From assembly GCA_022496805.1 (NCBI GenBank), contig CM040088.1, forward strand, positions 32,060,452 through 32,124,451: a DNA stretch of 64,000 bases, in the 5' to 3' direction. The stretch comes from Pohlia nutans (taxonomy: Eukaryota; Streptophyta; Bryopsida; Bryales; Mniaceae). The notes beneath the pieces were generated by a model, which searched no databases, was not told where the DNA came from, and worked only from the letters and a program-made list of their open reading frames with translations. The translations under genes were made by a program, and so were the position numbers. Shown in pieces: positions 1 through 64,000 of this stretch (positions are counted from its first letter, which is position 1; each line of letters opens with the position of its first letter).

Positions 1-270
1 AAAAATATACCAACATGCATGCACAATCGAATTAGTGACTTTAATAATAATTAGTAATACAAAAAAACACCACCCTAAAGTTTGAGACAACTTATTAGAA
101 AAATGTAGACCATCCAAATATATGTACAAGTGTTGAGTTTTAAGTCATTTACCAAAAAAACTTGGAACCTTCACATTTTTTATATACAATCATCCAAATA
201 ACACATTCTTTGGTGCATTGGAGCCGTTTTTCATTTTCTAATATGAACATATAAACAAGTAACAAATCTA

Positions 271-662
271 AGAGCATGTCCACCAATGAGATTGGTATCC
301 CTATTTCCAAACCTCACATACGAACACAAACCTAAATTTTTCCAGACCATAACATTGAGTAGTAAAAATCAAAGACTACCCTCCCTCAATGTAATGATGA
401 GGAATATACCTCATCATCTCGTCAGCCCCACCATTAGTTAAGGGCACACATGGGAGGGCCAAGGAGATTTCCGAAGATGAAGTTGGATGAAACCCCAAGG
501 CAACCTCTGCAAGAGCTACTGAATGTTATAACAAGAAGAACTTGTCCAGTGCTCTCAAGCAAAATACCAACCTCGTTGGCAAAAAGCCTTCCCAAGTCAA
601 ATCGAGAGCTTCATTTTTAGTACAAAAAATTTGAGGATAGCAGTCACTTGTGGGAATGCTCT
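271..662. mobile_element. MITE, TA-flanked, GAGCAT termini
   Basis: The left end reads AGAGCATGTCCACCAATGA and the right end is its approximate inverse (TCACTTGTGGGAATGCTCT). TA lies directly outside both ends (269-270 and 663-664). No ORF of note lies inside. GAGCAT-type ends recur at about 3.1-3.3, 3.9 and 61-62.4 kb, so this is one copy of a dispersed family. It ends about 30 bases past the 3' end of the RING-H2 gene and may contribute to its 3' flank. TA duplication suggests Tc1/mariner or PIF/Harbinger ancestry; the family is inferred. Confidence 0.6.
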
Positions 663-693
663 TACAAGTAACGCTTGGCATGGGGGAGTTGGA

Positions 694-2033
<1,340 letters not shown>

Positions 2034-3929
2034 TTCCACAGCTAGCACACCTCTGTGATCAATCTCAAGTCCGAGCAGTCCAGGCCGCCACCGACGTCAC
2101 ACAAGCTCTATCATGGGAGTCAGAGCTTCATCCGCACTCGTACCAGCTCTATCAATTCGTGCCACACGAATTCTTGTCCTCGATTCCCAAGTCGTCATCT
2201 ATGTCCCATACCCCAGCGAACGTCTCACTCTTGTTGCCGGCTTCAATTCTGCTCCCCGGAAAATCTTTCCAGCAGTTCATTGCCGGCGCCTCAATTACTA
2301 CTGCTGGCGCCACTGTAAGGCCCTAGTACTATCACTACACTGCATCAACTACTAACGAACCCTTCACGCCCTGGCCTCATATGATCCTCCGAATCTGAGT
2401 TATCCAGAAGCTAGATGATCGAAATGACACTAGTATCCACATAATGAATGAATTCCAGAAACCACAACATATCTTGCAAGAACTGAACAGTAATTTGATC
2501 GATTCTCACATTGAAAGACGCTACGTCGAGTACATGGCTAGGAACGATCGATCCCCGGCTTGCAAGTACCAGCGACATGGAAATGATGCACTTGTACGCT
2601 TGTACAATCTTGACAGACAGCGTACCATCATCGTGACGCTGCCGGCCGCACACTCAGGTACAACAGCCGTTTGATCCCAGCTCAGGCTCCCCTCCGCCGC
2701 AACAGAACAAGCAAGTGCAGTCGTCCGGCATCTGAAGAATCTTACAGTCTAGTCTTGGACCATGATCGATCGGCACAGAAGCGATGGTATCATCCTGCGC
2801 CATTCTTAGCTCGTACACTGAGAGGAAATGAATGAATACCGCCCAGTGAAGTTGATGCCACAGTTTCGCCACTGTAGCTAGGGGTTTGAACTTACACTGT
2901 TGACCGAGAATTATAGATGCGGAGGTGATCGAGAATGGGTCCACAAGGAGGCTAATCAGTTGAGCTTGAAAGCCTGCATGCACGGGAGGCGGAGCTTGTC
3001 AGTGGTGGTCCTCTTCCTTAGCCAAGGTCTGCCATCGATTGCGCTGCAGAAGGGGTCAACTCCTCCATGATCTCTGCCTAATTAACTTACTCTTCCAGTA
3101 TGCTTGCCCACCAGTGACGGTGGTATCCCTATTTCCCGACGTCATATACCAACCCTGACCTAAATTGTGCCAGTAATGAGGAGTCTCTCTCGTATCAAGA
3201 AAGCAAAACACCAGCCCACGAATGCTCTGACTGATGCAAAAAAGGTCTTTTGAAGTCTCGTCGGGATCTCAATTTTTAGCAAGAAATTTGAAGATAGGGG
3301 GAATCACTGGTGGGAATGCTTCCTACTTGAGGTTGGTATCTTCAAATTTTCTTATTGAAAATTGAGGTCCCCATTTGACTTAAAAAGAATTTTTGTCAGC
3401 CACAGTGTTTGAGGCTGGTGTTTTGCTTCTAAATACCAACCAAACTCCTTCTTGAGGCTTGGATTGGTAAGTTCATACATCGAGTTCAAAATATCCCTCG
3501 TAATTGCATTTTCTAATGCATCTTTGCAAAACTACCCAATTTGGTGAGGGCTGTAGGCATTTGGGGTTTAAGTCATATGAAATGAAAAAGATTTTAAACC
3601 ACTCCTGTCACTTTCACATACAGTAAAGAGGTCCGGGTGTAAATACAGTATTTTCAGGAAACGCATTCACACTTGTACAGATCTAGTTTCCTGTTGCACA
3701 GAACAGCATCATTCAATGTACAGTACAGTACAGACGTGATGGCAGATGCTTGAGGATGGATGGATGAATAGACGGATGAATTCATGGATGAATGGATGGA
3801 CCACCTGAACTATGTCACTGCCGGTAAAGATGCCATTTGTAAAAGGGCGTAGATCGATTAGACCGACACCTCGTGGGCTTGGAATTGGAGTCATTCTAAG
3901 AGCATTCCTACCGGTGGTTGCTATCATTC
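2034..3929. other. Upstream region of the RING-H2 gene, no gene recognised
   Basis: The part from 2034 to about 3080 is richer in G+C than the surrounding DNA and probably includes promoter and 5' UTR of the - strand RING-H2 gene, perhaps an unrecognised exon. None of its short ORFs shows a domain. From 3090 to 3480 it holds a degenerate copy of the GAGCAT-type MITE, with inverted segments such as CACCAGTGACGGTGGTATCC and its counterpart near 3305-3345. A short GGATGAAT repeat occurs at about 3756-3800. Confidence 0.4.
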
Positions 3930-3932
3930 TAA

Positions 3933-4349
3933 GGGTATGTTCGCACCTGGCCTTAGAGGTGGTCTTACAAGGGGGTCTTACACCCTTAAAAAAGTGTGTG
4001 TTCCCACCTACATTCTTTAGTAATTACCAATCCTACATGGATGTACACATGGCACACTTTTAAGAATGGGTATTAGCTAACATTTAGGAGGACGAAAAAT
4101 ATTTGAGCAATAGTAGGCAATTGTTAAGGGAGCACCAAAATAAGAAATATTCCCTAGTTTTGAACACTAAAGAATGGTCTTAGCTAATGTGGCAGTTGAG
4201 GGGCCATTATGTAATCCCCCTACTATTGCTAACACTTTTCCAAACCTCATTGATGACACCTTTCCTACAAAGAAGGTATTTTTCCCAAAATTGTGGGGGT
4301 GTTAAATTTTTATCCACGGTCTTTGCAAAGGCCAAGTGCGAACGGGCCT
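3933..4349. mobile_element. MITE with TTCGCACYTGGCC inverted ends
   Basis: The left end reads GGGTATGTTCGCACCTGGCC and the inverse of the right end reads AGGCCCGTTCGCACTTGGCC. TAA is present on both sides (3930-3932 and 4350-4352), which fits the 3-bp target duplication of PIF/Harbinger (Tourist-type) elements; a TA duplication with a 1-bp indel is also possible. The interior has no supported coding sequence. GGCC-rich ends of similar type bound the 13.6-16.7 kb element. Confidence 0.6.
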
Positions 4350-5721
4350 TAAGGTAACTATATCTAAAAGCGATCTTTGCCTTAAATCGTCCCTAGCTTA
4401 ATCTTCTATAATAAGTAGATTCTGACACCCTACTATTGATGAGAATGTACACAATCTGAACATCAGAGTTTAGGGTTGCTTTATGGTCAACCTATAGTCA
4501 GCACTTTGGAAATTCATAACTTATTCATACGGTGTTCAAATAATGCATGCTAAAGTGCGTTGGAATCCACTTGAACTTGCTATTAAGACCCACTAAAAAT
4601 ATTTTTTGTTCTATGTGTGTAAGTAAACTCAGTTGGTAAGGGGAACACTTTAAGGCATAGTTACTTTAAGAGCATTCCTTTGAAATTTATCATGGTTTGA
4701 TACAGGTGTCTTAAGATCTCTTTGTAAACAATCAAAAGATAATTTTATAAGTTGGAGTATTGTGCATTATGCAAAAGATGATTCAATGTTGTACATTATA
4801 CACTTTTGTCTAATCATTCCAAAATTCATAAGATAATGAGTATTTTTGTATTAGTTTTCATATAATTAAACTGATAATATCTTTTATTATCAAATTTAAA
4901 CATATTTTGACACTATTACTTAATCCAACCGTATGGATGTTATGGAAAAATCATCATCTACAACTTTCATTTGTATGTCACCCTTAAAGAATGGATTTAG
5001 TGTGCATTTTATAGCTCAAAACCGTAAACTACTCTTTTGTCAAAATGAAAACTCACATGGAATGTAAGGACCTAGTAAATTCAATTTCATTTTTTTCTTC
5101 ACCCTAAACTTGAAAAATTCATGTAAAAAACTAAATGCAAAAGCATCACCATGGATGAAAAAGTGTACACTAATTTTGTACATCGTCTAAAAAATGGATG
5201 CTCGGGCAGTTAGGGATCCAAAAGTTAATTTTTCCATATGTGATTGTTCCAAAAGCATATACAACCTAACTAGACGCGATAAATGTAAATGTACCTCACA
5301 AATACATACGGAGTATACAACATCTAATGATTGAAAACCGAAGAGTCAAAACCTACTCACAGAGTTACCTTATGAAGACAACTTCAAAAATTCATAACAT
5401 ATTTATACAGTATCCAAATAATAAATTCTAATGCATTGGAATCCTTTTGAGACTGACGACTGAACCCAGATACAAACTTATTTGTTCTAATACTAGGAAA
5501 TACACTAAAAAGCTAAAAGTCGCAACAATCTTATTGAAAAAACCAAACATGCACAAAACCACATTGTACTGCAGATTTGTTATACACACTTCTACATTAC
5601 AAGACCCACCATATTGCAAATTTGACCTAGACCTCAGGCACACAAATACTTTTCACTGCACATGAAAAGGCAAGCCTTCCTTCCGACCAATGTTCCAATC
5701 AATTTTGATTCGTATTTGTTG
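4350..5721. other. AT-rich intergenic DNA with a dispersed repeat
   Basis: No gene recognised. Segments near 4490-4560 and 5380-5445 (AAAATTCATAACTTATTCAT type, followed by a TGCATTGGAATCC motif) recur near 175-225, 13470-13560, 52990-53035 and 56915-57000, and so represent an old dispersed repeat family. Its ends could not be defined. Confidence 0.5.
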
Positions 5722-5723
5722 TA

Positions 5724-6701
5724 CAGTGGGGTCCAAGGTCGAATGGCGTTTTTGGTTTCGCAGTGGAAACAAATTCAAGTCTGCCCACTTTGAAAGCCTA
5801 CCGAGAGCTCAAAACTTGGTATTTTACCACGAAAGTTTTACCAAAGACTTATCTTTAAGTTAATTATGTTTATGCCAAATTTCAAGGCCAAAAGATTCAC
5901 CCAAAAAAAGTTATTTAAAATCTACCAACATTGGTAGCTGTGGAAAGTTTTTCACTGCTGCCAACTTTGACAGCCTCCCAAAGATTGAATTTTATTTTTT
6001 TTGCTATGAAATTCTTGGAAACAAATCCTCTTTATGATAATGACAAATGATAAAAATTTCAATGCCAAAAGATTAATAAAAAAAAAGATATTAATAATCT
6101 ACCAACATGTGTAGTTGTGGGAAACAATGGGGAAAACTACACACATTGGTAGATTGTAAATATTTTTCTTTGTATAGTTTTTTTGACCTTGAAATTTGGC
6201 ATGAATGTTGTTATCATAAAGAGCATGTTGTGCCAAAAATTTTATGGTAAGTAGACAATTTCTCAACCGTTGGGAGGGTGTCAAAGTTTGTAGCAAAGTT
6301 TCCCCCATTGTTTCCCACAACTACACATGTTGGTAGATTGTTAATATCTTTTTTTTTATTAATCTTTTGGCCTTGAAATTTTTATCACATGTTATTAACA
6401 TATAGAGGTTTTTGTTCCAAGAATTTCATGGCAAAAAAAATAAAATTCAATCTTTGGGAAGCGGCGACAGTGAAAAAATTTCCACAGCTACCAATGTTGG
6501 TAAATTTTGAATATCTTTTTTTCGGTGAATGTTTTGGCCTTGAAATTTGGCATACATATAAATAACTTAAAGATAAGTCTGTAGAAAAACTTTCGTGGTA
6601 AAATACCAATTTTTGAGCTCTCGGGAGGCTTTCAAAGTTGACAGTACTGAAATTTTTCTCACTGCGAAACCAAAAACGCCATTCTACCTTGGACCCCACT
6701 G
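5724..6701. mobile_element. ~980 bp near-palindromic foldback element
   Basis: The two halves are inverted copies along almost their whole length: CAGTGGGGTCCAAGGT at the left, its inverse at the right, and matching segments all the way to a centre near 6.2 kb. Arms are about 450-480 nt with scattered mismatches. TA flanks both ends (5722-5723, 6702-6703). TA plus CAGTG ends resembles the Tc1/mariner style. The short palindromic unit CTACCAACATTGGTAG and variants is repeated inside each arm. No transposase is visible. If transcribed it would fold into one long hairpin RNA. Confidence 0.85.
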
Positions 6702-7115
6702 TACAACGCAATTTCATCCCTACTTCGGTATTGCACCAGGAAGCATGAAAGCTTCACCATTCTCAGGAGTTCACCCATAAAGATCGGGCCAATGACCATG
6801 GAATCATGTTTTATTTGTCAGTCAATTCTGCGAATAAAATAATACAAAAAATCAACTTTATATTTTTAATAAATGAAGCCATGTGTCTACTACAAATCAT
6901 GAATTTTTCATAAATTTTGGTGAAATTTTATAATTGCTATGAATTTTTGAAGTTATTGTAAAGAGAATTCATATCAATTACAAAATGATCTAAAATTTTC
7001 GATTTTCATTACCAAAGGTATAAATTATAATGAAGAAAAGTTTAGTTAATGAAAATCATTCGTGTATCTAAATTTAGAAATTTTTGCTATACCCACCGAA
7101 CTTGTAAGTACAATA

Positions 7116-7262
7116 GAGTTATCTGCAAAGTCCTTCAAACTTTGAAAGAGATACCTAGAATTTTGTTTTAATATAGTTTTATTTGGTCTCTCCAAATAAA
7201 ATTATATAATAGCAAAATTCTAGGTATTTTCTTCAAACTTTGAAGGACTTTGCGGATAACTC
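7116..7262. mobile_element. Small TA-flanked MITE, GAGTTATC ends
   Basis: Left arm GAGTTATCTGCAAAGTCC and right arm GGACTTTGCGGATAACTC are inverted repeats that extend about 50 nt inward with few mismatches. TA lies on both sides (7114-7115 and 7263-7264). No coding sequence. A related, larger and interrupted copy spans 24811-26734. Confidence 0.75.
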
Positions 7263-7393
7263 TAATAAAACACTCAATTTTCAAAGTTTTTCAAAAATTC
7301 AAAGTGGAATATAAACTAGACTTGGCAAGATTCACTTTGTTAGTTAAGCTCAAATGCAATGGAACTCACTGTCATAGCCTAAATTTAGTTTAA

Positions 7394-7973
7394 CCCCTAA
7401 ATGTACCAGGGTGTCCCCGAAATTGACAATTTGAGAAAAAGCATCATAAACTACTATTTAGAAGAATATTTTGGAATTGATATACAAATGAAAGTTCTAG
7501 ATTTTGATATTTAGATTCCATCCGTACGGTTCGATTCACTAATACTCTCACCAATATTTAATTATAAAATTTGAAAGTTAAAATTATAAATTCCTTCTAA
7601 ATTCGATTACAAACAAAATTTTAATATTTTTTGAGTAAAATTTGTTGGAATGAACTTGAAATGAGATACTCTTAAACATGGTGATTCTTTGCAATTTTTG
7701 TGTTTTTTAAATCTATGACCTCATTTTTGCAAGGCCACTTTTGAACTACAGTCAATGCAATTTTGGCTTAGTCAACGACTTGACATACTTCTACATTTGT
7801 AATTTTAGAAAAATATGTAATCAAGTATGACTAAATCCAACCACTAGATAGGACAACAACTTGGTGAAAAATCTCCAAAAAAATGGATGACTTTCATCCA
7901 AGCATTGATGAGAACGTGAGAAGGATTTGAATCTGTTAGTCGTCCACTTTCTGGACGCTCTGACGTTTAGGGG
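7394..7973. mobile_element. TTAA-flanked MITE, 580-bp family, copy 1
   Basis: The element begins CCCCTAAATG and ends GACGTTTAGGGG, with TTAA on both sides (7390-7393 and 7974-7977). A small hairpin GTCCA-5 nt-TGGAC lies just inside the right end. It matches the copy at 35131-35712 over its length (for example the shared segment GATTCCATCCGTACGGTTCG) and the 3'-damaged copy at 24883. No ORF is conserved between copies. TTAA duplication and CCC/GGG ends are piggyBac traits; assignment is inferred. Confidence 0.8.
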
Positions 7974-7977
7974 TTAA

Positions 7978-8220
7978 GCAAAAAAACAGAAAATGTCAAG
8001 ATACACTACACAGTGCACCGTTTTTACAACTCTTTTTGTAATTAGGACCCCATGTAAAATCTAAAAATAGCTTGAATGATCTGAATTTAACTTGAAGGCA
8101 TGGCATGACCAAGCAAAGTCCTTCACAAAAAGAATTGGATGGAAATCATCCATGTAGCAGTTGGAATTGAACAGGCAGTTCCATTCATAAGCCAGTTTTG
8201 GTCTGGGCGGCGTTTAGGGG
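7978..8220. mobile_element. Orphan right end of a TTAA-type MITE
   Basis: A second terminal GGCGTTTAGGGG followed by TTAA (8221-8224) appears 247 bp after the end of the preceding element. No matching left end lies between them, so this is either the distal part of an older element into which the 7394-7973 copy inserted, or a truncated copy. The interior does not match the 580-bp family closely. Confidence 0.5.
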
Positions 8221-8679
8221 TTAAATTTCTCTTCGAAATGCTGTAGAAAAACCATCCTATTGCTGGGCTACGAGCAAAGTGGGTCAAATTTCAAAGCTAT
8301 GTCCAAAGAGACTCTCAAATCAAAGTTCCTGCAGATTCATCACAACCTTGATCCAGAACTTCAAAGTGAAGCAAGGGAAACCACAAAGAGCAACAACAAA
8401 TACAGACCAGGCCAAATCTGCATGCAGGAATCATGAAAGTGAAACAAACTACCTGAGCATTTAAAATTTCTTCGAAAGCCTCTAAATTGGGAGCAAGGGT
8501 TCCGAGCACCTACCAAGCATTCTAAAATCCAGTGCAAAAAAGGGGCATGGAACTCACTTCTGGAAACTCTACTAAAAAACTATCTGTGAAGTCACTAGCA
8601 TGGAAGTTTGCTCTGAGAGTGGAAAGAGAGAACAATGCAACAGCAGAGATGTAGATATCAATATTCACCGTGAGCCAAA

Positions 8680-11414
8680 TCAATCCCATCGGCGTTTCTC
8701 TTCTTCAACGTTCACTGGATGGTACCATGAAGGCTGTTGAATGTAACTACTCAATCTATAATTCAAGAACAATTCCTCATCACTGACCTCTCGGGTGGCG
8801 ACCAGCACAAGCGTGTGCACATCGCTGACTCCAGTGGCAGGCTTCTCCGCCATTTCCACAGTGGACAGTCTTCGGTCATCTGCTACCTCTGGCCTCTGTT
8901 TCTTGCCCTCGTTGATCCAGAGCGGGCCTCGTCTCTGCATGTCCAGCTCCTCATCGTTTCCGAACATGACGTTCGGAATGTACGGCCTCATAGATTGTTC
9001 ACTTGCAATGGAGAATGTGTAGGGACAGATCATTAAATTTGGTTGAACTCCTTCGGGTGGATGATTCGCAAAGTGGCCCAGAGCAATAGGGCTCCTCCGT
9101 TCAAGCTCTGCGCCTTCTAGAGGACCTTGGATCACCTTTCCGCCGCCCACGAATTGCCAAAAACTCGGAGGAGGCGGTCGTTCAGGCTCCACATCAAAGC
9201 TGCTCCCATTGTGACCATCCCACCATTCTCGCTTGTCATCGCCCTTGCCCCACGGTTTGCCATCGACGACAAGGCCGTCATAGCGCGAAATCAAGTAACC
9301 GTTGTCTACGTCAACCTTTGGATACCCAGGCATGTTTCGGTACTGTGAAGGAGAGTAGATGACTCCTGGGTACATGGAAACCACCGTCCCTGGTCCAGCT
9401 CTTCCTTTGATGAACAGGCCCGTGCCAGCTTCTTCGTGCGCTATGCCTGATGGTTTCAAATGTAATGTGAAGCCCATACGTTCTCCAAAAGCTGTTGCCA
9501 CCTGGTCCCTGTTGAGTTGCTTTGTCTCAACCACATCTGCGCTGCACAACATGAACATGTTACAATTCCTTGCCTTTACATGGAACTCCGCTTGATCTGT
9601 GACCTATCGTGCAAATACCGATCCTCATGAATTTAGGTCTTCGAATGGCAAAAGACTCGGCAACTGATTCACTTAAAACCCCTAAAGGACCAAGAAGCCC
9701 GAATTGGGCCTCACGACTTTTTTAGCAGTTTTGAGTAAGTCTCATGTGGACTTCCTTTTGTTCAAGTTTATTTGTTTTCTGACCAACGCATGCAATGTTC
9801 TTCACTGATTCCGGTGATATAAAATTTGGTCAGATCTGAATTGTATTTTTCACAATATGATCAATTGAATTTATCATTTTGAAACCATGAATCCTTGGTC
9901 CTTTAGGGGTTGAAAGAACAACGTGGTTTATATACTAGTAGAAATCATGTAGTAGTGGTTTATATCCCAGAGTTATAGTAGAAATCATGAAAGTTCCATC
10001 AATCTAGAGAAGTTGCGGTAGTGTATAGACGATGATACGTGACTCACCGGGAAGGAACTTCAGGTTCTGGTTGTCTCCCAAGAGCAAAGAGTAAACCGCT
10101 GGGTCGCTTCTTCTCTGGAGGTGGAGTTGGTTTCTCCATAACAGGAGCTTTCAGAAGAATGCGGTCCAATATAGTTGCCATCTGCTTAATCTGACCATGA
10201 ACTAGCTCTTGTACTTGTCGCTGCTGTTCTTCGAAAGGTGTGGACTCTGCAAACTTTGCAAGTTCCTCAGCAGCCTCCGTTTTGCCAGAGGCGCTCTCAC
10301 GCTGGAAGCTGCGAATAACGAGGTCATTCAAAGTTAAAGCGTGGTACAAACAAGCCTGCACAATACAAGTTTCCCTAACATAGCAGACTCCACACATCAA
10401 CATCTGAACATTCAATATCAGATGCCTTAATGCCAAGATTAAACCATTGCAAGGGCGTCAACTAATGTCAAGAGCAGCTAAAAACTCAGAGAAACAAGAC
10501 TTGTGAAACCTGCAGAAGGACAACTGCTTAACCCTTAAAAGGATCGAGAAGCCCAAATCAGGCCTCATGTTTTTCATAGCAGTTTTGAATAGGTCTTATG
10601 TAGACTTCCTTTTATTCAAACTTATTTGTCTTTTATTCAAACACTTGCAATGTTCTTCACTGATTCCAGGGATATAAAATCCAGTCCTATCTGAATTATA
10701 TTTTTCAGAATATGATCAATTGAATTTGTCATTTTTAAAACTATGAATCCTTCGTCCTTTAAGGGTTAACCCCGAAAGGACCAAGAGGCCCAAATTGGAC
10801 ATAACGTTTTTAGCACTTTTTGAGTAGGTCATATGCGGACTTTCTTTTGTTCAATTGCATTTATTTTTTGACCAACACACGCAACGTTCTTCACTGATAC
10901 AAAATTTGGCCATGTCTCAACTCTATTATTTGCACAATATGATCAATCAAATCGGTCATTTTCAAAACCACGAAATCCCGGTACTTTAGGGGTTGGAAAA
11001 ACGAAAGCCGTTTACAAGATCAAAGAATGTTACCTTGTAAGAAGAAAAAGCTTGTGCGTGTCAATCTCATGTTGAAGACGCCGCTTGTCCACGGTAGAGA
11101 ATAGGGTTCCGGTTCGCGACCAGGATTCCCAGAGCTGCAAGATTGCAAAACATGCATGTTACCTTCTATAGGCCTACACATAACAACCATTCTAACACCC
11201 CGACATTGTAACTTTGGCGAACATCCACCGAGTAAAAAAAATATTAGGTCCCAACAAATGGATTCAAACTGTGAACGAAACCTCTAAACCAAAATCACAA
11301 ATACCAGAGTTGCCGAGTTGAGATTGATATCAACACCACCCCGATGAACAGATAATGGTTTCATAACCCTAAACCCTAAACTGGCTCACGTACCTTCCGA
11401 AGTGCGGCTGCCAT
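8680..11414 (-). CDS. SET-domain protein, SETD9-like
   Basis: Four exons: 11414-11394 (seven codons, starting ATG GCA GCC), 11134-11034, 10374-10048 and 9541-8680; the frame is continuous through GT-AG junctions (436 aa). The N-terminal half is helical and charged. The C-terminal exon holds a split SET fold: GTGLFIKG...GTVVSMYPG near its start, a GHFANHPP...QPNL segment in place of the usual NHS motif, and EELFLNYRL at the end, matching the EExxxxY element that closes SET catalytic sites. The VVSMYPG region and overall order are what I recall of animal SETD9, a poorly characterised putative lysine methyltransferase; the substrate is unknown. The exon 3 acceptor was chosen because the alternative AG 19 bases further in breaks the frame. 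Introns 2 and 3 carry three TTAA-type MITEs. Confidence 0.78.
9679..9909. mobile_element. Short TTAA-type MITE in intron 3 of the SETD9-like gene
   Basis: Starts CCCCTAAAGGACCAAGAAG and ends CTTGGTCCTTTAGGGG. The right flank is TTGA and the left is AAAA, so one or both TTAA sites have decayed. About 231 bp. Closely related to 10532-10765 and 10770-10992 and to a truncated copy near 15062-15215 (shared ATATGATCAATTGAATT core). Confidence 0.75.
10532..10765. mobile_element. Short TTAA-type MITE in intron 2 of the SETD9-like gene
   Basis: Starts CCCTTAAAAGGATCGAGAAG and ends GTCCTTTAAGGG, with intact TTAA on both sides (10528-10531, 10766-10769). The right TTAA is shared with the next element. 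Confidence 0.8.
10770..10992. mobile_element. Short TTAA-type MITE abutting the previous copy
   Basis: Begins CCCCGAAAGGACCAAGAGG directly after the shared TTAA at 10766-10769 and ends TACTTTAGGGG followed by TTGG (decayed TTAA). Same family and orientation as the neighbouring copy, giving a head-to-tail pair. This arrangement fits insertion of one element into the TTAA that flanks the other. Confidence 0.75.
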
Positions 11415-13596
11415 GATGGGAGAGCACTAAGCTAATGCAACATCGCCAGAGGCACAAATCTGCGAGAATAGCTTCAGATTGAGGAGACTAGTGCCCTGCC
11501 TTAAACCCTAACAAGAACGGTGTAACCGTGAGGCTGTGTCCCATTCAAGATCCGGCAGTTAGTGTAAAATCAGCCGAATGGACTTGCCAAATTACGGATT
11601 GAAACTCATAGTTTCAGGCTAAAATCCAGATAAAATTTGTGATACTCGGGTGCTACCTAGATGAAACATGGATATGACTAGATGGGTTCTTGTCTAAAAC
11701 TGGTTGTTTTTGGAAAATATTAGATTTTAGCTGGTTTCCTTGGAAAACTCCCCGTTCACATAACATTCAATAGCCTTCGAAGAGACTGCCTTTTAGTTTC
11801 ATTCACCTTTATATATGGAGTGACCAATGATTTCTAATTGAATGAACTATTGAATCAAATAAACAATCACAAAACACTGTTGAATTGTGATTGAATGAGT
11901 GCTTTCGATTAATGTTCACCATGGTTGATTGCTCTTGCTTCATGCCACGTGCCCCCATAGCTACTGATATGATGTGGAATATCCCACATCATTTCATTAG
12001 GGGATGAAATGATGTGGAATATTCCACATCATTCTGTTGGAGGGAGACAGTAGTCACATAGGCTACTGAATGTTATGCAGTGGTCCCATTCATATCATAA
12101 ACTCATTGTATGAAGTGATAACAGTTGGATGCTCGCAAAACAATCGAGTAGAACCTGATACCCTTCATCTTGCGATACCCTCCGTTACCCTCCTTCAAAT
12201 TACGTGCAGTGTGAATAAGTGTGATTTTTTGTGAATGGTTCCAAGTTGTTGATTGTTCACTTACTTATCGTTGTCTTTATTCTTACAGCTGAATTGATTG
12301 TCATAGTATTGGGATGATTTCAAGGGGTGCACTCTGCATTATATTTGAGAATCACGTGCATTCATGATCCTTCTGAAAACCCCTTGTATACGAAGCGTTA
12401 TATATCTAAAAACCTTTGTATACAGATCCATTCCATCTTAAATATATGTTTAATTTAAGTATAAGTCAATATTTTCAATTCTAAATATGTCTACTGTATG
12501 TATACGTCATACGGCAATGTTCAAATTAATACCCCTTCTATGCACTCACATATACTTGCATGTATTTAATACAATGCATCTCCAGGGAAATGATTAGATA
12601 GCTTTTTTTAAATGTGGTCTACTATGAACTGTATAGTTACTTACATAGCCAATGCAAAACTAATATTTATAACTTACATACCGTATTTAAAAATAAATAA
12701 ATAACGAATTACAATTGAACAAAGGATATCACTTAATATCAAATGTTAGAGAATTATATAATACTAGTAAGGGTGTTGGAAAATCCAAAATTCAAACATA
12801 ATATCCCAAAGAAAAATATCCCTTGAGCGTACCTAGTTGGTGAAATTTTACTAGTGGCCCCACCCCCTATTTGTCTAATTGACGAATCAAGACTAAAAAT
12901 AATTCATTTCTTTATCACTTTATTATCTAAATATATATTTTTAGACAAATTTGATATAATAGTGAGACTTTGATTGGATATGTCCATTTCCCATGGGATT
13001 TGATTAGAAAATAGAGGATGTGATATTAAAAAGGTTTTGAGGTATCGGTGTAGAACATTTAACCTTTAAATGTGAATTAGACCGAGAAACGATTACTTTT
13101 TAGAGTAACATAGGGAGAGAGCGTGTTTGGCAAAGAATGCTTAAAAAAAAATACAAAATTTTTTGGAAATTTTTTTATGGTAAAAAAGAATCTTGAAAAG
13201 CATTCACAAATATTACTTTTTATATCAAAATAATTATCAAATTTAATCAATTATTAGTCATTGCTGTGTGGACCCTACCTTCCGCCTATTGAGTATTTCA
13301 CGCATCCCTAAGGTTAAGTGAATTCTTTTAAAAACTATTATTTGCAGTTGCACTTTCTCTAAGAAGATAGTTAGATAAATAACCATATTGCCACCCTTAC
13401 TCAAAATCAATCCCTACATACTCTTGCCGATAATTTACACCATTTAAACATAAGGACAGATTTTCAAAACATATATAATCAACACTTTGAAAATTCATGA
13501 TTTGTTCTTACGGTGTCCAAAAAGTACATGCTAAAAGAATCTAGAATCATTTTATAATTGACAACAAGATACAATAATCAATAAGACAGTTTAATA
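11415..13596. other. Intergenic, promoter side of the SETD9-like gene
   Basis: Besides the repeat at 11758-12077, no gene is recognised. 11415-11560 is probably the 5' UTR and core promoter of the SETD9-like gene. From about 12090 to 13595 the DNA is AT-rich without a supported ORF; the old dispersed AAAATTCAT repeat occurs near 13470-13560. Confidence 0.4.
11758..12077. repeat. Inverted-end repeat with CATAACATTC termini
   Basis: Left end ACATAACATTCAATAGCC and right end GGCTACTGAATGTTATG are inverted. A second copy in the opposite orientation lies at about 59960-60275, and partial ends are seen near 505-530 and 62970-62985. The interior contains a strong hairpin made of GATGTGGAATATCCCACATC and a near-copy separated by a few bases. 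No coding sequence is visible. Confidence 0.65.
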
Positions 13597-14327
13597 AGGC
13601 CCTGCTCGCATCCATGGCCATAGCTAAATAGCCATAGTTATGGCTGTAGTTAGCCATGGCCCGGCCGCACCAAAGATAGCTACGCTAGTTTAGCTATTGC
13701 TAAGATTTGCTTAGCGTTTTTCTGGTTGTCGGGGTGCCCGACGAGGAATTTTACCTGCGACTGTGCATTCCGACGCTCCCTTCTGACTGTGCATTGCGAC
13801 ATGATGTAGTCGAGTGTCAGTTTCGTGTGACATTGAACTTTGCGCTTCTCGCAAGTGTAGGGAGATACGAATTGTTTTTGTCCAGTTTGCTGGTGACGTT
13901 GCTGATTATTTTTTCTTGATTTGGGTTTCCAATGACTTGGGGATGCTAACCTTGTTTTGGTGCAAAAGTAAGGGTAAATCTAATCAATTGACAAGCCATT
14001 TTTGTGGTTCAATCACAAATCCAAAATATCGTTGATCGTCAAGGATTCAACTCGAATTAAATGAATCTTTGCAGTTTTTCTTCCCTTAGGGAGAGGGCCT
14101 AATTACCGGATGACTTGAATGTTGATGAGCTGCGCTTAAGGTAAGAGGCACCAATACCTGTCAGTTTAAGGATTTTGACCTATTTAGAGCGATGTTTTTC
14201 AATGATAAAAATTGCAATACATAAAACTTTGACTTTAATAACCAGGCCCAATTTTTAATTAATTTTGTCACAACGTATGGTTTTGTTCTAAATTTTCAAA
14301 CTTAATCTACATAGACCACTATTGATG

Positions 14328-14962
14328 TTAGTAGGGGAACCAATACTCGTCTTTCATTTCTAGTCCAATTAGTTTGCTAACTTGACATTCATAATTGATC
14401 ACCAAACTGCTACAATTAATGGTTGTGATAATTTGATTGGGAACGTACGAAGTTGAAACAGGTGCTTGCATAGGTGACTGGAATTGGTCCTTAACAGGTT
14501 CTGATGCTTCTACCTTAATCTTGAAGTTCCCTGCTTCTCTCCTTCGAGCACCACGTCGCAGGGACAAAGCAGGTGTCTCATCTCTTCTTCCTGTCTCTTC
14601 TTTAGCATCTTCCGTGCAAGAATGCGAGGTCCAAAACCTGGAAGATCAGAGTGGTGCATTGTTTAGTTGGATTCACTAATTGTTCGTTCTTGCAGGCGGC
14701 GTGGGTTGCATTCTGATCATGGAGCCTTCAGAAGATGGTTCCATTTATTGCAAATCTGATCAGCGTCTCTACCTGTCACCCCATTGCTCACAAGAGTGTC
14801 CATAATATTGTTCCATTTCTCCTTCTCAGTCACCATGTTCCCTCTAGCAGAATTCTTCTTATACTCCTGCCATTCCTTTGCTTTTGCCACAGCAAGCATG
14901 CGCATCTCCTGGTCTGTCCAGTTGCGACCTTGCTTCCTCTTCTTTATCTCTGGAGTGACCAT
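14328..14962 (-). pseudogene. Trihelix / Myb-SANT-like DNA-binding ORF, truncated
   Basis: An exon-like segment starts with ATG at 14962 directly after a TTTGTAG acceptor and runs to a stop at 14717 (81 aa). It shows the trihelix pattern: NWTDQEM near residue 14, a KEKWNNIMD helix, then GRDADQICNKWNHLLK. In trihelix proteins the third helix continues beyond this point, but here a stop follows LLKAP and no GT donor lies nearby, so the domain is cut short. A second open segment, about 14640-14328, follows a TTCCAG acceptor and encodes a basic stretch (RRGARRREAG) and unrecognised sequence. Trihelix/Myb-like ORFs occur both in host transcription factors and as ORF1 of PIF/Harbinger transposons; I cannot tell which. 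Expression is unlikely to give a full domain. Confidence 0.55.
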
Positions 14963-15219
14963 CTACAAACAGATTCATCAGAGATTCAGCACATCGGCAC
15001 AAACATGCATACAGGAACAAGTATCATCTACTGAAAACCCTAAACTGGAACTTGGTTCTTGGATACAGGTTCTTGTTCAACATATGCATTGTTCTTCATT
15101 GCATCTAGTGATATAAAATACACTCTCATTTGAATTTTTTTCTCATTTGAATTGAATTTGAATATGATCAATTGAATTAGTCATTTTTAAAACCGTAGAA
15201 TCTAGATGTACCCCTGCTA

Positions 15220-15768
15220 TACACCGTCACGACAGTGGTGGTGCCTCCATGGCTGGACAGTGATGGCGTTGTAAAGATTACTTACAAGAAGTACAACCTG
15301 AGCTTGAGAGTAGGCCTTAACAAAGTGGCAGGGAAAGTCTTCCGTATTGGACACCTCGGGAATGTGAACGAGGTTACTCATATCCTCTAAATCTATTCAT
15401 GCATTGCTTGCACAGACGTTGTCTTGCTTTTCCCTATCTAGTGGCTTATTATTTGACTACTGGAAGGCTTCATTTTCTTAATGATCATGGTTTTCAGTAC
15501 AAACAGATTGTTTCAAGAACATTAAACATTGTCATAAAGAGAATCTCTTCCATGGGAGGTCTTCTTACAGTCAATAATCATACAAAGGTCGAGTCCACAT
15601 GATGTACAGGAAGGCCTCACTCTGACCTCAAAGAAAAGAAACAATCTAATGTTGCTGAAACCCTTGTTGTTATTGTTTGAACTTGTATGCTGAGTTTCTG
15701 ATGGACATGAATTTGGTGAGCTGCAATTGTTGGGGGGCTTTGGCAGGCGTGGAGTTATCAAAAGCAAG
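15220..15768 (+). pseudogene. Serine:glyoxylate aminotransferase (AGT1) gene fragment, two exons
   Basis: 15220-15372 encodes 51 residues including KKYNLSL, GLNKVAGKVFRIGHLGNVNE, a signature of the peroxisomal serine/alanine:glyoxylate aminotransferase of photorespiration, preceded by a VPPWLD segment matching the family. It ends at an intact GT donor. The next exon is recognisable at 15721-15768 after an AG: it starts LQLLGG and continues LAGVE only if one extra base near the G run at 15732-15737 is skipped, so it is frameshifted. It ends at another GT. The rest of the enzyme (PLP-binding core before, C-terminus after) is absent. This is a captured or decayed fragment, not a working gene. 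Both exons lie inside the TIR-bounded 13.6-16.7 kb unit. Confidence 0.85.
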
Positions 15769-15950
15769 GTAAAAGAAACTGGAACTGGTTCAGAAGAGAA
15801 ACTGGAGTTGGTTCACTATAGCAGAATGAGTTTTTCTCAGTGGTCATTACTCACTTGGTGAGTGTAACTATTCACATAAGACAATCGTGAGTAGCAAGAT
15901 TGCTTTCAGCAATGTAATGAAGTAATACTCCTGCAATGCGGTGATGCCAT

Positions 15951-16231
15951 CAGGAATTTAGGACCTCACTGATTTTTAACGATTTCCGTGCAAATACCGA
16001 TATTTCATGGGTGCATGCATTTTCTGCACGGACTCCATAAGGATTTTGCGCTAATTCTACACTGAATACGCATGGATTCGACATTCACTATTTTTGTTAT
16101 CTAACAAAGTGCAGAATCCATGCAGAATTAGCGCGAAATCCGTGCAGAATCCATACAAAAAATGTACGAACATATGAAATATCGGATGTTGCACGGAATT
16201 CGTTTAAAATCCGTGGGGTCCTAAATTCCTG
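15951..16231. mobile_element. MITE with CAGGAATTTAGGACC ends
   Basis: The first and last ~85 nt are inverted copies (CAGGAATTTAGGACC at the left, its inverse at the right), with recurrent GCACGGA motifs inside. About 281 bp. No clear target duplication was resolved. It sits within the larger TIR-bounded region. Confidence 0.7.
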
Positions 16232-16780
16232 ACGGTGTGATTACCCCTATGCGTGATTCAAGAAACAGGTTCTTGGTTCAAGAAACTGAAGAATATGAAA
16301 TGCAAGGGTTCAACACCACAGAGAGATCATTCAAGAAACTTACAATCTCCAAGGCAACCATATGAGCGCTTGTATTGCGCCTTCCAAAACCTTGTGTGCA
16401 TTCCAAAACATCACGCAACTACTCATAAACGCTCCAAAAACCCCGAAGGAGAGAGATGGATGAGGAGAGAGAGAGGGAAAGTGGCATGGGTTGCATGCAC
16501 GTAATTTTTAGGAGCTGCTTGAATTAGCTAAATTTAGCCCATATGCTAAGGTCCGGTTAAAGATCCCATTCAAGGCCTTAGCCATGGCTAAACTTAACTA
16601 GCCTTAGCCATTTTGGTGCGGCCGGGCCATTTTGCTTAACCATGGCTAAGGGGCTAGCTAAAGGCCTAAGCCACAGCTTAGCTCTTGGTGTGGGCGGGGC
16701 CTTAGCCACTCCCATTTATTTTTTAGTGTAACATGTTACAAGTTACACTAGAAAATAACAAGGATTTGCCAAATTAACCA

Positions 16781-17253
16781 ATATGGATCCATTCTCCGAA
16801 ACACGTACCAAACCCGCATGCTTTTGGTGGCTTTGGAGAGTCCTTTGGAGAGTCCTTTGGACAGTAGCTAGAGACAAGAAAGTCATGATTTTCATTCAAA
16901 GAACAATTTTGTAGTGTATTTTTTTTAATTTTCATTCACATGATCATCATTCTCATTCAATTATCCCAAAATTTGTACCAAAAAAGTGTTATTTATCATT
17001 TAGAAAAGTCCTTGGTGAGTCATTAAAACCACTGATGACAGAGTTATTCTAGTGCTTTTGATAGCTAATTGTTTACAATATTGCTTTCATCTTGTACTAT
17101 GTGTTTTATATACATGTTGGAAACATTGACATATCACTTTCCTCTCTAATTACAATCTAAATCAAACATCACATTGAAAATGCCTTGAAAAAAGCACTGA
17201 AAAAGCACTGATGACAACTTAGGTGGTACGTGTTTCGGAGAATGGACCCATAT
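16781..17253. mobile_element. MITE with ATTCTCCGAAACACGTACC ends
   Basis: Left end ATATGGATCCATTCTCCGAA and right end TTCGGAGAATGGACCCATAT form inverted repeats of about 30 nt. Inside are short tandem units (TTTGGAGAGTCC, about 16830-16865) and a GAAAAAGCACTGA repeat near 17190-17215. About 473 bp. No ORF supported. Confidence 0.65.
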
Positions 17254-17312
17254 GGTGTTTTGAATATTTATTCTACTAGTGCTTATAGGTATGCAAAGAT
17301 TAAGCACCCCAT

Positions 17313-17580
17313 CTCTAAATCCCCCGGTGGTCTTGAATGCAGGGCACTATTCATCCACCCCTCCTTTTTCTGAAATTTCCATTTTGGGCACCTTCGGTGT
17401 TTTTTTTGGAAATTTTTTTTGCAAATTTGGGACCTATGGCCCCAATTTACCCTAGGGGGACCTATTTGGGAATAAAAAACCATTGGAGGAGGGGGTTGTT
17501 TTTTAAGGTGGGCCCTGAACCGGACAAAAATAGGGGGCACTTTTGTCCCCATTCATTCAAGACCACCGGGGGTTCTAGAG
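17313..17580. mobile_element. MITE with CTCTAAAYCCCCCGG ends
   Basis: Left end CTCTAAATCCCCCGGTGGTC, right end GACCACCGGGGGTTCTAGAG, inverted. About 268 bp, G-rich interior. A second, interrupted copy with the same termini is at 59824-60402. The ORFs that read through it on both strands are by-products of its inverted structure. Confidence 0.65.
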
Positions 17581-18513
17581 AAATCCGATTAAGCATAGGT
17601 TGGGAGAAGCATCTATAGTTACTAATATAAATAATGGAGAAATGTTTTTATGATATTATTTTCATGCATCATCCATCATCATTCGTGACAAAAATAGTAT
17701 GTACCTATATTTTTAGAATGTAAATTAATTCTATATATTTTGAGTTTAAAACTCAAAACACTCCTTTCTTTCTAAATTAAAAAATGTTCTTTAACTCTAA
17801 ATGTCCTCACTCGTTTTGTAAATGTCAAAGCACTAGAGTCTACATAATTGAAATATCCCATCATATGATTTATAATTTTTCATAGATAGTCATCAACATT
17901 ACAGAAGACAAATTTCAACATGATTGGAAGATATTTGAAACCCTAATGGGTCCGATGTTCATATCCTAGACGTATTTGGAATACCTGTAACTTCAAAGAT
18001 TTGTATCTTCTTGCATCTAGTGTCCAATTTCAATCAGACTTGTTGGAAAAGATGCCTTTACTAGTCTAAGATTTGTAGTAAATTTTTCAAATCAATACAA
18101 GATGTATCAATTTGGGACTTGCTTCTCCTTTAATCAATGTCAGTTTTCAATAAAAATAAATTTAAAATGTTGGATTAGATTCGCCTTAAATAGTAAAGCA
18201 TTTACATCAAGGTTAAATATTTACAAATTGTATCATGTAAACAAGATAAAAATCCAAACTAGCCAGAGAATGAGAAACCTGGTTTTCCATTAACCAAACC
18301 CACCATCCCATCCTGACACCCACTATTGAAACTAACACAGATGTCCATGAATGGTCAGAATCAAATCTCGCTGATATTACCAGGGACATTGCATTTGAGA
18401 AGTGATGGGAGTGGTACGAACAAAAAGTTCCTCAAATGAGTTTTGCAAGACCTTCTAGTGTCTATGGTATGAACTTGCTAGAAGAGCACAATTGAACTTG
18501 GTTGGATGTTCTT
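17581..18513. other. Intergenic, 3' side of the SEX4-like gene
   Basis: No gene recognised. Segment 17640-17780 resembles 42050-42180 (shared AATAGTATGTACCTA motif), marking another dispersed repeat. About 18300-18513 is probably the 3' UTR of the SEX4-like gene on the - strand. Confidence 0.4.
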
Positions 18514-21500
18514 TCACCATTGCCCACTGTTGGCAATCTCTTCCAACTTGCCACGAATTTTGGCCCGTTCCTCACTTGTAAGGTCTGCATCTTCTTGCAT
18601 CAGCCGGTCCCGCAGCACTTTGGTCGCCCCATTCTGTGCAGGGTACACTACCTGCGCTTGACATTAATGCAGTAGGAATATGTGAGCCATGACCTAGGAC
18701 CAGAATTAATGTTCAGTAAAACTACACTGTTTCAGGAACTTTTACACTTTTCGAAACTCTTCCCCGTATAACCATTCCAGGGGAGGCCTCACAGTGATCA
18801 TATGGAGTTTGCTACCTCAAGAACGTTGTTGACTTGGCCTTCTCTATTCGGTTGAGTCAAAGGTGATTCTGAATTTGTCATCCAAACGCCGTCCACAATA
18901 TACTTGTACTCGTACCTTCCCACCTACATGTCAAAAAAACCAGAACAACTTTAATCAAACATGAAAAAAAAGGGGGGGAGGGCAACATAAGTATCAACAA
19001 ACCACACCATCACGTATGTGTTAGAAAATCTTTACCGGCACTTCTCGTCTTAGAACCAATTGGTTTTCATTTTGCCGATACTCCAATGGAAGCCTCTGCA
19101 CAAGAAGAATTGTACATGAGAGCTTCAAAATTGGAAACTGAAAACTGTCCATCTCGAAATCAGGTTTGCACAATAGCAACGGTCATCCACAAGATGAGAA
19201 TAATAAAAAGAGGTACCTGATTACCCCAGCCCACGTCAAGACCTGCAATTTCTACAGTAGTAGGTCCGCTCCACCACTTCAACTCTACAACTTGCTTTGG
19301 CTGATCTGCCAACTACGAACCCAGAACAAGAACATGTAGTTAGAGTTATTGGTCGAAGATTTCCAAAGCCAACCAATTAAACGTACTACTTCAGACAAAA
19401 ACGTAATGCACCTTTTGCTCACCAGAACAGAAGTCCAGTGAGTAGAAACCATACCAGATCAACTGTAGCAGCTCTGATTGAGTCAAGCTTTGGATGACAG
19501 CGTCTCACTTTCTGCAAGAATAAATGAACAGAGTGCAGATCAAAGCTATGATACCTCTGGATAGCCTTTTTCTATTGTCATTAATACAACCATGTAAAAG
19601 AGACTCCAAGGCATTGAATGGACTATGATTGAGAGAGTATTTGCCATTGGCTGACCTGGAGAAGAACGTTGGCCTCTTTGAGTGATAACCCCCGTAGCCA
19701 ATACATGTAAGCAAGCTGCACGTGAACGCCCAGTTAACAGACTTGTTCCAGTCAAACAAAAACACTGTACTCTCGAATTACAAAACTCGCGTCAAAACGT
19801 CACACAACTGGAAATAATCAGGGAACGATAAATCGTCTCACCGCAACACCAGGGGCCCGGCCAAGCCCAGCGGTGCAATGGATATAGGCGGTCTTGCTCT
19901 TGTGCGCTTCAATAGCCTTATGCAGTTGAGCCACGGCTACTGGTAATCTCATCCGTAGATCGTAAGGATCAAAATCTCTGCTCAGCATTGGAAGTCAGAG
20001 CTCAGCTTTCACAGCAGTCATGAATACTCCTTCCACTTGATTCACACATTGGAAAAACCCAGCATAATCATAACCATGAATTTGATCTCGGCTACCTTAT
20101 CTGGCATCGATAATGCGTAATGCCATCAAGTTCATTCACGCGTGCTTGAATGGCCGGAAGATCCACTCCAAAGTATCTAACGACTTCGTTAAGGTAAACA
20201 TAATCACCATCAATGGCGAAATCTCCAGAAGAAACAGAAACCTTAAAGTCTAAATGCAGCACATGAGAATTATCAAGGATACGCTAGGTCAGGATTTTGT
20301 TGTAAACAGAATATAACTCCAACCCCAATAGCCTTCAGCTTGTCTGCGTCCAAAGGAGTCTAAGTACACACCAACTACATGAGTATGCTAAAATTAGCCT
20401 AAAAATTCCCAATCAGCAAAGTTTTTAAAAGCATAATTCTGGAGACAAGGCCTGTACAATTGGAAGGTGTTTGGTCCGTTATTATGTAAGCAAGTTCTTC
20501 TAAACCTAAAGCCTTTTTGCCTACTGAGACAATACATATGGGAGACCATGAGTAGGTCTTATATATCAATAAGGAACTGACCTGAAGACACGAGCCCACA
20601 ATGAGGTCCGGTAATACAAAGGCGTAATTCATTCCCAGCTCATGCCTGTACTCTAGTGCTGCAACCACCGTCAACGTTCACACAGAATTCAGCACTGCCT
20701 CTGGACGTCAGAATGGAGAGAAATTCGTGTGAATGAATCTCACAGATAGGGAGGAATTTTCCGCATGGAAACCGTCTTCCTATGCTCAAAACGATCATAC
20801 GGACGCCTCCCTATGTATCATGTGGAGACCTCGTGACCTCTTCATAAATCATGAACAAGATTCGAGTCTTACTGATGTTGTTTAAAAGTTCCTGGAGCAG
20901 TCAAATCCTGTTTAATGCATTCCCACATTCCATTGGGAGAATTCTCTCACTTCAGGGGATGTGGAAATGGTCCGTCATGACAACTCTATTGACATGAGAA
21001 CTATGACTGACTGCAATGAAATTGGAAAATTAGGTTTGAGAGGCAACACTACAACGTACATGTACCCATGGCTTGCTGCATGGTGGCACTATACTCCTCA
21101 GTCTTAACAGCAGTAACTTCTGCTTTCGTGTCCTCTGCCTGGACAGCAGATTCTTCTTTCTTTTCCACAGCGGGTTCCTCTTTCTTTTCCTCTGCCTTGA
21201 CACCAGTTGAATCAACTTTCTTCTCTTCAGCAGGCTCCTCTTTCTTTTCCTCGACAGCCGTTTCTTCGTTCTTTTCCTCGGCGTCCTCTCCCATGGCGGT
21301 AACCTGCACACCATTTCTCGAGATTTGAATCCCAAAAGATCGATTAATGCATCCAACAACGTACAGGCGAATCCTGATATATCACTATTAGTGCTGAGAA
21401 TGAATGGCATTGAGCCGGCCAATTTAACATTTCAGATTCAAATTTGAAAACAAAAGAATCAAGAACCTGAAGACGCCACAGGCTTCGACGCTGCCTCGTG

Positions 21501-21799
21501 ATTCTCGCCCACTGGGTCGAGGCGCCAAATGGCTTGGTGGCAAGCGACACTCGAACCTTCCCAACACCTAAACAACACCCAATAATGGTCCTGGAAAACA
21601 CAAACGATCAGCAGGCCCATTTCAAACTCCTCACACTCTGTCTTAAACCTCATCATCGCTCGCAGCCCCAATTCAGAGAAGGGAAATGCAATGCCACAGC
21701 GATTGACTGCAATGATCGAATGAACCTGGAATTGTGATCGTCCAGCCAATGCGCCTTAGAGCGAAGCATTATTCCTGCCGACGTCGCCATAGCTGCCAT
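18514..21799 (-). CDS. SEX4: Phosphoglucan phosphatase, SEX4-like (DSP + CBM48)
   Basis: Thirteen exons with consistent GT-AG junctions give 443 aa: 21799-21726, 21590-21467, 21303-21060, 20658-20582, 20359-20283, 20176-20096, 19977-19842, 19715-19656, 19511-19455, 19312-19217, 19095-19036, 18923-18816, 18651-18514. SEX4 is a chloroplast enzyme that removes phosphate from starch glucan so that amylases can proceed. The first ~66 residues look like a transit peptide; then comes a Glu/Lys/Ala-rich linker with EEKKEEPA repeats; then the phosphatase domain ([31 protein letters not shown] with the general acid, and P-loop HCTAGLGR); then a CBM48 glucan-binding domain ([26 protein letters not shown]) and a charged C-terminus. 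Domain order and the GLGRAP loop favour SEX4 over LSF1. Arabidopsis SEX4 is shorter (about 379 aa); the difference is the N-terminal linker. Confidence 0.93.
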
Positions 21800-24700
21800 C
21801 TCTCTCTGTGTGTTGTATTGATATGTTGCAAATACAGACACAGAAATTAAAGCTCGTAGGCAGCGTGCGTGGTTGAGAGATCGAAGCCAAGAGACGACCT
21901 AGGGCTTGCCCGCACCGATCTCAAACACGAAAGGATGGAGGAATCCGGAACACATGATTGTCGAGAGAGAGTGAAGCGATTGATCGCTCAGAATTGGGGG
22001 TGCAAACGATCGAGCAAGATGGCATCTGACAACGTCCCCTTGGCACCCCCACTGATTCCAACAGTTGCTGTCCCTCTCCCTTCAGCCCAGTCTCCTAAGG
22101 TGGAATAGGCACCTAAAACCGCCCATTTAAGCTACGCCAATCACTTTATATAGAGTGGACCAGACTATTCTGAAGATCGACCAAAATTACATCACAGACA
22201 CAGAAGTGCTTGAAAATGGGCAACCACTTCAAAGTTGACACACACATATGACGTAAAGTAGAGTGGATTGATCCACATTAGTTTTGAACCCACACTGTGT
22301 AAGGTGAACAATGTATTGTGTTGAAATTTTTCAAAACTAGAGACAAGGCCGGGTAGGGACAATTCTACGTGTAAACGGCCCTAGGGCAAGCCCTATGGCC
22401 ACGCACATAGCATAATGGACCCTACATGGTTCTTTCTAGGATGTTAAAATTGGATAAAGGCGTATTTATGCATATTTCTATGGTGGTGTTTAAGGTAGTT
22501 TGACCTAATACCACCCCACTGACCTAATTTCGTTCAAATGTAGGCTTTACACTGATTTTAGAGGTAGAATGTGAAGCTAAAATACATGCCTTATTTTTGC
22601 ATGTATTGTCTCCATACATTCTTATTTTGGAATCAACGAGTATTCTATATTTGAGTAGAATTGAATCAACGGGTGGTATTGGGTAAGGTTATCTTCTATA
22701 AAGTTGTTTTTTTGTTGCTCCTCATTTCTATTGTTGCACATGCAACCAATTTTGCCAAATAAATTGTTATGTGGAAAGGACCAAATACGCCTTACATGAT
22801 TTTAATGAAAATCAAATTTAGACTATTTAAGCTAATAAACATATAAGATTCACAAACAAAAGTGAAAAAAATAATTTTTCCTCCATCAATTAAATTATGA
22901 TTAATATAAATATTGAAAATGAAATAGTTAGTCATACTTCATTTGTGCTATAAAGGTGGTGTTTTTCCCAACACAAAAAATAGGATGAATTGCATCCTAA
23001 ACGCCCCAATTTTGTCCAATTGTAAAAGCCTTCTGATTGAATGACAAATGGTTGGTTTTTGGTTCCTTAGGAATTACTAATGGTCAGATTTAGGTTCTTT
23101 GGGTGGTAGTTGCTAGGGATATCTTTAGGGCTAGAATGGGGGTTGGACACTTTTAGATGCCTCCACCTTATTAAGGCCCACTTTATACTTAGGATCTATT
23201 GTTGATCCAACCCAAAACTTTCAAATTTCAACCAATAGAATCGCTCAACATTAATCGATTGGGACTATACTAGAGTTCAATTCAATTTTTTCTTCATTCT
23301 AAGTGGCAGTATGCGTAACACAAATAACGCACCAAAATTTAAGCCTAATCAAATAATTGTCTCGAGGTTCATTCCAAAACTTGGCCCGAAATGTATCAAA
23401 CATTCATGGAATTGGGAGTTCAAGGGCTTTACACTTGAAGGCTCTTTTACTTAGAACAAGTAATTCTGAAATTGGACCGCCCTTGCTTGGATCCAAGGAT
23501 TTTCACACTTGAAGGCCGTCAATTACTTCAAACAAGTAATTGCACATTGGGTTGTCACTTGGATCCAATGGCTTTACACTTGCATAATTAAATTCCATTT
23601 TTTCTTGTCAATTGGGTTGCCTCCCAAATGGATCGATTTCCAAATGGATAAGGGCCCCAAATGCAAAGGTAGGAAGTGTTAAATGCGTCAAATTAAATGC
23701 TAATCCGGTTTTAGAAAAGGGTTTTGTATTTCATACTATTTTTCAACAAATTTTGTAAATGAAGGCCGCATTTAACACAATTTGATTCATGATTTTTGAA
23801 ATGTTACGGAATTAGTTATGAAGTTTGAAAGTTGGAGTGTTAAAAGTTCTAAATGCGTTCAAACTCTAAAGTGTTCACTATGAATACATTGAAGAATCCA
23901 ATATCTTGTTTTGTGTTAACAAATACTATTAAAATGGAAGCAAAATATGAACCTCCTATCTCTACCCCACTTCACAAAAATGTCCTAAGAATTTTTTACC
24001 CATTTATTCTTATAAATTTGAAGTCAAGAATACTATCATTGAAAGCACATAAAAAATATAAAACAAAACATGAAATAAACTCAAGAAAATCCGGATTTAA
24101 ACATTGGAAAACCAAAATACACCCCCTTTGTAGACATGTCATTTTTGAATGTTTTAGTGGTCACTACAAACCTAGTATATAGTTAAATGTTGAGTCCATA
24201 AATTTACATGATTTGATGTATCAAGAAAAATAGTTTATTCTAGTTATAATAAGTTTGTTCATTGCCGAGTTCATTGAATGTTTTTAACTTTTGGTTTGTA
24301 AACCTTTGAGTTGAATGATGAATTAGATTAGTAGGTTCTGGACTCGGTAAGTGGCAAGAGCAACCATATTATTGTAAATAGTTGAATCACAAGATTATTT
24401 TTCAAAAATCCAATTATTCTTGTTGGTTACCAAACATGGTTTTCATCAACAATATTAAGTTGGGATGCCCAATCAATTTTGGCTATAACTTCCCTCTTTC
24501 ATCTAAATGAACAATAACTATGACATACGGAATATAATTCAAGAGCAAACATTGAACGAAACATAACACCTCAATTAGACACTTGTTAGTGTAGACTCTG
24601 GAAGTTTCAACTAGATAAGTAGACTTTAGGCTTTGTGAATTAAGATGCATTCAAAGATAATGGCTTTTAGTGAAAGAAGAGGTCCACATGACAATCTAGG

Positions 24701-24810
24701 TGTAAAAATTGAAGTTTTTGAACATTAAACTTGATGGTTTAGATATAGACATTGATGTTTTCAAATGCTAAACTTGTTTCCTATCTTCTTTAGTTTGCAC
24801 AATGACATTA
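21800..24810. other. Intergenic, no gene recognised
   Basis: 21800-22110 is probably the promoter and 5' UTR of the SEX4-like gene; a + strand ORF there has no domain and is rejected. 22200-24800 is AT-rich with no supported coding sequence; long direct similarities within 23420-23660 (ACTTGAAGGC, CAAGTAATT units) hint at a small local tandem repeat. Confidence 0.4.
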
Positions 24811-24882
24811 GAGTTATCCTTAAAGTCATCTTTAAATTATTCAAACTCGTGTTTGAATAACATACCTTGTGTTTTGCTTTAA

Positions 24883-25437
24883 CCCCTAAAGGTGGAATTG
24901 ACAATTTGAGGAAAACCATTGTAAAGTATTGTTTGGAGGAATATTATGGAATTGATATACAAATGAAAGTTGTAGATTTTGGATTTTAGATTCCATTTGT
25001 ACGGTTCGATACACCAATACTATCACCAAAATTTTATTAAAAAATTTGAAAGTAAAAATTAAAAATTCCTTCTAAATTTGATTACAAACAAAATATTAAT
25101 AAATTTTGAGTAAAAAATGTTGAATCGGATTTGTAATGAGATACTCTTGACCTGGTGATTTTTGAAATTTGTGTGTTCTTTAAATCTATGACCTCATTTT
25201 TGCATGGCCACTTTTGAACTAAAATCAATGCAATTATGGCTTGGTCGAAATTTCACCTACTTATACATTTGTGATTTTAGAGAAGTATGTACTCTAATAA
25301 CACCAAATCCAACTATTGGATAGAACAACAACTTGATAAAGTATCTCTAAAAAATGTTTCATGGTGAAGAGGTTCATGAGGAAGGAGATATGGATGAAAA
25401 CGATCATCCATCAACCCCACAAGGGTCGGTTGGGCCT
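24883..25437. mobile_element. TTAA-type MITE, 580-bp family, 3'-damaged copy
   Basis: Begins CCCCTAAAGG after TTAA (24879-24882) and matches the copies at 7394 and 35131 until about 25345, after which the sequence diverges. It is followed by another TTAA (25438-25441) that leads into a second left end, CCCCTAAAGGACCGG, whose right end I could not find. Confidence 0.65.
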
Positions 25438-26453
25438 TTAACCCCTAAAGGACCGGAGCGTTTTTCCTCCAAAAACACTCCAATGTTGCCATTTTTACTC
25501 CCCCATGCAAATATTCCAAAAAAATGTCATTTTTTACCTTCTAATTGTATGATCTTGTCCTAAACTATTTGAAAAACATACACAACAAATTTCGTTGATT
25601 TTGACCGCACAGATTGCAAGATAATTGTGTTTGATGGAAAAAATCACCCCAACAAAACACATGCCCGAAAATTTCAGATGCATTTGACCGTGACTACATC
25701 AAAAATACCTCACTACTGAAACCTGTCGCACTTCACTTTCACATTCTATATGATGTTACTTAGTTGTGTACCAATTTTCGTTGCGTTTGGAGATGTTAAG
25801 GATGTTGAAGAACACCCTGCACTTGTTGGGGGTTCAAAAGTTCAAAAGAAACTCTTTGTTTTTGGAATTGCAATATTTTCAATTTTTGTTATTTAAATAT
25901 GAATCCGAGCGGTGAAACATAAGTACATTCCACCCTCTATAGAATGGCAAAAAAAAAATTGAAAAAAAAATAAATCTCCAAATTTTAGAAGACATATAAC
26001 ATGTTTTCTAAGAATTTTGGGGGTTAGGGTAGAGGAAGGGAATTGAAGTGCCACCTCACCCAACCCATTCCAATGATCATGACCCCACTAACTCTCAAGG
26101 TGGACTGCCATGTGGCAGTCTTTCATTGGACGATTTGTTTTATTTTTAAAATTATAATTTATAATTATAAAAATTGAATTTTTATTTTTAATTTTTAATT
26201 TTTAATTTAAAATGATAAGTTTCAATTTGAAATAATAAATTTTAATTTAAAATAATAACTTTTAATTATAAATTTTTAAATTATAAATTATAAAAATTAT
26301 AATTTTTAATTTTTTTTAATGAATGCGGAAAATGGGGTGGTCTCCTCTAGTTTTCCATGAGTTTAAAGACCACCAAGCTCTTACATACTTAATAATGAGA
26401 GACCACAAAGGCCTTCTATACCTTTAACAATTTGGAGTGAACAAATAAGAGTA

Positions 26454-26673
26454 AGGTCGAGCCACCTAAAACCGACCAGGTACCTAATGCCGATAATTTC
26501 TACACATGGCTTTCATTTTAGAACGCAAATCTAAATATGTCATAGAGCCTTTATTGTTTGTTGACCAAAACGATAAGCCATCTATGATCTACCTAGATGT
26601 GCGTTCTAAAATGAAAGCCATGTGTAGAAATTATCGGCATTAGGTACCTGGTCTGTATTAGGTGGCTCGACCT
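26454..26673. mobile_element. Perfectly bounded 220-bp MITE, AGGTCGAGCCACC ends
   Basis: Inverted ends AGGTCGAGCCACCTAA extend inward about 75 nt almost without mismatch. TA is duplicated (26452-26453, 26674-26675). The related unit at 53720-53745 reads AAGAGTATATTAAAG with no insertion, exactly the empty site predicted by removal of this element plus one TA. Confidence 0.9.
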
Positions 26674-27511
26674 TATATTAAAGCAAAACACATGGTATGT
26701 TATTCAAACAAAAGGTGACTTTTAAGGATAACTCTATTGTGTTGAATTGATTGTTGAGCAATCATTGGCTACTCCTGTTAATCACCTTACAATGTGATAA
26801 TCAGCACTCGAGGTTCTCAAAGTTTCTCTGCTAATGAATTCTGTGATTGGCCACGTTTTTTTCAGCGCCCATTCCTCAAGGTCTGAAACGCACTACAATG
26901 AAATGATGCATAATCAATTGAAACCCACGAGAAGCATGTGGCGAGGGTGCTGTCAACTAAAGCTTTTCGTCGGCCCGTCTGGACCAGCTCGGTATTCCCC
27001 CACCAAATGTCTAGGGCATATTCTTCTACCTGTTTCCTGTGGAGGGAATATGCTGAAGGTCCTGATTCCTATACAGCAGGTCTTCAATCTTCAGCCTCTT
27101 CCGTCTTCAATCTTCAGACTTACCAAAAAACGGTGCTCTTCAGGACGCTGAGTTTTCTACTGCACTAGAGACTCGTAGTACTCTCTGTATGCTCTACGAT
27201 AAGTACTGTACAGATTTCAAGAAAACTACTGTCAACCATACGGGTAAAAGAAATCCATACAGTGCCAACAGAGTACACTGGACCTAGAAATAAACCATAT
27301 TCCTGAGAACAAAGCTGGTTAATATCCCTCTTCCTGCAAGAATATCCAATAGACATGGCACCTGGACAAGCGATTCATTTGAACGTGAACAGAAAACCCG
27401 TGACGATATTGGAACGTGTCCGCAGTTGAAATTCAATACAAGTCATGTACAGGAACAATGCATCTATGTTACATATACAACTTCACTCAAGCAAATAGCT
27501 TGGGAACATAC

Positions 27512-30583
<3,072 letters not shown>

Positions 30584-31293
30584 AGGTTCTCCAACACGTC
30601 ACAATTCTCCTTCTCGTAACCCTAATTTCCCAAACAATCACACCATTCAGTTCAAATCCGCCATCTCCCGCGACTAACGACCTCCGCAAACCAATGGCGC
30701 TAACTCTGCCATTGCACCGGGACTGCCGTGAGTTACCTAAACCGAAAAAAAATGAAAAAACCACTGCAAATGCTTTAGAACAAGAACACCTCCAGAAGAT
30801 GCAATTCCTCACCTTACGCATTCAAAATAAGCTCAAATTACGCACCGTTTCTTGCATCGGCCGATTCGCGGGCCCAGGCAGGAGGATGGATTGAGTGCTA
30901 AAGCGATAATTCAATGGAAGGAAATTTGGTGAAGAATGAAGTGGAGCGCATTCCATTCACGCGACGGAGGAGTTTCCATCGGCCCGGCTGGCTCATCATG
31001 GTTGTTGTTCTGAAGGCTTGGATTCCACGTGGCTGGGTTTGATAGGGTGAGTTCGATTTTGGACCGATATTATCGCTTACGTGGAAAGTGCCACGGGGCA
31101 GTACCGGTAGTGAGTTACTATTTTACTAAGCTAAACCCCACTGCCGTTCATGAGTGTTCAGGCCGTCTTTGTACCGGGCTCCACACGCCTGGGACATCTC
31201 TGTCCTTGCGAGCTGTGCTTGAGGAAGGCTTTCCATGAAGAGCCTGAACCTGCATGTGTGACGCCTGAACCTGCAAGAAGGTTGATGCATTAA

Positions 31294-31862
31294 CCCCTAA
31301 ATGCCTAGAGCCCTCTCCAAATTCTGCAGTTTTGCAAATATGCATTATAAAATGCAACCTAGAGGGATATTTTGAACTTGATACATCAATAAAAGTTGTA
31401 CGTTATGAATTTCAGATTCTATCCATACGGTTAGATCTATGATTGCTATTACCAATAGTTTTGTATAAAATTTGAAACGTGAAATTCAAAATTATTTTGT
31501 AATTCAATTACGAATAAGATATTGACAATCTACGGATGAATTATTTTTTGATTGGTTGAAATGTAATACTGTAAGTGTAGTGATTTTTGGAGATTTTTTG
31601 GTTGCTTAATTTTATGAGTTGACTTTTTTTAGAGCACTTTTACATTGAAATCTTCAAAATTTTGGGTGAATCACTACAACATGAAATGAGGCATAAAAAT
31701 TTCACAAATCATCCCTTTTCTAATCGGATCACATATGCATGAAGCTAACTTCCCATAGAATCTACAGTAAAAATTCCACATTGCAAAAAGTGCATGACGG
31801 ATGAGAAACTATGGATGAAATCTGTACATCGCCCAAAAAATGGACACTTAGGCAGTTAGGGG
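31294..31862. mobile_element. TTAA-flanked MITE, 569-bp family, intact reference copy
   Basis: Begins CCCCTAAATGCC and ends GGCAGTTAGGGG with TTAA on both sides (31290-31293, 31863-31866). It is 569 bp. It contains the uninterrupted sequence TTTTGGTTGCTTAATTTTAT, the empty counterpart of the nested insertion at 50727-51303. It lies about 0.7 kb upstream of the CRL-like start codon. Confidence 0.88.
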
Positions 31863-32056
31863 TTAATAATCATTCAGATTGACATGCATGTGTTCTAGTC
31901 TTGCATTTCTGGTTTACAAGACCGGTAATAGTTTAAACTCTATTCATAAGGGCCTGCTATACCAAACATGTAATACTACATGGTAAAAGTATTAACGAAG
32001 AACTTTGAATTTTGGACAAAGATGCTCTACATGAAAAGCCGTCCTAAGAGGGTTGC

Positions 32057-33049
32057 ATAAGGTTCTTAAGCCTGTGTATTGCTTACCCCCCAATCTGGCC
32101 ATATTTTGTTAGGGAATAACTTAAGGGATTCGGGAATAGGGTGATTGCAAGCTACGGTCTACCAAATGGAGAGTGCAGCTTGTGCAGCTAAAGGCCGTGC
32201 AGCTCATGCACTAGCGTTGTAATGCGCACCTTTCAACTTTCAATTAGATCAAAAATTTCACCATCCTAAATAGGGTTTATGCTAATACTTTCACTTTAGC
32301 AATTGTTAAGTTAATTTCAAGACTTTGTGCTTTATTCCACAGCCTTTTTTGTTTTTTACCGAGTAGGGGTAATTAGAGCCTTTTTTACATAACATCCATA
32401 GCTAGGTTTTATGAAAAATGCATTTTATATCCCACCTCTGAAATTGGATCATTATTTCATTTTCAAAAAAAAAATTCAAAAAAAAATGTTTTAACTGCAC
32501 GAAAATCTTAAAAAACAAAAACATTATGAAACAATTAATTAAAAAATAAGTAAGCGTGATACCAAAAATAATAAAATATGGTAGCTTTGTACATACTTGT
32601 GTTATGTTCCTATAAATTTGTGAAGTTCAAATTTGACCCCCTTCTAGCATTTCCCATAAAATAGGTGCACTTTTGACAAGCGACACACTACCAAATCCAA
32701 GTAGAAATGCTTAATTTGGATAGAGAGATTGAAATTTTGCAAACTTTTTTGTGGTAGACATCCAAACTTTGGTATTCTAGAAAGAATGCAATTTGTTTCG
32801 TCACAAAATTCCATCCCAATATTTATTGATGATTTTCCAAAGATTGAAAAAGTGCAGCAATGTTTACACGCTTCTTGCCAATGATAGTACATTAACTCCA
32901 TGCTCCCTGACACTTTTCGGATTTTTTATAAAAGAAAATTGTAGAATCCTGATGATTTCCGGATTTTTTATTAAAAAATGTACTATAGTCCCACATATTG
33001 AGGAGGGTGTGATCCCCCAACTACTTAAGACTTGGCTTAAGAACCTTAT
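32057..33049. mobile_element. Possible ~1 kb TIR element
   Basis: Left ATAAGGTTCTTAAGCC and right GGCTTAAGAACCTTAT are perfect inverted 16-mers about 1 kb apart; both are followed inward by short A/T-rich stretches and a run of C or G (CCCCCCAAT against ATCCCCCAA inverse). No target duplication was resolved and no coding sequence is supported inside. Confidence 0.45.
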
Positions 33050-35126
33050 GGAGGTTTCTTTTTCTTATTTTATAATTTTGTTTTTATTTTTTGGGTTTGA
33101 ATTGGCTGCACATTTTAATCCATTAGGGGCGTCAAAGTTCATGACTTCTCTTCAAAAAGAGGAGGAAATTCAGAAACGAGACTCAAATTTCACGGTTAGG
33201 ACTACTACAATTGCCTACAATTGTTGGTTTAAAATTGCAGTGGGCCTTAATTAAAAAAATAATACTAAAATTTCTACCAAAGGCTCGCACTCTCACACCC
33301 CTATTGAGGAGCAGAAAACATCATGTGAGATGAAGGTAGATATTGGAATGATCAATCGCCCGCTCCTTTACAACACCAACTAATGTATTGTACATTTGAA
33401 TGTGTAATTAGTGTGAACTACAATCTATCCATGCCCTTTGGGACATATTAGATAGATGAACTACCCTCAACATACTCTTCATTCACGACGGTGTTTGTTA
33501 CTATTATTATTATTGAACACAATATTTTAATACCACTATATTATTTTAGTTGTTGCCTTATATTGATGGACTAGCAATTATTACAAGCCTACCAAAACTT
33601 GTGATCCTTCTCACCTTTGTAATTTACATTGATTTTGCCAATTTTGAGGTGACATCATTAATATATCATACCAAATAGAATGAAGAATGTGATGACGTTT
33701 CTTATATTGTATGGCTGGAAAAAAATCTTTGTAATTTGAAAACTTTGCAACTCATAATATTGTGACTTTAAATATGGATTTTATCGTAGAAACAATAAAT
33801 TATTAAATTACAATGCATTGAGCAACACTAATTAAACCCAAAAAAGCTTTAAACACATAATATGAAGTCATGTATAACATACTAAAATTTGAGGTAAAAA
33901 AATAAACAACTTGTGATATGTATTTTTATAATTGGAAATGTACATGGAGTCAATTTTTTAGGACATTTTTAAATTAATTATATCTCTACTGAAACATAAT
34001 TATATTTATGTTGATGACAATGTTTCGTTCCATTAAGATCAGTGACATAAAAATTATGTGGAGTCTTATTTTTAGAGCAATTATAAATATTTCCTAAAAA
34101 TAATTCTTAAAGTTTTTTTTTGAACTCAAACTTTCATGATTTAAACTCGGATTTAAAGTAAAAATATATATTTGGTTTAGATTACTTGCTTCAACATTTT
34201 CACTATTAGGATTGCAATGCTTCAATCCTATTGAAGGTAATAGAAGATTGCATAAGGCACATACACAAACACAAGGAATGTGTAGAAAGAGATAATTTTT
34301 ACTCAAGAGCTTCTCTTCTTATGAGGTGTACACTAGGCATTAGGAGAGATATGGGGCCTCAAGAAGGCCCCTTTCCTTTGTCAAATTGTTGATCAGCAGT
34401 AAACCAAAAACAACCAATCAAATATATATATATATGATTATATATATATATATATATATATGATTATATATATATATATGATTATATATATATATATATA
34501 TAATCATTTTTTTTTGAAATACAAAATAAAAAATAAAAAATCGCAATCTAACGTGCTAGATGGTTGTCCACATCAGACAACAATTTTTTTAATTTATTTT
34601 TATTTTTTCATATTTTTGTTTTTAAAATTTAAAAAAAAAATCCCAGCTAGCTGAATTCAACTGATCCAAACTGGGGGACTTCTTGAGGCCCGATATCTCT
34701 CATAATGAGGTGTGCATGACAACCTATGTGGGATAACCCACCACTAAAGGCCTTTAAGATCAGCCCATACCCTCACCCCTCTGCCACACATCATTTATTT
34801 TCACCCAAACCCTTTTGGCTTTTAGCAACACTACCTTACATCATCAACTTCAGCAAATCCTATGGTAGAAGTCGAGAGTAGAAGTATCAACAATTTGGTT
34901 TTTGGAAAAGTTCTTCATTTCATTTTGTACCTCCTTCAATTTGACAATTTTTTAAAGAATGAAGGTCATGTACATTTTATTTTTTATTTTTTCTTTAAGT
35001 TTTCCCAGAGATTTTTTTTTTAGTTTTTTTGGCAAAATTTCAATTCGATTCTTGAACATAATCTAAGAATAAATAAAAATTAGAAATAACAAATCTTCAC
35101 TTCAAATGTTGACACCTTAGAATCTA
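33050..35126. other. AT-rich intergenic DNA with (TA)n
   Basis: No gene recognised. A (TA)n tract broken by ATGATTA units lies at about 34422-34502. Flanking sequence contains poly-T and poly-A runs. Two copies of a phrase containing GGCCTCAAGAAG and its approximate inverse at 34350-34365 and 34675-34690 suggest a further small inverted-repeat unit around the TA tract. Confidence 0.4.
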
Positions 35127-35130
35127 TTGA

Positions 35131-35712
35131 CCCCTAACATACCAAGGTGTCTCTGGAATTGATGATTGGAGAAAAATCATCATAAAGTACTATCTAGAAG
35201 AATATTTTGGAATTGATATACAAATGAAAGTTCTAGATTTTGAATTTTAGATTCCATCCGTACGGTTCGATTCACCAATACTACCACCAATATTTTATTA
35301 TAAAATTTGAAAGTTAAAACTAAAAATTCCTTCTAAATTTGATTACAAACAAAATTTTAACAAATTTTGAGTAAAATTTGTTGAAATGAATTTGAAATGC
35401 AATACTCTTAGACGTGGTGATTCTATGAAATTTTGTGTTCCTTAAATCTATGACCTCGTTTTTGCAAGGCCACTTTTGAACTACAATCAATGCAATTTTG
35501 GCTTGGTCAACAACTTGACATACTTCTACATTTGTAATTTTAGAAAAATATGTACTCAAGTATCTCTAAATCCAATCCTTAGATAGAACAACAACTTGGT
35601 GAAGTATCTCCAAAAAATTGAATGACTTTCATCCAAGCATTGATGAGAACATAGAATGTATGAGCTTGAATATGTTAGTCATCCAAAAAGTGAACACTCT
35701 AACGTTTAGGGG
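35131..35712. mobile_element. TTAA-type MITE, 580-bp family, copy 3
   Basis: Begins CCCCTAACAT after TTGA (decayed TTAA, 35127-35130) and ends AACGTTTAGGGG followed by TTAA (35713-35716). 582 bp. Aligns throughout with 7394-7973, including the subterminal ATCCAAGCATTGATGAGAAC segment. Confidence 0.78.
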
Positions 35713-36341
35713 TTAAGTCACAATTTTGATTCTCTTTTTCCATATATACTCATGGTAGTCTAGTGCGAGATCTTAAAGTTTGAGATGAAACAAAAACTTT
35801 TTTTTTGGCTAATGCATTAGAAATTACATTTGGAGTGGTTTTTATAGAATGTAGTCATAGAACATTAGATATTAAGGGTAGTCATGCTCTTAATTCTTTA
35901 ATGCAGTACTTGTTATTGATGTGTTGGATCAAGTGTTATGAAAGAAGACCAAAAGTATAAGAATTGAAATCAATGGCTTTTTGTATACATAAAATAGAAA
36001 TTAACCTTTATATTCAAAGTAGTATTGTCCTAAATCTCCTTCAATGTGCAAGGATAACCATCATCCTAAGCTAACCCTTAGATTCAATCCTAACAATCAA
36101 ATCATTGAAGAAGAAATAAAAAAGAAGAGGTTTCAAGCATAGGTACAAATAATAAACGGAAAGGTAGATATCTCACAAGCATTGAATGTGAAGTGAAAGA
36201 AAAATTCAAGTAATTTATAAGCTATATTAATTGAAAAGCTTCGATTACTTGTGCTAGCTTTTTTCAGAGGAATTTATAAGTTTGCTCGAGCATTGTCAAG
36301 TGATTTATAAGCTAGCACAAGTAATTATAAGCTATATCAAA

Positions 36342-36712
36342 GAAAAATATGAACTACCTTCTTTATATTTGAATTCTCCAGAGCTAATTTGTATGTCAAG
36401 CCTCCATTCTCAAGTTTTTTTTCAAGGTTGTCAAGTCAAGCTTCCATCCTCAAAGTTTTTTTCAAGGTTGTCAAATCAATGCAAAAATATCCAATACAAT
36501 CATAAAAATAATCGAAAAAATGTAATCAAAAAACATGAACAACCTTCTTTATATTTGAAGTCTCCAAAACTAATTTGTATGTCAAACCTCTATCCTCAAG
36601 TTTTTTTCAAGGTTGTCAAGTCAAGCCTTCATCCTCCAGTATTTTTCAAGGTTGTCAAATCAATGCCAAAATATCAAATATAATCATAAACAATCTAACA
36701 AATATATATCAT
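36342..36712. repeat. Two-copy tandem duplication, period ~186 bp
   Basis: The segment starting near 36342 (ACCTTCTTTATATTTGAA) repeats from about 36528 with many substitutions. Each unit contains two copies of a shorter motif, TTTTTTTCAAGGTTGTCAA. The ORF across it is a by-product of the repeat; no protein family is recognised. Confidence 0.7.
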
Positions 36713-37254
36713 AAACAACAAAATATCAAATAAATTACTTGGGTACAATATAAAATAATGACTTTCTATATAAATATTTTTAAAAGATTGTATTCAATAG
36801 ATAGGAGCTCTGGTCCTCTTTGGAGACCGGCATGAATAATAGGTATGCTTGTCTTGACAATGAGTCAGTGCCCATCGGACAAAGAGCCATTGATGGCCGG
36901 AAGACTACTCCTTGTGTTCAACATCTAATGATGAATGATAAAAAAAACGTTTTATTGACTAATGTTGACTAGAATAGATTGTTGTTGCAAAAACTACAAA
37001 AGCCCAACCCATGTTTAAATCCCATATTTTGACTTTTTATCCTATTTAATTAAATAATAATGAAAAAAAGACAGAAATAGTTTAAAATTCTATTTTATGA
37101 ACCAAATATTGTCAAATCACTGGTTTCCCAATCACCACTGCTTAATAGCTGGTCATCACATATTAAATCAAAAAATAAATATTGAAAATTCATATCGTTG
37201 TCATTGTGGTGCTCTGATCTGCCTCTACATACTTGTGCTTTTGTGATCTAGTTG

Positions 37255-37740
37255 TGAGCTTCAAAAGCAAAAGAGTCTAGCGATCGGTTTTGGTTGAATT
37301 CAGGAGATGGCCCATTCACACCAAGAAGCTCCAGCACTTGCGTTGCATTCCTGAAATTCTGCAAGGTAAATTTCGAAAACAATATACAATTTCTTGTGGT
37401 GTCAAAGCCTTGTCTCTTCCTACTTTGGTAAACGCATATGCGTTGATGGAGCGCAGATTTCTTGCCGCTCCCAAAATGCGTTGGAGCAGCTTCTTGCATG
37501 CGTCAGGTTAAAAATAAATAAATTACAGGAGCACACTGTAGCTACCAAAAACTTACTTGATGAACGTAGATTCTCTGCTGCACTCGCGTTGGGTGACTGG
37601 TGTGTGAATGGGCCATGAGCAAAACGATGTTGCATTGGCTGCTTGTTGAGATTTAATCTGTTTTGAGACTGAGGTGGAACAGTCAATTGGTTGAAGGATG
37701 GTGCTCTTCAAAGTTGTGAAGCAAGACAGTTTTAGCAAGT
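37255..37740. other. Gene-like segment of unknown identity
   Basis: This stretch is less AT-rich than its surroundings and is open in several frames on the - strand; one reads NFRNATQVLELLGVNGPSPE to a stop near 37248, another NRLNLNKQPMQHRFAHGPFT. A GGCCCATTCACACC motif occurs at 37310 and inverted at 37599. I do not recognise a family and the joins between frames are unclear. It may be a decayed gene fragment. Confidence 0.25.
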
Positions 37741-38204
37741 TAGAAAATGCTCTCTCATTCCACTAGTATGTGTGTATTATCGGTCCAACAGGTGGCCCCC
37801 AGTACCGTAAACTACGTCCACCCCCTGCCTTCATCAATCTTTGATTCATTATGTATTGCTCGCCCATTTATGAGATTCGGCAGGAATTCTATTGACAACC
37901 CATTGTTGAAATTCTGAAAGTTTCAATGCATTGGTTGTATCTCGATTTTTAACTTTATGAAATTTTACTTGTAGTCAGCCTTCATCATAGATAGATAGAA
38001 AGCAGGGCCCTGGTGGGGCCGGCGTGAATGAAGTGTCTGTTCGTAATGTTAATGAAATAGTGTCCACAGGACAAAAGATCATTGGTACAAAACTACTCTT
38101 TCCTTTCAAAAATAGACACTCTCGTGACCAGAACTTGATAAAAGTAACCAGGGAGTTGAGCTGGAAAGTGGTTTTTAGAGTATAAATGGAGTGAGGGTGC
38201 GGTG

Positions 38205-38430
38205 TTTAATTTGGTCGCCAAGTCATGAGGCTTGTGGTTGGTTTGTGAAGGGTGCCTATATTACTATCATGTGGTCCCGGTTCGATTCCCTTTGGATCTG
38301 TCTGAGCAGTGATGTGATAGACATGACTTGGTACTGTTAGTGAATTATCATATGTATGAAATTTGTAGCAACCAACTGGCCCCCTCCTACTTACCTGAGA
38401 CAAGTGCTTGTTCTAAGCTAACTAAAATAG
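38205..38430 (+). mobile_element. Possible tRNA-derived SINE
   Basis: A perfect polymerase III B-box match, GGTTCGATTCC, lies at 38279-38289, preceded about 60 nt upstream by an A-box-like TCGCCAAGTCATGAGG (38215-38230). No cloverleaf can be drawn, so it is not a tRNA gene. The unit abuts the 3' end of the non-LTR relic on the other strand. Boundaries are approximate. Confidence 0.4.
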
Positions 38431-38464
38431 TAGTTGTTACCACTACCCCTTTTTATGGTATTAT

Positions 38465-41400
38465 TTAGTCGTTTGGTAATGGTTGGTTATTTTCAATTTT
38501 GCGTTTATGTAGTAATATTGATGTGGCATGGTGAATGGCTATGGTGTTTATTTCTTGGAATGTGTGTTTTATGGCGGAGTCGGGGAGCTTAATTTTAGTC
38601 TCGAAGTGTTTCATAGAGGGGGTGTGTGTGGTGCCTCATGCTCCGGTTGTAATGACTATCAGGGGGTTGACTTTCCAGCCACGCCTGAGGATGTTGTCGA
38701 TTAGTGGTTGGTATTTTAGGGTTTTGTTGTTGATTGTTTCATAGGAGAAGCGGTCATTGCAGTAAGTAAATTCAATGAATTGGATGGTAAGGTTGTCTAT
38801 TGGGTTGGGTGGTGGGGGGCTTTGGTGGGTAGTCCTTGGACGCATAGTATGTCTGGTTTGAGTTTAGCGTTGCAATGGCACCTTTGTTCGGTGCATGTGC
38901 ATGGGAGGAGCCATGGTGGTACTGTATTTTTTTGTGGGTTATTATTGAATGTTCCGGCATTCATGAGGGTATAGCATCTAGAATTTTTTGAGGATAAAAA
39001 GAGTTTTCAGAGTTCCCAAACGGCTTTGTTATGTCGTTTGGTTTGGATTGCGTGTATTTGGTGTTGAGTGCATTTGAGGAGTACGTGAAGCCATGTGTCT
39101 GCCTTAGGTAAATTACAAATTGAGCAATTGATTGACGGGAATCTGTCTATGCCAAAAAATAGTTGTTTCCTTGCATTTCCCATATATTGTCCAGTGCGGA
39201 ATTTGAAGAGGCTGGTTTTCTGTGAGTCTGTGATTGTCGGGTTGGACCATAATTAATTAGATAGTATGTTGTCGACATCAGGGTTGGTTGTCCATTTGTT
39301 AATGTTGGGGAAATGTTGGGCCATTTCTTCTAGATTATTGAGACGGTCGTGTTTTTTAATGTATTCGTGAAGACACCTGACTGGGCCTTTGTATGGTCGA
39401 CGGGCCGGGCCTGGCCATGTGTCTTTGTGGAAGTAATAGGGAGTGGTGTGTGCGTGTTCATATGGTTTTGCTGCAAATCTGTATTCTTTCATGTGCCCAC
39501 TTTTTGCGAGTTTGTTGGCTTATTCATTGCCTTCTATATTTGCGTGTGCACAGACTTTGTGGAATGTTGTAGGTTGGGTGCGAATGCTTAGCATGTCTAC
39601 CATAGATGAAAGTATGGTTTTGTCTAGGTGATTATTATGTATAGTTGGGTGTTTGAGTTGTGTGTTAAGAACGTATAGACAATTGAGGCAGTCTGTAAAA
39701 ATATGTGTTGGTTCGTTTAGGTATTTAGTGGTGATGATACGAAGTGATTTGTGTATGGCCATAAGTTTTGCTCTAAAGATGGTTTGCAGTCCGGGGAGTC
39801 TTTTGGAGATGCGTATAACTTCTTTGGTTGGATTGTAGATGCCATAACCTGTTTTTTCGCGTATCCAGTAGCCATCGGGGTGTTTTTTGGGTTTTTAAAA
39901 GGATATGTCTGTGTAGTAGCTATAATCTGGTGGAAATTTTGGGTGTGTGGGAGATTCATAGTTTGGGAGTGGTGGTATTTGTGGATTTTTGGGTTATTAT
40001 CAATTGGATATATGAGTTTAGTCCATCGGTGGTTTTTGTTGACTATTGTATTGTTGGATGTAGGTGAGGTAGGTTGAAGGTGGTAGTCAGTGATGTTTAA
40101 TATGTCAATGTTGGTTTTAAGTGTGGCAAGCTGACTGGGAGTGCCAAAGGGTTGGTGTATATGGTGAATACAAAGGATATGTAGAGCTAGTGGTTCAGTG
40201 CGGGGTTTTGTGAGTTCTTGGGAGAGTGTGGGTTTCGTGTAAGTGATAGTGTCTGCACCAAAGTGGGCAATAACATGTGTGTCTGGGTAAGGCCCTTTAT
40301 AAGGTGAAGAGTTGTGGTACCAACTTGTGTCAGGGATGGTGAGAATGTGATCGATTTTGGGTCTTGTTGGGCTGCTAGGCAAGCCCAATGGATAGCTTGT
40401 TGGGTTGTTTCTTTGTTATGTGGGTGAGCGTATCCAATACCTTTCCATTTGTATTGGAAGGCTGGGCCTAGAGATCCAAATATCTTATCGCGTGAAAATG
40501 TGGAGTAGAATTGGGTGAGTTGTGTGGAGCATGTTACTGGAGAGGAGAAGTATGAATGTGTAATGTTGAACGTGGTTGTTAGTGAATCAAGGAGGGTAGT
40601 GGGAGAGTGTAATGGGATGCTTTAAGTGGGTCCGTTTTGGGATTTTGTAGTTGTATCTTTGGTAGAGCCAAATGAGTTCGGTTTCAAAGGTTTGTGTAGG
40701 TGGGACAAGGTCATGGGAGCTATATATTGATCGATTGTATTGTTGCCATAGCCATTTTAGTCTAGAAATTGGGATAGTGATGAGGTGTCTGCTAGAGTCC
40801 TCATATATGTGGGAGAGTTCATTTTGTATGTAGATAGTAGGTCTATTAGTTTGGATGTCTTTTTTGGGATTGCATTTTGTGGTGGAAATGTGTATGAGTG
40901 GGAGGATTGTGGGTGGGGGGATAAATCTTGTATCGCGTGATTGTGGGATAGTAAAGTTTGTATATAGTATTTGTTGGTAATGTGTGTGTTGTTTTCTAGT
41001 GTAATATTCTTTAAGGAGGGTGAGATTGTGTTCGATGACCGGGGGGTGGTTAAAGGGGAAGAGTTCTTGTTGTGATAGCCATTTGATATATGTTAGGTTG
41101 TTAGGAAGTGCCCATTGGCAGAGGAATGTGTTGTATGTTTTGATGATTTTGTATTTGTCCGTGATTTTGTGATTTTACGCTGTAGTATGGTGTGAATAGG
41201 GTATGTGAGGGGTTGATTTAGGAGATGTGGGGGTGGGGAGGGGTGCAGTTGGGTTAGGGGCTGCAGTGTGGGTATTGGTGTTCTAGGGGTTAGAGTTGTA
41301 TTGTCTGAGATGTATTTGGCTAGGAGTGTACAAGCGGGTAGGTGTCTAGGACAAGGGTTGGGGCAGTTTGGTGTACATTGTGGTTAACAGAAGAGTTGTT

Positions 41401-41777
41401 ATGCGATATTTAGGGCGCTTTTGATTAGTTTAGTTGGGGATTGGTAGTAGGTTTTGAAGTCTTCAGGGGACATTAGTTGTGTTTCATTAGGAAGGGTGAT
41501 ATGTTTTATAGTGTGGATGTTGTGTGCTAGGAGTTTGTGAAGTAGTTTGAGAGATAATTGTGGATTGAGGTGAGGGAGTTCGGTGTTAGCTTGTGTGAGC
41601 CATTGTGTTTCGAGTTCGGAAGTGTGGAGTACAAAGTTATTTGTTGTGCTTTTTATGTGGATTCCACTTGCTTTTTCAGCAGAAAGAGTGTTCTAGTGGT
41701 GGGTGATCGGGTGCAGTCGTTGTATTTAAGTCGGGGGATTTCTTGTGCGCTGCCAAATTTAGCTAGGGTGAAAAGGG
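38465..41777 (-). mobile_element. Decayed, 5'-truncated non-LTR-type retroelement with RNase H
   Basis: The - strand reads as one long, broken, His/Pro/Thr-rich coding sequence with several stops and frame changes, ending at a TAA at 38465. Recognisable in order: an unassigned region (about 41.6-40.1 kb, with FGSLGPAFQYKWKGIGYAHPHN near 40.45 kb); an RNase H domain at about 39.93-39.5 kb (YTD, RAKL, FTDC, AHANIEGNE); and a C-x2-C-x9-H-x4-C zinc finger near 39.1 kb (CSIC...H...C). The RNase H is dead: the usual Glu is Lys in RAKL, GNE is followed by a stop (39520-39522), and the last Asp is Asn. No reverse-transcriptase FADD motif is seen, so the 5' part is missing. The high-coordinate junction abuts a dispersed repeat that also occurs at 55506. 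Confidence 0.72.
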
Positions 41778-41975
41778 TATTTAAATGTACCTTGAAAAAT
41801 AAAAGTAATTCTCACTATAATTAGTAATATTTCAAAAATATTCCCAATTTTTTCTTGTAATCAATTTTGAGCATCCTATATTAATGTAATTCATTTATTA
41901 AAATTACCTTCCAAGATTTATTTGGATCCTATATTTTTTGCACGTCAATTGTAATTTTTTGGAAGTGAATTCCCT
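41778..41975. repeat. Dispersed repeat, copy A (also at 55506-55706)
   Basis: Two segments of about 200 bp, here and at 55506-55706, align throughout in the same orientation (GGGTATTTAAA start, TGAGCATCCTATATTAATGT core, GATTTATTTGGATCCTAT). No inverted ends were recognised. This copy starts exactly where similarity to the retroelement ends. Confidence 0.7.
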
Positions 41976-43186
41976 GACTAAAGGACATACCAAGCTCATT
42001 GGGTGTAGTTTTCTCAGTTTTCAAACCACTTTGGCCATGAATTGCCATTAATAGAGAAATGCTTTTATGATTTTTCAAGCATCATCCATGACAAGAATAG
42101 TATGTACCTACATTTAAAAATGTAAATTACTTCTATATTTTGAGGTCAAAACTATAAAGTACTCCTTTTCTTTCTAAAGTATTTCTATTGGCTTTTAAAG
42201 GTACTCTTTCAAGGATTAAGTTGTGTCCACCTTATTATACATTTAAAGTGAATAGTTAGTTTTGAATGCTACCGTACTTGGACATCAAGGTCGACATTGA
42301 TGCGAAATATTTTAATTTTTTTGTCGAAATATTACAAATATTCTTCAAGATTTTGTGGATATTCTATAAGATTATTTTTTCACCATAGAAAAAAAATGAA
42401 AAACAATTCCTCAAAATTTGAACTTCTCTTTTCATAATTAATGTTTGCCGACCATGACGGTTGGGTATGGTAATTACGATTTATTTTATTTATTTATTTG
42501 AAATAAATGGATGCTTTATTTCCATTGCACAACAACAAATTACAAACATCACACTACAAACGAAGAGAGCAGCGGGTGATTTTTATTGGATTATCTTCTT
42601 GCAATATCTGGATAAGACCCTATGGTAATTACGATTATGGTAGTACGGGTGATTTTTTGGATTATCTTTTTGGATTTTTTTGAAGGACAAGACCCTCTGG
42701 TAATTACGATTATTACTGTCCGTCGTTGCAATGTTGAAAAACACTAATTGACAGCTACCACAGTCAGTGTATGATTAGTTAGTTAGTACTGCCACGAAAC
42801 ACCATGATTAGTGTGGTGGAAGGATGAGAAATGGATGAAATAAGTGACAGAGTTCGTCGGTTGCCGACGGAAGCTTCACAGTGAAGACTTATCCCCAGAA
42901 CGGCAGAACGGCAGAATCCTTTTCTCGAGATCGCCTCCGAAAACGACGACAATCGCCGTCGCATCCAGCCGCCCGTTTCCCGAAGATCCTAAGGCCGCTA
43001 GTTTCCCATTCAGGGAATGCCACTTGGTCGTCTCTCTCAGGCCGTTAGGGTTTCTATTCAAATTTCCCTCCAGTACCCGCCTTGGCTTCCTTCCACTCTC
43101 TCACTGCTTCCCGCTTCTTAGTGTGCATTCTGGCTCTCGTGCTTTTGCCGGAGGACATACATTCCTCTTTGACGGGGCTAGGTTTC

Positions 43187-43234
43187 GAGTGAGTGAGTGA
43201 GTGAGTGAGTGAGTGAGTCAGCGAGTGAGTGAGT
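43187..43234. repeat. (GAGT)n microsatellite in the NSE4 5' leader
   Basis: About eleven GAGT units, interrupted once by CAGC, lie 60-100 bp upstream of the NSE4-like start codon and so probably in its 5' UTR or core promoter. Confidence 0.85.
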
Positions 43235-43290
43235 CGGGATGTAACGGACTCTCGTTGTAGCGCTTCAAACGGGTGTTTAGTGTTGCAGCG

Positions 43291-45521
43291 ATGAGTACGC
43301 AGGAGGACAGGAGGAGACGGCGTGCGGCCAGGGCCGACGAAAGGGCGCAAGCTTCTCAACACGATCAGGAAAATGAGATGTCGTTACAGAATACGGAGCA
43401 GCGACGAGCGCTTCGTTCCAAGTACAGGCAAATCAAGCAGTATATTGCAGGTCAGGGTTTGGTGGAGTGTTTTTTAAATTTTAGTGGATTAACGAACCTG
43501 CAAGGGCAATGTCTGTGGAATGCAATTTTCAAGCTCCTGTGTTTTAATGTTCTTTGGATTTTTTATTTAACAGATGGAGCGGAGGAGCTTAGTCGCTTGG
43601 ACTCTAACAGGTTTTACGAGGTTGTTGAGAAGATGGATGATCTTCACCAAGAAGGTAGTTATATATCCCACGATTATTTGGTTATTACGGAGAGTGCGGT
43701 TTTTCGGTAATGAATGTCTCGTTGCCATAGTTTGTTGGCGTGAGGACGAAGATAGTTGATACCAGCACTTGAGGATGGGAATTACGAGTTATTTTCTGAG
43801 AGGAGCTCGGTATGAATTCTTATAGCTGCATCAAGTCATTTGATGAGTCTCTTGTGGCTTGCAGTGCAAAAACCGCGGGAGCAGATCGCTGATGCCGAGG
43901 CAGTCATGAACCTTACCAGTAGTTTCTTAGGTAGCGTGAAGGCAAGCAATCGCAAGACCGGAACTAGCCCTGCTACTTTTGTCGGTGCCATCTTAGCTAC
44001 ATTTGGCAATCGAACTGCTAACGCAGATGATGACGCACCTGCGGAAATAGACTGGGGTAAATTGGGACTGGCAGCCATAGGCTTCCTTGGAGAAGCTCCT
44101 GGAGTATGTACAATGTGAGTTCCTGTCTCCTTGTCCTCTTTTGTTGTTGTGGATGTTATAATTCGGATGACAGCTACAATCACGAGAATCCAGATTCATG
44201 GTATAATTTTCATCGTTGGTGTCACAGGCTCGGACCTATGGGAATTGAACCCAAGGTGCGACAAGCTCATGCACCAAGGGCCAAGAGGGTCAGGCCCACA
44301 GAGACCACTCGAGCTGAAGAGGTGCATTTCTTATTGATCAGATGGCACAACTGTTAGATAGGAGTAAGGCGAGAATTTAGAATGTATATATTCTGGTCAG
44401 ATGGTTTTTTGAGACTTATGGAATAGTGGATTGCTTTCTGCTCTCTGGTATCCTTTTTACAGCCGACTGCACAGTCCGGAGGGAATTAGTTAGAACATGT
44501 TGACAAGCTTCCAATTGAGCGTATCATGAACCATGAAGTGTTTAGGTGATTGTGACTGAGACTCTTGAACTTTGTGCAGGTGAGGGATCAAGGCGAAGCA
44601 GCAGCGAAAGCAGAGACTGATGCGAACATGGACACTATGTTTAACATTCTCAGAAAAGTCAAGCGTGCTCGGCTGGATGCTCTTGTTTTGAATAGAGAGT
44701 CGTTCTCACAAACTGTGGAAAATATCTTCTCTCTCTCCTTTCTCGTTAAGGATGGTCGAGTGGAAATCTCGTACGACAGTGATGGCACACATCTTGTTGG
44801 TACAGCCTCAACATTTTGTACCAGAATTTGCTCGCCCCTTCTTATCGAGTTCCGGTAGTGCTAACGTAGTGGGTGTTTTTAGTGATTTCAAGATACTGGA
44901 GCTAGTTATGGGATACAATTTGGAAATGATTGCTATTGCTTCCGAGAGCGCTTTAACATGTTCTTTCTCCCAACAATTTGATATTTTAATTGACTTCAAT
45001 TGCAGTTCCCAAGAACGCTCCAACAGCGCATGATCGTCAGAGCGGGCAGGTCACCAATACACAGTTCGTGTTCCGGTACGACTGGACATGCTGGAAGGTA
45101 TAACTTTGAATTTTTAATTTACTTCGAAACTTTATTTTTTCCTGGCTATCAATAGTCCAATATACAGTTGTTTGGGTGCGGCTTTTAGGCATCCTTCCAC
45201 AATGAGACACGGATTCTGTGCTCACTGCCTATTCAAGAGCTGCGTTCATGGGACTACACTTGTAATGCTCAGTGAGTTGTGTTTCTACAGATGATGCAGG
45301 AGAACTTGGAGGCGGGAATAGAGCTAATGCCTGATCGGCAGCACACGTCAGATTCATTATCCCAACCTTCACAACACACACCAATCAGAAAGGTCTCAAG
45401 AAATCGAGGTCGTCAAAGTCGGAAAGCAAACGGGTCGGATGATGAAGACGACGAATCTGATCGTGAGGACGGTGGCCAGCGCCAGGCCAAGAGACCTCGT
45501 TCTTTGGCCAACCAGTTCTAA
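43291..45521 (+). CDS. NSE4: SMC5/6 complex kleisin subunit NSE4
   Basis: Seven exons in a continuous frame give 375 aa: 43291-43450, 43574-43654, 43865-44114, 44228-44321, 44580-44799, 45006-45097, 45291-45521. NSE4 bridges the SMC5 and SMC6 heads in the nuclear SMC5/6 complex that acts in DNA repair and chromosome maintenance. Visible: a basic start ([14 protein letters not shown]), the N-terminal kleisin helices ([39 protein letters not shown]), a middle segment ([13 protein letters not shown]), and the C-terminal winged-helix signature ([30 protein letters not shown]). The tail is Ser/Asp/Glu-rich and ends [10 protein letters not shown], a likely nuclear signal. I use the ATG at 43291; upstream in-frame sequence has no ATG. 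A GAGT repeat precedes the gene. Confidence 0.92.
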
Positions 45522-48500
45522 TTCACGGTTTTGTAGCTTTGCCTCTCAGCACTAAATATGTCATTTTGCTGGCTTTTAGGTGTCGCGAGGCAGACCCTTG
45601 TAGCAGCGGCAATGTGCAAATGCTCTTCTGCAGACGTGCAAATGCAAGCATGAAGTCAGAGTCGCCCACTGTCCCAATTTTTTTTCATTTTTTTAAACTC
45701 CTGTTCATAATCTCTTCATCGGGGCGAATTTGTGATCGCCAGAATTTGTGAATATCTGACAGCTTAGTGTAGATTTCAGAGCTCCAATCAATGTACTTTA
45801 CGCCCTTAGCAACATAGAAACTATAGCTTGTCCCAACATGGGAACGTGGAAACCTGGAAACCAGAACAATTGGATGAATTGTTTTGTCTCCGGATTTGGA
45901 AGAACCTGTAACTCTACGTGTGTCCTCATTCGACAGTTATCATATTTGGGTTCGATCGGTATCGTAAGAAGGTTGTTGTATCTGGCAGAATAGTCCCATT
46001 CTCAACCCTAATAGTCTTCTACACCTCTCCGATGATACCTCTTGTACAAACGCTACTCTTTTTTTCCAGTTTTGGTTCATTTCAAAGTCGAACTTGTGGA
46101 ATGTTTCATATACTAGTTGTACACACAAAGTGACAATTCCAGAATTTTATGCAGCAATGTTCAATACACAATGCCTTGGAAGGATGCAATCATGTAAATG
46201 AGTTTTCAAAAAAATTAAAATTGAGTAATCCCCATTTGAATATGCTAGTGTGTGTTGTGTATTGTTTGATTGATGTGTTTGTTGAATTATGATCTATTTT
46301 GGAGCTACAAAATGGAGTCATATGTTAATGGTAATGTTGTATGGAGAGGAACATTAGAGTCTAGGAGTGTGATATCTATTTGGAGTTGATTACTTTAGAC
46401 TCTTTTTGAGTGTTAGACCCTAGGAGGTTATTGTGTGAAGTGTAATAGCAAAATAGTGAATGGTCTCTACTCAAGAGTATAATGTGATTAATTTACAAAC
46501 TCAAGAGTACAACTTGAATCCAAGCTTTTAAAAAATGAAAAGGCACTTCTAAAGTAATGCACCTTTCAATCCTATTGGTTGATTACCATTCCTCTCATTC
46601 CAACAACCTTTTTCTTTACTTTCTTTTTAAAGTTGTATTTTAGTTTCTCTATTGTTGGATCTCAAGATTGATAAGAAGGCCTTTGCAATTTAAAGTAGCA
46701 AGATCTAAAGTAGATATAGTGGCAAATGACCAAGTAAAAATAAATATAATTGGAAAAAAAAGAAGTAAGACTAGGAGCAAAGGTTTCTAAAGGAATTTAA
46801 TAAAAGAAATTGCAATTTTTTAATTGTAGGAGATTAAATTATGGAATGGAATTTAATACAATAGGTGTTAGATTGAATGAATGTATAGAATGGCCTTTTG
46901 ATCATACAAAACTATGTATGATCGCTAAAGGTAATATCCAAATTAGGCCAATAAATCTTACAATAAGGTGATTATGATTGAAGTTTTTGATTTTAGTAAC
47001 GAGATATCAACTACATAGTATGTTGTTTTGTGTTCATATTCAAAGTTTGACATTGGATGTTGTGCGTGGTCAATTCGTATCATTTTTACTAGTTGTTCAC
47101 TTTGTAGTGCTATTTGTTCAAGCCCAATTGTTACCTTACATCACAATCAAATTCAACTTTGGATGATAGCCTTGTATAGGTAGTTGAGTTGAAAATTGAA
47201 CCACTTGGTCTCACTTTTTGGCTTCGATTTTCTAATCAAGTCTTGCACTACTAGTTGAATTGAAAACAAAACTCAACCATAATCTAATCCGGTTGAGTTG
47301 TAGATCCTATGCTCTAATTGTAAACCCTATCCTAAGTTGAATTTGAATGTTTGCTTTTGAGACTATGTACAATGAATCAAGCCTTAAAACAAAATGATGA
47401 TTAAAAGCTAGTTATGGTTCACTTTCTTATCCAATTGAGGGTCTTACTATATGAGGGGAAAGGAAGTGAGATGGATGGTGTAGATTGGTCCTCACAAGCA
47501 ATACATTACCACTCGGAAGGAAAAGAAGCATCTCTTCAATGATGACTCGTACCAATTTTCTATTTAATTTGTAACTCTGGAAATCTTATGTGCCACCTTT
47601 TGGATGACATGTTAAGAGGAAAAAAAATCAAAGCACTACTCTTTGGAAGTCTCCGAAAGAGTAGAAAATGTATTTAGAAAAGTAAAAAGAACCAACTGTT
47701 GTTCGTGCTAAAACTTTGAGTTTTGAAACTTAACTACAATTTGTAGAAAGCTCACTTCAATTGTGCCCACAAACTCAACTTGATTTCTCAGCTCAACTGT
47801 CTTTGCTAATGGTTATAATACTCGTTATTATCACATTCTCCAATATCACATTATGGTATCTGCAGAAGATTATAATTGCTAGTATGTACACATGTCATTG
47901 GAAACTTTCCACATGGAAAATTTTGAACTCATGCATGTTGGGTACCAAAGGGGTGATATAAAAGAGTTATGAGAGTATCTGTTTGGGCCCAATCTTGGGT
48001 TCTAAAGGGTGATATAAAAGAGTTATGAGAGTATCTCTTTGGGGAATATGTTGGTTACCAAAGGGATGGTATAAAAGAATTATGAGAGAACCGCATCCAG
48101 CTGTCATGGTCGGCAACTTATGCCTAATGTTTATTGTCTCTGTCTCACAAGGGGAGAGACCATGAAAACGCTTACATGGCTGAATAGTAAAAAAAGTTGT
48201 AAAAGTAAAATTGGGATAAATACTAAGGTAGAGACTACGTGACTAGCCACTTGTTTTTGTCCCTGAAATGATAAAAATATTCTTTAAAATTCAAAGGATA
48301 CTTTCTAAGAAAAAATAATTTCCTAAAAATTTGGGCTTCTCTTTTTATAATTATTATTGGCAGACCGTGAGGGCCCAATGATGAGAGTTCAATTGGCATC
48401 TTGGTGGCGGAGAATATTTCTGTAGGGAGACTGAAGGGCCTCTTACTTGGCAGTCTTGCTGCTGCTGCTGCTGCTCGCTACGTGCACGCAGGCTGCCTTC

Positions 48501-48632
48501 GTCACTCCCCCAGCAAAGGCCTTGTGCTGGCTACCCCGCCTTGCTCATTCATTTCGGAACTAAGTGCCTCACCAAGCCTGCCTGCCTGCTTCATTGACTG
48601 CCGGAGAGGAGAGGAGAGGAGAGTAAGCGGCT
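45522..48632. other. Intergenic between NSE4 and MSRB
   Basis: 45522-46150 probably holds the NSE4 3' UTR. 46150-47940 is AT-rich without a supported gene. Segment 48240-48390 resembles 42310-42470 (AATTTGGGCTTCTCTTTTTA against AATTTGAACTTCTCTTTTCA), a dispersed repeat lying upstream of both + strand genes. 48380-48632 is the likely promoter and 5' UTR of the reductase gene, with a short (GCT)n run at about 48458-48476. Confidence 0.45.
47941..48093. repeat. Three-copy tandem repeat, period ~57 bp
   Basis: The phrase GATATAAAAGAGTTATGAGA occurs near 47954 and 48010, with a diverged third copy (GGTATAAAAGAATTATGAGA) near 48068. Each is preceded by an AAAGGG motif. About 0.5 kb upstream of the MSRB-like start codon. 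Confidence 0.75.
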
Positions 48633-49903
48633 ATGGCGTCCCCCGGAGGAGCTCCCACCAAAGTGCTCAAGAGCGACCAGGAGTGGCAAGCCATTCTCAG
48701 CCCGGAGCAATTCCGCATCTTGCGCCAGAAAGGGACTGAGTAAGTACGCCCTCTCTCTGTTTTTCTTCCTCCCCGGCTCATCGTGTATGTTCTGCTCTGC
48801 AGTCTCTTCCGCGACAGCTGTGATTTCCCAATTTTTCATTGTTGTCCGTTGCGAGCTTTCGTTTCACTGTCAGTATCGGTGTAGTATTAGTGTTGGAATT
48901 CGGTACTATGTGCACTTGACGCATGGACAAAGAAGGAATTGCGAAAATTAGGTTTAGGGTTTGCTAGGAGCGAGAGAGTGGTTGATTGTTGTGTGCTGTT
49001 CAGGAGAATGTACCAGAATAGGTGTAGATTTTCAGGGGTGGTCGCTGAGTAGCACTCGTGTTTCACATTCTTGGAGTTAGAACCGCAGAGGCAATTTATT
49101 TGCCTTGCAGGGAATGGCCACTCATCGTGTTGAATTGAATTGGTTGGGCAGGTACCGTGGTACTGGCGAATACAACAAGACCAAAGACGATGGAGTGTAT
49201 GGATGTGCAGGCTGTGGAACGCCTCTGTATAAGTCCACAACGAAGTTCGACTCGGGCTGTGGATGGCCTGCATTCTTCGAGGGCATCCCTGGTGCCATCA
49301 CTGAGACTGTACGTGCATATGAGTGTCATCCTTGTCATTTGCAGGGGTTCGGACCAGTGATTTTTTTGGTCAGGAGACAGTTTAGCATTTTGCTACTTTT
49401 CCATGGCTTGAAGAGCAATCCAGGCTCCTTGGATGCTGTTTTCATATTAATATATAGGTAATATCAGGCTAATACACATGTGCTACCTAGGTGCTACTTA
49501 GGCAATACCTGGGTGATACCTAGGTTTAAGAGGCTACACATCTGGACTCCATGTAGGAAATCTGCCTATTATTCCTTTTTATTTTCAAGAATCCTTTGTA
49601 TCAATTAGCCAGCCCAAATTTGGCTAAAATTAGCTACAAAAAAATCACTGGTTTGGACACAGAATTGCCTATGTAGTCGCTGGCAGTGCACGTTGAGCTT
49701 TTGTTTTAGGCTGTACTGAAAAACTAACCCAGGGTGGTATGCCTCAGCGTGATGCAGATGGTCGTCGTGTGGAAATTACATGCTCAGCATGTGGAGGTCA
49801 CTTGGGCCATGTCTTCAAGGGCGAGCGTTTCAATACTCCCACTGATGCAAGGCATTGTGTGAACAGCGTCTCATTGAAGTTCACACCAGCAAGTACGTCC
49901 TAG
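48633..49903 (+). CDS. MSRB: Methionine-R-sulfoxide reductase B, cytosolic type
   Basis: Three exons: 48633-48739, 49152-49308 and 49748-49903 (139 aa, ending FTPASTS). MsrB reduces methionine-R-sulfoxide in proteins, protecting against oxidative damage. The sequence shows the zinc-binding pairs C-x2-C in [10 protein letters not shown] and [12 protein letters not shown], the SGCGWPAF segment with the likely resolving Cys, and the catalytic [11 protein letters not shown]. No transit peptide precedes the domain, so I infer a cytosolic enzyme; the length equals that of the short Arabidopsis cytosolic MSRBs. The exon 3 acceptor (after CCTCAG at 49747) keeps the frame ITET-RDADGRR. A GTACGT near the end could be a donor, but reading through gives a normal C-terminus. 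Confidence 0.93.
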
Positions 49904-50409
49904 AATCATGTGGAGCAGGTTCTTTACTTTTCTTGGAAACCTCTGTTTGCATTTCGAGTGAGTGTGGGCGGCCACAACGATTTCAGTCAAGAAAGTAGGA
50001 CTGACTGACAGACGTTCTGTATTATATTATTGTGAATCTCTTGTTTCAGCTTTTAACCTCCGGGAGATGTATGATGTACAAACTGTTGTTGAATTTTATG
50101 ATCTGGACTGTCAGCTTAACTTCCGGGAGGTTATTGCATATTTCAGTAGATTGTGTGTTTTCAGATTATTTTTCATGGAATAAGGTAAACCACCCTATTT
50201 ATTTGTGTCGTGACTATTTGTGTCACTATGTATCAATGTCTCACATTTCAAATTTTGATATGTACACTGTTAGTTCATAGTGGCACAAAATAGGGTGACT
50301 AGAGGGCTCTGGACCTGAGGGTAGTGGGTCAAACGTTTGTGCTCGTTTTGTTAGTCTCCTGTTGCCTGTTGCCTGTTGGTAGATTGTTTGCTTTTCCTTC
50401 AGTTTTCAA
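49904..50409. other. Downstream of MSRB, 3' UTR and spacer
   Basis: No gene recognised. The first part is probably 3' UTR. A CTTCCGGGAG/CCTCCGGGAG motif occurs twice at about 50057 and 50120 within a small direct repeat. The ORFs here have no domain. Confidence 0.35.
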
Positions 50410-50413
50410 TTAA

Positions 50414-51555
50414 CCCCTAAACATCCTCATCCCTCTCCAAATTCGGCCGTTTTGCAAAGATGCATCATGAGATGCAATCCATAGGGATATTTTGCACTTG
50501 GTGTATGAATAAAAGTTGTACATTGTAAATTTTAGATTCTATCCATATGATTAGATCTGCAATTGCTATCACCAATATCTTTGTATAAAATTTGAAACTC
50601 AAAATTCAAAATTCTTTTGTAATTTGATTACGAATAAGATATTGACAATCTGTGGATGAAATTTATTGTGATTGGCTGAAATGTAATACTCTTGAGTGTA
50701 GTGATTTTTGGAGATTTTTTGGTTGCTTAACCCCTAAACGTCCCCACTCCTGTCCAAATTGAGCAGTTTTACAAAGATACATTATAAAATGCAACTAAGA
50801 GGGATATTTTGAACTTGATATATGAATAAAAGTTGTACATTATGAATTTTAGATTCTATCCATACAGTTAGATCTGCAATTGCTATCACCAATATTTATG
50901 TATTAATTTTTAAACTTAAAATTCAAAATTATTTTGTAATTTGATTACAAATAAGATATTGACAATTTGCGGATGAAATTTGTTGTGATGGGTTGAATTG
51001 CAATACTCTAAGTGTAGTGATTTTTGGAAATTTTTTTGGTTGCTTCATTTTATGAGTTGACTTTTTCAAGAGCACTTTTAGACTAAAATCTTCAAAATTT
51101 TTGGTGAAACACTCCAACATGAAATGAGACATAAAGTCTCACAAATCATCAACTTTCTAATCGGATCACACATGCATGAAGCTAACTTCCCATAGAAAAT
51201 TTAGTAAAAATTTCACACTGCAAAAAGTGTGTGATGGATGAGAAAACAAAGTTCACTTTTGTACATCATGCAAAATATGCATGATTGGGCAGTTAAGGGT
51301 TAATTTTATGAGTTGATTTTCTTAAGAACACTTTTACACAAAGATCTTTGAAATTTTGGGTGAATCACTACAACATGAAATGAGGCTTAAAAATTTCACA
51401 AATCATCCCCTTTCTAATTAAATCGCACAAGAATGAAACTAACTTCCCATAAATCTATAGTAAAAATTCCACATTGCAAAAAGTCAATGACGGATGAGAA
51501 AATTGTATTTGATTATGTACATTGTCCATTTTCTGGATGGTAGGACGTTTAGAGG
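50414..51555. mobile_element. TTAA-flanked MITE (569-bp family) interrupted by a copy of itself
   Basis: Outer left end CCCCTAAACATCC after TTAA (50410-50413); outer right end GACGTTTAGAGG before TTAA (51556-51559). Removing the inner element (50731-51299) and one TTAA leaves 569 bp, the same length as the intact copy at 31294-31862. The joined flanks reproduce TTGGTTGCTTAATTTTATGA of that copy. Confidence 0.92.
50731..51299. mobile_element. Inner TTAA-flanked MITE, 569-bp family
   Basis: Begins CCCCTAAACGTCC and ends GGCAGTTAAGGG, with TTAA at 50727-50730 and 51300-51303. It is 569 bp and inserted in the same orientation into the TTAA in the middle of the outer copy. Confidence 0.92.
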
Positions 51556-51761
51556 TTAACCTTGAATTGCTGAGGACACCAAATGTCTGTTGGATGATAG
51601 GAATCAATTCTAACACATAGAACAAAAAAATCTAGAATTATAATGTGTGAATACTTTTTATTATCATAAATAAACTCAATTATAGTGTTCAAATACGTTT
51701 TTCAAAGTAAAAATTATTGAAGCTACCCAATGTGATTATAAGCTAGTGCTTTGAAGGTTAA

Positions 51762-52301
51762 CCCTTTAACGTCCCAATTCAACACTGTTTTCAAAGATGC
51801 GCTATAAAATGTTTGATGAAACCCTAAAATGGAGTAGATGTACAAAGAAAACTTGTAAATGTCAATGTGAAGATCACATCTGTACCGTCCGATGCATTAT
51901 ATTTTTCATTAATATTTTTTATTTAATTTTGAAAGGTATTCTCTTGAAATTCAATTAAAAATCCCAAATCAACACAAAAAAAATTCAAAAAATTGTAATG
52001 AAATTGGAATAATATGCCCTACGAGATGGTATGGTTTCCATTATTTGATTCTACCTATTTTGGAAAATCATGTTTCAAGTCTCACTTTTTGAACTAAGAA
52101 TGAAACTTGACATCAACCGATTGTGTTATTTAAAAAAAAATCATAATAACCCATTTTGAAAATCCAAACCGTTCAAAGAATGGTCAACTTGCACAAGAAC
52201 CAAGAGTAATTTTGGTGGATGAAAACTGTCCAATTTGGATGAGATCCGAACAACTTCAATATGTTCGTCGTCCAATATATGGACGTTGGCGCGCTAAAGG
52301 G
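51762..52301. mobile_element. TTAA-flanked MITE, 540-bp family, copy 1
   Basis: Begins CCCTTTAACGTCCCAATTC and ends GGCGCGCTAAAGGG; TTAA at 51758-51761 and 52302-52305. A TCCA-5 nt-TGGA hairpin lies just inside the right end. It aligns with 53037-53575. 540 bp. Confidence 0.85.
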
Positions 52302-52305
52302 TTAA

Positions 52306-52845
52306 CCCCAAAAGCCCGAGAGGTATTGGACAAAATATAGATGTGGTATAATATGTGCCTTCCATATGTTTGATGAAGTTTGGTTCAATAGACAAATTGT
52401 AGGGCATCATCTCTACAAATTATCCGTATGGTCAAACTTTCAAAAACAACTTTAGATATTTTTTTAATGAATTTAAAAGCATTAACCTTTGAAAATTTGT
52501 ACAAATTATAATTTTCACTTTTAGAGTTTAAAATTTAGTATGATTGGTTAAAGTTGCTTTATCTATTGTAAACTTCAGAAAAAACAAAAGACATGATGGA
52601 GGGAGCATGATTACTTTTCCCAAATAGCAAATTTTATAACACTAAGACAATGTTGAGGTGATCCACTTTGAAAAAATCTCATGGGCAGAGTTTAACTCGG
52701 ATTGATATAATTCAAGTTGCATTGGAAAGTAGACCAGATGTAGTATTTTTAATTCTATCTTAATTTTTTTAAAACTTTTTTTTGTTCCGGGCAATTTGTT
52801 AGATTCGGGCAACAATCAAAAAATGGTTGTTTGAGCGTTTAGGGG
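52306..52845. mobile_element. TTAA-flanked MITE abutting the previous element
   Basis: Begins CCCCAAAAGCCCGAG after the TTAA shared with the preceding element and ends GAGCGTTTAGGGG before TTAA (52846-52849). 540 bp, but the interior is a different sequence family from its neighbour. Confidence 0.8.
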
Positions 52846-53036
52846 TTAATCAACCAACACATTTTGTGATGGTCCAAGACAAGTGACCTATTTATAACCC
52901 TTATCCAAAACCAACATGTAGAGATTTTGTCTATAATGTACACCCTATGAACATGAGAACCTAAGGTCAATATAGGGTACACCTATATCTATGATTAGAA
53001 CTTTTAAACTTCATAATCTATTCATATAATGTTTAA

Positions 53037-53575
53037 CCCTTTAACATCCCGATTCAACACTGTTTTTGAAGATTCGTTATAATTTTTTTGATGAAAAACA
53101 AAAATGGAATTGATCTACAAAGCAAAGTTGTAAATGTCAATGTGAAGATCACATATGTACAGTTGGATTCATCATATTTTTTTATTAATATTTTAAAATT
53201 AATTTTGTAAGTTTTTCTCTTGAAATTCAATTAAAATCCAAAATTAACACAAAAAATTTAAAAAATATCGTAATGAAATTGGAATAACATGCACTACAAG
53301 ATGGTATAGTTTCCATTATTTGATTCTACTTATTTTGGAAAATCATGTTTAAGGTCTCACTTTTGGAACTAAGAATGAAACTTGACTTAAACCAATTGTG
53401 TTTTTTTTCAAAAATCACAATATCTTATTTTGAAGATCCTCATAGTACAAATGATAGTCAATAAGCACAAGAACCAAGAGAAATTTGGATGGATGAAAAA
53501 CTGTATAGGATGTAGTATTGAGAAAGGTTGCAATCTATTTGTCGTTCATTATATGGACACAAGCGCGTCAAAGGG
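53037..53575. mobile_element. TTAA-flanked MITE, 540-bp family, copy 2
   Basis: Begins CCCTTTAACATCCCGATTC and ends GCGCGTCAAAGGG, TTAA at 53033-53036 and 53576-53579. 539 bp. It sits inside a copy of the old AAAATTCATAACTTATTCAT dispersed repeat, whose two parts resume on either side. Confidence 0.85.
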
Positions 53576-53579
53576 TTAA

Positions 53580-54741
53580 AGAATTCGCATTAAAATAATT
53601 TAAAATTCCTTTTTAATTGTCAACAAGATTTAGAAAACACCAAAAAAGGAGCTAAAACAGTTTTCATATGAGTTTGAAGACCGCCAAGCTCTTCCATACC
53701 TTTTAACTATTTGGAGTGAATAAATAAGAGTATATTAAAGCAAAATTCATGGTAGATTCTTCAAAACCAAGGTGACTTTATGAATAACTCTAATGTTGAA
53801 AAGTTTTCAGTTTTTTTTGTTTCATTGACTTACCAATACTTGATCATATTTTTTATTGTTACTTCCGTACCATGCTTTTAATGTTGAAAAGTTTTCAAAA
53901 AACCTTTTATTTTCATTGAACAATGAAAAATCCTCTTAAAACCTTTAATCATTGTTTAAAACATAGAAAATCCAATAGAGCAATTTAAAGTGGAATTACT
54001 TTGGTGATCACAATCAAGTATACATGCAAACACTACACACACACAAATATATATATAGGATCATAGAGGTTCTAAATGCATTTTTCACTACTTTGGGACC
54101 AATATAGTGAAAACTCAAGTAATTTATTTTTCAATCCCCTCTCTTTATCTTTTTGAAAGGTTGGCCTTTGCCCCAAATCTTTGGATTTAGTTTTGTTGTT
54201 TGATTGTTAAATTCAACGTCACCTAAGCTACACCAAGAAAGAAGAAGAAGAAATAATCAAAACAATGGCCATTTTATATAAGAATTAGGCCTCTCTTTCC
54301 AAATCTATCACTCAAGGCTTCATTTCTTGAATTCTTTCCATATATGGCATTAAAATGTTTTCAAATTTTTTTTGGTTTCATTACATTGGTACTTTTTTTT
54401 TTTTATTGTTGCTTTTGTAATACATTTTTAGTGTTGAAAATTTTTCAAACAACCTTTCATCGTTGTGGGACAATGAAAAATTCTTTTCACACTAAAAACT
54501 TCAAAAGTTATTTTTGTAGAAGAACTGTAGTGATTACAAGCAAGTAAGGAAGCACAGTCAAACAAAAAAGATACGTAGGGTATACATCATATAGTACACG
54601 ATGGGTAGAATCAACACATCATTGTTGAATATTCATTTATTTTTCAAAAAATAAAGTTTGGCATGTCCTTGGAAGGGTTACAAATACAATTCACTCAATC
54701 ACAATATAATGCCCATGAAAATGATTTTTTGAATTGCTCCT
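53580..54741. other. AT-rich intergenic DNA
   Basis: No gene recognised. 53650-53790 is a relative of the right part of the 24811-26734 element and contains the empty target site of the 26454 MITE. A second similarity exists between 53790-53900 and 54340-54450 (GTTTTCAAATTTTTTTTGGT type), probably a diverged duplication. Confidence 0.4.
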
Positions 54742-54745
54742 TCAA

Positions 54746-55303
54746 CCCTTAAAGGACATGCAATTTAAAACATTGTTGAGGGTCATTTTCACGACTTACC
54801 TTTCATTTTTTTGACATTTATTTTTTATAAATTATAGTGTACACCAAAACAAAGAAAAATATGTAATTTATTACTTTAGTGCATCAAATTAGCAATTTAT
54901 TTTCATTACTACAAATTAGGTCATCAAAAAGTGTTCCTAAGACCATTTTTTGGTTTTCCTCCATTTGGATGATGGGATGAAGCTAAAATTTAGAAATTTA
55001 ATAGACCTAAACAAAAAAATAAAATCATTTGACACACTTTGAAAAAAGTAATTTAAAATGCAATTGAACAAAACGTCGTGGAATTATGCATGGTCAAAGT
55101 TTAGTTGACTTAAGATATGAAGAGTTAAAAGATGCGTATATCTCACTTAATATTGACTGTTTAAAGAAATAAACAACTCCAATAGACGGGTTGGAGAATT
55201 TTGGAAGAAGAAGATTTTTATTTTTTGCTAAAAAATTCATTTTGGAGCTCATAATACCATTTTTTTTAAAACCGGAAAGCCTTCTTAGGCCTTACTTTTA
55301 GGG
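54746..55303. mobile_element. TTAA-type MITE, fourth family
   Basis: Begins CCCTTAAAGGACATGC after TCAA (decayed TTAA) and ends CTTACTTTTAGGG before TTAA (55304-55307). 558 bp. The interior does not resemble the other families in the window. Confidence 0.65.
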
Positions 55304-55505
55304 TTAACAATTAATAAATTACGATATACAAAACCAAACACTACGACTTAACTACAGGAAGTAAATTTAGTGGCACATGTTTCCAATACATTATCAAATC
55401 AACTTTGTGACAAAGGATCTTTTTCTTTATTCAACTATTATAAAACACCTTGAAGCTCATGGAGGTCGCTCTTTGTATCTTTTGAGTATCACATGTGAAC
55501 AAAGG

Positions 55506-55706
55506 GTATTTAAAAGTACCCTAAAAATTAAAAATAATTGTTACTATATTTAGTAATATCTTGAGAATATTCTCATTTTAATTACTGTAATCAATTGTGA
55601 GCATCCTATATTAATGTAAATCATTTATAAAATTTACTTTCAAAGATTTATTTGGATCCTATCTTTGTTCGCACGTTGTTATATAATATTTGGAAGTGAC
55701 CTCCCC
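55506..55706. repeat. Dispersed repeat, copy B (also at 41778-41975)
   Basis: Same-orientation counterpart of 41778-41975, with roughly one difference in six bases. Here the sequence upstream is ordinary AT-rich DNA rather than the retroelement. Confidence 0.7.
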
Positions 55707-57295
55707 GAGCTTTGAAGGTTACTAAGCAATTCTATAATTACTCTTGTACAACCTTTTTTGTCTTCTCCCATTCAAACCTCCTGTAATTATCATTTTTTTC
55801 CTAAATCTTAAAAGCATCATTGTTGTCATCCAAAACTTCTTCCTTGAACACATTACAATTACATCCTATCTATATCATTGTGATTCTTTGATAGAGGTTA
55901 TACAATGTCTAGTAGAATTAATGAGGAAATTCTATATAGTGTTGAAATTGGAAATGAATTGGTATAAGAAGAAAACATATTGATATGTATAAAGATGAAA
56001 ACTATCATGCTAGTTAAAAGAATTAGGCCAGTTGTGGGTTGAAGAAGGAGAACTCTTGAAGCTTTTGGACTAAGCTAGGTTACCAAAGATGAGGATGTCT
56101 TTTGAGAAGAAAATATCACAATTTTTTTGAAACCATTGGACCATTAGAAAATTTTCTTTAAGAAAATGGCATATGTTTTAGAATTGTTTTAATATCGACC
56201 CTATCCTTCACCTGCAATAGTAGATTCTAACCAATCATATAATAACATTTATCATTTATCTAAAAGAAGATGATTTTAAAGCAAATATTCTATGTGGGTG
56301 AAGTAACTAAGTTGGAAAAGTGAATCAACATAACATTTATAACTTGGAGATATTATTCCTTTAACTTTCTATGAAACCTTATTCAAGGATGGAATATCCC
56401 TTTGCAATATTCTTGACAAGAGATTTTAAATATTACCATTGACACCTCACTAACTAGTAGAATCCATATTTGTATGGAATGCATATTTTGGTAAAATTAA
56501 TAAATAACACTTATAGTCTCTTAAAACCGACAACAGTTTTAAAAGGTAACCAATGGGAATTAAAGAGTTCTTTAAGGCAAAAATCAGAAGTTGAAGCATT
56601 TGATGTTGTAAGGGTGTTTGATTTAGAGTAGTTTAGTGTCATTCATAGGTTCTCCTATGATCTCAACTTTGAACATTCATAGAATATTATTCAAGTGTCA
56701 AAAATATAAAACAACTTGCATAGTAATTATCTTCCATTTACTAACACACTCACTTCATATTTTAGACTAAGATATGTATAGTACATTACATCTAAAATGA
56801 ACCTTGTCTCAAAAAGTGACCGTATGATTACACCCAAAAGCAACACTACAACCAAGATATTGAGTACACAAGAAAAACATGTGAGCGTACAAGAGCCTAC
56901 AGTCGATACTAGGTACTTTGAAAATTCATAACTTATTCATAAGATGTTCAAATAATACATGCTAAAATGCATTGGAATCCTCTATCACTTGCTAGTAAGA
57001 TCCAATAAAAATCAATTGTGTTTAAAAATACTCCCTTTGCCTAGAAATAAGTGTCCTAGTTTTTTGCATTTTTCAACTTCACGCATTTTTTGCCAAAAAA
57101 GACCGTCTAAGTACTCGAAAATGGTCTATTCTCAATAGTAGTACATAATTTTTGTGTCACTCTCATCGTCCGCCTTGTTTGAAGTGGATAAGGCTCACAT
57201 TTGAAGTATAAAACAAAGAACAATTATATACATGAAAAAAAATGCCAAAAACTAGGATAATTATTCATGGACAGAGGAAGTAATGAGTATGCTCA
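55707..57295. other. AT-rich intergenic DNA, no gene recognised
   Basis: No supported ORF. The AAAATTCATAACTTATTCAT dispersed repeat occurs at about 56915-57000. Confidence 0.4.
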
Positions 57296-58874
57296 GGGCC
57301 ACTTTACACTAGGAGTCATGTCCGTTTTGATGTGTAGAAGGGCTCAAATCCTCGCTTCTCATTCGTTGAAAGTTTGAAATTGAGTCCAACCCCTTCACAC
57401 TAGGAGTTGAGCCCAATGCAACCAATACATTTTTTACATTAAAACCAACTAGCTCTTACACGGGCCCAACTCCAATCTTTGGGTTCACAATATATGAAGG
57501 CCCAAACTTTGGGCTTATTCTTGAGTGCACATTTCATTAAAAAAATTAAAAAATGGTAAAAAATACTTTTTTCCAAAGCTAACATAGGCTGAAATTTCCA
57601 AGAAATATATACAAGGGGTCCAACCCATTTACACTAGGGACACTTGGGCTCCATTCTAATCGAGTACTTGAGGCCGGGCCTAAATCTAAAATTTGGTTGG
57701 ATTGGGCCCAAGAACGACGACGAGCCGACTTCCAAGCGGCGGTTAGGTTCTATTACCATAGAAATCTTATGATCTTCAAGTACATATAGTCCTACAAAAA
57801 AAATATAGCCCAGAAACAGAGGCAATTCATTCATTCATATTTTAACTCAGCAAATGAAGTCATCATGAACATCACAGTGATCTCTTGAAATTTAGACTAG
57901 TTTATTGTGCCACATAGAAATTTATAGAGTAGTTGTCTTGTGATGTGTGGCGCGGGGCGGCTGAGATTCGGTAGACTTATTCACTGTCTGTCAAAGGTGC
58001 ATGTGCATGGCTTGAGACTTGTTCACTGTCAGTCAAGCTCATTCAATTTGGTACAGGCAAGTTCAATAAATATAATATCTCTTGGAAGAGCGAGCGCGCG
58101 AGCCAGCCGGCAGTGAGGGAGGGTATCACATGGAGGTCAAAAGGGCAGCCGGATTTCTGTGCATGAATCACAGTCTGTGAGGGAATGTAACTAAAGTTTC
58201 GTCCTTCCCAGTCTTTGCAGACATTTATTATTATTCTAACTTTAAGAATGTACTGTATTCCCTTTGCTCCATGTTCTTGCCTTGCTCTGAATCTCTGATC
58301 ACTAGTACACCCTCACCGCAGGCTTCCATGTGTATGTCATTGGTGGGCGGAATATGGAATCACAACTCCCCATGCCCTTCCGTTTGACACGTACTACGCC
58401 CCGCGATTGGGTTGTTTTTGGACGGTTTTTTTTGGACAAAATCAATGCAATGCTACTGATTTCCCACAACAATAGAGTTAACCGAAAAGATTGGAAACGC
58501 ACCCCATACACTCACTTTAGGGTCATGGCCGAAGGTCGAGAGGCCGTCGATTTCCACCAATCAAATTGCAAGAAACTAAGAATTTGGCCTCTCCACCCTT
58601 CACACTAGAGGTCAAAGTCCAAAGGCCGTCGTCCTCCAAAATGCCTACATGGCAACACTTTTTTGACCAAGGCGACGGACTCTCGAAGGAAGTTTGGGTC
58701 GGACGGGAATGGGAACCCGAACTATGGTCGAGAGGTTGTCGATTTTTTTACATGAGAAATCAAAATTATATTTTATTGCCTATTTTCAGCCCATTTCTTT
58801 GGACTCTCAACAAAGTTTGGCCACTCAATCCCACGGCCTCTCGACTTGGACGGCTATAGTATGAAGCGGCCCTT
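57296..58874. mobile_element. Possible TIR-bounded unit, AGGGCCRCTTYAYACTA ends
   Basis: The left sequence AGGGCCACTTTACACTA and the inverse of the right, AGGGCCGCTTCATACTA, match at 14 of 17 positions about 1.58 kb apart. The phrases TTCACACTAGGAG, TTTACACTAGG and TTCACACTAGAGG recur inside. The middle (57940-58600) is less AT-rich and open in several frames but has no recognised domain. No target duplication is evident. Confidence 0.35.
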
Positions 58875-59823
58875 AGACTCGTTTTCAATTCAAAAAGATG
58901 GCAAAACTAGTCTCTGATGAGTTGGAGAATAATCTAAAGCAATACCCTACACTGCCCACGAGAGTGGAACTCATGACCTCCCAAATGCTAAAGGAGAGTT
59001 CCCACAAGTTTTCACAAACCTATGGCTCTCTTCATAAAGGGACCAAGGGAGACTATTCATGTGTAAGTTGTGTCAAAAATTGGTAACATAAGATTGTTGA
59101 CACCGCATAGACTCAATACAGAGCCCTTCTTGTTTTCGGTTAGCTTAAATAGAAATTGAATAAATATGCAATTTCGAGTACAACTAGTTCAAGCATGACT
59201 GCAACATACATAAGGTTATTTGGCCCTTCTCTGCAACACCTCAAAATCTGAACCTATTATTCCATAGCAAATTCCAAATCATGGTAAGTCTACAACATCT
59301 TTAGCTAAAGGTTGAGTAGTGAGACATTGTATTTAATATTCAAGTGTCTACAATGCTACTATTGAAAATGATAACTCCACTAAACTACTAAAGAACCTTA
59401 TATAAACTTAGAATGTCATTTTCAATTAAAATGACATACTTCTATACTTTTCAAAGTATTCTAAGAAAACTTACAAATTAACCAATGAAAACTTCTTGTA
59501 AAAATTCACCATAGAGAAGACTTTTTTTTGGTATGGATACAAATGTATGTATTCTAATGAAAGAAATAGCTTAACAATACAATGTTGTCAAATCTAAGAA
59601 TGGGAATATATTTATGAAAGGTATTAAAAAAAACTTACTAAATTGAGTGTTAAAATCTACTTGTAGAAGGCATAAACCACCTATCATTTCTTTCTTTTAA
59701 AAAAAAAAATTGTACTTCTTTTTTAGTTTAATTTTAAATTTTTTTTTTACTTTTCAAAATTATTTCTCATAGTATTGAATTCAACAGGTAGACATTTTTT
59801 TCACATAGCATTTGAGGCACAAC
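58875..59823. other. AT-rich intergenic DNA, no gene recognised
   Basis: No supported ORF, inverted-repeat element or tandem repeat. Contains long homopolymer A and T runs near 59695-59760. Confidence 0.4.
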
Positions 59824-60402
59824 TCTAAACCCCCCCAATTGTCTTTAATGCATGAGAACAAAATTGTCCCCTATATTGTTCTAGTTGGGGGCCCATGTGA
59901 AAAAATAACCCTCTCCTCTCATGATTTTTTTTTTTTTGGATTCCTGAGTAGGATCCCCTTACATAACATTCAGTAGCCTTTGTGTCTGTTGCCTTCTCCC
60001 AACAGAATGATGTGGAATATCCCACATCATTTCATCCCCCAATGAAATGATGTGGGATATTCCACATCACATCAGTAGCTATGGGGGGCAGGTGGCATTA
60101 AGCAAGAGCAATCAACCATGGTGAATAGTAATCAACAGCACTCACTCAATCACAATTCAACAGTGTTTTGTAATTGTTTATTTGATTGAATAGTCCATTC
60201 AATTACAAATCACTGGTCACTCCATATATAAAGGCGGATGAAACTAAAAGGCACCCTCTTGGAAGGCTATGTAGGGTAGTTTGAAGCTGTAGGCTGCAAA
60301 TTTGCAACACAATTTGCCAAAAAGAAGTCCCTACAATGAAAATTCTAGGGAAATAGGGCCCGGATGAACAAGGCCTGCATTAAAAACAACCGGGGGATTT
60401 AG
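59824..60402. mobile_element. MITE with CTAAAYCCCCC ends, interrupted by the CATAACATTC repeat
   Basis: Outer ends CTAAACCCCCC and GGGGGATTTAG match the family of 17313-17580, including GTCTTTAATGCAT and CCTGCATTAAAAAC just inside. Between them, about 59960-60275, sits an inverted copy of the element at 11758-12077. The nesting shows the CATAACATTC element is itself mobile and the younger of the two. Confidence 0.6.
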
Positions 60403-61497
60403 AGCTGGGGGCATTTGAGAGGCACATTGATGACCTTTTTTGCTTGACGGCTGAGACATCTTTTTGGATGGGTTAAAAAAACCATTTTGTCGCAAAGGCG
60501 ACATGTGACAGGTGCAAAAACAAATCGTACAAAACAAATAGTACAAGTGACGACAAAAACCATTCTACTGGAGACCCATAACATGATTCTTGAACCATGG
60601 GAGTTATGTCTCTCTTCTACAGTGTGGTGGTTATAAAAGAAAAATAATTCCTCGGTAGTTAAAAAAGAACGATGAACGTAGAATATGTTTGCTATAGATG
60701 ATGGGTATGTGTTATGATTGGTTGCTTTCTCATATCTGCTACAGTCAGTAGGATGGAAGAAAAGTCAATTGTCCTCAAACTATTGATTAAGTTTTTGGTG
60801 TCGATGTACTAGTACATCGAAGTGAGTTTCCTATATATTTGCTCCTGATCTCCTGATCTCAAGGACCCACCCACTCAGCATGGTCTAACCGATCCCTTTT
60901 GAGCAAATAATAAATTTCGTACTCCTTCATGCATGTTCATGCAGATCTGATAGACCAATCTAGCAAGCAGAGTGACTGAGTTTCTTAGAGCATGCCCAAC
61001 AGCAGGTGTTTTGGAGGGACCAACACCAAGATTTGGTGTAGTCATCTCCACTTGTTTCGAAGTTTGGCCCAGCAATTACCCACTAACGTTAAAAAATAGT
61101 TTTTGGAGCCAAAGTTTGAGGTTTCCCGGCCATCTACAAAAGCTTTTGAGCAAGCAAATTTCTCACACCAAGCAAGCAAAGATGCTCAATCAACAATTAA
61201 ATAACTAGCTTGAAGACTATTCACTGGCCCGTGCTTCAAGGTCATCAAGTTACTTTCATAAAATCTTCGTTTTATGAGTTGCCTTGGTGTTCGCTCTAGG
61301 AATGTTGTTGGGCTACTTCTTGTATAACATTCCTTTAAGTTAAAAATGGCCCTCAAATTAATGCTTGGCGGACATATTTTCTCTGGAACTGCTTGCTCTT
61401 ATATCCGTCCCTTATATATCCCTTTCTATTGGAGGGAATGTTTCACAGTGATTCTCCTGTAGGCCATTTCGTCCATAAAAGAAATAAGCAGCATAAG
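60403..61497. other. Intergenic, MITE remnants
   Basis: No gene recognised. AGAGCATGCCCAACAGCAGGTG near 60988 and an inverse, TGTTGTTGGGC, near 61304 look like the ends of one more small MITE of about 320 bp. Confidence 0.35.
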
Positions 61498-62395
61498 AGC
61501 ATCCGCACTCATGCACGCTAAAATTATTCATCTACATTTAAAGAGCCTTTGAACTTAGAGCATTCACATCCATGCATGCTAGAGCTGACTCGCTGAAATT
61601 ATTCATTTACATTTGAAGAGCCCTTGCACTTACACTCCCTCAGAGCATGGCCACCCATGCCCTCACAAAGTCTCTTACATTCAAGAAGTAGATGAAAAGT
61701 GCCAAAGGCCCTTCAAAAATACCTCTTGACTCTTAATCCTAGCGTGTTAGAAAATGGCCCTTTAAATCACTATTTAGTTGACTATATCCTCACATTCTAC
61801 TTGTGATTGGTCCATTGACTATTTGATTTGCACTTTTGATATGTGAGGGGCGTGCAAGGGTAGGGGAGTGTAGGTGCAAGGGCTCTTCAAATGTAGATGA
61901 ATAATTTCAGCGAGTTAGTCCTAGCGTGCATGGGTGGGAATGCTCTCACCCTAGCACACCTCTCAAGCATCAAAAGTGCACATCAAATAGTCAATGTACC
62001 AATCACAAGTAGAATGTGGGCATATAGTCAACTAAACAGTGATTTGAAGGCCATTTCTTAACACGCTAGGCATTTTCTGAAGGGTCCTTGGTACTTTTCA
62101 TTTAGTTCTTAAGTGTAAGAGACTTTGGGACGGAGGACATGGGTGGCCATGCTCTTACACTCCCTCACCTTCAAACGCCCCTCAAACACCAAAAGTGCAC
62201 ATTCAATAGTCAATGGACCAACCACAAGTAGAATGTCGGATAAAGTCAACTAAACTTAGATTTGAAGGGCCATTTCTTAACATACTGGGATGGAGGATCA
62301 AGAGGCATTTTGAAGGGTCCTTAGCATTTCTCATTTAGTTATTGTTTGTGTCAAAATCTTTACTGGCAAGGGTGTGGATGCTCTAACATTTATAA
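61498..62395. mobile_element. Cluster of GAGCAT-ended MITE copies
   Basis: Repeated GAGCATCCGCACTC, GAGCATTCACATCC and GAGCATGGCCACCC left ends and the inverse GGGTGGGAATGCTC, GGTGGCCATGCTC and GGTGTGGATGCTC right ends interleave here. Blocks such as CAAATAGTCAATGGACCAA and GAATGTGGG...AGTCAACTAAA occur in both orientations. At least two copies appear nested or in tandem; I could not separate them reliably. Confidence 0.55.
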
Positions 62396-63063
62396 GCCTT
62401 CATGTAAGATAGACGTATCCAAAAACGAAAATGGATCCAAAACCGTTACGTAGGCTTTCCTATTTACCGTAACAAACTAGATTATTGTACAATATGTGCT
62501 TCAACAATGCCACACGGGTATTCACTGATGGCTGCTCACCAATGGATTTGATGATTTACATGCAACCTATTTAATGGTTTTGGATCAAAAACTACTATCG
62601 ACTTAAAAAATCATAGATAATTCATTTTTGGGATGTTTTTTCAAAAATACCACTAATCTTCATGATCCTTATTTTCCTACCGAAGAAATTTTTGTCTTCT
62701 ATTTTATAGCCTCCACACATACCTTTAAAACTTTAAGTTATCGGTTTTGAGTACATTTACCTTATTTTGCCTTTCCTTCCATCCATGTGGCATGTAGCCG
62801 CAAGCAGAAAAAGATGAATGTCATGCAAACAAGGGAGGTGCTTGGCGGATTCTGTGACCATGTAGTTGTTCATCATCTTAGAACTCCATGAGTCCAGTTA
62901 GCTACTGATGAAGATCATGTGGGGTGACAAATATGTTGAACATTCTCTTATAGGGCCAAGCAGAGCGACTGCAAGCTACTGAATGTTATGAGCCATGTTC
63001 ACCATGAACAATAAAATTTATTGTACCAAAGCAATTTTATCAAGACTTGCATTGAGAAATTAA
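62396..63063. other. Intergenic, no gene recognised
   Basis: No supported ORF. A partial end of the CATAACATTC repeat (GCTACTGAATGTTATG) lies near 62972-62990. Confidence 0.35.
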
Positions 63064-63490
63064 CCCTTAAATGCGCAGATGTACGTTTGAAGGAAGTGAA
63101 TACAAGGAGGTCTTTTTGGTAATGCCAATAAGTTAATGCCCCAAAAATGACTTTTTGAACCTGAAATTTTTTCGCCACACATGCGTATGGAACAATGAGA
63201 TGTGGGAATTTTGGTAGAATTTTGTGAGTACAACTGCCATCCACAAAGTACATGCATTCTAGAGGAATATCTACACTGGTATTTATACAAATACGTATAA
63301 ACAACCATTCATCAGGCCACAAAATCTACAAAAATATTCCATTTATTTTTTTGAAAAGTCCACAATTCTCTACATTACAATGCACAGAACTTTGATGTTC
63401 AACATCCAGTTCAATTCAGCCATTAGCCACAAGTTTTTCACAATATGAGCTGAACCATGGACCACTATGGTCCACCTGCACACTTAAGGG
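63064..63490. mobile_element. TTAA-type MITE, 427-bp family
   Basis: Begins CCCTTAAATGCGCAG after TTAA (63060-63063) and ends CACTTAAGGG before TTGA (decayed TTAA, 63491-63494). Single copy in this window. The overlapping ORFs on the - strand are not supported as genes. Confidence 0.65.
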
Positions 63491-63494
63491 TTGA

Positions 63495-64000
63495 GGTAGA
63501 GAGACCTTATTCCAACTCTTAAAGCGGGTGTGCAACCCCATTCCCTTGGAGTAGGAAAGTTCCCTAGTGGATTTCAAATCCCTATGAACGTGGGAGTAAG
63601 GTGGCGATCCCTTGTTGCATGCAAACTTCAAGATCTCCCATCACCACACTACCACAATTCATACAAGTTTTGAAATCACTCATTGTGTACACAACTTTGA
63701 GAATTAGAAGTTGAATGTGGTTTCATTTTGAAAATGATTGCGAGAGCCTCGATTTGATACTAAACTCAAGACTTGGGGTTTCAAATTGTGTACATGGTTT
63801 TTTTTCCTTTGGCTTCTTTGAGCCAAATACTAGTGTTGTGGCATAATCATAGTGGTTTAAATCTAGAAGAACTACCCTCCATTGCCTGCATGGTGTACTG
63901 CTACAATGCAACAACCCCCCCAAATTGTGTCCACAATTGCCAAAAAACAATAGACAACAAGTGAAGAATTGTAAATCTTCAAATGCTCATAGTGGCACAA
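63495..64000. other. Window end, no gene recognised
   Basis: Intergenic sequence with short ORFs on both strands and no recognisable domain or repeat boundary. Confidence 0.3.

Follow-up and report, generated by a model that had tools for sequence, protein, structure and literature searches.

A self-nested 569-bp MITE in a moss genome and its probable mobilisation in trans by piggyBac-superfamily elements

A 569-bp repeat is found inserted in another copy of its own family within a 64,000-nucleotide stretch of a moss genome (hereafter the window, i.e., the whole stretch that was analysed; G000:C4:32060452-32124451). This repeat is almost certainly a non-autonomous MITE of the piggyBac superfamily that is presumably mobilised in trans by elements of 5.4-6.0 kb. 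In the nested pair, a single insertion of the piggyBac type is neatly preserved together with an unfilled control site, and the search for partner elements in the assembly (697.8 Mb in 332 contigs) turns a guess made from the sequence only into a supported assignment.

The nested pair and the intact copy

The initial annotation proposed a self-nested MITE with an internal empty-site control and gave a length of 569 bp for the intact copy, the inner copy and the outer copy less its insert. The locations agree with the sequence base for base, TTAA flanks all three copies (Table 1), and all three are 569 bp long, the outer copy being restored when its two parts are rejoined without the insert (317 + 252 = 569 bp). 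The control holds as well: with the insert and one TTAA taken out, the filled site gives ...GGTTGCTTAATTTTATGAGTTG..., the same as the intact copy, and the joined outer flanks, GTGATTTTTGGAGATTTTTTGGTTGCTTAATTTTATGAGTTG, agree with the intact copy over that stretch. Over 567-568 aligned columns, the pairwise identities are 82.9% (intact and outer), 84.3% (intact and inner) and 82.2% (outer and inner), so that the three window copies, at 82-84% identity, are real relatives. At the place of the nested target, TTAA is present in 31 of the 32 aligned copies (the 30 loci fetched from the genome, which include the window's intact copy, along with the inner copy and the rejoined outer copy); the sole exception is the inner copy itself, with TTCA. 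The frequency of TTAA in the window is 0.0068 of positions.

The intact copy begins with CCCCTAAATGCCTAG on the left, and its right end, read as the reverse complement, begins with CCCCTAACTGCCTAAG; the terminal inverted repeat is short, with 13 of the 14 terminal bases paired. Self-comparison inward of the termini detects only short inverted matches, the longest of which (28 bp) is in the inner copy. In the other two window copies, the left ends are CCCCTAAACGTCCCC and CCCCTAAACATCCTC, and the right ends (reverse complement) are CCCTTAACTGCCCAATC for the inner and CCTCTAAACGTCCTACC for the outer copy. When the intact and inner copies were compared by blastx with database transposases and with the moss frames that had been fetched, no transposase coding sequence was identified in the MITE; the only matches are in frames of L054, which carries a MITE piece and a homologous element end.

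Table 1. Locations of the MITE copies and their target sites in the window, and of the transposase-coding partner elements
Feature	Location	Strand	Length	Remarks
Intact MITE copy	31294..31862	+	569 bp	
Left target-site TTAA, intact element	31290..31293	.		read in sequence
Right target-site TTAA, intact element	31863..31866	.		read in sequence
Intact copy, right-end 121 bp	31742..31862	+	121 bp	homologous to transposase-element 5' end; 78% to C2, E 2e-22
Outer copy, left part	50414..50730	+	317 bp	final 4 bases are the target TTAA, 50727-50730
Outer copy, right part	51304..51555	+	252 bp	
Left target-site TTAA, outer element	50410..50413	.		read in sequence
Right target-site TTAA, outer element	51556..51559	.		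read in sequence
Inner MITE copy	50731..51299	+	569 bp	TTAA of outer copy is its target; same orientation as outer copy
Left target-site TTAA, inner element	50727..50730	.		read in sequence
Right target-site TTAA, inner element	51300..51303	.		read in sequence
Inner copy, right-end 121 bp	51179..51299	+	121 bp	homologous to transposase-element 5' end; 78% to C2, E 3e-20
Partner C19/L059			5,633 bp	TTAA at both ends
Partner C9 (L036/L054/L066)			5,960 bp	TTAA at both ends
Partner C2 (L043/L067/L068)	G000:C2:50012537-50017915		5,379 bp	TTAA at both ends

Target-site duplication in other copies

Taken alone, the nested site fits either a 4-bp TTAA duplication or a 3-bp TAA/TTA duplication accompanied by an extra terminal base, so the flanks of other copies are needed. 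The genome search for the MITE started from 7,065 first-look candidates, of which 40 were scored, and gave at least 43 matches; the best 30 of 43 were fetched, one of these being the window's intact copy. All 30 fetched copies have TTAA on both sides, with T at flank position -4 and A at position +4 in every locus, and mixed bases at -5 and +5. The flanks of the other copies thus settle the duplication as the 4-bp TTAA, the fraction of 30 in 30 pertaining to the best-scoring and hence young copies. TTAA also flanks the outer and inner copies of the window and all 3 partner elements. The mean pairwise identity of the fetched copies is 96.9% (minimum 94.5%), and, judged by this similarity, the 30 best-scoring copies represent an apparent recent burst. 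The inner and outer window copies show, respectively, 86% and 85% identity to the consensus of the young copies and are either older or members of another subfamily.

A different flank was detected in a single deleted copy (L036:674-1044), located downstream of the L036 transposase frame, in which MITE positions 1-334 are joined to positions 528-569 and which has ATAA on both sides. This copy demonstrates a 4-bp duplication without appeal to the palindrome of TTAA. For Pokey, a piggyBac element of Daphnia, 4-bp ATAA duplications are on record and make up 5.09% of the insertions (PMC3849761). Thus, the exact TTAA duplication proposed from the nested site is borne out, as far as the genome search for filled sites was run, by all 30 fetched copies, and needs to be amended for the one ATAA-flanked copy. 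Duplications other than TTAA had been named as an observation that would speak against the proposal; strictly, this has come about by half, through that one copy, with a duplication of the kind recorded for Pokey.

Transposase-coding partner elements

The 22-base right end of the MITE, with at most 1 mismatch, has 1,478 matches in the genome, compared with 0 for the reversed control. A search for PF13843 (DDE_Tnp_1_7) started from 1,305 candidates and gave 116 scored matches, each of which exceeds the curated cut-off; 14 control genomes gave none. Many of the 116 scored matches have long open frames, and several families with CCCCTAA-type ends are represented. What is less expected in these results is the abundance of piggyBac transposases in a moss genome, along with the 1,478 matches to the MITE right end; the mechanism itself is textbook material.

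The transposase elements were read end to end where possible, and three of them, which belong to one family, share their ends with the MITE (Table 1). Their 5' ends begin with CCCCTAACTGCC(T/C)AA, and their 3' ends, as reverse complement, with CCCCTAA(G/A)(T/C)G(T/A)CCTC. MITE positions 449-569 of the intact and inner copies align with the 5' end of the C2 element (identities and E-values in Table 1), as do positions 465-569 of the outer copy (73%, E 2e-15); the window copies are 61-71% identical to the L059 and C9 elements. When the first 10 nucleotides are removed and the right end is compared with 200 shuffles, the z-scores are 19-22 for C2, 9-15 for L059 and 6.5-15.5 for C9, versus -1.7 to 2.2 in the swapped comparison of the MITE right end with the partner 3' ends. 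Of the first 20 bases at the left end of the MITE, 13-16 agree with the partner 3' terminus; beyond 10 nucleotides, no signal was found for the left end in the comparison with the partner elements (z -1.0 to 1.9). Given that homology spans about 120 bp on the right and is found only near the terminus on the left, the MITE probably descends from an element of the partner clade whose internal part was deleted or replaced.

The window copies have ends that start with CCCC, CCCT or CCTC, most ends being CCCCTAA. Compared with the motif CC[C/T]T given for piggyBac termini (PMC2872659), the right end of the inner copy (CCCTTAA) and the 5' end of the L032 family (CCCTCAA) fit, and the right end of the outer copy is CCTCTAA. 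The transposase-coding partners, too, have ends with the CCCC start.

The transposase of L059 is similar to that of Trichoplusia ni piggyBac (PDB 6x67, E 1e-32) and to piggyBat (9c0f, E 1.5e-22). The catalytic triad of the T. ni enzyme consists of D268, D346 and D447 (PMC7351741); in the alignment with 6x67, these residues match L059 D456, D542 and D659. All three aspartates are present in 5 of the 6 aligned moss transposases, and the C-terminal Cys/His columns in all 6. The exception is L035 (573 aa), which has N at the second triad position and is probably inactive; its closest database relatives are about 60% identical, and its organism-annotated matches are animal proteins at 26-30%. The open frames of the partners are 790-971 aa long, including Arg/Gly-rich N-terminal regions; the L059 frame is shortened upstream by a stop, and the C9 (971 aa) and C2 (884 aa) frames are longer. 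In a quick, midpoint-rooted tree of 32 of the 85 matches and six moss sequences, drawn without support values, the six moss transposases cluster apart from the organism-annotated animal sequences.

Thus, a piggyBac-type (DDD) transposase with matching termini, to which the initial annotation pointed as a check, is found in the C19/L059, C9 and C2 elements. The same annotation would have been contradicted by an autonomous partner of another superfamily; the elements with matching ends encode PF13843 proteins, and these elements are presumably autonomous, i.e., active. Either these partners or a closer relative presumably mobilised the MITE family. The driver of the last burst may be none of the three, given that the closest partner is 78% identical to the MITE right end compared with about 97% among the young copies.

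Two other lines of partner evidence were rejected. The MITE sequence contained in L036 is the separate, ATAA-flanked deleted copy described above; the case for the partners is built on the elements' own ends. The L032/L042 family (5,027 bp) has a terminal motif in common with the MITE and mostly no subterminal signal (z from -0.7 to 4.0 in 12 comparisons, with two values close to 4), and is therefore taken as a relative rather than a partner; it has copies in which similarity begins no more than 1 base away from a TTAA on the 5' side and ends at TTAA on the 3' side. An automated search in the first four transposase regions, in which at least some stretches fell short of the element ends, detected no matching terminal repeats.

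This second transposase-coding piggyBac family is represented by G000:C14:13309059-13314093 (L055, L032), with 5,027 bp between the TTAAs and an extended open frame of 1,004 aa. C12 carries a copy with 99% identity to this element, whose right TTAA directly adjoins a short MITE at the left end of the latter.

Mechanism and alternative explanations

In the mechanism that we propose, a piggyBac transposase supplied by the 5.4-6.0 kb elements, whose termini are of the same type, would act in trans. By analogy with piggyBac (PMC7351741), it would bind the CCCCTAA ends and excise the MITE with 4-nt TTAA overhangs; hairpin intermediates and seamless excision are likewise expected from this analogy. 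The excised ends would then be joined to a TTAA target that is cut with a 4-nt stagger, and TTAA would be duplicated as a result. At 50727-50730, the target TTAA would have belonged to an older member of the family, and the self-nested structure would follow. TTAA not only borders all 30 fetched copies but is also present within most of them, so that the copies are themselves targets; this would account for the nested pair as well as for the adjacent elements with one common TTAA.

Piggybac-type transposition is backed by the TTAA flanks of all 30 fetched copies together with the DDD transposases of the partner elements. The statement in the initial annotation that TTAA duplication with CCC...GGG ends defines piggyBac is too strong: Kolobok elements and the T2-MITEs of Xenopus are reported to duplicate TTAA as well (PMC6004289), so the assignment is decided by the partner. 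On this point the literature disagrees, piggyBac having been called the sole eukaryotic transposon that integrates specifically at TTAA (PMC7351741). A MITE of the Kolobok superfamily would account for the target site, but is very improbable here, because Kolobok ends begin with AG/RR (PMC6004289), whereas those of the MITE begin with CCCC, CCCT or CCTC. Furthermore, the elements with MITE-like ends encode PF13843 transposases.

The duplication made by PIF-Harbinger/Tourist elements is a 3-bp TAA/TTA. The nested empty site alone is described equally well by TAA with CCCC...GGGT ends, i.e., by a Tourist-like MITE with a TAA (or TTA) duplication and an extra terminal base, as by TTAA with CCCC...GGGG ends. 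Such an origin becomes extremely unlikely once the fourth flanking base, T on the left and A on the right in all 30 fetched loci, the one copy with ATAA on both sides and the piggyBac nature of the elements with matching ends are taken into account. Instead of transposition into the outer copy, a recombination event, a segmental duplication or a mis-assembly could also have produced the nested appearance; all that speaks for it is that abutting copies with one common TTAA occur in this genome, so that complex neighbourhoods are not rare. The inner and outer copies differ, however, at about 18% of sites, too many for one to be a fresh duplicate of its partner; the junctions fall exactly at TTAA, and TTAA stands at the target place in nearly all aligned copies (see above). 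We regard this explanation, too, as very unlikely, and retain piggyBac-type insertion of one MITE copy into another as the preferred reading.

Other repeats and features of the window and the genome

Two abutting pairs of elements with one common TTAA are present in the window, 10532-10765 with 10770-10992, and 51762-52301 with 52306-52845. In the first pair (10528-10992), the outer flank of the right element is TTGG, not TTAA; the second pair spans 51758-52849. Elsewhere in the genome, 4-bp gaps separate copies at C20:2390536/2390541 and C4:17908962/17908967, and the sequences of L023 and L010 show the common TTAA. Three copies of a shorter family, its ends being similar to CCCCTAAAGGACC, are present in the window (9679-9907, 10532-10765 and 10770-10992), with 83% identity between the first and second copies and 70% between the second and third; the first copy is without clean TTAA flanks. 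Diverged relatives of the MITE, about 66-68% identical over 323-394 bp, are located at 7394-7973 (TTAA on both sides), 35131-35712 (TTGA/TTAA) and 24917-25239, beside which the left end of another element begins at 25442.

The ends of the MITE and its partners (CCCCTAAA...TTTAGGGG) resemble the plant telomere repeat, which is probably a coincidence. The strongest GC skew of the window is at 36001-44000 (+0.19 and +0.33), with negative AT skew over the 8 kb. Part of a RING-H2 gene at 694-1584 (-) contains CAA repeats that encode 52 glutamines without interruption. The protein encoded at 8680-9558(-) has SET domain-containing relatives; its matches reach 97% identity, and 100% over 74% of the query, with 86% in Ceratodon purpureus, 81% in Physcomitrium patens and 49-52% in lycophyte, liverwort, fern and conifer proteins. 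These similarities identify the host as a moss.

Plant context and comparison with known systems

No description of piggyBac in mosses was found in the open-access literature searched, which is not proof of absence. In a Niphotrichum paper (PMC10619864), the matches found are to the word "piggybacking", and a term search of a Physcomitrium transposon paper (PMC7466625) returned no occurrence of the word piggyBac; a table in a fern paper includes 1,230 PiggyBac-labelled repeats (PMC6890710). It is an evenly balanced possibility that the piggyBac elements of mosses form a long-lived lineage of their own with several families, unusually large elements and long N-terminal extensions, which is abundant enough to have given rise to thousands of mutually nesting TTAA MITEs. 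If so, land plants would be a major, little-described home of piggyBac. This moss genome also suggests a plant system for the study of piggyBac cross-mobilisation and its effect on genes.

The moss family shares with piggyBac of T. ni (6x67/6x68) and with piggyBat (9c0f) the TTAA duplication and short CC...GG terminal inverted repeats, and the partner transposases show the PF13843 domain, the DDD triad and the Cys/His-rich C-terminal end of the superfamily. The differences from these two systems are the moss host, the 5.4-6.0 kb partners with frames of 790-971 aa, and the CCCC start of most ends. Kolobok and the T2-MITE of Xenopus are alike in the TTAA duplication, and differ in their AG/RR termini and in their transposase (PMC6004289). 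Pokey and the mPok MITEs of Daphnia (PMC3849761) are a parallel in that piggyBac elements and MITEs occur together with a minority of ATAA duplications, and differ in sequence and host. The CMITEs of corals (PMC2872659) are, similarly, described as piggyBac-type MITEs with TTAA duplication, and one of them was inserted at TTAA within another mobile element. Their right end, CGGCAGTTAAGGGG, resembles that of the inner moss copy, GGGCAGTTAAGGG, and coral right ends read as reverse complement also start with CCCC. The coral elements are about 100 bp long, with a conserved internal region and an animal host, whereas the moss MITE is 569 bp long and is inserted in a member of its own family.
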